Assembly (NCBI GenBank): GCA_021734865.1
Contig: JAIPIC010000003.1
Span: 1 to 54,065, forward strand
Direction of reading: 5' to 3'
DNA length: 54,065 nt
Source: Candidatus Woesearchaeota archaeon
GTDB lineage: Archaea; Nanobdellota; Nanobdellia; Woesearchaeales; JAIPIC01
The position numbers and the translations under genes were made by a program. The notes beneath the pieces were generated by a model. It ran no database searches. It was given only the letters and a program-made list of their open reading frames with translations, and was not told the origin of the DNA. Positions within the stretch are counted from its first letter, which is position 1. Every line of letters begins with the position of its first letter. Shown here piece by piece: positions 1 to 54,065 of the stretch.

Positions 1-184
1 AAAAACTGCTCACACGAGTCCATACTCGTATGTGCAGTTTTCTGTTACCAAAAATTGCCTATGGATTGTGAGCCCTTTAATACGGAGAAAAGCAAAGCTT
101 TTCTTGTACACAAAAATGCTTTACATTTTTATTGTACCCATGCTTTAGCTTGGGGTCAGGGCGAACGGCAATTTTTGTTATATT
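1..184. repeat. Multi-hairpin repeat copy R1 (3' part)
   Basis: The first 67 bases are identical to the last 67 of the window. The stretch from about 49 to 184 closely matches 27,888-28,025 with only scattered differences. It is built of nested palindromes: a hairpin at about 2-41 with arms ending CACACGAG and CTCGTATGTG, an outer stem AAAAATTGCC (51-60) with GGCAATTTTT, the palindrome GAAAAGCAAAGCTTTTC, and a GTACA/GTAC-bounded stem with inner AAAATG/CATTTT. No ORF lies in it. It sits downstream of uppP, as the R2 copy sits downstream of hypD. It is either a non-autonomous mobile element or a structured RNA/terminator element. Confidence 0.8.
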
Positions 185-289
185 AAAATATGAATCAGGG
201 GAAAAAATATTCAAAAATAATTAAAATCCCAAGTGTTCATGCAAAATTGATTATTACAAAACAAGTGTGAGTCTTACAATATCTATATC

Positions 290-1159
290 TTACATGAAAA
301 TTAAGACTGTCAATCCAAGCAATGCACAGTATACCCAGAAATAATTGATTTTCCTGACTATTCTCATCAAAAAACCAATTGTCAAATACCCGACAATTGC
401 AGACGTTACTAAACCAATAAGTAAAAGAACAATGGATTCACCTGTCAGAACCTTGACCATTCCAACACCCGACATCATTGACATTATCTTATAACCTAAA
501 GCAGCTAGGATGGCTGGTATGAAAATCAAAAAAGAAAACCTTGCAGATTGAGTGCTTTCCAATCCCACAAACCTGCCAGCGGCAATTGTAGATCCAGATC
601 TGCTTATTCCAGGAATAACCGCCAGTCCCTGAAATATTCCTATTAAGAATCCATGATAAAGGCTAATCTTTTTCTGGTCAGAATGGTGAGCATTTTTTTC
701 AGCTCCTACTTTAATATTTTTCTTTAAGTGTTTTATACCAGTATTGTCATTATCATTACTCTTATTATGATTATTGTAAAAACCAGATAGGAATAACAAT
801 AGAGCACTAAACAGCAGCCCAAAACCCACAATTTTTGGAGCCTGCAAAGAATTTTCAATCATACTTAGCCCAAATCCGATGAAGGCAGTTGGGATAAATG
901 CAGCAATTATTGCTAAGATTAACTGTCGGGATGATTTTTTCCTTGTTATTAGCCCATGAAAGACAGACCAAAGATATCCTCTGAAAAACCAGGTTATGGC
1001 CATAAGTGACCCAATATGTACTGTCATATCAAAGAATACATCCTGCTCCAATCCAAAAATTTCCTTGAAAAGGATAAGATGCCCTGAGCTAGAAACTGGC
1101 AGCCATTCAGTTATACCCTGAATAATCCCAAGAATTAAGGCTTCATATATCTCCATCAT
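290..1159 (-). CDS. uppP: Undecaprenyl-diphosphatase (UppP/BacA family)
   Basis: Integral membrane phosphatase that dephosphorylates a polyprenyl diphosphate lipid carrier and so recycles it for glycan export. The 289 aa are normal for the family. The two signatures are visible: the N-terminal GITEWLPVSSSGHL block (residues about 15-28) and a PGISRSGST block in the second half. Several hydrophobic helices alternate along the chain. A hydrophilic Asn/Lys/His-rich insert at residues about 130-165 separates the halves and is longer than usual. The start is ATG-ATG at 1159/1156. In an archaeon the substrate could be an undecaprenyl or a dolichyl-type diphosphate; that is inference. Confidence 0.9.
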   Translation of the reverse strand: MMEIYEALILGIIQGITEWLPVSSSGHLILFKEIFGLEQDVFFDMTVHIGSLMAITWFFRGYLWSVFHGLITRKKSSRQLILAIIAAFIPTAFIGFGLSMIENSLQAPKIVGFGLLFSALLLFLSGFYNNHNKSNDNDNTGIKHLKKNIKVGAEKNAHHSDQKKISLYHGFLIGIFQGLAVIPGISRSGSTIAAGRFVGLESTQSARFSFLIFIPAILAALGYKIMSMMSGVGMVKVLTGESIVLLLIGLVTSAIVGYLTIGFLMRIVRKINYFWVYCALLGLTVLIFM

Positions 1160-1315
1160 TTATCATTATTCACGTATATTTTCCAATTATTTGTATTTCT
1201 GTCTGCAGAGCCGTCCTACATAATGTGCTTAATTTGTTGTATTCTTCTTCGTATTCATGCACAATAGCACTTTTATTGTAAAAATTTATATATTTATCTG
1301 CTCGAAATAGCCATA

Positions 1316-2512
1316 ATGAAGATAAAACATGCAGACTTAAAAAAGATCGACAACCTTTATCATGAATTCAATAATCTATATAATGTCTTTCTAGACCAGC
1401 TAAACAGAATATCCAACCCAGTTGCACTTGAAGAGATCTTGACGCATATTACAGAACTCAGAAAAAGATTAAAAAAACTTAGACCAACAGAATTTTTTGA
1501 CAAACTTGTGGCTGAACATCTGATGCACTCCTTAAATGCTCAAGAGTATTATGCAAAATATTTCACCGGGACAGTCAAGAATTATGATAAACTTATTGAT
1601 GATGTTAATGGAAAGTGGCTGAAATATGCTAAGCAGAACGTTAAAAATTATGATTATAAATCCAGCTGGCATATGATGAAGCTTAATGCAGATTTCTATG
1701 GTAAACTTATTCATGCTGATGATCCAAAGGTGCAGAAGGTACTCGAAAAACTTGTACCACATATTAAAAAACTGGTGCTTGATTACGGAAAGAAGTTAGG
1801 TATTCTGCCATCTAAATTTAATTTTGATATTTCACTGATGCCGACTCACAGACAGAGAAGCTATTACCTACCTGAAATAAACCGACTTGAATTAGATTCA
1901 AATGAATTCTGGTGCTTCATCGAGAAAGGAAGCATTCATGTAAACTGTATGTGTGCAATGCGGACGATGTTTCATGAGATATTGGGCCACGCTGCACATA
2001 AGGTACACTCAGCCAAGATGCCAAAATCCCTTCAGTTTGACAATTCCACGTCTTATATGCTTGTTAACAGACCACATAAGGAAGGTATCGCACTTAACCA
2101 GCATCCTCTGATATTTGATGCACTGACAAGCATCAAGCACAAGATTATTTTTACAAAGCAGGACCTAAAAAGGATAGAACTTGATGAAGCGGTTACAATC
2201 TCAAATATCAGCTTTCAGCTTTATTTTAGTTACCTCAAAGCAAAAGAAAAATTTAATCCAAAATTCAAAGTGAAAGATGAACTCTACAAGACAACAAAAA
2301 ATCCCGGTATCGCAAGATATTACAAGGAAAAACCATCATATCATGATGTCTCCCTAATCAGAGAAATTGCTTATCTGACAGGACTCAGGCTTGTATCAAA
2401 CATCAAGCAAAAGTATCATAAATCAAAGAAGATCAATCAAGCTTTACTGTCTGGGTGCTGGTCATGGAAAGTGCTGCCAAAATTCATAAGGTACTTCCAT
2501 ACCGAAATATAA
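1316..2512 (+). CDS. Putative zinc metallopeptidase with HExxxH motif
   Basis: A 398-aa cytosolic protein with no signal peptide or membrane segment. Residues 220-225 read HEILGH, an HExxxH arrangement, followed by further His (H228, H231) and by EGIAL with E256 about 30 residues later. This layout of two His plus a downstream EGxA glutamate resembles gluzincin peptidases of the DUF1704/MATCAP type, which use HExxxH rather than HExxH, and is also reminiscent of DUF885. The N-terminal 160 residues are helical and charged. Family assignment rests on the motif only. A TATA box (AATTTATATATTT, about 1283-1295) is centred 27 nt before the ATG, so the transcript is probably leaderless. Confidence 0.6.
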   Translation: MKIKHADLKKIDNLYHEFNNLYNVFLDQLNRISNPVALEEILTHITELRKRLKKLRPTEFFDKLVAEHLMHSLNAQEYYAKYFTGTVKNYDKLIDDVNGKWLKYAKQNVKNYDYKSSWHMMKLNADFYGKLIHADDPKVQKVLEKLVPHIKKLVLDYGKKLGILPSKFNFDISLMPTHRQRSYYLPEINRLELDSNEFWCFIEKGSIHVNCMCAMRTMFHEILGHAAHKVHSAKMPKSLQFDNSTSYMLVNRPHKEGIALNQHPLIFDALTSIKHKIIFTKQDLKRIELDEAVTISNISFQLYFSYLKAKEKFNPKFKVKDELYKTTKNPGIARYYKEKPSYHDVSLIREIAYLTGLRLVSNIKQKYHKSKKINQALLSGCWSWKVLPKFIRYFHTEI

Positions 2513-2528
2513 TATACAGTAATATAAA

Positions 2529-3170
2529 TCATGGCCAAATAATTTTCCATCCTTTTTTCTTTGCATGATCTAGCAATAAACCATCTGGATTAACTACGAT
2601 TGGATTTCCGACAGATTCAAGAGCAGTAAGGTCTGAATAACTGTCAGTATAAAAATAAGATTTACTCAAATCAATCTTTCGCTTCTTTGCATAGGCCTTC
2701 ATAATCATCGCTTTTTCTTTACCATAACATGTTCTTAAAAATCTACCTGTAAATTTTCCATCTATGACTTCAAGTCTTGCACCTCGAACTTCCACAGACA
2801 GAAAATCTCCCAATGGTTTCAACACCATCTCAGGCGAATTTGACAGGAGTATTACCTTCCCTTTCTTTTTATGCTGTTCAACCAGTTTTTTTATTTTGGG
2901 CCTAATTCTTTTCTTAGTCTTATTGTTGAATATTGATTCAGATAATCTTATGCTTTCCTTATAATCCCACCCTCTTACAATAGCACCCAGACGTAGTTTA
3001 ACAGTATCAAAATTTAAAATTCCAAGCCTATGCCAAATGAAAGCAAATGAGCCTACACATGCAGATAAGAGACTAATCTTGAACCTGCAGAATTGGTGGA
3101 CCAGAACATTCTCAGTCGAATTACCATCGATAATTGTATTATCAACATCAAAAAATGCAACACCGGCCAT
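2529..3170 (-). CDS. HAD-superfamily hydrolase, subfamily IB (SerB-like phosphatase)
   Basis: A 213-aa phosphatase-type HAD protein. Motif I is FFDVDNTI with the nucleophile D8 and D10 near the N-terminus; motif II is LLSNS; motif III is a Lys in the KEKAM region; motif IV is YTDSYSDL. A helical cap lies between motifs I and II, as in the IB (phosphoserine phosphatase-like) subfamily. The substrate cannot be told from sequence. The gene is divergent from the next one with only 38 bp between start codons. A minus-strand TATA box at about 3193-3200 is 27 nt from this start, suggesting a leaderless mRNA. Confidence 0.8.
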   Translation of the reverse strand: MAGVAFFDVDNTIIDGNSTENVLVHQFCRFKISLLSACVGSFAFIWHRLGILNFDTVKLRLGAIVRGWDYKESIRLSESIFNNKTKKRIRPKIKKLVEQHKKKGKVILLSNSPEMVLKPLGDFLSVEVRGARLEVIDGKFTGRFLRTCYGKEKAMIMKAYAKKRKIDLSKSYFYTDSYSDLTALESVGNPIVVNPDGLLLDHAKKKGWKIIWP

Positions 3171-3208
3171 ACAAACATATATTAATCAGTAGTTTATATA
3201 ATTAACTG

Positions 3209-3772
3209 ATGCCAAAAAAGAGGGAACTTCATAGGAAAAAACCTGATACAGATTCCAATAGGAAGAAAAAAATTGGAAATCGTATTAAAGGTAGGAACGC
3301 TAAGATATCTCCAGTAAATAATCTTCATCCACAATATCACGAAAAACAGTTTTATTATATGCCGTATCTACTCTTCTTTATTGTCCTTCTTGTCGCGGCA
3401 TGGACAAGGACACACTATCTACCATCAATTACACCAGCCCTTTCAATATTGATCTCTTTAGTGGTTATAACAATACTGATATTTGCATTCAATTTTCAGG
3501 AGTTAACCATAGATCTTAATGAGAACACGCTTGTTTTTGGTTTTGGTATACAATATACAAAAATTAAAATTAAGGATATAACGGCTTGCACCCCTGCTAG
3601 TATACCTGCTTCAAAATTTATTGGACTTGGTATTTTTAAAGGATTTGATGGTTCCATTGCATACGCCACATATCACAGAGGTATTCGTATTGTCACAGAC
3701 AAACATGAGTATTATCTTTCTACCCATAACCCTGAAATACTCTGCAGGCTGATAGAAGAACAGAAATGTTAA
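3209..3772 (+). CDS. Small membrane protein with basic N-terminus and PH-like C-terminal domain
   Basis: A 187-aa protein of unknown function. Residues 1-45 are strongly basic and hydrophilic. Two membrane segments follow at about residues 51-65 and 74-93. The C-terminal 90 residues are beta-rich with an ELTIDLNENTLVFGFG start, similar in feel to bacterial PH-like domains appended to membrane anchors; this is a weak structural impression, not a family match. It is divergent from the HAD gene. A TATA-like CATATATTA at about 3176-3184 is near -30. It ends in a 4-bp convergent overlap with the nuclease-like gene. Confidence 0.6.
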   Translation: MPKKRELHRKKPDTDSNRKKKIGNRIKGRNAKISPVNNLHPQYHEKQFYYMPYLLFFIVLLVAAWTRTHYLPSITPALSILISLVVITILIFAFNFQELTIDLNENTLVFGFGIQYTKIKIKDITACTPASIPASKFIGLGIFKGFDGSIAYATYHRGIRIVTDKHEYYLSTHNPEILCRLIEEQKC

Positions 3773-4071
3773 ATGATCTCAATCTGAGAAGAATTACCGC
3801 AGTAAAAGAACGTTCTTATCCTGTCAAAACGTTGAGATTGACTAAATATCCTCTTAATTTTTTTAAGCTGCCGTTTTGCCTTTGCTATCCTAAACGAGCA
3901 TTTGACCTCAAAAATGTCAACCTTCTTACCTCTGATACCCATCAAATCAATTTCGCCTTTTAATCTTTTCTTCTGAGAATAAAGTGGCAGATGTGTATGT
4001 ACAGAATCATATTGATCCTCAATGGATCTCTTCAGTTTGTCCAGATAACGATCGTGTTTATCTATTTTCAA
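3769..4071 (-). CDS. Small PD-(D/E)XK nuclease-like protein
   Basis: A 100-aa protein with a GEIDLMGIRGKKVDIFEVK core (residues about 39-57). The D of EIDLM followed about 13 residues later by E-V-K is the active-site pattern of the PD-(D/E)XK restriction-endonuclease-like fold, as in Hjc resolvases and RecB-like or UPF0102-like nucleases. The rest is basic and helical, which fits nucleic-acid binding. The only in-frame start before the upstream stop is TTG at 4071, so the start is less certain. The gene is convergent with the membrane-protein gene. The specific role (repair, resolvase or other) is unknown. Confidence 0.6.
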   Translation of the reverse strand: MKIDKHDRYLDKLKRSIEDQYDSVHTHLPLYSQKKRLKGEIDLMGIRGKKVDIFEVKCSFRIAKAKRQLKKIKRIFSQSQRFDRIRTFFYCGNSSQIEII

Positions 4072-4238
4072 AACACCATTTTAGGGTTGAAATGACTTAC
4101 TGACTCAATTAATATATTTAAAAGTAAACTAATATATATACTTTACTTGTTGCTGATTAGATTATTCTATCAATAACTAATTCATGTTCGAGAATGATAT
4201 CAAAATTATGTAATTAACAATAAAATCGCATGAGGAAT

Positions 4239-5639
4239 TTAAAATATAGATTTGAAGATTTCTACAAGTTTCTTGGCATCTGCCTTCCCTTTTGTAATCC
4301 TCATGACTTGTCCAACCATGAAATTTAAGGATTTAGTGTTTCCTGCCTTTAGCTCTTCAGCAGCCTGTGGATTTTCATTAATTACCTGCTTGCATATTTT
4401 TTTAAGCTCACTATTGTCAGATATGGTCTTTAGGGAGTTACTATTGACGTATTCATTAACATCAAAAGGTTCTTCGACAAGCTTTTCCATAATCTTTTGA
4501 CCAACACTATCTGTGATTGAACCTTCAATGATAAGCTTGAAGAGATCAATAAGATGGCTGGGTTTGATTTTGAGGTCTTCAAATTCAATCTTATTATAAT
4601 TCATTACTCTCATGAGTTCTCTTCTAATCCATCTCCCTGCAAAAACAGGGTCGATCTCTTCACATACTTCATCATAGATTGCAGCTAGTTTGTGATTACT
4701 GGAAATGACCTTTGCGTCTTCTTCGCTGATATTCTTCTTGTACTTGTCAAGTTTTGCATGATGAAGTTCAGGCATATTCTTTTTTATAGTCTCGATTAAC
4801 TCATCTGAAACATCAATCGGTACGAGATCAGGATCTGTGATATATCCATAATCCTCTTCCGATTCTTTCAAGCGAAGAGAACATGTAATACCTTTTGCAG
4901 CATCCCAACTTCGAGTTTCCATCAAAATTTCAGCACCTTCGCTCACTGCTTGCTTTTGTCTTTCTACCTCATACATGAGTGCACGTTCAATCTCTTTGAA
5001 GCCCGTAATATTTTTTACTTCAACCCTTTTATATCCACTCTCTCTAATGGATATATTTGCGTCCGCCTTGATTATACATGAGTCTGTATCAAATATTTCA
5101 AGATAATTTAAAATTTTGATTAGTTCTTTCATGAAATCCCTTGCTTCATTTGGGCTAGTCATATCAGGTTCAGTAACTATCTCGATAAGTGGATTACCAC
5201 TTCTGTTGTAATCAACCAGCACATAAGCAGAATCATTTATCCCAGCTGGATGTGTCAATGCTGCTGGGTCCTCTTCAATATGTGCCCTATTGATTTTTAT
5301 CTTCTTCCCTGACGAAAGCTTGATTATCCCATTGCTGCATAATGGTATCTCAAATTGCGTTATCTGGTAATTCTTTGCCATATCTGGGTAAAAATAAGAT
5401 TTCCTTGAGAAAACGAGCGACTTAGCGATATTGCATCCGATAGCAAGACCAAACCTTAACCCATAATCAAGTACTTTCTTGTTCATAACTGGTTTTGATC
5501 CCGGATGTCCCAGACATATAGGACATACTCTGCTATTTCGCTTGTCGTTACCTTCTCTAGGACAACTGCAGAATAGTTTTGTATTTGTATCTAGCTCAGC
5601 GTGAACTTCAAGTCCTATTACAATTTCGCTTTCAAACAT
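4239..5639 (-). CDS. gatB: Asp-tRNA(Asn)/Glu-tRNA(Gln) amidotransferase subunit B
   Basis: GatB phosphorylates the carboxyl of Asp or Glu on a misacylated tRNA and transamidates it with ammonia delivered by GatA. The N-terminus IGLEVHAELDT with the CSCP and CPICLGHPG cysteine/glycine blocks is diagnostic, as are YFYPDMAKNYQITQ and the GNPLIEIVTEPD segment. The helical tail domain (about 290-400) and the C-terminal YqeY-like domain (about 400-466) are present, with the usual GQVMRITKGKADAK near the end. The 466 aa are within the normal range. It lies 84 bp downstream of gatA on the same strand. In archaea GatCAB usually makes Asn-tRNA while GatDE makes Gln-tRNA; gatD and gatE are not in this window. 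Confidence 0.97.
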   Translation of the reverse strand: MFESEIVIGLEVHAELDTNTKLFCSCPREGNDKRNSRVCPICLGHPGSKPVMNKKVLDYGLRFGLAIGCNIAKSLVFSRKSYFYPDMAKNYQITQFEIPLCSNGIIKLSSGKKIKINRAHIEEDPAALTHPAGINDSAYVLVDYNRSGNPLIEIVTEPDMTSPNEARDFMKELIKILNYLEIFDTDSCIIKADANISIRESGYKRVEVKNITGFKEIERALMYEVERQKQAVSEGAEILMETRSWDAAKGITCSLRLKESEEDYGYITDPDLVPIDVSDELIETIKKNMPELHHAKLDKYKKNISEEDAKVISSNHKLAAIYDEVCEEIDPVFAGRWIRRELMRVMNYNKIEFEDLKIKPSHLIDLFKLIIEGSITDSVGQKIMEKLVEEPFDVNEYVNSNSLKTISDNSELKKICKQVINENPQAAEELKAGNTKSLNFMVGQVMRITKGKADAKKLVEIFKSIF

Positions 5640-5723
5640 TTTCTTCCATATCTTTGGGTCTTAGTCAACAAATCTTGAATATCTCCAATATTTTATAATA
5701 CAATTTTGATATAATCTAATGAA

Positions 5724-7178
5724 TTAAGGTGCGTTCTTTTCAATATTAAATGCAACATTCAGTAGTTTCTCTTCACAAAAATGGTCTCCTGAAAGCATAA
5801 CTCCTACTGGCAATCCGTCAATCATTCCGTAAGGGATATTGATATGAGGCAGTCCAGCCAAATTTGGGCCGACCGTAAGTACATCCATCATGTAATTTTG
5901 TAAAACAGACAGATTCTTTATCTCGTCGAATCTTGGAGGCAGAACAGGCATGGTCGGAGTCAGCAGAGCATCAACATTCTTGAAGGCTTTCTTGTACTCA
6001 TTGATGATAACTGTCCGTACTTTCAAAGCTTTGAGATAATATGCATCTCTGAAACCTGCCATTCGTGCGAAAGTCCCTAGTATAATTCTCCTTTTAGCTT
6101 CTTGTCCAAAATGTTTTGATCTTACTTTTGTGAAATACTCATTGAAATTACCCTTTAGGGATTCATGTTTACCATAACGCATCCCGCAGTATTTGGCAAG
6201 ATTTGTTGAAGCTTCACATACTGCTATGATATAATATGAAGGGAGAGCATATTCTGATGGAACAGCTAGAGATATCTCTTCAATTATGGCTCCTTGAGCT
6301 TTTAAATCTGATGCACATTCATTCACTTTATTCTTGATGGATTCATCCACACCTTCACCAAGGCTTTCCTTTACGATACCAATCTTCATCCCAGATATCG
6401 GTCTGTCAATATTTTTTGTATAATCAATGTTTTTTGAACCATCATCGGACTTCTCTTTACTATTTGCTGGATTATAAGATGTTGAATCTTTTTCATCATG
6501 CCCTGCGATAATACTTAGCATAAGTGCACAATCCTCGACAGTCTTGCCAATTGGCCCAATTTTATCCATTGAATTTGCATAATCCAAGAGCCCGTATCGT
6601 GATACTAATCCATATGTTGGTGTTAATCCAACAACTCCACAAAAACTGGCTGGAGACGCTATAGAACCACCAGTGGATTCTCCTAATGATATGTGTGGGA
6701 AATCAGCAACTTGTGCCATACCTGCACTACCCCCACTGCTACCGCCTGCTGCTCTCTGGATATCGAAAGGATTAACAGGTTGTTTAATACCAATACCAGT
6801 GTTTGTCGAAAAGCTTCCAAATCCAAACTCATCTTGAGTAGTTTTACCAATTATTATGGCCCCCTCAGAGATGATCTTATTGATTACAGTAGCGTTAAAA
6901 ACGGGCTTATAACCAGACAATATTCTTGAAGAAGACCTAGTCTCAACACCCTTGACAGCAATACAGTCCTTAACACTGACATAAACTCCAGCTAATCTGC
7001 CTTTTGGTTTTATCGAAACATTATTTGACAACTCTCTTGCCAGACCAGTAGATATCGCTCCCAAATAATGATATTTATCATTTAGAGAATCCAGATTGCT
7101 TAGTACCTCTTCTGTTTCTTTTTTTATGTCAACAGAACCATTACTGACTCTTTCAATATATTCAATTGTTGATTTCAC
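5724..7178 (-). CDS. gatA: Asp-tRNA(Asn)/Glu-tRNA(Gln) amidotransferase subunit A (amidase)
   Basis: The glutaminase/amidase subunit, which releases ammonia from glutamine and channels it to GatB. The amidase signature is complete: K70 in VSVKD, the glycine/serine loop GGSSGGSAG with S148, and the nucleophile S172 in ESTGGSIASPA. The S148-S172 spacing of 24 matches characterised GatA enzymes. Length 484 aa is typical. A polar insert around residues 235-255 (Lys/Ser/Asp rich) is a lineage-specific extension. The ATG overlaps the gatC stop by 4 bp, implying translational coupling. Confidence 0.97.
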   Translation of the reverse strand: MKSTIEYIERVSNGSVDIKKETEEVLSNLDSLNDKYHYLGAISTGLARELSNNVSIKPKGRLAGVYVSVKDCIAVKGVETRSSSRILSGYKPVFNATVINKIISEGAIIIGKTTQDEFGFGSFSTNTGIGIKQPVNPFDIQRAAGGSSGGSAGMAQVADFPHISLGESTGGSIASPASFCGVVGLTPTYGLVSRYGLLDYANSMDKIGPIGKTVEDCALMLSIIAGHDEKDSTSYNPANSKEKSDDGSKNIDYTKNIDRPISGMKIGIVKESLGEGVDESIKNKVNECASDLKAQGAIIEEISLAVPSEYALPSYYIIAVCEASTNLAKYCGMRYGKHESLKGNFNEYFTKVRSKHFGQEAKRRIILGTFARMAGFRDAYYLKALKVRTVIINEYKKAFKNVDALLTPTMPVLPPRFDEIKNLSVLQNYMMDVLTVGPNLAGLPHINIPYGMIDGLPVGVMLSGDHFCEEKLLNVAFNIEKNAP

Positions 7179-7459
7179 ACAGCACCAGGCCCCCTGAAGA
7201 AACCATCATTCTTATGCTCTGTATTCTCAAGAGCCTCTTCTTGATTAAGACACTTACCTGGTGTGTCATCCCTCAATGCGTTTTTTATTTCTATTGGATG
7301 GAAGCTTGGTTCAACATCATCTGTATTGATCTTATCTAGAACAGTGAAAAACTCCAACACTTCCTTTAATTGAGGAGTAAACTCTTTCACTTCCTCATCT
7401 GTTAGTTTTATTCTCGAAAGTCCTGCGACTTTTATTATGAGATCATGATCAACATTCAT
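7175..7459 (-). CDS. gatC: Asp-tRNA(Asn)/Glu-tRNA(Gln) amidotransferase subunit C
   Basis: The small 94-aa subunit that wraps around GatA and stabilises the GatA-GatB interface. The N-terminal helix pair with AGLSRIKLTDEEV and the pattern LKEVLEFFTVLDKINTDDVEP are typical, followed by the extended HPIEIKNALRDD segment. It is the first gene of gatC-gatA, with gatB following. A minus-strand TATA box at about 7484-7491 is about 27 nt from the ATG, so the transcript is probably leaderless. Confidence 0.93.
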   Translation of the reverse strand: MNVDHDLIIKVAGLSRIKLTDEEVKEFTPQLKEVLEFFTVLDKINTDDVEPSFHPIEIKNALRDDTPGKCLNQEEALENTEHKNDGFFRGPGAV

Positions 7460-7604
7460 AAGCCATTATGTAATAGCTTGTTTTTTATAAAACTTTCTTG
7501 CAGTTAACACTAGTTAACACTTATATGAATTGTTTTTTATCATCTGATACACAAATAAATAGAGATATTTTTATCAAAGTATACAAATATTCAAGTATAC
7601 AAAA

Positions 7605-7652
7605 AAGTATAAACCAACTTAAGTATAAACCAACTTAAGTATAAAACAACTT
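7605..7652. repeat. Three tandem 16-bp repeats upstream of a pilin-like gene
   Basis: The unit AAGTATAAACCAACTT is present at 7605-7620 and 7621-7636, with a one-base variant at 7637-7652. A looser AAGTATACAAA motif occurs twice just before (about 7575-7602), and a direct repeat GTTAACACTA/GTTAACACTT lies at about 7503-7520. The block ends about 40 bp before the TATA box of the next gene, a plausible place for a regulator to bind. Confidence 0.8.
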
Positions 7653-7720
7653 ATTATACCTATCAATAGGCTAATATGAAACAATAATAAAGTTTATATA
7701 TGTAATTGTCCAGTACAATA

Positions 7721-8218
7721 TTGAATAACCAGATCATAAAAGAGGTGCAGCATATCGGAAACAAAAAAACTAAAGCACAGTATTCCATGGAACTCATAAC
7801 AATCATGACGGTCGGTGTGTTTCTCATCTTGCCCATCCTCTATATGTTCTATTATTATTCTCAGTCATCTGTTGAAAGTGTATCATCAGATATCGTCCTA
7901 ATGATTGGAAACGAAATTGTAAATAATGCAGAGATGGTTCAGTATTTTGGCGACCCTTCAAAGGTATCTTTTGAAGTAGGAATGCCTGATGGAATAGATG
8001 AAATTGCAATCAATCGGCATAATGACACTGTGTATGAAATACTTTTTATTAGAAAAACTAATGATAATGAAAATAGATCAGTCTATGCATTTACCTCTTC
8101 TGTTCCACTTAATGGTTCTTTTGGAGAAGCATCAATTAGTGCAGGAAAAAAGACTATAGTGTGTCAGTCACTTAAGAACGCTGATGATTTTAAGTATGTT
8201 AATGTGAGCATTTATTGA
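7721..8218 (+). CDS. Pilin-like protein with class III-type signal peptide
   Basis: A short N-terminus ends in KTKAQYSMELI and is followed by one hydrophobic helix (ITIMTVGVFLILPILYMFYY). The Lys-x-Ala-Gln-x-Ser-x-Glu junction is the archaeal class III signal of pilins and archaellins, cleaved before the Q by a prepilin peptidase. The rest is a beta-rich extracellular domain of about 115 residues. The ORF is open from TTG 7706, but a TATA box at about 7692-7700 puts the expected start point near 7721, where another in-frame TTG lies; I chose this one. It heads a run of similar N-anchored proteins reaching 13.1 kb. Confidence 0.75.
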   Translation: MNNQIIKEVQHIGNKKTKAQYSMELITIMTVGVFLILPILYMFYYYSQSSVESVSSDIVLMIGNEIVNNAEMVQYFGDPSKVSFEVGMPDGIDEIAINRHNDTVYEILFIRKTNDNENRSVYAFTSSVPLNGSFGEASISAGKKTIVCQSLKNADDFKYVNVSIY

Positions 8219-8332
8219 ACATAATTATCTAAAATTTACCTTTCCTAATCCTAACTAGTCTAGTTTAAATGTCTATCTTTGGTTCATTCCACAACAAAAC
8301 ATTTAAATATTTGTTTCCTAATAATCTATATT

Positions 8333-8791
8333 ATGTACACAAAAAGGGGGCAAACTTTTTCACTTGATCTCATTATCGGATCAGTTGTATTTATAGTATT
8401 ACTGATTATATTTTTATTATACTCCATGTCAAATGTTGAGGATGACCAGACAAAAATTAACCTCGAGCAGGATGCTTCTGTTGTTGTTGGTAAAACTTTA
8501 ACAACATCTCGCCCAACACCAAACGGGTCATTTATCGTTGGAAATACAATAAACAGTTCGCTTCTTGCTAGTCTCACAGGCTATACTTATGCAGAACTGA
8601 AAAGTATGTATGGAAGTCGTTATGATTTTTGTATGTATTTTGAGGATAACAAAGGCGACTTGATTGATCTTGACACAAGGCCCGAGTACGTTCAGTATTC
8701 GATAGGGTCTCCAACTGCTAATTTTTCGATATTCTATGCTGACGGCAGATACAAAGAAACACTTAAATGTGGCGAGTCAAAGCATATTTGA
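8333..8791 (+). CDS. Pilin-like N-anchored secreted protein
   Basis: Starting at ATG 8333, the protein begins MYTKRGQTFSLDLI followed by a strongly hydrophobic helix (GSVVFIVLLIIFLLYSM). It has the same short basic leader, Q-x-x-S and helix plan as the preceding gene, but an Asp replaces the usual Glu at the +5-like position. The C-terminal 115 residues are polar with a lone Cys pair. The ORF is open upstream to 8279. However, a TATA element (ATTTAAATAT, 8301-8310) is 27 nt before 8333, so the shorter leaderless form is preferred. Likely a minor pilin or pseudopilin; the exact role is unknown. Confidence 0.7.
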   Translation: MYTKRGQTFSLDLIIGSVVFIVLLIIFLLYSMSNVEDDQTKINLEQDASVVVGKTLTTSRPTPNGSFIVGNTINSSLLASLTGYTYAELKSMYGSRYDFCMYFEDNKGDLIDLDTRPEYVQYSIGSPTANFSIFYADGRYKETLKCGESKHI

Positions 8792-8886
8792 ATTAATTCT
8801 GGAATTAAAGCAAAATTTACTAAACAGGCATTTATGCTTTAATTTGACATACAATCTTAAATATTATTTTGTACTTACTAGTCTTG

Positions 8887-10119
8887 ATGTCAATTTCAGA
8901 TGAACTTAAAAGGCGTGATATTGAACTTCTAGCGCCAGCATCAAATTGGGCAATGCTTATGGCAGCATTAAATAATGGTGCGAATAGTATTTATTTTGGC
9001 CTAAAAGAATTAAACATGAGGATAACAGCCCAAAATTTTAATCTTAAGGATATAGGCAAAATCGTAAAAAACTGCCATGAAATAGGAGCCAAAGCATATC
9101 TTACTTTAAACACAATAATCTATGATGATGAAATATTGCGTCTTAAGACTGTCTTAAAAAGTGCAAAGAAGTCGGGAATCGATGCTGTTATTGTATCTGA
9201 CATGGCGGCTATTTCCCTGTCCAAAGAAGCAGGGATACCCATACATATTTCGACTCAGGCATCGATATCCAATAGTAATGCTGCAGCAGAATACGCAGAA
9301 TTGGGCGCATCAACAATAAATCTTGCTAGAGAACTATCTCTTGAACAAATAAAGAAGATTAATGCAAATCTGAAACCTGGTTTTCCCAGAGTTGAAGTAT
9401 TCTGCCACGGGGCAATGTGCGTATCAATATCAGGCAGATGTTTCTTGAGTCAATTTGCCTATAATAAATCAGCCAACAGAGGTGACTGTATACAACCATG
9501 CAGACGTGAATATAAGATTACCGATCCGGAGACAGGACAAAAATTTGACTTGGCAAATAATTATATCATGTCGCCAAAGGATCTCTGCACAATTGAATTT
9601 ATCGATAAAATTCTTGAGACTGGTGTGGATGCTTTGAAAATTGAGGGACGAGCCAAGCAGCCAGAATATGTTGCTGTAGTCACAAGAGCATACAGGCAGG
9701 CGATTGATCTTTGGAAACAAGGAAAATTGACAAAAAAGAGCAAAGAGTCCCTTAAGGAAGAAATGCTGGAAGTGTACAATAGAGAATTCCATTCAGGATT
9801 CTATTTCTCAAAACCGCTTAAAGAGTTCACCGATGATTATGGGTCAAAATCAAGAACATATAAGTTATTTATAGGTAAAGTGATAAATTATTACGCAAGG
9901 AGCCAAGCTGCTGAAATTAAATTGAATACTGGAACCCTTTCGATAGATGATAAAATATACATAATGGGTCCAACAACAGGAGTCATAAAGCTGGCCATTA
10001 AAAGCATTCAGATTGACAACAAGAACGTGATTATCTCAAATAAAGGAGAAATTGTGGGTATTACTGTACCACAAAAAGTCAGGAAAAATGATGACGTATA
10101 CATCATAAAACAGAGATAA
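8887..10119 (+). CDS. Peptidase U32 family protein (possible tRNA/rRNA hydroxylation enzyme)
   Basis: U32 family members known from bacteria (TrhP/YegQ, RlhA/YdcP) hydroxylate RNA bases; others are annotated as peptidases. The N-terminus ELLAPASNWAMLMAAL with GANSIYFGL is typical. The family Cys set is visible: CHGAMC, GRCFLS and NRGDCIQPCRREY around residues 178-208, followed by SPKDL and a DALKIEGRAK block. The C-terminal beta-barrel-like domain (about 325-410) is present. The start ATG 8887 is chosen over the TTG at 8869 because a TATA-like CTTAAATATT sits at about 8856-8865, 27 nt upstream. It interrupts the surface-protein run and seems unrelated to it. Confidence 0.85.
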   Translation: MSISDELKRRDIELLAPASNWAMLMAALNNGANSIYFGLKELNMRITAQNFNLKDIGKIVKNCHEIGAKAYLTLNTIIYDDEILRLKTVLKSAKKSGIDAVIVSDMAAISLSKEAGIPIHISTQASISNSNAAAEYAELGASTINLARELSLEQIKKINANLKPGFPRVEVFCHGAMCVSISGRCFLSQFAYNKSANRGDCIQPCRREYKITDPETGQKFDLANNYIMSPKDLCTIEFIDKILETGVDALKIEGRAKQPEYVAVVTRAYRQAIDLWKQGKLTKKSKESLKEEMLEVYNREFHSGFYFSKPLKEFTDDYGSKSRTYKLFIGKVINYYARSQAAEIKLNTGTLSIDDKIYIMGPTTGVIKLAIKSIQIDNKNVIISNKGEIVGITVPQKVRKNDDVYIIKQR

Positions 10120-10297
10120 TATATTCAAAACCCAACTGATGATCTCTGTATTTTAAACTCACTGAAGGGTCGTGTCTCTGGAACTTAAATTACTTTTAGT
10201 CTGATTTCTTTGATTTATCAATAATTATTGCACCGAAAGCTATATAAATACTAAAATAATGAAATATCTTATTTTTAACAGTAAAAGAGGTGTTATA

Positions 10298-10852
10298 ATG
10301 GCATATTCAAAAAAAGGATCCCTTAACCTATCAATTAATGCTATCGTGGTGCTAATTCTTGCTATCACAATGTTAGGTCTGGGATTGACATTTATTACTA
10401 AGATTTTTGGGCAGGCTACCGGAGGATTAGGAGATGCTTTTGAAGGCATTGATAAGCAAAGGGTGGAGAAGTTAGAAAATACGTGTGACCAAGAAGTATG
10501 TTTAGAAAAATCAAAAATTGAATTGCAAAAAGGTAAAGAAACTGATTTGTATATATTGTTTAATAACGCGCTGTCGAGTGACGTGACCTTTGACCTTACT
10601 GGAACAGTCGATTGTCACGAGCTTGGTACAGGGGCACCCGATCAATGTGGAATAAACGATGCAGATTCTGTTGTTAATATGAGAGTAGATACTTCTGTGT
10701 TGGTTAAGAAAGGGGGTCAGCGGGCACTCCCAATATATTTTGAGGCAAAACCGAGCGCAACAAAGGGTACTTATATTTTTAATTTGGATATTACACAGAG
10801 TGATATGGCCTATGATACTATTGAATCTGTTACGGTCAATGTCAATATATAG
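10298..10852 (+). CDS. Pilin-like/secreted N-anchored protein, paralogue of the 12.6-kb gene
   Basis: MAYSKKGSLNLSINAIVVLILAI: a basic leader, a LxLSIN motif and one long hydrophobic helix, then an extracellular domain of about 150 residues that includes four Cys. The same leader plan (KKGLELSINFIVILVISI) occurs in the protein at 12,574, and the two share a C-terminal T-x-G-x-Y-x-F/I-N-I-x-(I/V) ending with D-x-Y-D-T-I, so they are paralogues. The start has a GAGGTG ribosome site 6-7 nt upstream; the earlier in-frame ATG at 10,259 has none. A TATA box (GCTATATAAATA) lies at about 10,239-10,250. First gene of an operon with the next two. Confidence 0.7.
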   Translation: MAYSKKGSLNLSINAIVVLILAITMLGLGLTFITKIFGQATGGLGDAFEGIDKQRVEKLENTCDQEVCLEKSKIELQKGKETDLYILFNNALSSDVTFDLTGTVDCHELGTGAPDQCGINDADSVVNMRVDTSVLVKKGGQRALPIYFEAKPSATKGTYIFNLDITQSDMAYDTIESVTVNVNI

Positions 10853-10858
10853 GTGATC

Positions 10859-11083
10859 ATGATGAAAAAAAGACTTACTCAAGGTGAAGAATTTGAGATT
10901 CTCAAGCTTGTTATTGACAAATTCCTATGGTTGGGATTTGGTATCATGGCACTTGGACTGTACAGGATTTTTGCAGTTTCTACAGTAAATATTTACAGGG
11001 AGTTCTCCTTTATGATCGCTGGTGGAATAATCTTAGTAATATTGCTGTATTTGCTGGTTAAAGAATATGAATTGTTGAAGTGA
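10859..11083 (+). CDS. Small two-helix membrane protein
   Basis: About 74 aa. A short charged N-terminus precedes two predicted membrane helices (about residues 23-40 and 50-66 by eye) and a charged tail. An AGGTGAT ribosome site overlaps the stop of the previous gene; either ATG at 10,859 or 10,862 could be used. It ends in a 4-bp GTGA overlap with the Cys-rich lipoprotein gene, so the three genes are probably co-translated. It could be an assembly or anchor protein for its secreted neighbours; no family recognised. Confidence 0.6.
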   Translation: MMKKRLTQGEEFEILKLVIDKFLWLGFGIMALGLYRIFAVSTVNIYREFSFMIAGGIILVILLYLLVKEYELLK

Positions 11084-12519
11084 AGTTTGTGAAAGCAATA
11101 GAGATTGGAAAAATCATGAAGTCCAGGATAATTTTTAATTTATTTGTTTTTTTTATTCTTATTTTTTCACTTTTTCTCACCGGGTGTGGTGGAGAGTGCG
11201 AGACTATAGGTGATTGTCCAAATAAGGAATGTTATACTAAGAGATGTACATCAGATAAAAAATGTGAATACGATGTAAAATCAGACTGCTGCGGTAATAA
11301 TAAATGTGAAGATGGAGAGAATAAATGTACTTGCGGTACTGATTGTGGTCAGTGTTCAGGCTTAGTTGGTGAATATCTAGAAATGAAATGCACATCCGGA
11401 AATGAATGTGTAGAGTTAATTAAAGATTCAATACATAAAGTGGTTACAGATACGAAAAAACTTAAGGATGTTGAAATTGATATAGTCACAGAATACAGAC
11501 AACCCTTTAATGTTGACACAGACGAAATCAAATTATCAATAAAGTCAAATCAGGACCTTACAACAAAAACAAATGTCATGGTGGACAGCATACAATTGGT
11601 CTTAATCAAATCAGGAGCAAGAAATGTGCTTTATGAAACTGATGTTGGTCTGGGATTATACAATAAGGATTCTGAGATTGATTTTTCTTTACCTCTCAGA
11701 TTTTCATCTGAAGAACCCGAAACAGAATACCTAACTTTGGCTATCGCTTACAGTTATGATGAGTTTAAGAGTAACAGTAAATCAAAAGTATCTGATAGTA
11801 TCGATATCCGATTGAAAGAAAAGATAACTCTCGTAGATCCTGAAGGCGAAACCTGTCCATCATCATGTGATGATGACAACGACTGCACAAAAGATATTTG
11901 CAGCGAAGCAACAGGGTATAAATGCAAACATGAACCCCAGACTGACTGTGCGTCAAATGGAATATGCGAAACTAATGAGAATAAATGTACTGCTTCATTC
12001 GACTGTGGCCCATGCAGCGGTCCATATCTATCGACAATGGAGCTTGAATGCGATCAAAAAATATGTTATAAAAAAGTAATCTCAAGCCAGACAAAGACTC
12101 AAACACAGGAAAAATCTCTGTCCGTATGTGAATTGGATATACGAATCTCATACACTAACCCTTTTGATGGCAAGAATGACAATATTTCTCTTGATATAAG
12201 CATGCTTAATGCAAATAGCATATTTGTATCTCCTTTTGTAATAAAAGACATTGAATTATACGAGGGTAGCATATTGATCGGAGAGACTGTTGTTGAAGGA
12301 AACCTTGCTGGTCCAGGCAAATCTATTAATGATATTAGTGTCCCCCTCAATATCCCTTTTGAATTTGACGAAATGGAAAAAGCCATTAGCGTCAAAATCA
12401 ATTATGAATACAGCAAGTTACAGAACCAGGAGAAGGTTGGACCTTTTAGGGATTCCTTCTCAATACGGTTGGCAGATAAGATTGTATTTGCAAATACAGG
12501 TATTATTGAAGGAAGATAA
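11080..12519 (+). CDS. Cys-rich lipoprotein-like surface protein with internal duplication
   Basis: A 479-aa protein with a hydrophobic N-terminal segment ending LFLTGCGG, a lipobox-like site. The mature part is duplicated: a Cys-rich module (about residues 38-93, with CGNNKCEDGENKCTCGTDCG) plus a beta-rich domain of about 160 residues, then a second Cys-rich module (about 258-312, with SNGICETNENKCTASFDCG) plus a second beta-rich domain. The corresponding phrases EYRQPFNVDTDEI and SYTNPFDGKNDNI in the two halves align. The start is a GTG overlapping the previous stop (GTGA); ATG 11,116 is an alternative. Probably an extracellular structural or adhesion protein working with the pilin-like neighbours. 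Confidence 0.65.
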   Translation: MKFVKAIEIGKIMKSRIIFNLFVFFILIFSLFLTGCGGECETIGDCPNKECYTKRCTSDKKCEYDVKSDCCGNNKCEDGENKCTCGTDCGQCSGLVGEYLEMKCTSGNECVELIKDSIHKVVTDTKKLKDVEIDIVTEYRQPFNVDTDEIKLSIKSNQDLTTKTNVMVDSIQLVLIKSGARNVLYETDVGLGLYNKDSEIDFSLPLRFSSEEPETEYLTLAIAYSYDEFKSNSKSKVSDSIDIRLKEKITLVDPEGETCPSSCDDDNDCTKDICSEATGYKCKHEPQTDCASNGICETNENKCTASFDCGPCSGPYLSTMELECDQKICYKKVISSQTKTQTQEKSLSVCELDIRISYTNPFDGKNDNISLDISMLNANSIFVSPFVIKDIELYEGSILIGETVVEGNLAGPGKSINDISVPLNIPFEFDEMEKAISVKINYEYSKLQNQEKVGPFRDSFSIRLADKIVFANTGIIEGR

Positions 12520-12573
12520 CAAATTTGCTTGAACAAACACTATTCGTACCATCAATATTTGTGAGATCAGAAA

Positions 12574-13113
12574 ATGAGAAAGATGAATAAAAAGGGACTG
12601 GAATTATCAATTAATTTTATTGTTATACTTGTCATATCAATCGCAATATTTGGTATGGGAATCTATTTTGTATCGACTATCTTTATAGGATCAAGCGATG
12701 TGATTAAGACCATATCTCAACAGGAAGAAACGCAACTTGAGAAGCGGCTAATGACTGGCAGAGAAAAAGTGGTCATACCTATTGAGACTAAGACCATGAA
12801 AAGAGGAGAGGCAGTCGTTTTTGGAATTGGAATATTCAATAATATGGGAAGCACTAAGACTTTTTCAGTTGATGTGACACCAGGACCAATGTATAAAGAA
12901 GATAGGTCTATTGAACTTACACCCACGCCTGGAGTGGTGACAGAGAATCCCGTTGATCAGATTGTGAAGAACAATGAGTATAAAATTGCTAGACTTACTG
13001 TAAGAGCACCACCAAATACTGATAAAGGAAGATATCAAATTAACATTCAGGTCAAGGATGATACTGGTGCAGATTATGATACAATCAGATTGATATATAT
13101 TAATGTTGAATAG
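12574..13113 (+). CDS. Pilin-like N-anchored protein, paralogue of the 10.3-kb gene
   Basis: A 179-aa protein with leader MRKMNKKGLELSINFIV followed by a hydrophobic helix, then a charged amphipathic stretch and a beta-rich extracellular domain ending in a GRYQINIQVKDD-type strand. Its architecture matches the protein at 10,298. The start could be 12,574 or the ATG nine bases later; a weak GTGAGATC lies upstream. It closes the surface locus and faces dxs convergently. Confidence 0.7.
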   Translation: MRKMNKKGLELSINFIVILVISIAIFGMGIYFVSTIFIGSSDVIKTISQQEETQLEKRLMTGREKVVIPIETKTMKRGEAVVFGIGIFNNMGSTKTFSVDVTPGPMYKEDRSIELTPTPGVVTENPVDQIVKNNEYKIARLTVRAPPNTDKGRYQINIQVKDDTGADYDTIRLIYINVE

Positions 13114-13158
13114 TATATCTGTTTAGAAGATGGGTAAACTTTGAAATACTTATTTTGG

Positions 13159-14991
13159 TCATATCCTTCTGATAACATCAAATATTTTCTTCTCGGACAG
13201 TCCGATTTCATCCAGTAGGGTAGACCTCGAACCATGTTCAATGAAGCGATCGGGAATTCCAAGTGTTTTGATTTTAACCTTACTGTCACTCATTTCTTCA
13301 AGTATTGAACTCGCAAATCCTCCTTTGCATGAATTCTCTTCGACAATAATGGCCTTACCAATTCTTTTGATATAATTGATTATCTTTTTGTCCACAGGCT
13401 TGATGAACCTTGCATTGATTAAGCCAACAGGTACCAAATGCGAATCATTGTACCGATTAACTGCGTTTCTTGCGGGCTTGACCATAGAACCCACTGCAAT
13501 GACTACTGCTTTCTTGCCACGTACAAGGAGCTCAGACGACCCTTTTTCGATATACTTTTTTCTTGGAGTCTTCTCTGGTTCCATCCCCTTTGGATATCTG
13601 ATAGCTACGGGGCATTTGTACTTTATTGCAGACCAAAGAAGATTTCGCAGTTCATCCTGATTTCTTGGAGAAGCAATGCACATATTTGGAATATGCCTAA
13701 GATATGAAATATCAAATGCACCATGGTGGGTGGGTCCGTCTTCGCCGACCAGACCCGATCGGTCTATAGCTAAGATTACCGGTAGGTTCTGCAAAGCGAC
13801 ATCATGTATTAATTGATCATACGACCGTTGAAGAAAAGTAGAATATATTGCAACGAATGGGATCAACCCTTCTTTAGCCATGGCTGCTGCAAATGTAACT
13901 GCATGTTGTTCAGCAATACCAACATCAAAAAACCTGTTAGGATACTTCCTTCTGAATTCTGATAGACCAGTACCTTCACACATTGCAGCAGTCACTGCAA
14001 CAACTTTCTTATTACTGGCTGCAATTTTGCATAGCGTATCGCCAAAAACTGAACTATAGCTAATCCCTTCTTTCTTTTTAGATTTCCCATTTGTCTTGTC
14101 AAACAATCCAATTCCGTGAAACCTTGTTGAATCATTTTCTGCATGGGAAAACCCCTTTCCTTTTTTTGTCTTAAGATGTATCAAAATAGGACCTTTTGCT
14201 TTCTTGGCCTCCTTAAATGAACGTATAATCTGTGGGATATTATGTCCATTAACAGGACCAATATATTCTATTCCTAACTTCTCGAAAAGAAAATTAGGAC
14301 TCGCTGCTCTCTTTAGATTATCTTTCAGTTCAAGAAGCTCAGATTTGTATGCAGGTTTAACCGATTTTAATAGGTTATTTATTGTATACCTTACCTGTCT
14401 GTAAATCTTAGTCTTGGTTATTCTTCCAGTATATTTTGATAATGCCCCAACATTATTAGAAATTGACATCTTATTATCATTTAGGACAATAATAACCTTA
14501 GTCTGAAGATACCCAATATTATTTAATCCTTCAAATGCCATCCCTCCTGTAAGAGCACCGTCCCCAATTACACAGATAACCTCATGTTTCTCTCCTTTTA
14601 GGTCTCTAGCTTTTGCAAAACCTGCTCCGATTGACAAAGAAGTACTGGCATGACCAACATCAAACTGATCGTGTTTGCACTCAGAAGTTTTAGGGAATCC
14701 TGATATCCCTCCTTTCATCCTGAGGCTGTTGAAACGATCTTTCCTGCCCGTCAGAATCTTATGAGCATATGCCTGATGCCCCACATCCCAAATAAACTTA
14801 TCTTTTGGACTATTAAATAAATAATGCATAACAACTGTAAGTTCGACAACACCAAGAGAAGAGGCAAGGTGTCCCCCAGTATTACACACTGAATTGACTA
14901 AAAATTCCCTAATCTCACTGGATAAAATCGATAGCTCGCTAATTTTGAGCTTTTTCAAATCATCGACATTATTTATCTTTTCAATAATCAT
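13159..14991 (-). CDS. dxs: 1-deoxy-D-xylulose-5-phosphate synthase
   Basis: A thiamine-diphosphate enzyme that condenses pyruvate and glyceraldehyde 3-phosphate to DXP, precursor of MEP-pathway isoprenoids and of thiamine/pyridoxal. The 610 aa are full length. Visible signatures: HLASSLGVVELT and the FIWDVGHQAY histidine block, the ThDP motif GDGALTGGMAFEGLNN, GPVNGH, the transketolase pyrimidine-domain block GIAEQHAVTFAAAMA with the catalytic Glu, the RSGLVGEDGPTHHG block, and a C-terminal transketolase domain. It follows a 43-aa gene by 2 bp on the same strand. Archaea normally use mevalonate, so a complete dxs here is unusual; dxr and isp genes are not in this window. Confidence 0.95.
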   Translation of the reverse strand: MIIEKINNVDDLKKLKISELSILSSEIREFLVNSVCNTGGHLASSLGVVELTVVMHYLFNSPKDKFIWDVGHQAYAHKILTGRKDRFNSLRMKGGISGFPKTSECKHDQFDVGHASTSLSIGAGFAKARDLKGEKHEVICVIGDGALTGGMAFEGLNNIGYLQTKVIIVLNDNKMSISNNVGALSKYTGRITKTKIYRQVRYTINNLLKSVKPAYKSELLELKDNLKRAASPNFLFEKLGIEYIGPVNGHNIPQIIRSFKEAKKAKGPILIHLKTKKGKGFSHAENDSTRFHGIGLFDKTNGKSKKKEGISYSSVFGDTLCKIAASNKKVVAVTAAMCEGTGLSEFRRKYPNRFFDVGIAEQHAVTFAAAMAKEGLIPFVAIYSTFLQRSYDQLIHDVALQNLPVILAIDRSGLVGEDGPTHHGAFDISYLRHIPNMCIASPRNQDELRNLLWSAIKYKCPVAIRYPKGMEPEKTPRKKYIEKGSSELLVRGKKAVVIAVGSMVKPARNAVNRYNDSHLVPVGLINARFIKPVDKKIINYIKRIGKAIIVEENSCKGGFASSILEEMSDSKVKIKTLGIPDRFIEHGSRSTLLDEIGLSEKKIFDVIRRI

Positions 14992-14993
14992 CT

Positions 14994-15125
14994 TTAAGAA
15001 GCAATATTATAACTACTGATTTTAATCCCTTGATGTCTAAGATGTTCAACTATCTCATTGTTGAGTTTGATCATTGAAACCAGCATTAATTCATCAATCT
15101 CCTGAATGCCCTCAAGGTTCTCCAT
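14994..15125 (-). CDS. 43-aa leader gene co-transcribed with dxs
   Basis: Begins MENLEGIQEIDELMLVSM and ends KISSYNIAS; acidic first half, amphipathic helix, no Cys. The stop is 2 bp before the dxs ATG. A minus-strand TATA box (centred about 15,151) lies 26 nt upstream of ATG 15,125, as for other leaderless genes here, which supports this start over the upstream in-frame codons. It resembles the helical half of chorismate mutase-like or small regulatory helices only vaguely. Unknown function. Confidence 0.5.
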   Translation of the reverse strand: MENLEGIQEIDELMLVSMIKLNNEIVEHLRHQGIKISSYNIAS

Positions 15126-15356
15126 CGGAAAAAAGAGAGCTATAATTTTATATAAACTTATTGTTGCACATTTGGTTGGTACTGAATTACATAGTTTTCT
15201 ATCGAACAACTTAAAGGAAGGCACCTTCTATTATAATTTAATAGATATAGGTGGGTCCAAAGAGGACAATTAAATAGCCAAATTAATACAAAACTTTATA
15301 TATTAGTTTTTTTGTATTCGTACTATTGGGGAGTTTAAAAAAAGAGGTGTAGGTTA

Positions 15357-16649
15357 ATGACTAGAGATAATGGATATATTAGCACTCATAAGGAAAAAAT
15401 ACCATTCCGTTTAAGGATTGGATTTGCCTATATATTTCTTGTTGTGCTACCTATTATATATTTCATTACTAATTCAGCCCCTTCAAATGTTTATATATAC
15501 TGGTCTCTGGTTGTGATAATAGCATCATCCAATGTTTTTTTCTTTATGTTCATAACAAAATTTGCAAGTGATTCAGAAGAATTGAGTAATAAGTTCCATA
15601 TGCTTGCAAAGGGGAATTTCCAAGCTGATACTTCCATAAAAGAGGGAGAGACACAAATTGGTAGGATGGTAAATTCATTCCGACGAATAAAGAATTTCTT
15701 CCAAGAGCTTATAAAAACAATTGGCGTCAATTTTGAAAAGATGAGCCGTGTCTCACAGGACTTAATAACAGCTTCTGGAGAAGTAAATGCTTCAACTGAA
15801 GAAATTTCTTCAACTGTTCAGGAGATTGCGCGTGGAGCTCAAAGACAATCAAAACAGGTCAATCAGATTGCACACAATGTTAAAACATTTACTGATCAAA
15901 TAAAAAATGTGGCTGAGAAAATGACCACAGTTTCAAAATCAACTGAGCTTGCGAATAAGAATGCTTTGGAAGGAAATAAATCAGCACAGGAAGCAAATGC
16001 TAAGATAATGGCTATTAAAAATACTGTCAGTAATTCCGGAAAAGTTGTGCAGAGTCTGGGTGAGAAAAGTAAAGAAATTAACAAGATTATTGAAGTCATT
16101 GATGATATAAGCGAGCAGACTAATATGCTTGCACTGAATGCAAATATAGAAGCAGCGAGGGCAGGAGAAGCTGGTCGTGGGTTTGCAGTTGTCGCAGATG
16201 AAGTCAGAAAGCTAGCAGAGCAGTCTCAAAAAGCTACACAGCAGATATCAACTCTTATTACAGATATCCAACAGTCAACATCAAATGCAGTTGATACAAT
16301 GGCGTCTGGCGAAAAGCATGTTGAGGAAGGTGCTGAGGTCATCAATAACGCTTTAATCAGCCTGGAAGGTATATCAGCGATAATCAATAATATTAACAAT
16401 ATGACCTCAGAGGCTGAAAACATTATCAATGGTCAGGTTAAGATAGTTGATCAGATCAACACCTCCATGAATGAAATTAGTGCAATTACGGAGGAAAATG
16501 CAGCAGGAAGCGAAGAAGTTTCAGCTTCTATCCAGGAGACGACCTCAACCATACAACAACTCACAAATTATTCTACTGATTTATCAAAATCGATAGAGGA
16601 TATGACTAATGTCCTAAAACAATATGGTTTTGAAGTCAATACAAAATGA
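15357..16649 (+). CDS. Methyl-accepting chemotaxis protein
   Basis: A 430-aa chemoreceptor. Two membrane helices (about residues 21-40 and 47-67) are separated by a very short loop, so there is no large extracellular sensor domain. A HAMP-like region follows (about 68-120), then a long coiled-coil signalling domain. The highly conserved hairpin tip with [20 protein letters not shown] and [15 protein letters not shown] binds CheA/CheW. Promoter: TATA AACTTTATATATT at about 15,292-15,304. A GAGGTG ribosome site precedes the ATG. The stop overlaps cheW by 4 bp. It probably senses membrane or cytoplasmic state, or signals through partners; cheA and cheY are not in the window. Confidence 0.92.
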
Positions 16650-17164
16650 GCGAATTGTCTGAAGCCAGTATTAAAATTCATGAATCAAAACCTGAAGATA
16701 ATGATGAGATTCTCGATGAGGAAACAGAATTTGTTATGTTTAAGGTCGCAGAAGAAGAATTTGGAATTGACGTCAAGTTTGTAAAAGAAATCATTAAGAT
16801 GGATGTCATCACCCGAATACCTAACTCTAAATTATATCTTAAAGGGGTAATCAACCTGAGAGGCGGCATTGTCCCAATAGTTGATTTTGCACAAAGGATG
16901 GGAATGGATGATATTGAGTCAGATGAAAATCACATCATGGTTCTTGATATTAACAAAAAACAAATTGGTCTAATCGTGAAATCTGCAACAGAAGTTGTAC
17001 TTTTGGACAAGCAAAATATAAAACCAGCTCCTGCAATAATCACAAAAAAAGTAAAGGGAGAATACATTAGTGGAGTTGGTTTGATCGACAGCAGATTGAT
17101 TATAATTCTTGACCTAGAGATAATGTTTAAGGATGATCAATTGATCGGCACAGGACAAGCATAA
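16646..17164 (+). CDS. cheW: Chemotaxis coupling protein CheW
   Basis: 172 aa. After a 25-residue acidic N-terminal extension comes the CheW SH3-like double barrel: [21 protein letters not shown], the [24 protein letters not shown] block that contacts receptor and CheA, and the [13 protein letters not shown] and [16 protein letters not shown] strands. It is translated with the MCP gene through an ATGA overlap. It links the receptor array to CheA, which must be encoded elsewhere. Confidence 0.92.
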
Positions 17165-17196
17165 AACATATAAATTGATTTACTACCTAATTTCTT

Positions 17197-18498
17197 ATGA
17201 ATATTAGATGTGTTCGATGCAAAGGTCGAGGAGAATGCGGACGGAAGAGTTGTGCTCATGCAGTTCGCATGAAAAGCAGAAAAAAATTAAAACCCAAACA
17301 GCACTATTTTGGTGAGACTCCAAATATCTTTGTTGGTCGTTACGGTTATCCAAACATTAGTCTGGGACTTCTTTCCATTGAAGAATATGATATGCATGAT
17401 GATCCAGTCGCTTGGTACAACAATAAATATTCAATTCAGAGCATATCCGATCTGCGTACAGAACTCGTGAATTCTTCATTAAAGACTAATATTAATGTGG
17501 TCCGGAAAAATCCTCAACATACCAAAATATCTCAATCAGACCCAACAAGCATAGATATATTTAGCAATAATTCTGCAAAGTATTCACGAAATGATCTTGT
17601 AAATGCTGATTCCACACGATTGCTTGAGATATCACAAGAAGTGGCGATGGCATCCAAACCAGTAGATGTGGAGATTTCGTTGAAGAAAGTTCCGCAATTC
17701 TCTATTGATTTTAGTGATCAAATAACTCCTTTTGGACCTTCAGTTGAACTCCACAAGGCATCACTAACAGAAAATGCGAAGATACCTAGCCATGTTGAGA
17801 AGGTATATTCCGACGATGAACAAAAAACCGGTCAAGCGATAGAATATCTTTGTAAGCACAACTATGACGAGCATTACATTACTAAAATAATGAGTAGTGG
17901 TTCATTAGGATTAAAAACAGACCGGAAACTGGTCCCATCCAGATGGGCAATCACTGCAACAGACGACTCGATTAGCAAACTACAGATAACAAAAATAAAA
18001 AATTTCAATCAACATGAGGTGGCAGCATATTTTGGTGGTCATCTAGGCAATTATTACCTAATACTCACATTTCCTGATATCTTCAGGTACGAATTATTTG
18101 AAACATACGTACCTTCTAATGGGAATACATTCAAGCCAATGACTGATTATGAGAACCATCTTGGAAGGACTAGTTATGCTAAAGAGACCGCTGGCGGATA
18201 TTATGCAGCCCGTCTTGCATTAACAGAAGCATTACTCAGAATAAAGAAACAGGCTTCCTGCCTAGTCCTGAGATTCATTACAGATGAATATACCAATCCT
18301 CTTGGAGTATGGGTTGTCAGGCAGGCATCCAGAGATGCAATGTCCAATAAGCCTATAACATTCTCTGATGCTGACTTAATGATAAAATATACAAAAGCAC
18401 TTGTGCAGAAGAAGTTTGGTTATGATATTGCAGAAATTCTATCAAGGAGCAAGTTATATAACGAGGTCCACAAACAATTAAAACTTGGCTGCTTTTAA
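17197..18498 (+). CDS. nreA: Archaeal Nre-family DNA repair protein
   Basis: Nre proteins act in archaeal DNA repair and bind PCNA. The N-terminal zinc module has C5, C8, C14 and C19 in the first 19 residues (CVRCKGRGECGRKSC). The family core begins about residue 35 with QHYFGETPNIFVGRYGYPN, and an LVPSRWAITATDD block lies in the C-terminal half. The chain ends QLKLGCF, matching a PIP-box pattern Q-x-x-L-x-x-F without the second aromatic. Length 433 aa is normal. A TATA-like ACATATAAATT (about 17,168) is 27 nt before the ATG (leaderless). Confidence 0.9.
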   Translation: MNIRCVRCKGRGECGRKSCAHAVRMKSRKKLKPKQHYFGETPNIFVGRYGYPNISLGLLSIEEYDMHDDPVAWYNNKYSIQSISDLRTELVNSSLKTNINVVRKNPQHTKISQSDPTSIDIFSNNSAKYSRNDLVNADSTRLLEISQEVAMASKPVDVEISLKKVPQFSIDFSDQITPFGPSVELHKASLTENAKIPSHVEKVYSDDEQKTGQAIEYLCKHNYDEHYITKIMSSGSLGLKTDRKLVPSRWAITATDDSISKLQITKIKNFNQHEVAAYFGGHLGNYYLILTFPDIFRYELFETYVPSNGNTFKPMTDYENHLGRTSYAKETAGGYYAARLALTEALLRIKKQASCLVLRFITDEYTNPLGVWVVRQASRDAMSNKPITFSDADLMIKYTKALVQKKFGYDIAEILSRSKLYNEVHKQLKLGCF

Positions 18499-18601
18499 CT
18501 CTTCATTTAAATAAATTTTAATACTTAATATTGAATTTCAATACTTAATATTATCAATTATTTTGTCTTAGATTAGTAATCTTGGTAGGAGGTAGAAATC
18601 T

Positions 18602-19900
18602 ATGGTTTCAAGGAAATTCTTGTTTGTATCTTTTGATGGATTAATAGGTGACCTTGCATGGCAGGTACTTAAGGAAGGTAATGAAGTAAAATATTACATC
18701 CAGAGTGAACTGGAAAAAGATGTTGCAGATGGTTTTGTTCCAAAAATCTCAGATTGGAGAGCAGAGATCGACTGGGCTGAAATTATTGTATTTGACGATG
18801 TTTTGGGACAAGGAACGCTTGCAAAGGAATTAAGAGATAAAGGTAAAAAAGTAATCGGTGGCACACCATATACTGATATGCTTGAAGACGACAGGTCTTT
18901 TGGACAGGACGAATTAAAAAAATATGGAATTTCAATTATCACACATCAGGATTTCAGTTCATTTGATGAAGGAATTGAATATGTTCGTAAAAACCCAGGA
19001 AAATATGTAATTAAACCGAGCGGTGAGGCTCAGAACATGAAAGGCCTTCTTTTCATAGGAGAAGAAGATGATGGCAGGGATGTGATTCAGGTATTAGATG
19101 ATTACAAGAACGCTCTTTCAAATAAGATACCTAACTTCCAGCTTCAAAAACGAATCGCTGGAGTTGAGGTTGCAATTGGAGCATTCTTCAATGGCATAGA
19201 ATTCATATATCCCATCAATGTTAATTTTGAACATAAAAAGTTATTCCCAGGAAATCTAGGGCCTTCAACAGGAGAAATGGGGACCGCTATGTTTTGGTCT
19301 GGTCCAAATAGAATATTTAATCAAACCCTAAAGAAACTGGAAGGAAAACTTTCAGAAGAAGGTTATACTGGATACATTGACATAAATTGTATGGTCAATG
19401 GCAAAGGAATATATCCACTTGAATTTACATCAAGATTTGGCTATCCGACTATTATGATACAACATGAAGGAATGTTAACGCCAATGGGAGAATTCCTATA
19501 TGAAATCGCTTCTGGCAATAACCCTAAACTCAAGACTAAAAAAGGATTTCAAATTGGAGTAAGAGTTGTTGTTCCACCTTTCCCATATCACGATCCGGAA
19601 TCATTTAGAGTCAAGTCCAAGGATTCAATTATTTTCTTCAAGAAAAATGGTATCAGTCAACATGGAGTCCACATCGAGGATGTCAAGATGATAAATGGCG
19701 AATGGCTCGTTACAGGTACTGCAGGAGTTGTGCTCGTTGTATGCGGATGCGGCCAGACTATGAAACAGGCACAAAGTCAAGCTTACAGCAGGATAAAGAA
19801 CATATTGATTCCACATATGTACTATCGCACTGATATAGGTGATAGATGGTTTGAAGATAGCGATAAACTCCATAATTGGGGCTACCTGCGTGAAGTCTAA
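18602..19900 (+). CDS. PurD-like ATP-grasp ligase
   Basis: A 432-aa ATP-grasp protein related to phosphoribosylamine-glycine ligase. Visible: an N-terminal pre-ATP-grasp domain, the ATP-binding YVIKPSGEAQNMKGLL strand, the metal-binding IDINCMVNGKGIYPLEFTSRFGYP block (PurD has EFN-RFGDPE here), and the PurD C-terminal pattern VTGTAGVVLVVCGCGQTMKQAQ with YRTDIGDR. The N-terminal glycine-rich loop typical of PurD is poorly conserved, and the asparagine of the metal site is replaced (EFT). It may be true GAR synthetase or a paralogue with another amine/acid pair. A strong GGAGGTAGAAA ribosome site is present. It lies 38 bp upstream of hypF; no other purine genes are near. Confidence 0.7.
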   Translation: MVSRKFLFVSFDGLIGDLAWQVLKEGNEVKYYIQSELEKDVADGFVPKISDWRAEIDWAEIIVFDDVLGQGTLAKELRDKGKKVIGGTPYTDMLEDDRSFGQDELKKYGISIITHQDFSSFDEGIEYVRKNPGKYVIKPSGEAQNMKGLLFIGEEDDGRDVIQVLDDYKNALSNKIPNFQLQKRIAGVEVAIGAFFNGIEFIYPINVNFEHKKLFPGNLGPSTGEMGTAMFWSGPNRIFNQTLKKLEGKLSEEGYTGYIDINCMVNGKGIYPLEFTSRFGYPTIMIQHEGMLTPMGEFLYEIASGNNPKLKTKKGFQIGVRVVVPPFPYHDPESFRVKSKDSIIFFKKNGISQHGVHIEDVKMINGEWLVTGTAGVVLVVCGCGQTMKQAQSQAYSRIKNILIPHMYYRTDIGDRWFEDSDKLHNWGYLREV

Positions 19901-19938
19901 TGCAAAGAAATAAATAAAATCCTTTTACGACATATACT

Positions 19939-22188
19939 ATGTACTTATTTTTCATTAAAGGAATTGTACAGGGAGTAGGGTTTCGACCGTACATATTCCG
20001 CAAAGCTAAACGGGAAGGTCTTGTTGGTTCTGTAAAAAATGTCGGCGATGGAGTCGAAATTATTATTGATGATTCACATTTTATGGATAAGCTCACAGAT
20101 CTACCTCCACTGGCTCGCGTTGATTCTTATGAGAAACGCAGTATTCAAATTCAACCACCAAAGGACTTTCTAATCATAAAGAGCACATCTTCAACAGGAT
20201 CAACATTGCTCCCTCCTGATATCTTCACTTGTCCAGATTGTCTAAGTGAATTAAATGACCCTTCTAACAGGCGTCATGATTACTATTTCATAACCTGCAC
20301 AAATTGTGGACCCAGATATTCAATGATTACGGACTATCCATACGATCGACCATACACTTCTATGAATAAATTTAAAATGTGTTCACAGTGCAGCAAAGAA
20401 TACTCGGATCCTTTGAACCGAAGATATCACGCACAGACTATTGCTTGTCCCGATTGCGGTCCACGACTGAAATTGATCAAATGCGCTCAAAATCCAGACA
20501 CATCAGCTGAGGGAGAATTAAATGACCAGAGTCAGGAACATGATTCTCAAAATAAACATGCAGACCGAGAAATAATCAAACAAGTGGCTGGTATTATTAA
20601 AAAAGGCCAAATAGTCGCCATTAAAGGAGTCGGTGGATTTCATATATGTAGCACTATAGAACGCGAAGCAGTAAAAAAAATTAGACAATTGTTAGGCAGG
20701 GCTAATAAACCCTTTGCAGTTATGGTCAAAGATGTAAAGATGGCAAGAAAATTTGCTGAAATTAGCCAATTTGAAGAATTAAACCTCAACAGCCCAGCCC
20801 GTCCGATAGTTGTTCTTAAAAAAAAACAGACTATATCTGATAATTTCGACGGTGAATATGTACTTGGTCATATATCAGAACTTGATACTATCGGCGTAAT
20901 GCTTCCTTATACCCCATTACATTTTATGCTATTTGACCATATGGACGAACCAATTATAATGACCTCATGCAATATGCCTGGAGCGCCCGTCAAGATCTCA
21001 ACTGAAAATCTTCTCAAACAAGAATTAGTTGGATGGATACTGACACATGAGAGAAAGATAATAAACAGAGTTGATGACTCAGTGATAAAAATCATTTCTG
21101 ATAAAATGGTTTATCTCAGACGATCGAGGGGATATGTGCCTGTCCCAATAAAACTTCCAAAACCAGTACGACCAACCCTTGCACTTGGGGCTGAACTCAA
21201 TAATGTCATATGCACTGCAAACGACAATCATTGCTTCCTCTCACAGCACATAGGTAATTGTGCAAATATTGATACAATGGATTTTCTTAAGGATACAGCC
21301 AAAAAGATGATACGCCTTACAAGAGTCGATCCGGAAATAATAATATCTGATCTCCATCCAGGATATGAAACCACAACATTTGCCAAAGAACTGTCAGATC
21401 AACTGGGAGCAAAACATATTCAGGTACAACATCACAAAGCTCATATTGCCGGTGTTGCGGCAGAGCATGGCCTAACAGAATACACTGGAATTGCAATGGA
21501 TGGACTTGGGTATGGTGACGACGGAAAGATTTGGGGGGGCGAAATATTTGATTTCGCAAACGGGAAATTTCAAAGGATTGGACATCTTCAATACCACCAA
21601 CAATTTGGAGACTCAGCTGCAGTATTCCCTGAAAGGATGCTGATAAGCATATTGTCAACATTCCTGACAATTGACCAAATCAAGAGGCTGGGAATCTCCA
21701 CAACTGACTTGAAGACAATACTGAAAGCAATTGAGAGTAGATTTAATTGCATTGAGACCTCAAGTACAGGTAGGGTCCTGGATGCTGCAGCGTCCCTTCT
21801 TGGGATCTGCAGAGAGAGGACTTATGAAGGCCGACCAGCCATGCTGCTTGAAACATTAGCTGGTACAAGCAGGCCCTATGAACTAAGACCAAATATAATT
21901 CAGAAAGATAATATATCAATTTTTGATACAACTCAACTGTTCAAATATCTAGTTCAAAATATTACTAAAGATAAATCCAGACTTGGAGCAACAGTACTGA
22001 CCTATATAGCAGAAGGTATGTATGAGATTGCTAAAGAAACAGGAAAACCTATTGTTTTTTCTGGTGGAGTGGCATATAATTCAATTATTTCAGAATTTAT
22101 GCGTCAGAAAGGAGTCCTCTTTAATCAGGAAATCCCTCCAGGGGATGGTGGGTTGTGCTATGGACAAGTTAGTATGGCAAATTTATGA
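19939..22188 (+). CDS. hypF: Carbamoyltransferase HypF
   Basis: HypF makes carbamoyl adenylate from carbamoyl phosphate and passes the carbamoyl group to the C-terminal Cys of HypE, the source of the CN ligands of [NiFe] hydrogenase. Domains in order: acylphosphatase-like (1-90, IKGIVQGVGFRPY), two zinc-finger-like pairs (CPDC and CTNC about 96-115; CSQC and CPDCGP about 145-175), a YrdC-like domain (about 210-390), and a Kae1/TobZ-like domain (about 410-749) with HHKAHIAGVAAEHG and GGVAYN. Length 749 aa is normal. A hydrophilic insert (about 183-210) precedes the YrdC domain. It starts the nickel/hydrogenase island. Confidence 0.95.
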   Translation: MYLFFIKGIVQGVGFRPYIFRKAKREGLVGSVKNVGDGVEIIIDDSHFMDKLTDLPPLARVDSYEKRSIQIQPPKDFLIIKSTSSTGSTLLPPDIFTCPDCLSELNDPSNRRHDYYFITCTNCGPRYSMITDYPYDRPYTSMNKFKMCSQCSKEYSDPLNRRYHAQTIACPDCGPRLKLIKCAQNPDTSAEGELNDQSQEHDSQNKHADREIIKQVAGIIKKGQIVAIKGVGGFHICSTIEREAVKKIRQLLGRANKPFAVMVKDVKMARKFAEISQFEELNLNSPARPIVVLKKKQTISDNFDGEYVLGHISELDTIGVMLPYTPLHFMLFDHMDEPIIMTSCNMPGAPVKISTENLLKQELVGWILTHERKIINRVDDSVIKIISDKMVYLRRSRGYVPVPIKLPKPVRPTLALGAELNNVICTANDNHCFLSQHIGNCANIDTMDFLKDTAKKMIRLTRVDPEIIISDLHPGYETTTFAKELSDQLGAKHIQVQHHKAHIAGVAAEHGLTEYTGIAMDGLGYGDDGKIWGGEIFDFANGKFQRIGHLQYHQQFGDSAAVFPERMLISILSTFLTIDQIKRLGISTTDLKTILKAIESRFNCIETSSTGRVLDAAASLLGICRERTYEGRPAMLLETLAGTSRPYELRPNIIQKDNISIFDTTQLFKYLVQNITKDKSRLGATVLTYIAEGMYEIAKETGKPIVFSGGVAYNSIISEFMRQKGVLFNQEIPPGDGGLCYGQVSMANL

Positions 22189-22267
22189 AAATACTAATCT
22201 TAAAATATTGATCTGAAGATGTGGTTCTGAAAATATGGATGTTCCGGTCGATTGAGCCAGTACAAAT

Positions 22268-22669
22268 TTATTGAGCTAAAACAAGTTTACCAAATTTGAC
22301 CCCCTTACGGGCGATCATACCATCAGCAGTCTTTTTGATATCTTTAACCTTTCCTCTGAATACAACTACTTCAAGGCAGTCGTCAGCATTCATATGAGTA
22401 TGCATTGTGCTGATTATAATACCATGATTATCATGTTGTAAGTGAGTGAGGTCATGTTGTATATCATGGTCGTGATGGTTATAGACTAGAGTCAATGTAC
22501 CTATCATCTCTGATTCCATATCTTCTGATTTCTCTTTGATCAGACTTTTTCTAATCAGGTCTCTGATTGCCTCAGAGCGATTTTTATAACCCTTGCTAGT
22601 TGATTGTTCATCGAATTTCTCCAGAATTTCCGGCTCAAATGCAATTCCCTTACGAATTATCCTGTCCAT
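22268..22669 (-). CDS. nikR: Nickel-responsive transcriptional regulator NikR
   Basis: A 133-aa ribbon-helix-helix repressor with a C-terminal ACT-like Ni-binding domain. The RHH part starts at residue 1 (RKGIAFEPEILEKFD and NRSEAIRDLIR). Ni ligands H79, H90, H92 and C98 keep the spacing of characterised NikR (H76, H87, H89, C95 in E. coli). Extra His residues crowd residues 65-82. The start at ATG 22,669 is preferred over upstream in-frame codons because of the RHH domain start and the GAGGTGAATAAT ribosome site. It faces cbiM across a 198-bp region with palindromic operators and probably represses itself and the nickel importer when nickel is sufficient. Confidence 0.95.
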   Translation of the reverse strand: MDRIIRKGIAFEPEILEKFDEQSTSKGYKNRSEAIRDLIRKSLIKEKSEDMESEMIGTLTLVYNHHDHDIQHDLTHLQHDNHGIIISTMHTHMNADDCLEVVVFRGKVKDIKKTADGMIARKGVKFGKLVLAQ

Positions 22670-22712
22670 ATTATTCACCTCAAAAAAGATCTTATATTGT
22701 TTTCTTAAGAAT

Positions 22713-22741
22713 GTAACACTAATACAATATAAAAGTGTTAC
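22713..22741. promoter_or_regulatory. Perfect inverted repeat over the nikR promoter
   Basis: GTAACACT (22,713-22,720), 13 nt, then AGTGTTAC (22,734-22,741), all eight bases matching. The spacer carries the probable nikR TATA box on the minus strand (about 22,725-22,732), so a protein bound here would block TBP. The half-site is the one known for archaeal-type NikR (GTGTTAC and GTAACAC), but the order of the halves is the reverse of the classical site. The right half also pairs with GTGACAA at 22,756-22,762 at a 14-nt spacing, a partial site in the classical order. Confidence 0.7.
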
Positions 22742-22774
22742 GAAAATTAGTTTTTGTGACAAAAAATTTATAAA

Positions 22775-22801
22775 GTGGCACGTATTTATAATTTGTAACA
22801 C
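22775..22801. promoter_or_regulatory. Probable NikR operator over the cbiM promoter
   Basis: GTGGCAC (22,775-22,781), 13 nt, GTAACAC (22,795-22,801). From memory, the archaeal NikR consensus is GTGTTAC-N13/14-GTAACAC; the left half differs at two bases and the right half is exact. The spacer GTATTTATAATTT contains a TATA-like element appropriate for the cbiM transcript, whose ATG is at 22,868. Confidence 0.65.
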
Positions 22802-22867
22802 TTATCTTTGGATATTAATTGTATTATTCATGATATTGGTGTTAAACAAATTTTAATGTGAACAAAG

Positions 22868-23494
22868 ATGCATATACCCGACGGATTTTTAAGCTTGCCA
22901 GTTTCAATTGCCTGTTTAGTGATTGTCATACTCTTCTGGATAATTGCCTTTAGTAGAGCAAAGAAAGTGATGGGGGAAAAACATGTCCCATTGCTAGCGG
23001 TGATTGCAGCTGCCATATTTGGCGGTCAGATGCTGAATTTCACTTTAATTGGAATTGGAGGAACATCCGGACATCTCATAGGGGCTGCATTAGTAGCTAT
23101 TCTTCTTGGACCATACGCTGCTATCATCGTGCTAACTCTGGTCTTGCTTGTGCAAGCGCTTGTATTTGCAGACGGAGGGGTTGTTGTATTTGGAGCAAAT
23201 GTCCTACTGATGGGTGTTGTTGGAGGACTATTTGGGTATATGATATATTTCCTCACAAGAAAAACAGGAATTGCAATTTCCTCATTTCTTGCTGGCTTTA
23301 CAAGTGTAGTAGCTGCATCAATTGTATGTTCAGTACTATTGGGTTTAAGTGGGACAATAGAAATGTCCAGAGCGCTTATTGCCATGGTTCCAATACATAT
23401 GATTATTGGTATAGGGGAAGGATTTATCACAATGGGAATTGTCTTATATTTTCAGAAGACCAGACCCGATATCCTTAAACTAAAAAAAGTATAA
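22868..23494 (+). CDS. cbiM: Nickel/cobalt ECF importer substrate-specific component CbiM/NikM
   Basis: A 208-aa integral membrane protein. It starts MHIPDGFL, the family hallmark in which the free N-terminus and His2 coordinate the metal. Six or so hydrophobic helices follow, with HLIGAAL (metal-loop His), ADGGVVVFGANVLLMG and the IPIH-like MVPIHMIIGIGEG segments. The nearby nikR, hyp genes and hydrogenase make Ni(II) the likely substrate rather than Co(II). First gene of cbiM-N-Q-O. Confidence 0.93.
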   Translation: MHIPDGFLSLPVSIACLVIVILFWIIAFSRAKKVMGEKHVPLLAVIAAAIFGGQMLNFTLIGIGGTSGHLIGAALVAILLGPYAAIIVLTLVLLVQALVFADGGVVVFGANVLLMGVVGGLFGYMIYFLTRKTGIAISSFLAGFTSVVAASIVCSVLLGLSGTIEMSRALIAMVPIHMIIGIGEGFITMGIVLYFQKTRPDILKLKKV

Positions 23495-23555
23495 AATATT
23501 TGAATATCAAGAGAAAATAAATCTAGAGCACATACAAAATTGATACATGGAATAA

Positions 23556-23852
23556 ATGATGAAAATGGCTAAAAGAGACAAATTCATATACATCTTTCTG
23601 GCATTATCAATACTTATAGTAGTAATCCTGCTGCCTGTTGCATCAGAGCATCCAGACGGCCTCGAAAAAGTTGCAGGGATGCTTGGGTTTGAGGATTCAG
23701 CACAAGAAATCTATAGTTCAGCACCTATGCCCGATTATGATATTTTAGAGCAGGGATCATATACCAGTGTGCTGACAGCAGGGCTGATTGGAATTGCCAT
23801 AACAATGACCGCTGCACTTATCGTTGGGAGATTATTAAAAAATGCATCATGA
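23556..23852 (+). CDS. Nickel/cobalt importer accessory component CbiN/NikN-like (PDGLE domain)
   Basis: A 98-aa protein with one N-terminal and one C-terminal membrane helix. The extracytoplasmic loop contains SEHPDGLEKVA (about residues 30-40), the PDGLE signature of NikN/CbiN-type auxiliary subunits, and ends with the PMPDYDI segment typical of the family. The ATG at 23,556 gives MMKMAKRD; a later ATG is also possible. It overlaps cbiQ by 11 bp. Confidence 0.85.
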   Translation: MMKMAKRDKFIYIFLALSILIVVILLPVASEHPDGLEKVAGMLGFEDSAQEIYSSAPMPDYDILEQGSYTSVLTAGLIGIAITMTAALIVGRLLKNAS

Positions 23853-24429
23853 ACACTTAGATAAGTACAGTAGGCTGAATTCAGTAATCCATAAGATAGA
23901 TGCACGTGTTAAGTTAATTTTTGGATTAATCTTAGTAGTTGTTGCTTCAGTATCAAATTTGTATATTCTAACTGCCATCCTTGTCTTTCTGCTTATCATT
24001 ATCCTACTGTCGAAAGTTCCATTGAGTTATATTATTACAAGATATGCAATCTGTCTTCCTTTCCTGTTTTCCCTTTTTTTAATACCTTTTCCTACGTCCC
24101 TGCTATTAATAATGAAGGCAGTCACTTCTATCACAGTCGTAACAGCTGTAATATCAACTACAAAATTCCAGGCTTTGCTAAATTCTATGAAGTACTTTAG
24201 AGTACCAAAAATATTCATATTGATGCTATCTTTTTTTTATCGCTACATCTTCTTGTTTATTGATAATGTTCACAGGATGCTGAAAGCAAGAGATTCTAGG
24301 TCATTTTCTAATAGACAGAGATATGCAGCCAGTCTAATAACAAAAATGATTGGCTCTCTATTTATACAGAGTTATGAGCAGTCCGAAAGAGCTTATGCTG
24401 CAATGCTTGCACGAGGCTACAGTGGATAA
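23842..24429 (+). CDS. cbiQ: Energy-coupling factor transmembrane protein CbiQ/NikQ
   Basis: A 195-aa transmembrane coupling protein of the ECF importer, shorter than many CbiQ proteins (about 220-260). Visible: the N-terminal DKYSRLNSVIHKIDARVKL motif, membrane helices at about residues 28-60 and 69-100, and the cytosolic helix signatures ARD-SRSF and SYEQSERAYAAMLARGYSG, whose Ala-Arg-Gly motif docks the ATPase. It is co-transcribed with cbiM-N. Confidence 0.9.
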   Translation: MHHEHLDKYSRLNSVIHKIDARVKLIFGLILVVVASVSNLYILTAILVFLLIIILLSKVPLSYIITRYAICLPFLFSLFLIPFPTSLLLIMKAVTSITVVTAVISTTKFQALLNSMKYFRVPKIFILMLSFFYRYIFLFIDNVHRMLKARDSRSFSNRQRYAASLITKMIGSLFIQSYEQSERAYAAMLARGYSG

Positions 24430-24636
24430 ATTGCAGAAAATAATACTAACTGACACAGTCCACGGATATAGCTACAGTATATGAATATAACACGTTAGAT
24501 GCTCTCTTTAAATTGCTGGAAATAAGATAATATCTTATATTGATATATATATAATATCTTTTTATAGTAATAACTGAAATCAATAAAATACACGAACAAT
24601 GTATAGAAACAAATACATGAACAATGAATATGAAAA

Positions 24637-25311
24637 ATGATAAAAATTAGAAATCTCAGATACATCTATCCCGACAAAAGAATTGGCTTGGATGGTATAT
24701 CACTTAATATCAAAGAAGATATTACTGGGATAATTGGTCCTAATGGGGCAGGGAAAACAACATTGCTTCTTCACTTAAATGGTGTACTTCAACCTACTCA
24801 AGGGAGTCTGACGGTCGATGACATTAAAGTTAACCCCAAATCAATGTCAAAAATCAGAAAAAAAGTAGGTATCGTGTTCCAAAATCCAGATGACATGCTA
24901 TTTTCTCCTACAGTATATGAAGATGTGGCATTTGGTCCTACTAATCTTAAGATGAACAATATCCATGCAAGAGTACACTTAGCACTTGAACAAGTTGGAA
25001 TGGCTGAATATGAGACTCAAAATCCCCATCATATGAGCCTTGGGCAGAAAAAGAGAGTATCTCTAGCAGCTGTAATTGTGATGGAACCAGAATATATAAT
25101 ATTCGATGAACCCACAACACATCTTGATCCACAAGGGAAGCGTGAAATAATTAAACTGATCCTCTCATTAAATACAAAACGAATAATATCCACGCATGAC
25201 ATGAATCTACTTAAGTACTGTAATGAGATCCATATCTTGAATAATGGGAAATTAGTCCACTCATCACACAAAGTGAACAAAGCAACCTTGAAGGAATATG
25301 GACTTTTTTAA
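24637..25311 (+). CDS. cbiO: Energy-coupling factor ATPase CbiO/NikO
   Basis: A 224-aa ABC ATPase energising the nickel/cobalt importer. Walker A is GPNGAGKTT (about residues 33-41), the Q-loop is in VFQNPDD, the signature is SLGQKKRVSLA, Walker B is YIIFDEPT and the H-loop is STHD. It is shorter than average at the C-terminus. It lies 207 bp after cbiQ with an AT-rich TATA-like run between (about 24,540-24,560), so it may have its own promoter as well. Its end overlaps the end of hypB by 4 bp, convergently. Confidence 0.93.
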   Translation: MIKIRNLRYIYPDKRIGLDGISLNIKEDITGIIGPNGAGKTTLLLHLNGVLQPTQGSLTVDDIKVNPKSMSKIRKKVGIVFQNPDDMLFSPTVYEDVAFGPTNLKMNNIHARVHLALEQVGMAEYETQNPHHMSLGQKKRVSLAAVIVMEPEYIIFDEPTTHLDPQGKREIIKLILSLNTKRIISTHDMNLLKYCNEIHILNNGKLVHSSHKVNKATLKEYGLF

Positions 25312-26024
25312 TGATTATGGTGTTTTCTATTCTCTCTGACTTCTTTTATCTTTTTTGCCAACTTTTCATAACTTTGAGGATCATCTTTGCTTGTCCTTAC
25401 AACAACGATGTTTGGATTTACCTTTCTAATATCCCTTAAAAAGGATGATTCATCAAAATCTACATACTTTGCAAGATCGTATTTTGAGATTATGGATATT
25501 ACTGCATTCATGAAGATTATTGGGTATTTTGCTGGCTTGTCATGCCCCTCTGCCGTAGAACTTACTACAATATCCATGCTCTGTCCAAGCTTGACTCCTG
25601 CAGGACACACCAGATTTCCAACATTCTCGATAATAAGAAGATCCTTACCCTTCAGCTGTTGATCTTGTTTCATAGCCTTAATTGCTTGCATGATCATATG
25701 AGCATTAAGATGGCATCCTGAGTGCGTATTGATCTGATAGCTGTCAATCCCAATATCAGCTAGAAGTTTCGCATCAATATCAGATTCTAAGTCCCCCTGA
25801 ATGACAGCAATCTTGTCAACCCCCAGTACTTTACTTATTTCCCTAATAACAGTAGTCTTACCAGCTCCAGGAGCGCCTAATAAATTGATGCAGCAGATTC
25901 CATCATCATCCAGATCATGCCATATCATATGAGCAAGTCTATCGTTTTCTTGTGTAAGACTCTTATTGATTATTATCTCTTCAGACTTATTTCGGTTATC
26001 ATGACATCCACATTCTTCACACAT
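25308..26024 (-). CDS. hypB: Hydrogenase nickel incorporation GTPase HypB
   Basis: HypB hydrolyses GTP to deliver Ni to the large subunit with HypA. The 238 aa contain an N-terminal CEECGCHD cysteine/histidine patch, Walker A GAPGAGKTT (about residues 49-57), the GDLESDIDAK block, NTHSGCHLNAHM with the conserved metal-site Cys-His, and the ENVGNLVCPA switch. The C-terminus is charged and ends KHHNH. Last gene of the hypD-hypE-hypA-hypB run on the minus strand. Confidence 0.95.
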   Translation of the reverse strand: MCEECGCHDNRNKSEEIIINKSLTQENDRLAHMIWHDLDDDGICCINLLGAPGAGKTTVIREISKVLGVDKIAVIQGDLESDIDAKLLADIGIDSYQINTHSGCHLNAHMIMQAIKAMKQDQQLKGKDLLIIENVGNLVCPAGVKLGQSMDIVVSSTAEGHDKPAKYPIIFMNAVISIISKYDLAKYVDFDESSFLRDIRKVNPNIVVVRTSKDDPQSYEKLAKKIKEVRENRKHHNH

Positions 26025-26059
26025 TTTGACTCTCCTTATCTCATGTATTAAGATATATC

Positions 26060-26398
26060 TTATTTATTCACTTCTATTGAACATAGATTTATATCTTTTC
26101 CATTGATAATCTTTGTTTTTCCGGATTCACACTTCTGACAAAAAAGAATTGGTTGGTTTGAGATTCTGCTTTCTGAACCACATTCCTCACACTTAATTCT
26201 ACCATCAATTTCAATAACATTAAGCACACAATCTTTTAGATTATTATAATCCTTTTTAATAATATCAAAATAGAAGCCTATCGGTTCTGGTTTGAAACCT
26301 GAAAGACAACCAACTTCAATTGATGCACTTGAAATTGGGTTTTTAGATTCATCTAATAACATTCTGACAATCTCCTTTGTTATTGACAATTCGTGCAT
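26060..26398 (-). CDS. hypA: Hydrogenase nickel chaperone HypA
   Basis: 112 aa when started at ATG 26,398 (MHELSITKEIVRM), one base after the hypE stop. M1, H2 and E3 form the Ni site, which requires exactly this start; the longer open frame upstream would destroy it. The zinc domain has CEECGSE and FCQKCESG pairs (about residues 73-76 and 90-93). It delivers Ni to HypB and the large subunit. Confidence 0.95.
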   Translation of the reverse strand: MHELSITKEIVRMLLDESKNPISSASIEVGCLSGFKPEPIGFYFDIIKKDYNNLKDCVLNVIEIDGRIKCEECGSESRISNQPILFCQKCESGKTKIINGKDINLCSIEVNK

Positions 26399-26399
26399 T

Positions 26400-27371
26400 T
26401 TAACATATCCTAGGAACAATTCTGCCAGTTGGCGTGGGCATAATCCTTTTGCCCAGAGATGTCTTGACAATGACTTTTTTATCTGTAATATTAGCCACAG
26501 TACCCACAATCGAAGCTTGATCATTAAAGCTTTTTAGCCTGTCCAGAACTTTCATACTATTCTGTTCAGAGCATATGCATACCATCCTCCCTTCACTTGC
26601 AAGTTCATATAGATTAATTCCCAGCATATCAACAACAGTCTGCACTTCCTTCTTTGCAGGAATATCGATTTCATTTAGCACTAAATTAAATCCAGTTTTT
26701 TTAGCCATATCATTAAGAGCCGATGCCAGGCCACCACGTGTCGGGTCTTTAGCATACTTGATAAGTTCTCTAATAGAGTTCATCTCATCGACAAGCGGTC
26801 TTGAATCAGTGATTATATCTGTCTCGTAATCAAATCTCTTCGAAAGTAAGGCAACTGCATGTTCTCCCAGACCACCTGAAATTATAATTTTATCTCCTGG
26901 TACAATAGCATTACCGTCTAGAACACTCTCAGTTAAACCTACTCCGCTTGTATTGATTACAATCTTATCCAGCTTGCCCTTTTCCATAACCTTGGTATCA
27001 CCTGTCGCGACAGGGATTTTATATTTATTTGATAATCTCCCGATAGTCTCAGTAATTTTACTGAGTTTAAAATCCTCAAAGCCTTCTTCAATAATATAAC
27101 TGAGTGATAACCCTAAAGGTTTAGCACCCATCATTAATAAGTCGTTGACTGTTCCGCAGAATGCCAGATCGCCAATATTGCCTCCTGGAAAAAAGACTGG
27201 ATCAACAATGAATGAATCAGTAGTAAAGACCAAAAATCTACCATCACTAATATCTAAAATCGCAGAATCATCATAAGAATTTGTCCATTTTCCCCGGAAA
27301 AACTTGAAACTTTCAATTAGTTCCATCATTTCCTTTCCACCAGAACCCTGAGACAGGGAAATCTTGCCCAT
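26400..27371 (-). CDS. hypE: Hydrogenase maturation protein HypE
   Basis: HypE receives the carbamoyl group from HypF on its C-terminal Cys and dehydrates it with ATP to a thiocyanate, the donor of Fe-CN. The 323 aa end PTGRIVPRIC, the required PRIC terminus. The AIR-synthase-like fold shows GSGGKEMMELI, DDSAILD, FTTDSFIVDP and the GTVNDLLMMGAKP block. It is translated just upstream of hypA and has the HypD-like small gene 25 bp before it. Confidence 0.96.
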   Translation of the reverse strand: MGKISLSQGSGGKEMMELIESFKFFRGKWTNSYDDSAILDISDGRFLVFTTDSFIVDPVFFPGGNIGDLAFCGTVNDLLMMGAKPLGLSLSYIIEEGFEDFKLSKITETIGRLSNKYKIPVATGDTKVMEKGKLDKIVINTSGVGLTESVLDGNAIVPGDKIIISGGLGEHAVALLSKRFDYETDIITDSRPLVDEMNSIRELIKYAKDPTRGGLASALNDMAKKTGFNLVLNEIDIPAKKEVQTVVDMLGINLYELASEGRMVCICSEQNSMKVLDRLKSFNDQASIVGTVANITDKKVIVKTSLGKRIMPTPTGRIVPRIC

Positions 27372-27396
27372 ATTCAGTTGTAAGGAAGCATAGTAT

Positions 27397-27726
27397 TTAT
27401 TTCTTGCTGAATTTAAAGCTTATAGCACAATTGCCTTCCTCATGGGCCATTGATTTGTGCAATGGATTGTTTGGGGTACATTCCCTTTTGAATAATGGAC
27501 ATTCTGCTGGCTCACGAGCTCCCAGTAAAACATCATTACATTTGGCCTTATCGTTCTTTGGATCAAGAACTGATGATACTGGACGCATAATGAATTCATA
27601 TATATCAGAAATTAAAGGCACTTTCATTTTATCAAACCACTCATAGATAGTATCATTAGATATTAACTGGTGGATGGTAGTATTTATCCTTTTCGGAAAA
27701 AATACGGGTTTCATTGAAAATGTCAC
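27397..27726 (-). CDS. HypD C-terminal-domain-like small protein or fragment
   Basis: A 109-aa ORF whose last 50 residues resemble the HypD C-terminus: KCNDVLLG, ECPLFKRECTPNNP and EEGNCAISF line up with CRCGEVLKG, ECSLFGRACTPENP and KEGSCAISY of the intact hypD at 28,038. Four of the six C-terminal Cys are kept in spacing CX12CX6CX16C; the first Cys of CRC and the Cys of CMVS are lost. The first 55 residues do not visibly align. It sits between the R2 repeat and hypE. It is either a decaying partial duplication or a free-standing Fe-S domain. The start is uncertain (ATG 27,726 or internal Met). Confidence 0.6.
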   Translation of the reverse strand: MTFSMKPVFFPKRINTTIHQLISNDTIYEWFDKMKVPLISDIYEFIMRPVSSVLDPKNDKAKCNDVLLGAREPAECPLFKRECTPNNPLHKSMAHEEGNCAISFKFSKK

Positions 27727-27787
27727 AGGAATTATTCAGAACAAATATGTTCTGGATATTTGGAAATGTACATTTCTGAACATTTTA

Positions 27788-28025
27788 GGTGGGTTTAATA
27801 CCCCCCCTAGGGGTGAAATTTTTAATACAAAGAAATGCATATGCATTTCTTGTAGCATTTCTTGTACAAAAAGTGTACCATTTATCCGTCCCAAAAATTG
27901 CCTATAACTGAGAGCCCATCAATGCGGAGAAAAGCAAAGCTTTTCTTGTACACAAAAATGATTTACATTTTTATTGTACCCCATGCTTTAGCTTGGGTCA
28001 GGGCGAACGGCAATTATTGTTATAT
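27788..28025. repeat. Multi-hairpin repeat copy R2 (internal)
   Basis: The internal copy joins in one piece what the window ends carry separately. Its left part (palindrome CCCCTAGGGG, the GAAATGCATATGCATTTC hairpin at about 27,831-27,850, GTACAAAAAGTGTAC) matches 53,895-53,975. Its right part (27,888-28,025) matches 49-184. It lacks the hairpins found between those parts in R3/R1 (the ACTGATAAT/ATTATCAGT and CACACGAG/CTCGTATGTG stems). It ends 13 nt after the hypD stop and fills the 311-bp gap between hypD and the HypD-like fragment. Confidence 0.85.
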
Positions 28026-28037
28026 GGACAGTGGATC

Positions 28038-29069
28038 TTATTTGTACGCATAGCTAATTGCACAGCTTCCTTCTTTTGATACCATACATGGTCCTATTGG
28101 GTTCTCTGGAGTGCAGGCACGACCAAACAATGAGCATTCGTCAGGGTTGATTATCCCTTTTAGAACCTCACCACATCTACATGCTGAATTCTGCACTGTT
28201 TTTACAGTCATAATGACCTTAGAATACATTTTCTTAGCATCCAGTTCTTTATTTCTAATATTAAGTCCGGAATCTGGAATAATCCCCAGACCTCTCCATT
28301 CACTGTCAGCAGCATAAAAAACATCTTTTAATACTCGTTGTGCTTTTGGATTTCCTTCTTCTCTGACCCCTTCAGGATACGCATTGACGACTGTTTGTTT
28401 GCCTTCAGACAACATTTTACACAGAGCAAAAATTGATCTCATTACACGCTCAGCACTGAACCCAGCAATTGCTTGTGCTACTTTGAATCTCCTATAAGGC
28501 CTGACACCTATAATAGTTGACACATGCCCGGGATTAAGAAAGCCATCGATATGCACTTCACCTTCAAGCAGAGCTTCCATTGCAGGTGGGACCAGCTTAT
28601 GGCAGCTGTAGACACAGACCCCTTTTTGCAGCAGATATGCTGTCATCGGAGCTGTCGTCTCAAAACCAACCCCAAAAAAAACAATATTTGGGTGTTTTTC
28701 TCTGATGGCAAGAACCTCACTAGCTGAATAGACCTCGAATACATTTCCTTTCTCTGCTTTCACACTCTCAAGACTTGAATCAGTCCCAGGAACTCTCATC
28801 ACATCTCCATATGTGGCCACAGGAACACCGCTACGTGCAATACCGATAATATTATCAATATCTGACTGAGCAGAAACACACACAGGACAACCTGGTCCGG
28901 AGATTAACTTTAAGTTTTTAGGCAGAATATCTCTGATTCCATACTTTAAAATTATATTAGTGTGACCACCACAAATCTCCATAATGGTCCTATTCCCAAT
29001 ATTTAGACTCTTAATCTTTTGAAGATAATATTCAATGAGTTTGTTTTCATTTATCATATCTTCATTCAT
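28038..29069 (-). CDS. hypD: Hydrogenase Fe-CN-CO assembly protein HypD
   Basis: HypD with HypC builds the Fe(CN)2CO unit. 343 aa from ATG 29,069. Visible: MEICGGHTN (substrate Cys and His), GPGCPVCVS, the VATYGDVMRVPGT block, FGVGFETTAP, SCHKLVPPAM, and the C-terminal Fe-S domain CRCGEVLKG - ECSLFGRAC - CMVSKEGSC. The open frame continues to a TTG at 29,075, two codons earlier. hypC lies 64 bp upstream, and a repeat element lies just downstream. Confidence 0.95.
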   Translation of the reverse strand: MNEDMINENKLIEYYLQKIKSLNIGNRTIMEICGGHTNIILKYGIRDILPKNLKLISGPGCPVCVSAQSDIDNIIGIARSGVPVATYGDVMRVPGTDSSLESVKAEKGNVFEVYSASEVLAIREKHPNIVFFGVGFETTAPMTAYLLQKGVCVYSCHKLVPPAMEALLEGEVHIDGFLNPGHVSTIIGVRPYRRFKVAQAIAGFSAERVMRSIFALCKMLSEGKQTVVNAYPEGVREEGNPKAQRVLKDVFYAADSEWRGLGIIPDSGLNIRNKELDAKKMYSKVIMTVKTVQNSACRCGEVLKGIINPDECSLFGRACTPENPIGPCMVSKEGSCAISYAYK

Positions 29070-29133
29070 AATCAATCCCTTGAAATTTATTTTTCAGTTG
29101 GTTGGTGTACAACATAAGGACAATGTAACCAAA

Positions 29134-29364
29134 TTATTTCATAGATTCAATTCTTTCCAGATCCTTCTTTATTATTTTTAGAGATTCCTCAGCAGATTTC
29201 CTGTCCAGTTTTTCAATAACAAAACCTGCATGAATTAAAGTATAATCACCAACAGCTGGATTATCGATAAGAGAAGCATTGACAACTTTAAGAATTCCTC
29301 CGTAATCTACTTTAGCATTCTCTCCATTAAGTTCAATAATCTTTGCAGGTATCGCGTAGCACAT
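29134..29364 (-). CDS. hypC: Hydrogenase assembly chaperone HypC
   Basis: 76 aa beginning MCYAIPAKI; the N-terminal Cys2 (exposed after Met removal) binds the Fe fragment and the large subunit. A beta-barrel pattern with AKVDYGGILKVVNASLI and GDYTLIHAGFVIEKLD follows, with a charged helical tail. It lies one base after the protease gene stop, so it is in the hydrogenase operon. Confidence 0.95.
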   Translation of the reverse strand: MCYAIPAKIIELNGENAKVDYGGILKVVNASLIDNPAVGDYTLIHAGFVIEKLDRKSAEESLKIIKKDLERIESMK

Positions 29365-29365
29365 T

Positions 29366-29863
29366 TTATTCCTTCTGTTCTGCTTTCTTTATCTCTTCAT
29401 CTGATAATCTTTTGATTAAGCTAATAACATCTTTTTTAATTGTATCCATCTTGGATAATAAATCCTTGCTCAGCACGTCACTAAAAGCTTTGATATTACT
29501 TACTTTTATCCCAATAATATTAATTGAAGCCAAATTTGGCTTAAAAGCCCTTAAAATTGAAGCAGTCTGCTCAATTCCAAAGTCATGCTGTGAAACAACT
29601 GATAGATCTTGTGATAAATCATCTTCATTTAAAAGGACAACATCTCCAGGTTTTCCAGTTCCATCTGACAAACGTACAGCATCTACAATAATCAACTTGT
29701 CGTCATCCTCAACATAAGAGAGCATGTCAAATCCAATAACTCCTAATTCCATTAGTGTCAAATCCTTAAGAGCAGGATGATCAGCGAGTTCTTTATAAAG
29801 AGTTGGACCAATGCCGTCATCTCCTCCGAAAATATTGCCCACAAAAATAACTTTTACTGCCAT
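29366..29863 (-). CDS. Hydrogenase maturation protease
   Basis: A 165-aa endopeptidase of the HybD/HycI type, which clips the C-terminal extension from the Ni-loaded large subunit. The N-terminal GNIFGGDDGIG block (residues 9-19) supplies the first acidic metal ligand region, LIIVDAVRL the second (Asp), and SQHDFG the His. The C-terminus is charged. It sits between the large-subunit gene and hypC. Its substrate is presumably the neighbouring large subunit, which has a 15-residue tail. Confidence 0.92.
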   Translation of the reverse strand: MAVKVIFVGNIFGGDDGIGPTLYKELADHPALKDLTLMELGVIGFDMLSYVEDDDKLIIVDAVRLSDGTGKPGDVVLLNEDDLSQDLSVVSQHDFGIEQTASILRAFKPNLASINIIGIKVSNIKAFSDVLSKDLLSKMDTIKKDVISLIKRLSDEEIKKAEQKE

Positions 29864-29897
29864 AATAAAAATAAAAGAAATAAGATAATAAAAAGTT

Positions 29898-31409
29898 TTA
29901 TACGCTGGGTTCGAGATTTATCCTTTTTTTGTTCTGTCCCACTGCATGGATGGAACATGAAATGCACGGATCAAATCCCCTAACAATATGACCAATCTCA
30001 ACCATACTTTCATTATTTGCCAGCTGGACACCAATTAAGGCCTGCTCTATTGCTCCCTTCTGTCCTTTGGAATCAAGGGGTGATGCATTCCATGTCGTTG
30101 GAGTTATTATCTGATAAGACGTACATTTGCTATTATCAACATTTATCCAATGTCCAAGCGCTCCTCTTGGTGCTTCAACAAGGCCATATCCACTTCCTTT
30201 TTTAATCTCAGGAAATGGATAATAAGACGGTTTATTAAGATCTATCTCAGCAACCCACTCTACAAGTTTAGGGATTATTAGGACAGTCTCATGCAACCGT
30301 GCAATAGTCCGGGTAAATGTATTGACTCCAAATGCATTCACAAGGTCAGTAATCAGCGGATCTCCATTAACAAGCTGACGAGCTAGAGGACCAAGTTCAC
30401 ACACATTGCCAAAATATCTTGGCGCTTTGATCCATGAATAAGCACCTCTCTTTTTTGGATGCGGCCTAGTTACACCATTTATTGGTTTTCTCCATTGGTG
30501 TTCTGACTCATAATATCCGTGACTTGTATCTTCAGAGATATGGTTCTGGTCAAGAGCATGATACTTACCGTTTTGCAGATATCCGCTCTTAAACAACTTT
30601 GAACCGTCTTTATTCCTTCCAAATCCGTATGCTAAGAAATTATTAGGGGATTTCTCACCATATTTTTGCAGACCAATATCCTGACCATATCTTATCAGCA
30701 AGCCAACATCGGAATTTGCAAAAGACGGATTTCCCATCATTTTGTTAACATCATCTACAGATCTGATTTCCATGTACTCTTCAATTGATATCCCATTAAG
30801 TATTTTCTTCTCCACGAAAGCTTTGACTTCCTTAAGCATAGTATCAACTTTGATAAGCTCAATATGCTTTGGAATACTGCAAACACCACCAGGTATTGCA
30901 TGCATCGGATGAGGAAATTTACCACCAAACGTTGCAACAACGCTATGTAAAGGGATTCTTGCATTCTTAAGAATTGATTTAAGATGATCACTTTTTAGCG
31001 GATCAAATCTATTCAATACCTCATTATACAGTCCATGATGCCTATATGAATCATCCACAAGATCAGGACCCCACATAAAGTAAAAATGTGTGGCATGGCT
31101 AACGATAATATTTGCACCAAGTACAATGTCCCTGATTAGTTCAGCGTTTCTGGGTATCTTGAAATCTATCATCTGTTCGATAGCTTCAGCACCTGCTGTC
31201 CCATGAGAAACAGGGCAGACACCACAGCTTCTCTGTGAAAGCCTCATAGCATCAAATGGTTTTAGACCAATAAAAATATTCTCAAATCCCCTGTACACAA
31301 AACCTAAGGACTTCGCATTCGTAACCTTATTATTGCCGTCGATATTTACTTCTATGGCCATGTCCCCTTCAATCCTGTTTAGTGGATCAATAACTAATTT
31401 ATGAGTCAT
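29898..31409 (-). CDS. [NiFe] hydrogenase large subunit
   Basis: The catalytic subunit carrying the Ni-Fe(CN)2CO centre. N-terminal motif SQRSCGVCPVSHG (C62, C65, H69) and C-terminal motif DPCISCSIH (C482, C485, H488) give the four Ni-binding Cys; all are Cys, so no selenocysteine. A 15-residue tail follows H488 and is the expected cleavage peptide. The NRIEGDMAIEV start and YRGFENIF block are typical of uptake-type (group 1/2) enzymes. Length 503 aa. A GGAGGTG ribosome site precedes the ATG, which overlaps the small-subunit stop by 4 bp. The oxidised product's electron acceptor is not evident. Confidence 0.95.
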   Translation of the reverse strand: MTHKLVIDPLNRIEGDMAIEVNIDGNNKVTNAKSLGFVYRGFENIFIGLKPFDAMRLSQRSCGVCPVSHGTAGAEAIEQMIDFKIPRNAELIRDIVLGANIIVSHATHFYFMWGPDLVDDSYRHHGLYNEVLNRFDPLKSDHLKSILKNARIPLHSVVATFGGKFPHPMHAIPGGVCSIPKHIELIKVDTMLKEVKAFVEKKILNGISIEEYMEIRSVDDVNKMMGNPSFANSDVGLLIRYGQDIGLQKYGEKSPNNFLAYGFGRNKDGSKLFKSGYLQNGKYHALDQNHISEDTSHGYYESEHQWRKPINGVTRPHPKKRGAYSWIKAPRYFGNVCELGPLARQLVNGDPLITDLVNAFGVNTFTRTIARLHETVLIIPKLVEWVAEIDLNKPSYYPFPEIKKGSGYGLVEAPRGALGHWINVDNSKCTSYQIITPTTWNASPLDSKGQKGAIEQALIGVQLANNESMVEIGHIVRGFDPCISCSIHAVGQNKKRINLEPSV

Positions 31410-32299
31410 TGTGATTCACCTCCATAAATAACCCTCTTACGTGCATCAATCTCTGCCTGAACATCATCAGGAAGCGCTAGGGTCTCCTCATCGAAAGGAA
31501 CCATAGATACAGGAAATCCAGGATCAGTGCACCCAATACAAGGAGCACCAGATCGAGTACATGAAGACACGCCGTTCCATAGTCTTATGTTACAATCAGA
31601 ATTTGTGGTCCGACCCTTGCAGCCAAGTTTAGCAGCAAAGCATCCTACTTCTGTATAATTCTTTGCCCATATACCTCTCTCATGGAATTCACAATGCTTA
31701 CAACCCCTGTGGACTTTTTCTTCAAAATAGTCCTTAGGTCTATTAAATTTATCAAGAAGCACAGGTCTTCCAAGCCTAAATGATTGTAAAGTATTGATGA
31801 CCCAATCAGGGTGAGTAGGGCAACCGGGAATATTTATCACGGGAAAACCAAGACCTGCAATGTATTCCTCACCAAGGAAACCTCCTTTTGTATATCCATG
31901 CCATTGCAAACCAACAGCACCTGATTCATTAGGAGGAGCAGCCGGAACTCCGCCAAATGCAGCGCATGTACCAACAGCAATAGTTAACATTGACTTAGAA
32001 GCAAAGTTTCTCACCATGCCTCCGACATCCTGCCCTTCAAAATATTCTCCATATCCTTCTTTTGTCGGTACGGAACCTTCAAAAATAAATATATCAATAC
32101 GAATTTTGCCTTCCATACAGTCATTAAATAGTCTCTGAGCATCCCGTCCAAATATTGGACTAATAGTCGGATGATAAAGGAGATTAATTTTATTTCTCTC
32201 CAGAAACGTCAGAAAGTTTGGTCTTTCTGCATCAATGACCGACATGGAATCTCCATCACACGTCTGGCCTTGCATCCAGATCAAGTTAAGTTCTTCCAT
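31406..32299 (-). CDS. [NiFe] hydrogenase small subunit with CxxD proximal-cluster motif
   Basis: The electron-transfer subunit, 297 aa from ATG 32,299, preceded by GAGGTG. There is no twin-arginine signal and no C-terminal anchor, so it is cytosolic. The proximal cluster motif is TCDGDS: C14 with D17 where most enzymes have Cys (CxxC). This Asp ligand is known from group 1h-type (actinobacterial/Ralstonia AH-like) oxygen-insensitive enzymes. Other ligands: GTCAAFGG, IPGCPTHPDW, then CKHCEFH (distal), GCFAAKLGCKG, NSDC and the C-terminal CTRSGAPCIGC with TDPGFP. Group assignment is inference from the motif and lack of signal. Confidence 0.93.
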   Translation of the reverse strand: MEELNLIWMQGQTCDGDSMSVIDAERPNFLTFLERNKINLLYHPTISPIFGRDAQRLFNDCMEGKIRIDIFIFEGSVPTKEGYGEYFEGQDVGGMVRNFASKSMLTIAVGTCAAFGGVPAAPPNESGAVGLQWHGYTKGGFLGEEYIAGLGFPVINIPGCPTHPDWVINTLQSFRLGRPVLLDKFNRPKDYFEEKVHRGCKHCEFHERGIWAKNYTEVGCFAAKLGCKGRTTNSDCNIRLWNGVSSCTRSGAPCIGCTDPGFPVSMVPFDEETLALPDDVQAEIDARKRVIYGGESQ

Positions 32300-32335
32300 A
32301 ATAACACCTCTTTTCATTAATTTTGTTCAAAATAA

Positions 32336-32500
32336 TTATATCTCATCAAATTCTTTTGCTGCATCCTCTCCCAAAAAAGCAGAAACTCGCTGTTTGCATT
32401 TATCAACACAGTCTTCTTCAGTCATAGTATCTACAAGTTGTGCGGTGGCAGGTCCAAAATATTTCGCCATCAGTTCCTTGCACCTCTCTTTTCTACCCAT
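32336..32500 (-). CDS. 54-aa Cys-containing protein, first gene of the hydrogenase operon
   Basis: A short gene beginning MGRKERCKELMAKYFG and ending AAKEFDEI. It has C7 and a CVDKC pair (C31, C35) between two predicted helices. The ATG has the perfect ribosome site GAGGTGATTTA, and the stop is 36 bp before the small-subunit start. A minus-strand TATA box (32,566-32,575) lies about 70 nt upstream. The position suggests an accessory subunit, electron carrier or assembly factor of this hydrogenase. No family recognised. Confidence 0.75.
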   Translation of the reverse strand: MGRKERCKELMAKYFGPATAQLVDTMTEEDCVDKCKQRVSAFLGEDAAKEFDEI

Positions 32501-32565
32501 TAAATCACCTCAGGAGTATTATCACTTCATTATAATAATCATAATTGATAATATCTTGATGTTTA

Positions 32566-32575
32566 TTTATATAAA
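32566..32575 (-). promoter_or_regulatory. TATA box of the hydrogenase operon
   Basis: The palindromic TTTATATAAA is the best TATA element between the divergent genes. A start about 25 nt downstream (near 32,540) would leave a leader of about 40 nt containing the GAGGTGATTT ribosome site of the 54-aa gene. I see no good NikR half-site pair beside it. Confidence 0.6.
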
Positions 32576-32735
32576 CCTTTTCATTATTCCCAACGAAGAA
32601 CAACAAAAAAATAATAGTCGATGTTTGTTATACATTCCAAAAGACATATTGAACATCTTGTATTAATTTTTTTATTCTCATAATTGTGTATAGATGACTT
32701 GAATACACCTTGGCTGTAACAATATACAAATATTT

Positions 32736-32753
32736 TGTAACTAAAAAGTGACA
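32736..32753. promoter_or_regulatory. Palindrome TGTAACT-N4-AGTGACA upstream of an orphan gene
   Basis: An 18-bp imperfect palindrome (one mismatch between arms; TTTT/AAAA extend it to 24 bp). It ends 43 nt before the ATG at 32,796 and about 13 nt before its TATA box (TTTATATA, 32,766-32,773). The same motif with TGTCACT lies at the same distance before the GDPD gene. Confidence 0.6.
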
Positions 32754-32795
32754 AAAAGCACAAGGTTTATATACTGCTCTTTCCTCCTCATATAT

Positions 32796-33398
32796 ATGTC
32801 ATATCAATTAAGAAATATACTTAGTAAGGATACAAATTACAGTGTCACTTTGCATAATAATCGTAGAGGCCTCCATATTCATTCTGCAACTGATTGTCAG
32901 AGGAGTGAACTCTCCAACTTAACTGACAATGAGATTGTACAATTTGGACTTGAGAGGATGACAGACACTTTAAATCAATTCTATGAAGGGTTTAGGAGAG
33001 AACAGGATCATGTACTTTACACATTCAATGAACACATCTCCAAGCCTGGTGACAGATGGAGGTTAAATAGTGAGAATACAAGGCATTTTGATATCAAGAC
33101 TCCTCGAGGTGTTGATTTTTATGCCCAGGCAAAGATTGAACATGGTGACATATCACGACTCCCTCGCAAAGGCTCATCTGCAGCCCGTAGAGCATATATT
33201 GATCCAAATGATGACTTTCCTAAAGCCGTACCAGTAATTTTAAGTGGATCAACTCTGCATCGTAATATTACAGTATACATTGATGTAAAGAAAGGAGTGT
33301 TTGACAAAGGAAAGCTTGTTGAAATGTATGATGATCCACATGCCAGCGTATATGAGGTAAGTCAGTTTATACAATTCCTTGACCGTAAGATGAGTTAG
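32796..33398 (+). CDS. Protein of unknown function
   Basis: 200 aa from ATG 32,796; soluble, no membrane helix or signal peptide. The open frame extends to a GTG at 32,748, but a TATA box at 32,766-32,773 sits 27 nt before the ATG, so the short leaderless form is preferred. The middle (about residues 95-170) looks beta-rich, with HFDIKTPRGVDFYAQAKIEHGD and VTVYIDV-like strands; the N-terminal third is polar. No family recognised. It shares a 295-bp divergent region with the hydrogenase operon and may share regulation with the GDPD gene through a common palindrome. Confidence 0.7.
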   Translation: MSYQLRNILSKDTNYSVTLHNNRRGLHIHSATDCQRSELSNLTDNEIVQFGLERMTDTLNQFYEGFRREQDHVLYTFNEHISKPGDRWRLNSENTRHFDIKTPRGVDFYAQAKIEHGDISRLPRKGSSAARRAYIDPNDDFPKAVPVILSGSTLHRNITVYIDVKKGVFDKGKLVEMYDDPHASVYEVSQFIQFLDRKMS

Positions 33399-33485
33399 AA
33401 TAGTGTGTGAAGTGTGTAAAATCCAGAAGTGGAGTCTCATTGTTGTCCAAAAAATAATTAAGATCAAAACTTCATTACTCTTGAA

Positions 33486-34580
33486 TTAAGTTACTCTGAT
33501 TTCAATAATGTCCTTATCCTTAATCTTATGATTCAACTGGTATTTTTGACCATCATATTTGGCTGATGGCCCCCAAACTCGGGCATATCTGAATTTACTA
33601 ACAAAATCCTTGTGGAGCTTTTCACACATATTCCTAATAGTGGAATGTCTTCGAATAATGAGTGGAACATCCATATCGGCTTTTTGGCCGTATTCTTTGC
33701 AAAATACTCTGATGAGATTCATCTTATCAAAAATAAGGTCTTTTAACTCTTCTGTGTTCAGTCCTGTCTTAGCAGATATTAATATGTCTGGATTTATCTC
33801 TTTCTTAACCTGTTCCAAATATTCCTTATCAACCATGTCAACCTTGTTAAGAGCTACAAGACCTGGTACATATACTTTGTTATCTTCAATAACATCTATC
33901 ATCTGATCAACTGTGATATTATTTCTGATAATGATATCAGCATTATTATACCTAAACTCTTTCATGATAGACTTTATAGTCTCTTTTGTGATGTGTTGAA
34001 GCTTAACAGTTGAACCTACACTGATGCCTCCTCTTTCTTTTTTTGTAATCTTAACATCTGGACGCCTTGAGTTAAGCCTTAATCCTGAATCATATATCTC
34101 TTTCATGATAGCATCATAATGCTCAGGATAATTCACATCGATAATTACGAGAACCATGTCAGCAGATCTCATAACTGACAGAACTTCTTTACCCCTACCC
34201 CTGCCCATAGCGGCACCATTTACTATACCTGGTACATCCAGTATCTGAATCTGGGCATGATTATACTTTAGTAGACCAGGGATAACATCCAAAGTAGTAA
34301 AAGCATATTCTCCCACTTCTGAATTTGCTCCTGTGAGAGTATTGAGCAACGATGATTTTCCTACAGAAGGAAAACCTACGAGCACCACAGTACCATCCCC
34401 TGTTTTTCTAACACTGTAACCTGATGTTGAGCCCGTGCTGCTGGACCGGGATATCTCTCTTTCCTTCAGAGTTGCAATCTTGGCCTTAACAAGCCCAATA
34501 TGATGTTGTGTTCGTTTATTGTAAGGAGTCTTCTTTAATTCGTCTTCAAGCTCCTTTATCTTATCCATATAGTCAGCCAT
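33486..34580 (-). CDS. DRG-family GTPase with TGS domain
   Basis: A 364-aa translation-associated GTPase of the Obg/DRG class. An N-terminal helical region (1-60) precedes G1 GFPSVGKSSLL (about residues 69-79), G2 in the YAFTTLDV segment, G3 DVPGIVNGAAMGRGRGKE, a helix-turn domain inserted between (about 155-240), G4 NKVD and G5 SAKTG, with a C-terminal TGS domain (about 285-364, beta strands ending in DKDIIEIRV). Eukaryotic DRG1/2 and archaeal homologues act on ribosomes. A minus-strand TATA box at about 34,602-34,614 fits a leaderless transcript. Confidence 0.93.
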   Translation of the reverse strand: MADYMDKIKELEDELKKTPYNKRTQHHIGLVKAKIATLKEREISRSSSTGSTSGYSVRKTGDGTVVLVGFPSVGKSSLLNTLTGANSEVGEYAFTTLDVIPGLLKYNHAQIQILDVPGIVNGAAMGRGRGKEVLSVMRSADMVLVIIDVNYPEHYDAIMKEIYDSGLRLNSRRPDVKITKKERGGISVGSTVKLQHITKETIKSIMKEFRYNNADIIIRNNITVDQMIDVIEDNKVYVPGLVALNKVDMVDKEYLEQVKKEINPDILISAKTGLNTEELKDLIFDKMNLIRVFCKEYGQKADMDVPLIIRRHSTIRNMCEKLHKDFVSKFRYARVWGPSAKYDGQKYQLNHKIKDKDIIEIRVT

Positions 34581-34939
34581 TTCACGATGTGAGGGAACAC
34601 TTAATATAAATATTTTGTATAAACGCTACATCTTGAAGATAATAACCAAAAAGTGATACATAGAAAAATATCATAGAAGAATATCCAGATCAGTTGAATA
34701 TCTACTTAAACAAAGTCCACTGAATGAAGTTTATTGATATCAATGTTAATACTTAAATGTTTGACTCTGATCTGATTTACTGAGATGGCTCATATATGAC
34801 TTACTCAGACGATCCTGTGAGAAGCAAAATTATGTTATCTATTGTTTATTATCTTTTCACATGAAAAATAAAGGCTGAGTGTCACTTTGAAGTGACACAC
34901 TTAGGTAGATTTATATAGTATTTATACATATATTTAGCG
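34581..34939. other. 359-bp intergenic region between DRG and GDPD genes
   Basis: AT-rich divergent region. It holds the DRG promoter (about 34,602-34,614) at one end and the palindrome plus TATA box of the GDPD gene at the other (34,879-34,917). Between about 34,620 and 34,860 I see no convincing ORF, tRNA or stable hairpin. Confidence 0.6.
34879..34898. promoter_or_regulatory. Perfect palindrome GTGTCACT-N4-AGTGACAC upstream of GDPD
   Basis: A 20-bp perfect inverted repeat with the 4-nt centre TTGA. It ends 42 nt before the ATG at 34,940 and 12 nt before the TATA box (TTTATATA, 34,910-34,917). The match to 32,736-32,753 in sequence, spacing and distance to the start suggests one regulator acting at both promoters. 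Confidence 0.75.
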
Positions 34940-35698
34940 ATGAAGCTCAAATATTTGATTGTTTTGATGTTTTTACTAGCTCTAGTCAGTTTTTTCACTA
35001 GACTGCCAGTCATTACAGCAGATGATATTATATTAGGTGCTCATAGAGGAAGCAATTCTACTGAGAATACTCTTGAAGCCATTGAACAGGCAGTGCATAA
35101 CCCTAAGTATAGTTTTATGGAATTTGATGTCCAGCTTACACGTGATGGTAAGGTAGTTGTATATCATGATTACACTTTACTTCGCCTTCATGGGCAGGCG
35201 TCAATAATCTCAAATACAGATTATGATGAATTATGCAAGATGGCTGATGTAGACATTCCACTGCTTGAAGATGTCCTTGATGTGGTTGGGGACGAAAAGC
35301 TCATTGTGGATGTCAAGGGCTCATTAAATAATGAAAGAAACCAGTTACTGGTCGATGAGATCGTATCAATATTTGTTGAAAGGGGAATCTCTGACAATCT
35401 CATGTTGTCATCCATATTTCCTGAAATAGTAGAGTATTCAAAGAAAGAGCATCCTAATATCAAGACAGGTGTTTCATATATGGTGACTTCTGTCACTTAC
35501 ATACCAAGTGAGAGGCTTGTAGATGAATTCTATTCATACATTGATTATATCAATGCTGATTATATTATGCTTCATGAACAACATCTTAAAAACTATGATC
35601 TGATAAAAGACAGGCTTCCAAAGGGAAAGAAACTAATATTCTGGTCCATGTCTGAAGAGATGTACCTTATAGACTTAGATAAAAGTAAATTATGGTAG
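34940..35698 (+). CDS. Glycerophosphodiester phosphodiesterase family protein, secreted
   Basis: A 252-aa TIM-barrel phosphodiesterase that hydrolyses glycerophosphodiesters. Residues 1-27 are a signal peptide or anchor (KYLIVLMFLLALVSFF). Active-site blocks: GAHRGSNSTENTLEAI (catalytic His and metal-ligand Glu), FMEFDVQLTRDG (acidic metal ligands) and VVYHDYTLLR (second His). A later DVKG strand fits the barrel. The signal peptide puts it outside the membrane, where it could use host or environmental lipid headgroups. Leaderless promoter with a palindromic operator upstream. Confidence 0.88.
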   Translation: MKLKYLIVLMFLLALVSFFTRLPVITADDIILGAHRGSNSTENTLEAIEQAVHNPKYSFMEFDVQLTRDGKVVVYHDYTLLRLHGQASIISNTDYDELCKMADVDIPLLEDVLDVVGDEKLIVDVKGSLNNERNQLLVDEIVSIFVERGISDNLMLSSIFPEIVEYSKKEHPNIKTGVSYMVTSVTYIPSERLVDEFYSYIDYINADYIMLHEQHLKNYDLIKDRLPKGKKLIFWSMSEEMYLIDLDKSKLW

Positions 35699-35712
35699 TG
35701 TTGAATTTTCTT

Positions 35713-37440
35713 CTATTGATGATTTCCGTAATATTTTTTCTTAAGCTTATCAATTTCCCTTTTTCGGAAAATCTTCTGCAGGGCTGGATATAACACAAAA
35801 CCAAGAACAAGACCAAAAAGATATATCATGATAGACCTATTATCAAGGTAAATGAAAAATTTATCTTTAGGGAAGTAAATATCAAGATTTCCCAATTCAA
35901 GAGCATACTCAGCATATATCAAAGCAGATTGAGGATCCGTATTGAGTAGTGATTTTGAATATTCATAATAACTGTAACCTATTACTGGGAATATTCCCTT
36001 TTCGATCTGTTTAGATATAAATTTGCCTGCTATATCGATCTTCCTCTCAACAAGATCAGAGACATTGCTTGAATTGACACCTATAACACTTATTATAGCA
36101 TTTGCAGATGCTTTTGCAATTGAGGCCTTATAAAGGCAACTTTCGTATTCTGTTGATTTAAGATGTCCATAGGCTTCCCTGATATCATCTCTGGCTCCAA
36201 ATCGTAACGGGAAATATAAGTTGATGTATTCTATCCTTTCTTCAGCCTCGCTGATCTTCCTAATACATGATTCTCTGAGGATTTCACTATTAAACTTAAT
36301 CTGATTATTGAGCGAACCATGGAATAAACTCCAACAAGAAGCACTATAAAGACGTTCCCTTGCATAAATCAGATAATAGATATTTTCAGGTTTTTGTGGG
36401 TCACTGAAATTAACCAACTCAAGGTAGCTCCTTGCTTCATCCAGCCTGTTTGTAGTGATCATCCTTGTCTCTAAATCTGTGATTGTTTTATATTCTAAAG
36501 CAAAGAATTCAGCGCTGAATCTGCTGATATTATATTCAATATCCCTATAAAGGTATCTTAACTCCGTAGCAGACAGATTATTTTTCAATTCTTGAACATA
36601 GCTGTATTTGATATTTGCCCCAAAACAATATGATGCAGCAGCATAATGCTGAGACTTATTATATGCAAGAGCTGCATTTCTTGTCAGATTATTGGCTTGA
36701 TCCCTGATAAGAGTCAAATTTTCATCCAGTTCAAGCGTGTTGATTATCTTTGATAGCATTATAGTTCTATTACATAATTTTGTTGCAATTTTTTCCATTA
36801 CATCAGTATATCCAATGTCTTTGACTATGGGAGCTTCCTTTTGAGGCACTTCACCTGTAAAATAGAATAAGGCTTCCTCGATATCTGCTATCTCGATAAC
36901 TTCTATATTTGATTCCGAAATATTTAGATTTGAACCTATCGGCACCAGCACTTTTTTGATGCCATTTCTGGATGCCGCATCGACCTTTTCAGGAATGCCC
37001 CTTACCATACCAATATAACCGCCTGAATTGACAGTGCCAGTAAGAGCTATCTCATTATTGATCTCATGTCCGCTAAGAAGAGCAGCAGTCAGCACAGTAA
37101 TGGCAGCACCAGCGCTTGGACCACCAACAATCGGTGCTTCAGCACTGATTGTGTAATGGAAATCATACCTTCGACAGTCCTCATCAAGGATATTACATGC
37201 TATCTGCTTAGCAAATCTTGTTGAAATCTGAGTATCCATCTTTGTCATTGGAAATGTATCGATATAAACTCGCCCTGTTCCCTGCGTAATCTTGAGATGG
37301 AGAGTAGCTGTACCTCCTGTTGAATTCATACCATCATTCATTACTGTCAGAAGGATAATCTCGCCAGATTGAGCAAATACAGGCAGAACCATTACACACA
37401 GAATCAATAATGATAAAAAAACGGATTTATAGTATTTCAT
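35713..37440 (-). CDS. Secreted/membrane-anchored Lon-type (S16) serine protease without ATPase
   Basis: A 575-aa protein. N-terminal signal peptide (1-23, ending VFAQ), then a Lon proteolytic domain (about 25-200) with the Ser-Lys dyad S109 in GGPSAGA and K152 in PEKVDAA; the 43-residue spacing equals that of classical Lon. No AAA+ module. Residues 210-520 are long helical segments, and a C-terminal membrane helix (about 538-556) is followed by a basic tail. It therefore faces outwards, anchored at the C-terminus. Function unknown; ATP-independent processing of exported proteins is a fair inference. Confidence 0.85.
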   Translation of the reverse strand: MKYYKSVFLSLLILCVMVLPVFAQSGEIILLTVMNDGMNSTGGTATLHLKITQGTGRVYIDTFPMTKMDTQISTRFAKQIACNILDEDCRRYDFHYTISAEAPIVGGPSAGAAITVLTAALLSGHEINNEIALTGTVNSGGYIGMVRGIPEKVDAASRNGIKKVLVPIGSNLNISESNIEVIEIADIEEALFYFTGEVPQKEAPIVKDIGYTDVMEKIATKLCNRTIMLSKIINTLELDENLTLIRDQANNLTRNAALAYNKSQHYAAASYCFGANIKYSYVQELKNNLSATELRYLYRDIEYNISRFSAEFFALEYKTITDLETRMITTNRLDEARSYLELVNFSDPQKPENIYYLIYARERLYSASCWSLFHGSLNNQIKFNSEILRESCIRKISEAEERIEYINLYFPLRFGARDDIREAYGHLKSTEYESCLYKASIAKASANAIISVIGVNSSNVSDLVERKIDIAGKFISKQIEKGIFPVIGYSYYEYSKSLLNTDPQSALIYAEYALELGNLDIYFPKDKFFIYLDNRSIMIYLFGLVLGFVLYPALQKIFRKREIDKLKKKYYGNHQ

Positions 37441-37542
37441 TAATCTGGTGAATCAGGTCTGTTTTAAAAAATTATTCCCAACACTCCGGGATATCCATAA
37501 ATCGCTGAGGAATTATGTCTTTATGAGATAAATTATTTAATC

Positions 37543-39783
37543 TTACTTTTTTGAATCCTTATCTTCAGAATCGCTCTTAGAATCATCCTTTTTGTCTTTG
37601 CCATTTAGAGACTGGATAAATTTGCACTTTGGATAGTCACTGCATCCCATGAATTTGCCATAGATGCTTTTTCTGAGTATAAGATGGCCCTTACCACATT
37701 TTGGACATTTTTGCTTCTCCATCTTTTCAACTTCCTCAATAGGCTCATCTTTCTTTGCGGGACAGTCAGGGTTAATACAAACATCCTGGGGACGCCTGCC
37801 GCGTGAGATTGAGATCATCGGGACCTTACAAGCCTCACACAGTCTGTCTAAGGATTTTATCGTTCCAGTATTTGGTATATTAAAAGTGGTCTTACATTCA
37901 GGATACTGGTTGCATGCTATGAATCTACCAAATTTGCCTCTTTTTATCATAAGAGTGCCATCACAATTTGGACATGGACCAATAGTATTCTTCTCATCAT
38001 CTGCATTTTTCTTAGCATCAAGAAGCTCTTTACCGATCTCTGATTCATTCTTCTTGAAATCAGAGAGTATATGGTTAAGGACTTCCTTTGAATGTTCAAT
38101 AACTTCTCCTTCCTTTTCCTTACCATCTTGGATCCCTTGCATACGATCTTCAATTGTTCTAGTCATTTCTTCATCCAAAATCTTAGGGGAGTATTGGTTT
38201 AAAGTCTGAACTGTCTTAATGCCTAGTGAAGTAGCTTCAATTGGCTTACCGATAACATAACCTCTCTGAAAGAGAGTATCTACAATCTCACTTCTTGTAG
38301 CTTTAGTACCTAAAGATTGCTTTTCAAGAGCACGTACGAGAGAAGCTTCAGTAAATCTCTTTGGAGGAGTAGTCTCTTTGTCCAACTTTTCAATCTTTTT
38401 AACATCAACAACATCGTTCTTTTCTAAACTTGGAAGTTCTTCTTCTTTGAAAACAGCATATTTACCATATAACTCATGCCAACCAGGGAATGTAGTAGTA
38501 ATACCTTTTGCATGAAAAATCTCCTTTTTTATATCAACACTTACCTCGACTGATAATCTCTTAGCTGGTTCACCAAAAACAGCCAAAAACCGTCTGACAA
38601 TAAGATCATAGAGTTTTGTTTCTCTGTCAGCAATCTCTTTTGGAACAGTACCTGTCGGATATATCGCAGGATGTGCAGGATCATCTTTTTTTCCCTCTGT
38701 GGGTTTAAGAACTTTCTTTCCTAACAAAACAGTTGCGCTTTCCTTATACTCTCTTTGCTTGGACAAATCTGCCAAAATTTTCTTGAAGCCTATTGCAGGT
38801 GGAAGTTTTTGCGAAGAAGTCCTTGGATAGGAAATAAAACCACCAAGATACAGTGTTTGCGCAAGTTGTAGAGTTACTTTTGGAGAAAACTTTAGATGTC
38901 TAAATGCTTCAGTCTGTAGGGTCGTGAGATCGAAAGGGATGGGTGGTAACTGCTTCATCTCTTTCTTTTTAATATCAGAAATGATACCTTTCTTCTCATC
39001 CTTAACCTTGTCATATATCTCCGTGGATTTTTTTTGGTCAAAAATCTTGCCTTTACTGTGCTGTGCAACGATTTTTGACTTCTTGACTTTTCCATCAAGC
39101 ATAATCTCCCAATATTTATCAGGTTTGAAATTAGTAATTTCAAGTTCTCTGTCAACAATAATTTTTAATGCAGGCCCCTGGACACGACCAATACTCATTA
39201 CCTGGAACCTTCCAGCTTTCTTAATGGAACCCATCAAAGCACGGCTTAAATTGATTCCATATAGCCAATCCAATATATGTCTTGTCTCACCAGCCTTGGC
39301 AAGACCCCAGTTGATGGTTTTTGCTTTCTCTTCATAAGATTTGATAAGATCTGGTTTTGTCAGAGTAGAATACTTCATCCTACTTGCATCCTTCTGATTA
39401 CATATGAATCTAATAACATTCCAGCCTATGACCTCTCCCTCGATGTCATAATCTGTAGCAACAGTAAATTTGTCGGCTTTTTTAGTCAAAGCCTTGATTG
39501 CATTAAGATATTGTTTAGTAAAGGCAGAACTTTTATGAACATCTGCAGCAGGTACCCATTCAATATCATACACAGGATACACATAAGTGGAACCTTTTTT
39601 CTTTTCTTTAAGAGTAAACAAATGACCTACAGCACAGGCTACAATAATGTCTTTTCCACCGTGCTTGATCTGATAGAATGGAACTTTCTTATTATATGAC
39701 TCCTTCTTGACCTCTCCCTCTGCAAGTGCAAAGGCAATTTTGTTAGCTGCGGAAGGTTTTTCAGTTATGATTAACTCAGTCAT
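37543..39783 (-). CDS. topA: DNA topoisomerase I (type IA)
   Basis: 746 aa. N-terminal Toprim domain (LIITEKPSAANKIAFAL with the catalytic Glu, and ATDYDIEGE with the Asp pair), then domains II-IV with the active-site Tyr in GGFISYPRTSSQ, and the FTEASLVRALEKQSLGTKATRSEIVDTLFQRGYV block. The C-terminal 150 residues carry zinc-finger units: CPNCDG-CNQYPEC, CEAC-CINPDC and CPKCGKG-CSDYPKC. The tail is Asp/Lys/Ser rich. It relaxes negatively supercoiled DNA. A minus-strand TATA box at about 39,799-39,813 fits a leaderless start. Confidence 0.96.
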   Translation of the reverse strand: MTELIITEKPSAANKIAFALAEGEVKKESYNKKVPFYQIKHGGKDIIVACAVGHLFTLKEKKKGSTYVYPVYDIEWVPAADVHKSSAFTKQYLNAIKALTKKADKFTVATDYDIEGEVIGWNVIRFICNQKDASRMKYSTLTKPDLIKSYEEKAKTINWGLAKAGETRHILDWLYGINLSRALMGSIKKAGRFQVMSIGRVQGPALKIIVDRELEITNFKPDKYWEIMLDGKVKKSKIVAQHSKGKIFDQKKSTEIYDKVKDEKKGIISDIKKKEMKQLPPIPFDLTTLQTEAFRHLKFSPKVTLQLAQTLYLGGFISYPRTSSQKLPPAIGFKKILADLSKQREYKESATVLLGKKVLKPTEGKKDDPAHPAIYPTGTVPKEIADRETKLYDLIVRRFLAVFGEPAKRLSVEVSVDIKKEIFHAKGITTTFPGWHELYGKYAVFKEEELPSLEKNDVVDVKKIEKLDKETTPPKRFTEASLVRALEKQSLGTKATRSEIVDTLFQRGYVIGKPIEATSLGIKTVQTLNQYSPKILDEEMTRTIEDRMQGIQDGKEKEGEVIEHSKEVLNHILSDFKKNESEIGKELLDAKKNADDEKNTIGPCPNCDGTLMIKRGKFGRFIACNQYPECKTTFNIPNTGTIKSLDRLCEACKVPMISISRGRRPQDVCINPDCPAKKDEPIEEVEKMEKQKCPKCGKGHLILRKSIYGKFMGCSDYPKCKFIQSLNGKDKKDDSKSDSEDKDSKK

Positions 39784-39829
39784 CTCAAAACCTGAGTTAG
39801 AATATTATATTTAAGGTTTTGGTTGGAAA

Positions 39830-39970
39830 GGTAAAGTCAACTAACGTGGGTTTGTGTAAATTCTTCTTTGCAAAAAGGATTCATCGTTGGGTTTCTCCGT
39901 CGATGAATTTTGACATAAATCTTGCTTTTTACAAAGAAGAACCATTTAACCCACTTAAGTTGACTTTACC
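39830..39970. mobile_element. 141-bp palindromic MITE with 9-bp target duplication
   Basis: Terminal inverted repeats GGTAAAGTCAACT (39,830-39,842) and AGTTGACTTTACC (39,958-39,970) are perfect. The rest is also palindromic: TGGGTT/AACCCA, TTCTTCTTTG(C/T)AAAAAG against its complement, and GATTCATCG/CGATGAAT, with a small central loop. The 9-bp GGTTGGAAA flanks both ends (39,821-39,829 and 39,971-39,979) as a direct repeat, the mark of transposition. There is no transposase. The GGT start, CAACTTA-like right terminus and 9-bp duplication recall IS1-family ends; that assignment is inference. A 63-aa ORF across it is an artefact. Confidence 0.85.
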
Positions 39971-40022
39971 GGTTGGAAAAGATGGAAAAAAAGGAATAAA
40001 GAATAAATAATTGGTTTTTTTA

Positions 40023-41066
40023 CTAAAATACCTTTATCGGATCCTTATGATAGGCATCCATAGCTTTATCCTGTCTTGATTTTCCGACATAAGACATGAT
40101 CCTTTTGTGGAAACAGTCTACTGGATTGATACCTGCTTGGGCAAATAATTCTGGATAAAAACCAGGAAATGTGTTCTCATCAACCACAATATATCTGCCA
40201 TCATGTTTGGATTTTATCATATCAAACCCAACGACATCCAGAGCTAAAGCTCTTTGGGCTGCAAACGCGATATTTCTTTGCTCATTTGTTGGTACAACAA
40301 AGTCAACACATCCACCTATGCCACCTTCATCAAAAACCTTCCAGCCATCAACAAATTTCTCAAGTTGTTTTCTGTAACCGTAAGTCAAAGTATCTCCGAT
40401 TATTGTAGTGCTTGTCCAATTTGCGGGATCATTTTCATAAAATCTCTCTACAAAAATTGAGTCTCCTCCACCAGAAGCATTTAGCATACCATTACCAATG
40501 GTTCTTGTGTAGCCAACAACATCCCTTAGGGTTCCATGATCATCGACTTTTATTATTCCATGTCCAAAAGCACCAAGCCTTGGTTTTATCAGTACAGGAC
40601 CCCATTCATCCATTAGCTTTGCTATGTGCTCATATGATGATCTATCATTCTTGAAAACTGCATAATCAGCGACTGGTACGCCAGCTCTGTGAAGCGCATG
40701 GTGAGCCAGAGCTTTATCTAGACCTGCTCTCATCGCATTTGGATTGCTGATGACATATGTATCATCAACCATAGCATCAAGAACCTCAAGACAGTGTCCT
40801 GTTGTTCTTCGATCGATCTCACCATACCAAAAGAAAACATCATAATCATTTAGGCAATTATCACCAAGATATGCCTTGCCACTGACAATAACTGCCTGTC
40901 TGAAATCGACACAGTCATCAACTGTGACTCCTGGTTCGTTCCTCACTTTTTCAACTAATTCGTCTCTCACATCGCTTGGAATGGTTCCAGGATTGTCTAT
41001 CATTGATTTTGGCTTGGAATAATCTCTGCCAGGTACAAACATGCCTACTTTTGTTTTTAACATCAT
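40023..41066 (-). CDS. RimK/GshB-like ATP-grasp ligase
   Basis: A 347-aa ATP-grasp carboxylate-amine ligase. The N-terminal 130 residues form a pre-ATP-grasp domain. The ATP-grasp core follows: VLIKPRLGAFGHGIIKV (nucleotide-binding Lys and Gly-rich loop), a glycine-rich GNGMLNASGGGDSIFVE segment, and the metal site VGFDMIKSKHDGRYIVVDENTFPGF (D, E, N ligands). Its ATG overlaps the stop of the GCS2-like gene (ATGA), so the two ligases are coupled. It probably joins a second amino acid or peptide to the product of the first enzyme. Substrates cannot be read from sequence. Confidence 0.8.
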   Translation of the reverse strand: MMLKTKVGMFVPGRDYSKPKSMIDNPGTIPSDVRDELVEKVRNEPGVTVDDCVDFRQAVIVSGKAYLGDNCLNDYDVFFWYGEIDRRTTGHCLEVLDAMVDDTYVISNPNAMRAGLDKALAHHALHRAGVPVADYAVFKNDRSSYEHIAKLMDEWGPVLIKPRLGAFGHGIIKVDDHGTLRDVVGYTRTIGNGMLNASGGGDSIFVERFYENDPANWTSTTIIGDTLTYGYRKQLEKFVDGWKVFDEGGIGGCVDFVVPTNEQRNIAFAAQRALALDVVGFDMIKSKHDGRYIVVDENTFPGFYPELFAQAGINPVDCFHKRIMSYVGKSRQDKAMDAYHKDPIKVF

Positions 41067-42469
41067 AATCCCTCATATCTTTGATGACCTTTATGATCAT
41101 CTCTTGTAGTTTCCATATAATGATTCAGTGCATTGTAGACACCTGCTTTTGTAATACTATTTTTCATTACTCTTGATGGATTCATATTTCCTTCATAGCG
41201 ATCTCTAAGGATATGCAAGAAATCCAGACCAGAACCATCAATTGAACGTTTCGTAATATAAGCAATAGCTTTATCTGTCAAAAAATCAACCAGATCAGAC
41301 ATCTTGATTGTCTTATTATTAAATTTATAATGCCAGGTTACTTCTGCATCCATGCCGTGCTTTATAGCTTCTGAATAATTTTCCTGCAATGCATTTTCAG
41401 GAACCAGTTTTTGATTGAAATAATCTCTGGCCGACCCTTTTCCTAGCTCTTCATTTATCTCTTCTTGAAGCTGAAGGAGCGAAAAAACGTAAAAATTGCT
41501 AATCAAAGAATCCTCAAAAGCGGTCGGTTGTTTTGAAGCTGCTCTCATTTCGACTCGCCCAAAACCATCAGCACTTAACCTTACAGCTGGCCAATAGGTT
41601 GATAAATGGTTATGAAATGATGTAATTGGGTCATTTGGGTCATAACAAAATATTGGTTGGAAGCTTGCAACATCTGATACATAGTCAGATATGTCATTTA
41701 TGTAAGTACTCCTGAGTCCAATACGGGGTGTGTTACCTACACGTTCAGGATGTTGCAAATAGATTGCAGTTCGTTCATCTGAATTACCTGTCATCTGATT
41801 TGAATATATGGCTGAATTTCCAGATAATGCAGAAATGGGTGCTACCAACGCTAAACTGATATTGTATAGAGTTGTCATGTCATGTTCAGACATTGCTGTA
41901 ATGCTTGTATGTAAACCATTTAGCAGACCAGATGTGTGAATCTTTCCAGCAGATAGAGCATGACCATTCCATAATGTGGCTTGAACTGGTTTTTCCTTGC
42001 CTGATGCCATGTATGCAAAAATGAGGTCGCTTCTATGCCTACCAGACAAATATTCTTCGAGTTTTTGACTTGAACCAAATGTTGGAAAAAGACCAAGGGT
42101 CGATACTTTTAAACCTTCCTTGTCAGCTTCACCAAATAGTTTTTCTTCTCTTCTGACTACATCTGCCAGACAAACCGACGGTCCGTCAGCTACAGGAAAA
42201 GGGTCTGATACAACTTCAACCTGAAAATTCACTGCTTCTGGTACAAGATTTGCCTGTTTGATAACTCTGGATGCATCTGCTGGTTTTAGATTTTTATCCA
42301 TTAGATGATACTCAGATTCTACTCCGAATCTTTGAATATCAGGTGTGACACTCAAAGTATCTCTCATGTGATCCAGGACATTATTCATGGAACTAGTAAA
42401 CATCTCATGAGCATATGTTCTTTCTTCTGGACTCAAGGATTGAGTTTGATTTGTGATGTTCTTACCCAT
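41063..42469 (-). CDS. Glutamate-cysteine ligase-like (GCS2-type) enzyme
   Basis: A 468-aa protein resembling the carboxylate-amine ligase/GCS2 superfamily: FGVESEYHLMD near residue 48 (metal-binding Glu pair of the first strand), VNFQVEVVSDPFPVADG, TSITAMSEHD, a PISALSGNSAIYSN segment, and a late GFGRVEMRAASKQPTA strand typical of the family core (arginine and Glu). The family forms gamma-glutamyl or similar amide bonds with ATP. It is the first gene of a two-gene operon with an ATP-grasp ligase, the arrangement of a gshA/gshB-like two-step pathway. It is divergent from a double Lrp regulator across 96 bp. Confidence 0.75.
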   Translation of the reverse strand: MGKNITNQTQSLSPEERTYAHEMFTSSMNNVLDHMRDTLSVTPDIQRFGVESEYHLMDKNLKPADASRVIKQANLVPEAVNFQVEVVSDPFPVADGPSVCLADVVRREEKLFGEADKEGLKVSTLGLFPTFGSSQKLEEYLSGRHRSDLIFAYMASGKEKPVQATLWNGHALSAGKIHTSGLLNGLHTSITAMSEHDMTTLYNISLALVAPISALSGNSAIYSNQMTGNSDERTAIYLQHPERVGNTPRIGLRSTYINDISDYVSDVASFQPIFCYDPNDPITSFHNHLSTYWPAVRLSADGFGRVEMRAASKQPTAFEDSLISNFYVFSLLQLQEEINEELGKGSARDYFNQKLVPENALQENYSEAIKHGMDAEVTWHYKFNNKTIKMSDLVDFLTDKAIAYITKRSIDGSGLDFLHILRDRYEGNMNPSRVMKNSITKAGVYNALNHYMETTRDDHKGHQRYEGL

Positions 42470-42565
42470 ACTTAAAGGATATATTCCCTATAATATCAAT
42501 CCAAACACTTTTTTTAGTTGTAAATTTAGAAAATATTATATATTAAATGTAAATTTTACACCTTT

Positions 42566-43528
42566 ATGGGTAAGTTAACACTTTTTCAAGAGCAGATTGT
42601 TGGTTTTTTGTCGATTAATTCTAGAAAGAATCTATCTTCCATAAGAAAGAAATATAATCAAAGCCAGCAATATATCAACCGCACTGCGAACAAATTGATA
42701 ACAGATGGAGTCATCAAGGATTTCTATACTTTAGTGGATTATTCAAGATTTGATCTTTTGAATTTCAGATTATATATTCGGTTGAATTATCAAGATGAGC
42801 AGACATATCTGGAATTTGTGGAATACCTTAAACAGATGCCAGAATCAAGTTACATAGCCAGTATTGGAGGAACATTTGATATTATCTGTACTTTTTTGTG
42901 TCCCAATGCATCATATTTTAATAAAACCTTGCTGGGGCTCCTTTCAAATTTTTCTAGACTAATTATGGATTATACAGTACTGACAACAATTGTATTGAGG
43001 AGTTTTGCATGGAAAAAGATCACTAAAGATCCTCATGAGATAATTCTTGGTGGTGACAGAGAACCAATTGTATTAAGCGAGATGGACAAAAGAATCGTAT
43101 CAATATTCTCAAAACATCCTAGGAAAAGTTGTCTTGAAATCTCTAGAGAGATTGGTGTATCTGCGAAAACAGTGATATTAAGGCTAAAAAATTTGCATAG
43201 GCAAGAAATAATTCTTGGTTTTCGTCCAGTATTAAATATTCCAAATACTAGAATGAATCTGATGATGGTAAAATATCATAATGCAACAGCTGGTAAACTT
43301 AATAATTTTACAAAATACCTAGTATCTCATCCAAATGTACAGTATATAGTGAAGACTATCGGTGAATGGAACATAGAAATCCAATTCTTGACAGATACTG
43401 GACAAGAATATAAAACCCTTGAACGAGAGATTAGAATGAAATTCATAGAAATAATACAGGAAGTTAATTCAATTCCAGTATATGAAACTTACAAGATGTC
43501 ATATTACCCTGGTAACGAGGTAAATTGA
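42566..43528 (+). CDS. Tandem-fused Lrp/AsnC-type regulator (HTH-RAM-HTH-RAM)
   Basis: A 320-aa regulator about twice the length of Lrp. The first half has a winged helix (about 1-55) plus a RAM-like beta-alpha sandwich (about 60-145, YIASIGGTFDIICTF). The second half repeats this: DKRIVSIFSKHPRKSCLEISREIGVSAKTVILRLKNL is a clear HTH (about 173-205) followed by a second RAM domain (YIVKTIGEWNIEIQF). A fused dimer could bind asymmetric DNA sites. A TATA-like ATATTATATATTAAAT (about 42,533-42,548) lies before it. It is co-transcribed with the channel gene (TTGA overlap) and faces the ligase operon, its likely target. Confidence 0.8.
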   Translation: MGKLTLFQEQIVGFLSINSRKNLSSIRKKYNQSQQYINRTANKLITDGVIKDFYTLVDYSRFDLLNFRLYIRLNYQDEQTYLEFVEYLKQMPESSYIASIGGTFDIICTFLCPNASYFNKTLLGLLSNFSRLIMDYTVLTTIVLRSFAWKKITKDPHEIILGGDREPIVLSEMDKRIVSIFSKHPRKSCLEISREIGVSAKTVILRLKNLHRQEIILGFRPVLNIPNTRMNLMMVKYHNATAGKLNNFTKYLVSHPNVQYIVKTIGEWNIEIQFLTDTGQEYKTLEREIRMKFIEIIQEVNSIPVYETYKMSYYPGNEVN

Positions 43529-44433
43529 CTAAACTGTTAAACATGAAAAAACCAATTAATCTTAAAAGACTAAGAACACTTCCAGATAGTTTTATCTATG
43601 AGAAAAAACAGCAAAAGTTGATTCATAGGATATATGATCGTTTCAGCATTCGAAATATATTCTTGGTATGGGTATTCACGCTGATAGGATTTGGTCTAGT
43701 ATATTTCTTTCTTCAGTCAGATACAGCATACCTTAAAATGACTCAAGTAAATACAACACCAACATTCATGGATCATATATATTTCTCATTTATCACAGCT
43801 ACATCGACTGGGTTTGGTGACGTAATACCAAAAGGATTCTTTAAAACAATAGCAATATTTGAAGTAATAATTGGATTATCCCTTTTTGCGATGGTTACAT
43901 CTAAACTAGTATCAATTAAACAAGATGCAATATTAGGTGAAATATATGAAATTGCATATTATGAAAAAATCAGCCGACTTAGAAATGCCCTATATCTTTC
44001 AAGAGTTGACATCCAAAAAATAAGGAAACAGATAAAAGATGAAGAAATAACAGAAAAAGATCTGACTGAAATATGGATGCCATTAAGCCAGTTGCGAAAT
44101 ACAATAGAAGAAGTGAAAACAACAGTCGCGGCGGATAAATCCTCAGATATTCTAAAAAAAGTGGACGAACTAGATATTGAACTAATTCTCTATAGCGTTA
44201 GCTTATCTCTAAAAAGGGTCCTTGGTTTGTTAAATACAATGGGAAACAGAGGAATTGACTGGAAATCGGATTATATAGTTAGAATACTTCAAAACATGCT
44301 TTCTGAGTCTAGAGAGATATGCCAATATTATAAAAAAGTGGGATCAACAGAAAAAATACTAAATAATGTTAAAGATATCGAAATAATGGTAAATGATATA
44401 ACTACCAAGTTTTTCTATGAAATCCTCAAATGA
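43525..44433 (+). CDS. Potassium-channel-like protein (2TM, TSTGFGD filter)
   Basis: 302 aa. First membrane helix at about residues 45-63, a pore helix, then the selectivity filter TATSTGFGD (91-99) matching the K+ channel T-x-G-(Y/F)-G-D, then a second helix (about 105-127). The C-terminal 170 residues are a helical cytosolic domain with no Rossmann (RCK/KTN) glycine motif, so the gating ligand is unclear. The start is a TTG overlapping the previous stop (TTGA); ATG 43,543 is an alternative. It ends in a 4-bp ATGA overlap with mnmH. Confidence 0.82.
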   Translation: MTKLLNMKKPINLKRLRTLPDSFIYEKKQQKLIHRIYDRFSIRNIFLVWVFTLIGFGLVYFFLQSDTAYLKMTQVNTTPTFMDHIYFSFITATSTGFGDVIPKGFFKTIAIFEVIIGLSLFAMVTSKLVSIKQDAILGEIYEIAYYEKISRLRNALYLSRVDIQKIRKQIKDEEITEKDLTEIWMPLSQLRNTIEEVKTTVAADKSSDILKKVDELDIELILYSVSLSLKRVLGLLNTMGNRGIDWKSDYIVRILQNMLSESREICQYYKKVGSTEKILNNVKDIEIMVNDITTKFFYEILK

Positions 44434-45458
44434 CAAAACAAGAATTTCCAATCAAAATTGAACCCGCAGATGCACTCTTGATGCCAAAAGCATTATTTAT
44501 TGATATGCGTAGCCCTATGGAATTTGGACATTCTACAATACCAGGAGCAATAAACATGCCTATGTTTACAGACGAAGAGAGGGCCACTGTTGGATTGACA
44601 TACAAACAAAAAGGACAGAAAGAAGCAGTTCTCATTGGTATGGATTATTTTGCACCTAAATTACCTGATTATTTTCGACAAATTCACGAATTAAATAAAA
44701 AAAACCGGTTAATTATATTCTGCGCTCGAGGAGGTATGAGATCTGGTTCAATGGCAGAATTATGTAACAGTACAGGCTTTAGAGTACACCAGTTGTCTGG
44801 AGGGTATAAAGCGTATCGTAAACACATCAATAGATATTTACATGATTGGAGCACAAAAAAACCTATATTTGTGCTCGATGGTCTGACAGGTACAGGTAAA
44901 ACTCGTATTTTACAGGACCTAAAAAACAGCCTAGATTTGGAAGGTCTGGCACAGCACAGAAGCTCACTTCTTGGAGCAATAGGGCTAAAACCAGTCACAC
45001 AGAAAATGTTTGATTCTAGATTATATGATAGGCTTATTGAACTTGAAGATGCAGATTACATAATTATAGAGGGAGAAAGCAGAAAGGTAGGGTTTGTCCA
45101 GATGCCAGACTCCCTATATAAGACAATACTGAAAGGTATCCATATTAATGTTACAGCATCTATGGATACTAGGATCAAATTTCTTGTAGAAGACTATACA
45201 CAAGTCAAGCCTAAAGAAATTGCTGACAGGGTTGCATTGCTGACAAAAAAGCTCTCAAAGCAAGATATAAAAGAAATAAATGCACACATCATGAAGAAAG
45301 ACTACAAAACTGCATTTCCGATGATCCTTGAAAAATATTACGATCCACTGTACAAGCATACTGTTGATAGAAAAGAATATTCATTTTCAGTTGAACATGA
45401 GAATACAGATAAAGCTATTAAGAGTATTGTTTCTTTTATTCGAAAACACATGAAATAG
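44430..45458 (+). CDS. mnmH: tRNA 2-selenouridine/geranyl-2-thiouridine synthase MnmH (SelU)
   Basis: A 342-aa fused protein. The rhodanese domain (1-135) has the catalytic C98 in IIFCARGGMRSGS, the same block as E. coli YbbB. The ATPase domain has P-loop GLTGTGKT (151-158), then the SSLLGAIG and EGESRKVG blocks. The enzyme replaces the 2-thio group of wobble 2-thiouridine with selenium via a geranylated intermediate, using selenophosphate. From memory, archaeal SelU is usually split into two proteins, so a one-piece form here suggests transfer. selD is not in the window (the related gene at 26.4 kb is hypE). Confidence 0.9.
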   Translation: MTKQEFPIKIEPADALLMPKALFIDMRSPMEFGHSTIPGAINMPMFTDEERATVGLTYKQKGQKEAVLIGMDYFAPKLPDYFRQIHELNKKNRLIIFCARGGMRSGSMAELCNSTGFRVHQLSGGYKAYRKHINRYLHDWSTKKPIFVLDGLTGTGKTRILQDLKNSLDLEGLAQHRSSLLGAIGLKPVTQKMFDSRLYDRLIELEDADYIIIEGESRKVGFVQMPDSLYKTILKGIHINVTASMDTRIKFLVEDYTQVKPKEIADRVALLTKKLSKQDIKEINAHIMKKDYKTAFPMILEKYYDPLYKHTVDRKEYSFSVEHENTDKAIKSIVSFIRKHMK

Positions 45459-45493
45459 TACAACAGTGAATGGATATCTTCAGATGCAATGCT

Positions 45494-45538
45494 ATAATAA
45501 CCAATGTTATAATAACCAATGTTAAAATAACCAATGTT
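45494..45538. repeat. Three tandem 15-bp repeats spanning a start codon
   Basis: ATAATAACCAATGTT occurs at 45,494-45,508 and 45,509-45,523, and with one change at 45,524-45,538. Each unit contains an ATG; the first two are followed at once by TTA-TAA stops, and the third is the start codon of the next gene. The copies could be duplicated start sites or regulatory decoys, or simply slippage. Confidence 0.85.
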
Positions 45539-46364
45539 AAAAATTAAAATTGGCCCATCTGGCACAACAGGATTGAGCTATGAAGAAGCATTTTCATATC
45601 TAAAAGCAAATGGGCTTACTGCCCTGGAAGTGCCTTTTACATATGGCGTACGTATGAAATCTGATCAAGCCAAGGATATTGGGTACCTTGCAAATAAATA
45701 TGGTATAGGACTTTCAGTTCATGGCCCTTATTATATTAATCTTGCATCACTTGAGTCAGATAAAGTCGAAGCATCGAAGCAAAGAATATTGCATTCATGT
45801 GAGATAGCAAATGAATTTTCGACCGTGAACTCTGACCAGGCAGACATCCAACCAGATAAAATTAACATAATATTTCACCCCGGATTTTATATGGGTAGAG
45901 ATCCAAAAATTGTATATGATTTAATAAGGAAAGAAATTAGTGAACTGATTCAGATAATTGATGAAAAACAATATAACGTAAGGCTCTGCCCTGAAACGAC
46001 CGGCAAACCTTCTCAATTTGGCTCGCTTGAAGAACTGTCCAGGCTCATCAAGGACACCGACTGTGGAATATGCATAGATTTTGCACATTTATGGGCTAGA
46101 AATCAAGGGCAGAAAAATTTTGATACGATCATGCAAAATGTTGCAAATCTGAAACTAGAAAAAATCCATTCTCATTTCTCCGGTATTGAATACGGACCAA
46201 AAGGTGAGAAAAAACATATTCCGTTTTCTCCAGACTATCTTAATGAATTTGTTAATTCAATATCCCTATTGTCAGAGAAAACAAAACAAATTACTATTAT
46301 TTGTGAATCTCCAGAGCCACTGGAAGATGCGATGTTCTTAAAAAACACAATTGTATCCACATAA
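45534..46364 (+). CDS. Endonuclease IV-like (Nfo/AP endonuclease 2 family) TIM-barrel protein
   Basis: 276 aa. Family blocks with metal ligands: GPSGTTGLSYEEAFSYLK, LSVHGPYYINLAS (His), IIFHPGFYMG (His), LCPETTGKPSQFGSLEEL (Glu of the ETTG segment), CIDFAHLWA (Asp, His), IHSHFSG and a final IICESPEP. Endonuclease IV cleaves DNA 5' to abasic sites using three zinc ions. Some ligands look shifted from Nfo, so a distinct substrate is possible. The start codon lies in the third 15-bp repeat. It follows mnmH on the same strand. Confidence 0.82.
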   Translation: MLKIKIGPSGTTGLSYEEAFSYLKANGLTALEVPFTYGVRMKSDQAKDIGYLANKYGIGLSVHGPYYINLASLESDKVEASKQRILHSCEIANEFSTVNSDQADIQPDKINIIFHPGFYMGRDPKIVYDLIRKEISELIQIIDEKQYNVRLCPETTGKPSQFGSLEELSRLIKDTDCGICIDFAHLWARNQGQKNFDTIMQNVANLKLEKIHSHFSGIEYGPKGEKKHIPFSPDYLNEFVNSISLLSEKTKQITIICESPEPLEDAMFLKNTIVST

Positions 46365-46417
46365 TAATTACTCTAAAATAGCAAAAAATTAAAAGCAATT
46401 ATCATTCTCAGGGTCTA

Positions 46418-48283
46418 ATGGCGAAAATTCCTCTCTCTTATACCGAAGACTTAAAAATAGTTAGTGTCAAAAATCATGGTCTGGGAATTGAAGAGATTTG
46501 TGTGACAAAGAAACTGGACACAAGGCTGTTTGATTATTATAAAAATGCATTTAGGGAAGGTTTTGGTCATGTTGATCTTAGAAGCCGAATTGCAAGACTA
46601 GGTAGAGATCTGGAGATTATTGAAGGGCCGGATACCGATGGCTTATGTAAGATTTCATTCACAGCAATCCTATCCCCTTTCATGGACGATTACCTTCTTG
46701 GAACGAAAGAGGATAACATATGTTATCAGGGATTTGAGGTTTCAAAATACGTAGCTTTTGATCCAAATATGAGAGTAAGTCTACCAGAACTTAAAGCAAA
46801 GATTGAGGAAGGGTCAGTCAAGCTTCCGAAGGGTTCTGTTGTGCTTCCAAATGGTGATATAAAAATTGCTCTTCAATACCAGCATAAAGCTGCCAGGGAA
46901 ATGCTTATTCCTCATGTTATTTATGATGCACTGCATAAATACTCAAGAGATAAACTGATACTTCTGCAACCCAGGGATAAAGCAACCCCTGATATTAAAG
47001 TGCCAGCAGAAGCAGGAGTAATTGCATCAACAACGCTTAGGATTAACAATTACTCTTTAGAAATTTTGATCGACCAAGAAGATGGTGTGAAGCACACAAT
47101 GGCCCATCACGTTCAACCGCACTCTTGCTCAGAACTAGTCGTAGAATTAAAAGGAAATGGAAAACATCCAGTTAAGCAGACTCATGTTTTAGGACGATTA
47201 TACAAAAATAGCCTGACTGAGTCATCATCCTACATAAGCCGCCCTAGACAATCCATATCTACAGATGAGATGAAGTGGATAAGAGATAAGAAAAGCCCTG
47301 ACATCTTTGTTTTTAAGGAAACTCTCAAGGGGCTTGAAATGGACTCAGTCTATATACCTGGAGATCAGGACAGCCTAAAAGAATTCCAGCGAAATGTGAT
47401 TAAATTCATTACAAGAGGAGAACCCATATATTTTAACAAATTTCCAGCAGAAGAATATGTCAATATTCTTGCTTCACAAGCTAGGCTGGTGCGACCTTTC
47501 TCAATATGCTTTCGTGACGCACCCGACATAGGTACTCAGGCATTTGACAGCAGGGATTATGATAATCTAGTAACATTAGCAAATGCAGGTGTTAGGGTCT
47601 ACTGGGATCACCCTCAGAAAGGCGAGAAACTAGTTTTTTATGAAGAGCCTTTCCTGGCCGAAAATGATGTAAAAAGATATAAGAGAGCAAAATCATCCAA
47701 TAGTATTGTATCATACTTTGGATCAGCAGAAGTTTGCAGTACTGACCATGAGAAAGCAATCACGTCTGCTCTTGAAGGAATAGCCAAGTTTACGGCTGGT
47801 AATGGTGTATTGTATACAGGAGGAGGTCCCAATAAGATGTCTGCAGCAGGTGAGATTGCCCATGATTTGGGAATGTTGGTCCTGACGATGAATCTTGTTA
47901 AGCCAAATGTGAAACAATCGTTCTTTGATGGTGGTGTACCTTTTAATGATGAGAGCATCGATAGAAGACAGCCATCAATGATTGGACCAAGTTCAATATA
48001 CTTGACTGATGAAGGTGGAGTGGGTACAGGATTTGAACTTTATCAAGTACTGACAGCTGCCAAGATTGAACGTTTTTATAAGCCAATTCTGGTAATTGCA
48101 CATGAGGGCACAATGACGTATAAGCTTGCAAGAGCACTTGATACAGGGATCAATATTGATAAGACAGTTCCTGGCTACATAAATGACAGGCTTCATTTTT
48201 GCACTGGATCCCAGGTATATGATGCACTAATGAATCATTTTAGGTTTGCAACTCCTGATCAGGTACTGAAAGTTGGTCGGTGA
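46418..48283 (+). CDS. Large protein with unknown N-terminal region and C-terminal LOG/SLOG-like domain
   Basis: 621 aa, soluble. Residues about 430-600 look like a LOG/TIGR00730-type Rossmann domain: VSYFGSAEVCST at 431, YTGGGPNKMSAAGEIAHDLG at 466, and DEGGVGTGFELYQVL at 531, matching the FGSA - TGGGPGxM - PGGxGTxxE series of cytokinin-activating (LOG) phosphoribohydrolases and SLOG sensors. The first 430 residues, with His-rich stretches (HTMAHHVQPHSCSE around 226-239), match no family I recognise. Hydrolase or nucleotide-sensor activity of the C-terminus is inference. Confidence 0.65.
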   Translation: MAKIPLSYTEDLKIVSVKNHGLGIEEICVTKKLDTRLFDYYKNAFREGFGHVDLRSRIARLGRDLEIIEGPDTDGLCKISFTAILSPFMDDYLLGTKEDNICYQGFEVSKYVAFDPNMRVSLPELKAKIEEGSVKLPKGSVVLPNGDIKIALQYQHKAAREMLIPHVIYDALHKYSRDKLILLQPRDKATPDIKVPAEAGVIASTTLRINNYSLEILIDQEDGVKHTMAHHVQPHSCSELVVELKGNGKHPVKQTHVLGRLYKNSLTESSSYISRPRQSISTDEMKWIRDKKSPDIFVFKETLKGLEMDSVYIPGDQDSLKEFQRNVIKFITRGEPIYFNKFPAEEYVNILASQARLVRPFSICFRDAPDIGTQAFDSRDYDNLVTLANAGVRVYWDHPQKGEKLVFYEEPFLAENDVKRYKRAKSSNSIVSYFGSAEVCSTDHEKAITSALEGIAKFTAGNGVLYTGGGPNKMSAAGEIAHDLGMLVLTMNLVKPNVKQSFFDGGVPFNDESIDRRQPSMIGPSSIYLTDEGGVGTGFELYQVLTAAKIERFYKPILVIAHEGTMTYKLARALDTGINIDKTVPGYINDRLHFCTGSQVYDALMNHFRFATPDQVLKVGR

Positions 48284-48324
48284 TTAGGAGTAAAACATAT
48301 TAAAGTCTGAATTAATTTAAACAT

Positions 48325-48738
48325 ATGAACAATTCAAAAACACATAAAATTGTCCTGATGGACACAAACTTCTTATTATTACCTGCTCAGTTTGGTGTGG
48401 ATATATTCTCAGAAATGCAGAGATTACTTTCCAATTATAGTCTAGCAATAGTGGATAAGACCCTTGTTGAACTGGATCGCATAATTGAAAAAGGGACCCA
48501 AAACGACAAAACTGCAGCAAAAATTGCCCGAAAAATGCTTACAATGCATGAACATATAACCATCCCGACAGGAGATGGCCATGTCGATGATCTCATCGTT
48601 GAATATATTTACAATCAATACCAAAATGGAGTTGACACAGTGTTGGCAACACAAGATCGTGACCTAAGAAGAAGAGCAAAACCTTATTCTGGTCTTATTG
48701 CAATGAGACAAAAGAATCACCTGGAAATAATAAAGTGA
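48325..48738 (+). CDS. PIN-domain protein (Fcf1/VapC-like nuclease)
   Basis: 137 aa. Acidic residues of the PIN active site are in place: D13 in LMDTNFLLLP, E49 in LVELDRI, and D-D in VDDLIVEYI and ATQDRDLRRRA near the end. The MDTNFLLLP start and RDLRRRAK end resemble archaeal Fcf1/Utp24-like proteins, which cut pre-rRNA, more than VapC toxins. There is no antitoxin gene beside it. Confidence 0.85.
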   Translation: MNNSKTHKIVLMDTNFLLLPAQFGVDIFSEMQRLLSNYSLAIVDKTLVELDRIIEKGTQNDKTAAKIARKMLTMHEHITIPTGDGHVDDLIVEYIYNQYQNGVDTVLATQDRDLRRRAKPYSGLIAMRQKNHLEIIK

Positions 48739-48743
48739 TTTGA

Positions 48744-48772
48744 TTTTTGTGACAATATTTTTGTGACAATAT
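48744..48772. promoter_or_regulatory. Two direct TTTTTGTGACAATAT boxes next to a TATA box
   Basis: The 15-bp box occurs at 48,744-48,758 and again at 48,758-48,772, sharing one base, so the period is 14. The second abuts TTTATATA (48,772-48,779), which is 27 nt before the ATG at 48,804. The core TGTGACA is close to the half-site of the palindromes at 32,736 and 34,879, but here it is a direct repeat. Confidence 0.6.
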
Positions 48773-48803
48773 TTATATAATTGTTTGTTCTTAAATCATA
48801 TTC

Positions 48804-50513
48804 ATGAAATATATCATGGACTGTATATTAGCCATTATGACAATACTGCTCCTTGTTGGTTGTCAGTCATCAGATGATATAACCAATCAATCAGACTGTG
48901 TACCAAAATGCATTGAATCTGGTAAAACACCAGGTGATTGTATCAAACAATGTGAGACCCTCCAGAATATTTCTGAAGATCGTCATGGAGAATCCAATAA
49001 ACCTACTCAAATTAAAGAGTCACAGGATGCCTTGGGCAATGATCAAACCCAGCAAAAATGTGGCGATGGTGTATGTGATCAAATTGAAAAAGCAAACAAT
49101 GTATGCCCTAAGGATTGTTCAGGAGAACTGCCTGGCACCGAACAACAAAATGAAAACCAGCCAAATGCTAATCAGCCTGGAATCAACCCCAAAGAAAAAG
49201 ATACTTCAGGAAATATACAACCAGGAGTTGACCAATCAGGAGTTCAGTATCCTAGTGATAAACCAGATATTGAAACAGATTATGATTTTCCAGATATTCA
49301 GTACACAAATGATGGCCTATTTGCATTTTCACTTGGCACCGACCCTGCTGATGAAGAGAAAAATATGGATGTAGCGTCTGAACTTGATGCTGATTGGGTC
49401 AGAATTTCTGGACCGACAGGCTTGGTTTGGGGTCATGTAGAGAAAGAAAAAGGAATCTATGACTGGACACAGATTGATCCCTATGTCTCAATCCCTTATT
49501 CAAAGGGACTAAAAGTACTGATGACAGTTCTTGTAGTGAATGAATACTATGGTGTTGAGTATGGCTATAAACCAACAGATATGGAAGCATATAAAAAATT
49601 CATCCAGGCAGCAGCAGAAAGATATGATGGTGATGGAATAAATGATGCACCAGGAAGTCCAGTAGTCAGTGTCTGGCAGATAGGAAACGAATGTGATCTA
49701 AATGGATGTGCAGGTGGTCTTGCTGACTATGCTGAAATACTTAAAGCATCATTTGAAGCAATAAAACTCGCTAATGAAGATATAAAGGTAGCAATTAGTG
49801 GAATCTCTGGTCCTCCAGGATTACAGGACTATTCACAATTATTGGATTCAATGGATTCACAATATTTTGATATATTTGATATACATTGGCATTCAAGTCA
49901 AGGTGGAAATTACCTAACTCATCCTATTCACCCAAATAAGGACGATGATTTCACAGACTACATTGCAGGAACTATTAATCTGCTAAAAAAACACAATTTT
50001 AAGATTTCTGATATTTGGATTACAGAAATGTCAACAAGCGACAGATCTCCTACCACACAGACAGAGGAGATTCAAGCCATAGACTTGGTTAAGCGATATG
50101 TCTATTCTGCTTCAAAAGGCATTGATGCCATATTCTGGGGATCATTGTATGATCAGCCATGGAAGAATTCAGACACCAATTATTTTGCCACTATTGGCTT
50201 GATAGGACCAGATGGCAATCAGAAAATGGCATATGATTCATATAGGATAATGGTTGAAAACCTAAAAGGAACAAAGTCAGTTAAGACAGTCTATGAGGGA
50301 GATGTGAACATCTATCAAATAGATACTGAAAAGGGCTATGTCTGGGTCGTATGGGCAGATTCTTCACCACAGGAGACAGATTTATCATTAAATGATCTTA
50401 CAGGTGAGATAACCATCATTAATTCAATAACTGGTGAAGAGACACAAAATAACCTTTCTGGGAGTTTCTTATCTCTTACATTAGGCGAGGAACCGGTCTA
50501 TATTTTTCAGTAA
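48804..50513 (+). CDS. Secreted lipoprotein with glycoside hydrolase-like (clan GH-A type) domain
   Basis: 569 aa. Signal peptide with lipobox LLVGC (C20). Residues 25-165 are a Cys-containing and Gln/Asn/Pro-rich linker, including CGDGVCDQIE, a Cys motif also seen in the lipoprotein at 11 kb. The domain at about 168-480 reads as a TIM barrel: NEC segment with N295-E296 in WQIGNECD (acid/base) and E408 in WITEMS (nucleophile), HWH at 361-363, and a WGSLYDQPW strand. The C-terminal 80 residues are beta-rich, as in the beta-sandwich that follows such barrels. It probably cleaves extracellular polysaccharide; the GH family is not assigned. Leaderless promoter. Confidence 0.75.
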   Translation: MKYIMDCILAIMTILLLVGCQSSDDITNQSDCVPKCIESGKTPGDCIKQCETLQNISEDRHGESNKPTQIKESQDALGNDQTQQKCGDGVCDQIEKANNVCPKDCSGELPGTEQQNENQPNANQPGINPKEKDTSGNIQPGVDQSGVQYPSDKPDIETDYDFPDIQYTNDGLFAFSLGTDPADEEKNMDVASELDADWVRISGPTGLVWGHVEKEKGIYDWTQIDPYVSIPYSKGLKVLMTVLVVNEYYGVEYGYKPTDMEAYKKFIQAAAERYDGDGINDAPGSPVVSVWQIGNECDLNGCAGGLADYAEILKASFEAIKLANEDIKVAISGISGPPGLQDYSQLLDSMDSQYFDIFDIHWHSSQGGNYLTHPIHPNKDDDFTDYIAGTINLLKKHNFKISDIWITEMSTSDRSPTTQTEEIQAIDLVKRYVYSASKGIDAIFWGSLYDQPWKNSDTNYFATIGLIGPDGNQKMAYDSYRIMVENLKGTKSVKTVYEGDVNIYQIDTEKGYVWVVWADSSPQETDLSLNDLTGEITIINSITGEETQNNLSGSFLSLTLGEEPVYIFQ

Positions 50514-50775
50514 TACATATTATCAATAATACATGTGATGTAATTGGCTGGGGTCAAGCAGTATTTCAGACTACAACTCCACAACATGGTGCATCTTGTT
50601 ATAGTTGCGTGCCAAATAATAATTAGAAAACACTTAAAAATTAAGATGCATTTGCGATTACACTGGCCATTATGGATACTGAAATCAGTGGAGTTTATAC
50701 CAAAACCTTTTTAAATGAACTTAATCTCCGTTGTTTGATTAGTATATAACTGGTCTTACTCTTGGGGAGGTTAGA

Positions 50776-51324
50776 ATGTTTTACAAAGTAAAAGTCAATG
50801 ATCATATCAGAGTCGAACCAAAGCTGTTCGGACTTAAAGTAGAAGAATCTGTCACAAAAAAAATCAAAGAGAAGTATGAAGGTTACATCTCACAAGATCT
50901 TGGAATAGTAGTTGATTTAATCGACTTACTGAAGATCAAAGAGGGGACCATTATACCCGGTGATGGAGCATCATATTTTGAAACTGAGTTTGAGCTTCTA
51001 ACTTATGAACCTGAACTTCAGGAAGTGACTTTAGGAAGAGTCAAGGATGTATCTGATTTTGGTGTATTCATGACAATCGGACCTATTGAGGGTATGATAC
51101 ACATCTCACAAACAATGGATGACTTTGTATCTTTTAGCAAGGATAAGGTGCTTGCAGGGAAAGAATCAAAGAGAGTTCTGAAGGTTGGAGACAAGTGCAA
51201 AGCGAGAATAATCGCTGTGAGCTACAAGGATATATCAAACCCAAAGATTGGACTAACTATGAGACAGCAAGGCCTTGGTAAGCTTGAATGGCTTGAAGAG
51301 GCAGAAACAAAGGTTAAGAAATAA
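50776..51324 (+). CDS. rpo7: RNA polymerase subunit Rpo7 (RpoE')
   Basis: A 182-aa stalk subunit. MFYKVKVNDHIRVEPKLFG is the N-terminal RNP-like domain with the G-D-G-A-S-Y-F-E-T-E-F segment at about 58-70; the C-terminal S1 domain begins about residue 80 (VTLGRVKDVSDFGVFMTIGPIEGMIHISQ). A GGGAGGTTAG ribosome site precedes the ATG. It leads the conserved archaeal run rpo7-spt4-rps24e-rps27ae. Confidence 0.97.
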   Translation: MFYKVKVNDHIRVEPKLFGLKVEESVTKKIKEKYEGYISQDLGIVVDLIDLLKIKEGTIIPGDGASYFETEFELLTYEPELQEVTLGRVKDVSDFGVFMTIGPIEGMIHISQTMDDFVSFSKDKVLAGKESKRVLKVGDKCKARIIAVSYKDISNPKIGLTMRQQGLGKLEWLEEAETKVKK

Positions 51325-51325
51325 A

Positions 51326-51514
51326 ATGGCAAAGAAAAAAGTGTGCAAGGACTGTAAATCTTTCGTTGAAGGAGGCGAATGCCCTGTATGCAAATCCCAC
51401 AATCTGACAGAAAGCTGGCAGGGAAGGATAACTATAATTGACGCGGAGAATTCTGAGATCGCCAAGAGATTAGAAGTAAAGAAATCCGGCGAGTATGCAA
51501 TCAAGGTGAGATAA
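51326..51514 (+). CDS. spt4: Transcription elongation factor Spt4 (RpoE'')
   Basis: 62 aa from ATG 51,326, one base after the rpo7 stop; the longer open frame upstream runs inside rpo7 and is rejected. Zinc ligands: CKDC (C8, C11) and CPVC (about 20, 23), followed by SWQGRITIID and a short strand-rich tail. Partner of Spt5. Confidence 0.95.
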   Translation: MAKKKVCKDCKSFVEGGECPVCKSHNLTESWQGRITIIDAENSEIAKRLEVKKSGEYAIKVR

Positions 51515-51904
51515 ATGGATTTTAAAGTAATATCAGAAAAAGATAATTCCATGCTAAATCGGAAAGAATTGATAGCTGAGATAATCTTTGATGCAAAAAC
51601 ACCATCAAGAGCACAGCTTGTTGATAAAGTGGCTGAAGCAGTTAAGGCTGACCGTAAGCTGATAATCGTTAAGAAGATTGACATGAAATTTGGTCAGAGA
51701 AAAGCGACTATTACAATCAGAATATATAAAAATAAAGAATTGCTTGACAGATATGAGGATAATATCAGGGCAGTTTCTGAGGAAAAAGCAGCTTCTGAGG
51801 ACAAAACTTCTGAAGATAAAAATCCAGAATCGACTGCTGAAAAATCAGCTGAACCTGAAACTCCTTCTGAAGAGTCAAAAGAAACAGCAAAGAAAGCTGA
51901 GTGA
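51515..51904 (+). CDS. rps24e: 30S ribosomal protein S24e
   Basis: 129 aa. The conserved fold covers residues 1-90: [54 protein letters not shown]. The last 40 residues are a repetitive Glu/Ser/Lys/Ala tail not usual in S24e and probably disordered. It begins directly at the spt4 stop. Confidence 0.95.
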
Positions 51905-51909
51905 TTACA

Positions 51910-52092
51910 ATGGCTAAGAAAAAAGAAAGAAAAAACAAGACTCCAAGCAAAAGATATGCACTCTATGAGAAGAAGGGCGATGTTCTTGAAAGAAAGAATA
52001 CGTTCTGCCCAAAATGTGGTGCTGGATATTTCATGGCCCGACATAAAGACCGACTTACTTGTGGGAAGTGCGGTTATATGGAGAAGAACTGA
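51910..52092 (+). CDS. rps27ae: 30S ribosomal protein S27ae
   Basis: 60 aa from ATG 51,910. Zinc ribbon [25 protein letters not shown] (the pair CPKC and CGKC) with a basic N-terminal tail. It ends the transcription/ribosome run. Its last 38 bases overlap the convergent Lrp-like gene. Confidence 0.95.
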
Positions 52093-52549
52093 GAAGTTCA
52101 GCTTTGTTGCTGTCTGCCAGAAAATCCTCTCTTTTTATTTCTTTTGTGATGTAATAAACATCCTTTTTTTCTACTAAAAATCTTTTCTCGATTTTCTCAC
52201 AGAAATCTTCAAGTTCCAGAATGTCTCGAAAAATTCCTTCGAGCATATAATCATAGCCATTATTGATTCTTAGCACGCTATTAATCTGAAAACATTTATT
52301 AAAAAAGTCTCCTGCTGCATCTCTATCTTCAAACTTGACCTTAATTAGTATATGGACTCTTACATGAAACCCAAGAGCGCTGAAGTCAAGTAGGCAGGTA
52401 TGCTTACGGATCACATTGCCTTCCTGTTCCTTTATTTTTTCAAATATGGTCGATACAGGGATTTGGGTCTTTCTCGACATGCTTGAAAGTTTCTCCCTTG
52501 CATTTTTCCTTAATCTGCTTAAAATGAGCAGTTCTTTGTCTGATACCAT
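52055..52549 (-). CDS. Lrp/AsnC-like transcription regulator
   Basis: About 164 aa from ATG 52,549, chosen for the AGAGGTTTTCAA ribosome site; two further in-frame codons lie upstream to 52,570. N-terminal winged helix: [35 protein letters not shown]. The remainder resembles a RAM-like ligand domain ([14 protein letters not shown] and [15 protein letters not shown]). The C-terminal 25 residues are polar. Target and ligand unknown. Its 3' end overlaps rps27ae convergently by 38 bp. Confidence 0.8.
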
Positions 52550-52736
52550 TTGAAAACCTCTAAAGCACATCCATTTATTGAACTTGCATGTGTGTTTTAT
52601 GAGTTTATTTTACATTTTACGAGATTTTGGGATTTTTTTGAATTTATTTATCACCCTTAAGTTACTAAAAGTAAACGCTAACATATTTATATAACTTCCT
52701 TATATAGTATATATTAATATCCAATTGTTATATAAC

Positions 52737-53648
52737 ATGGTAGGAAAAACCTTCAGGAGAAAGCTGGTCAGACAGGGTAGGAATGCGTTAACTATAACTC
52801 TTCCATCGGAGTGGACAAAGCAGAATAAGCTCTCGCAGGGCTGCGAGGTGGAGCTTACATTATCTGATGTTGGACTGACAATTGGTACATTTCAACCAGA
52901 AAAAAATGAGATTGCAGTAACATTGAGTACAGACAATGAGAAATACATATCTCATGTTATTAGGAATATGTATTACATCGGATATACAAGAATAAGCCTG
53001 ACCTTAAGAAAAAAATCGATCAATGCGATAAGCAAGGTTGTTAGCAGATGCATGGGATACGAAATTGTTGAACAAAGTAACTCCCACTGCATAATTTCTA
53101 TGGTATCATCACCTAAAGAGTACGCAACAGTTGAAAAAAGGCTCTTCACACTCATGCAAAGCTTTCTCAGAATCGTTTCTGACGACATGAATAAACGGGA
53201 TTTAGACATACAAAAAACAAGCGATATTGTTCACAATATTATCAGATATGCCAGCTATTGCAGACGGTTGGCATCTGATTCAGGTTCATGTGGTAAGAAG
53301 GAATCTGTCTTGAGGAATATCATTTACTTAAGAATATCACATATTGCGGGAAATGTAAAGTACCTGATAGAAAACATGACTAAGAGTGACGGAACCGAAA
53401 GGAAAAAAACATTAGACCGTACAACTGAAATCTTTGACATGATCACATCAGGATTTGACCAAGTATACAAAGGTTTTTTCAATCATGATCCTAAAGCCAT
53501 AGAATCAATGTATGATATAACAGAAAGATGCTTTGATCAACTTGGGAGAAAAACTAGCTATTATCTAAGAGATATTGTCAGATCACTTGAAGGCGTTGGA
53601 GCAGTAGTCTATGTTTATGCACTTCAGAAAACATCTGCAGGAAAGTAA
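52737..53648 (+). CDS. AbrB-domain PhoU-like phosphate uptake regulator
   Basis: 303 aa from ATG 52,737; the open frame also allows TTG 52,725. Residues 1-45 are a SpoVT/AbrB-type swapped hairpin (RKLVRQGRNALTITLPSEWTKQNKL and GCEVELTL), which binds DNA. Residues about 90-300 are helical bundles with PhoU-type spacing of Asp/Arg. Such fusions are common in archaea and regulate phosphate uptake. No pst genes in the window. TATA elements TTTATATAA (about 52,686) and TATATAGTATATA (about 52,700) precede it. Confidence 0.85.
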   Translation: MVGKTFRRKLVRQGRNALTITLPSEWTKQNKLSQGCEVELTLSDVGLTIGTFQPEKNEIAVTLSTDNEKYISHVIRNMYYIGYTRISLTLRKKSINAISKVVSRCMGYEIVEQSNSHCIISMVSSPKEYATVEKRLFTLMQSFLRIVSDDMNKRDLDIQKTSDIVHNIIRYASYCRRLASDSGSCGKKESVLRNIIYLRISHIAGNVKYLIENMTKSDGTERKKTLDRTTEIFDMITSGFDQVYKGFFNHDPKAIESMYDITERCFDQLGRKTSYYLRDIVRSLEGVGAVVYVYALQKTSAGK

Positions 53649-53881
53649 ATTGTCCTTACTACCAGATATATAAAAAATAATATTATCAGGATTAATCCAT
53701 GATTCTTATTTATCCTTGAAAATTTATAGAACAATCCCAACAATATCAATGCAGTAAAAATCTTGAATGGCAAATCATAGACTAATATTACAGCAGGAAC
53801 GCTATAGCTGGATATAAATGCTCCAATCCCAAGGCAGAGCATTGGATTTGTTATTGAAAATCTCGCTTGCGAGGGTTTCAT
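53624..53881 (-). pseudogene. Truncated membrane protein cut by the R3 repeat
   Basis: Three hydrophobic segments are seen (about residues 14-32, 37-52 and 60-78 of the open frame). The first 9 codons are encoded by the R3 repeat arm (GCGAGATTTTCAAT), so the natural 5' end is missing or replaced. The protein ends 25 bp inside the end of the convergent PhoU-like gene. It is probably the C-terminal fragment of a larger membrane protein whose N-terminus lies beyond the repeat or was lost. Family not recognised. Confidence 0.5.
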
Positions 53882-54065
53882 TGGGATTCACATACCCCGC
53901 ACTTTAGTGCGAGATTTTCAATACAGAGAAATGCATATGCATTTCTTGTACAAAAAATGTACCATTTTTCCGTACTGATAATTGCGATTATCAGTTCCAA
54001 AAACTGCTCACACGAGTCCATACTCGTATGTGCAGTTTTCTGTTACCAAAAATTGCCTATGGATT
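53853..54065. repeat. Multi-hairpin repeat copy R3 (5' part, runs off the end)
   Basis: It starts with ATTGAAAATCTCGC (53,853-53,866), whose inverse GCGAGATTTTCAAT is at 53,909-53,922, with CTCGCTTGCGAG and GCACTTTAGTGC hairpins inside. Next come GAAATGCATATGCATTTC, GTACAAAAAATGTAC, ACTGATAAT/ATTATCAGT, and the CACACGAG/CTCGTATGTG hairpin. The last 67 bases equal bases 1-67 of the window. Joined to R1 it makes one element of about 331 bp like R2. Confidence 0.85.

Follow-up and report, generated by a model that had tools for sequence, protein, structure and literature searches.

A predicted GCS2/ATP-grasp ligase pair divergent from a double Lrp regulator in Woesearchaeales, with a possible role in K+ and osmotic balance

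The window (the whole stretch of 54,065 nucleotides that was analysed) carries a GCS2-type carboxylate-amine ligase gene overlapping an ATP-grasp ligase gene, and a fused double Lrp/AsnC regulator is encoded divergently from this pair. Profile searches and gene-order comparisons make it likely that the two ligases form a unit under Lrp control. A wider reading is that this Lrp-controlled unit makes a small glutamyl peptide, probably for K+ or osmotic balance, with the nearby MnmH as a passenger. Taken as a whole, this reading is tentative, and we give it slightly less than an even chance. The genome of the window (G000) comprises 2.0 Mb in 99 contigs and is 87% complete. The five ORFs were found where the initial annotation had placed them (Table 1), as were the 96-bp divergent gap and the 4-bp overlaps, which join the two ligase genes on the minus strand and link the regulator, channel, and MnmH genes on the plus strand. 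The regulator and channel genes overlap only if the channel gene starts with the TTG at 43525; with the next ATG (43543) as its start, the two genes would be 14 bp apart.

Table 1. Predicted features of the ligase operon, the divergent spacer, and the regulator operon.
Feature	Positions	Strand	Basis and remarks
ATP-grasp amide ligase, RimK/MptN-like, 347 aa	40023..41066	-	Ligase operon gene 2; Pfam RimK, TIGR00768
GCS2-type carboxylate-amine ligase, 468 aa	41063..42469	-	Pfam GCS2; clade profile vs GCL structures
Divergent promoter region, 96 bp	42470..42565	.	Candidate Lrp operator (predicted)
Fused double Lrp/AsnC regulator, 320 aa	42566..43528	+	HTH and AsnC domains; G163 homologue
2TM K+-channel-like protein, 302 aa	43525..44433	+	Ion_trans_2; filter TGFGD
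MnmH (tRNA 2-selenouridine synthase family)	44430..45458	+	TIGR03167, NF008750; probable operon passenger

The two ligases

The GCS2 protein matched Pfam PF04107 at 25.2 bits (cut-off 21). As a single sequence it matched no solved structure and recovered no relative when scanned against genome_contigs, viral_contigs, phages, and plasmids. A two-sequence profile gave one match, G163 (JAHJBD010000091.1, a 'Nanoarchaeota archaeon' MAG), whose GCS2 protein is the only close relative (38% identity). The profile of this clade matched the plant glutamate-cysteine ligase (GCL) structures 6gmo/2gwc over about 350 residues (E 2e-8) and YbdK (E 4e-6), and could be aligned, with 97% probability, to another of the order's GCS2 clades. 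Judged by these profiles, the protein is a member of the glutamate-cysteine ligase superfamily, as first proposed; no different superfamily emerged. The residues E51, E53, E307, and R309 are invariant, which would suit an intact amide ligase. The protein came near no NCBIfam equivalog cut-off (best 28 bits vs 371), so its profile scores do not assign it to GCL proper (EC 6.3.2.2). Like the YbdK-type carboxylate-amine ligases (TIGR02050), it belongs to this superfamily and has a conserved E-x-R motif in its C-terminal half, but it differs from them in score (26.6 bits vs a cut-off of 176), in its length of 468 aa, and in its ATP-grasp and Lrp partners. The AlphaFold models of the two ligases (pLDDT 35 and 37) were too low in confidence to use.

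The ATP-grasp protein matched Pfam RimK at 28 bits (cut-off 21) and TIGR00768 at 55.7 bits (E 5e-15), below the cut-off of 143.4. PF02955 (GshB) gave no match in this protein up to E 1. The profile of its subfamily matched structures of RimK, LysX, and other alpha-glutamate ligases, and the subfamily retains the N-TFPG metal-site motif. The enzyme is predicted to be RimK/MptN-like and not GshB-like. It has in common with the RimK/MptN/LysX/CofF alpha-glutamate ligases the ATP-grasp domain and the conserved N-TFPG end motif; however, it falls far under all of the equivalog cut-offs, has its own N-terminal region, and is coupled to GCS2.

Members of this ATP-grasp subfamily (E < 1e-38) were found in four of the 338 genomes of the order, namely that of the window, G359, G399, and G381, the last three with 32-34% identity to the window protein. 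Three of the four overlap a GCS2 gene on the same strand, and both gene orders were seen; the member in G381 is without GCS2. The GCS2 proteins of G359 and G399 belong to a clade other than that of the window, so the partnership between this ATP-grasp and GCS2 persists across GCS2 clades. The recurrence in three of four genomes supports the proposal that the two amide ligases act as one unit. An ATP-grasp gene adjoins 12 of the 56 GCS2 genes in the sampled genomes, always on the same strand.

The pair had been likened to gshA/gshB. An overlapping GCS2-superfamily and ATP-grasp pair in one operon fits this comparison, which extends to the archaeal GshA, Haloferax HVO_1668 (reviewed in PMC7278568), but the label is imperfect because the ATP-grasp is nearer to RimK/MptN/LysX. 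The window pair, known from sequence, also differs in that its GCS2 is very remote. According to the same review (PMC7278568), GshA-family matches occur in DPANN, with none of archaeal GshB; compared with this, a GshB-like ATP-grasp adjoins GCS2 in G228 and G387. A search of the literature found no paper that describes GCS2 and ATP-grasp together in archaea of this kind.

The divergent double Lrp regulator

Pfam analysis of the regulator identified HTH_24 and HTH_AsnC, and AsnC ligand-binding domains in two stretches. It is predicted to be a duplicated member of the Lrp/AsnC family, with HTH and ligand-binding domains. It shares 38% identity over 287 aa with the double regulator of G163, and the regulators of the window, G163, and G439 form one clade (SH-aLRT 98). 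A PF04107 search blind to the neighbouring genes added four Lrp-GCS2 loci, in G439, G228, G468, and G310. With the window, an adjacent double Lrp is present at 5/56 GCS2 genes, and all five are divergent, with gaps of 85-151 bp. Only 0.1 would be expected (P about 1e-7 before relatedness, as the related genomes are not independent). G163 is a sixth locus, where the double Lrp and GCS2 are also divergent and are separated only by a glutamate decarboxylase-like gene (TIGR01788 279 bits, below the cut-off of 380; PDB GAD E 4e-57). The tie of the ligases to the double Lrp, as first described, is borne out by these divergent pairings. The six GCS2-linked regulators fall into two Lrp clades, with 3/3 and 3/5 members linked, and at least two independent associations remain on the trees.

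An ATP-grasp gene lies directly downstream of GCS2 at four of the six Lrp loci, and three ATP-grasp types are represented. The window type is found, among these loci, in the window. A GshB-family enzyme is clear in G228 (PF02955 E 1e-36; glut_syn E 1.5e-41) and weaker in G310, and G468 has a glutathionylspermidine-synthase/CP_ATPgrasp-like enzyme. The gene downstream of GCS2 in G439 encodes an FGase. The arrangement of regulator and ligases is thus repeated, with one ligase exchanged for another. Within the 96-bp spacer, an imperfect palindrome (42516-42563) surrounds an AT-rich core and is a candidate Lrp operator.

GCS2/ATP-grasp amidoligase operons have reportedly been predicted in bacteria by the Aravind group. 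The mixing and matching of ligases is summarised in PMC2922099, and amide ligases, GATases, and peptidases combined in small operons are common to the bacterial systems and the present loci. The present loci differ in that they are archaeal, that the divergent double Lrp recurs, and that K+/osmotic genes are present in some.

The K+ channel, MnmH, and the osmotic neighbours

The channel protein matched Ion_trans_2 (46 bits, E 5e-12) and has a K+ filter, TGFGD, and a helical C-terminus. With a pore domain and a TxGYGD-type filter, it is predicted to be a 2TM K+ channel. In the Pfam search only Ion_trans_2 was over the cut-off, and no KTN/RCK domain was matched. Relatives of the channel are present in 24/60 genomes in unrelated contexts; that of G163 is located on another contig. 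The MnmH protein was over the cut-offs of both TIGR03167 (317 bits) and NF008750 (357 bits). Nine of the 60 genomes have MnmH over cut-off, and in the other eight it is sited elsewhere. When the flanks were read in the 60 genomes, neither the channel nor MnmH was found beside the other, Lrp, or GCS2 in any other genome. No SelD over cut-off was found in G000 (87% complete) or in any of the 60 genomes; of two weak matches in G000, one is a HypE-like gene in the window. Since MnmH lies elsewhere in the relatives and SelD over cut-off is missing, MnmH is probably a passenger of the operon. The same evidence led us to reject the idea that it contributes selenium or sulfur chemistry. A strict form of the initial proposal, with the channel as a conserved part, was also rejected, as many related genomes encode such a channel in other, unrelated surroundings. 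The five-gene set therefore holds in part: the pairing of the two ligases and the divergence of Lrp and GCS2 are above chance, and the ligase pair and double Lrp recur among genomes, but the ligases occur largely without a linked channel or MnmH.

The proposed K+ link is partly upheld by G399, although the window channel itself is not conserved. In G399, the ATP-grasp and GCS2 genes are followed 85 bp on by a CPA2 antiporter gene, which is overlapped by TrkH. This antiporter (393 aa) is Kef-like, scoring 72-80 bits with the KefB/KefC models, whose cut-offs are over 750. Only Na_H_Exchanger was matched in it, and no KTN/RCK domain. Glutathione adducts gate Kef via the KTN domain (PMC10224563). 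The likeness to Kef is that glutamyl-peptide-type ligases stand beside K+ transport, including a CPA2 antiporter; however, the sensor domain at which the adducts act has no match in the window channel or in the antiporter of G399, and the literal analogy fails for this reason.

Related neighbours were found at other GCS2 loci. In G283 and G276, which are of the same genus, the order is two MscS genes, TreT, GCS2, an AI-2E-type transporter, and a CPA2 antiporter related to that of G399; the TreT-type trehalose synthase of G283 matched PF21269 (E 6e-57). A near-versus-far test within the GCS2 regions gave no MscS enrichment (4/203 vs 5/342). As MscS also lies 3-6 genes away, a 40-region control and a genome-wide MscS count were used instead, both chosen after this result was known. 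By the genome-wide count, the only unbiased test of the osmotic neighbours, six GCS2 loci have MscS at a distance of no more than 5 kb (8 matches, 1.15 expected). Ion-transport genes numbered 10/207 near GCS2 and 0/543 in the 40-region control, which is biased and partly circular because the case loci themselves supplied the seeds. The loci with osmotic neighbours are mostly of the GCS2 clade other than that of the window, so for the window the osmotic reading is suggestive. Within the window clade (the window and G163), a K+ link is found in the window only.

Proposed function, alternatives, and implications

We propose that the ligase operon may produce a small amide or peptide that contains glutamate. 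Using ATP, GCS2 would activate a carboxylate of glutamate and couple it either to an amine or to an amino acid; the ATP-grasp enzyme would then append a further residue. The double Lrp might bind the 96-bp spacer and switch both the ligase operon and its own operon, with an amino acid or the product itself as the signal. As an organic anion or a solute that builds up together with K+, this product would most likely serve K+ or osmotic balance. The regulator of the window would be co-transcribed with a K+ channel, so peptide synthesis and K+ flux may be set jointly. Organic anions balance K+ in archaea, and N-acetylglutaminylglutamine amide is a known peptide osmolyte (PMC1224877). A small glutamine/glutamate peptide for osmotic balance is thus an established idea, but the known cases are bacterial and use different enzymes, whereas here there are genes only. 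Other GCS2 operons of the order contain GATases, an epimerase, an exporter, or a deacylase; these suggest other products and count against our proposal.

Several other explanations were considered. The double Lrp might be an ordinary local regulator, with the channel and MnmH as unrelated genes sharing its transcript and the K+ link due to chance. Such a chance link would bear on the K+ part alone and is compatible with the ligase part of our proposal. The abundance of Lrp relatives (51/60 related genomes) and the unrelated contexts of the channel and MnmH elsewhere agree with it, but K+ transport genes adjoin the pair in two of the three pair-bearing genomes (the window and G399), and a chance link seems possible but somewhat doubtful. 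The pair might instead make a gamma-glutamyl thiol, with gamma-glutamylcysteine formed by GCS2, a glutathione-like tripeptide by the ATP-grasp, and K+ flux controlled by the thiol state. The match to plant glutamate-cysteine ligase and the Kef-like antiporter beside the G399 pair are consistent with this, and in G228, which has the same Lrp-GCS2-ATP-grasp layout, a gshA/gshB-like pair is plausible. For the window, the RimK/MptN-like character of the ATP-grasp, together with the missing KTN match in the channel and the 393-aa antiporter (PMC10224563), makes a thiol pathway unlikely.

A mix-and-match amidoligase island might also yield a secondary metabolite or an exported small peptide, the K+ channel being an accidental neighbour. 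Across the order, GCS2 is partnered by various ATP-grasps, class-I and class-II GATases, a C39-like protein, deacylases, and FGase, and in G254 by an epimerase, an aaRS-like protein, and an EamA exporter. However, no exporter or tailoring gene was seen beside the window, G359, or G399 pairs, and K+ transporters, not an exporter, adjoin the G399 pair; the probability of an exported product is accordingly low. Modification of a protein or cofactor by the ATP-grasp in the fashion of RimK, MptN, or CofF, with a loose tie to GCS2, would suit its best matches (RimK/MptN/LysX/alpha-glutamate ligases) and the G381 member that stands without GCS2. It is very improbable given that the other three members overlap GCS2 in either gene order.

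More broadly, the DPANN archaea of this order might use interchangeable Lrp-switched GCS2/ATP-grasp islands to make glutamyl peptides as K+/turgor counter-ions or solutes, an undescribed form of osmoadaptation; this extension is speculative and rather unlikely. To our knowledge, almost nothing is known of the small-thiol and solute chemistry of DPANN archaea. That a layout of one regulator and two ligases recurs in several families of a single order is a sign of a dedicated small-molecule pathway, and it supplies concrete gene sets for expression. If the K+/osmotic tie is true, it would represent a new archaeal way of balancing salt by a made-to-order peptide. It would also reveal a bacterial-like mixing and matching of ligases in cells believed to be poor in biosynthesis.

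GCS2 operons in related genomes

In two genomes, G228 and G387, a GshB-like ATP-grasp gene lies directly 3' of the gene for GCS2 (glutamate-cysteine ligase superfamily), and the ATP-grasp protein of G228 matched PF02955. These loci resemble the gshA/gshB operon, here found in an archaeal order. GCS2, a C39-like protein and a class-II GATase form a recurrent operon in a single family, f10; some of these operons also contain an ATP-grasp gene.

Features of the window and of loci (L) in related genomes (G) of the same order
Feature	Location	Remark
NiFe hydrogenase-like gene cluster	window 25308-32317	from translations
Long near-perfect hairpin	window 39828-39974	between topA and ATP-grasp gene
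f10 operon (GCS2/C39-like/class-II GATase)	L133, L143, L148, L149, L172, L178, L179	
GshB-like ATP-grasp directly 3' of GCS2	L138 4441-6439 (G228)	
GshB-like ATP-grasp directly 3' of GCS2	L136 4306-6343 (G387)	
Double Lrp, relative of the window's	L047 7205-10891 (G156)	divergent from racemase-like and ATP-grasp-like genes
Single Lrp and GCS2 cluster	L024 3967-9631 (G254)	names mostly from translations
GCS2 in an apparent osmoadaptation island	L168 601-10107 (G283); L162 (G276)	

MnmH, the hairpin and hydrogenase-like genes

MnmH scored above the cut-off in 9 of the 60 genomes, including G040 and G149 (loci L073-L081); SelD did so in 0 of the 60, the single-contig genome G040 included. G040, G149, and others apparently carry MnmH without selenophosphate synthetase.

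The hairpin (-61 kcal/mol; z -7.3 against shuffles) is single-copy within the window and matched no Rfam family. It may be an RNA or a palindromic element. Elsewhere in the window, translations resemble NiFe hydrogenase subunits and maturation proteins (HypB/HypE/HypD-like), with adjoining cobalt/nickel transport genes.

Lrp-linked loci and the apparent osmoadaptation island

Judging from translations, the G156 double Lrp gene is divergent from an Asp/Glu-racemase-like gene and two ATP-grasp-like genes. The G254 cluster contains a single Lrp, a class-I aaRS-like protein, GCS2, an enolase-type epimerase, a GATase, and an EamA-like exporter; its predicted product is likely an exported modified peptide. 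Two MscS genes, the TreT trehalose synthase, GCS2, an AI-2E-type transporter, and a CPA2 antiporter occur together in G283 and G276, and this gene content suggests an apparent osmoadaptation island.
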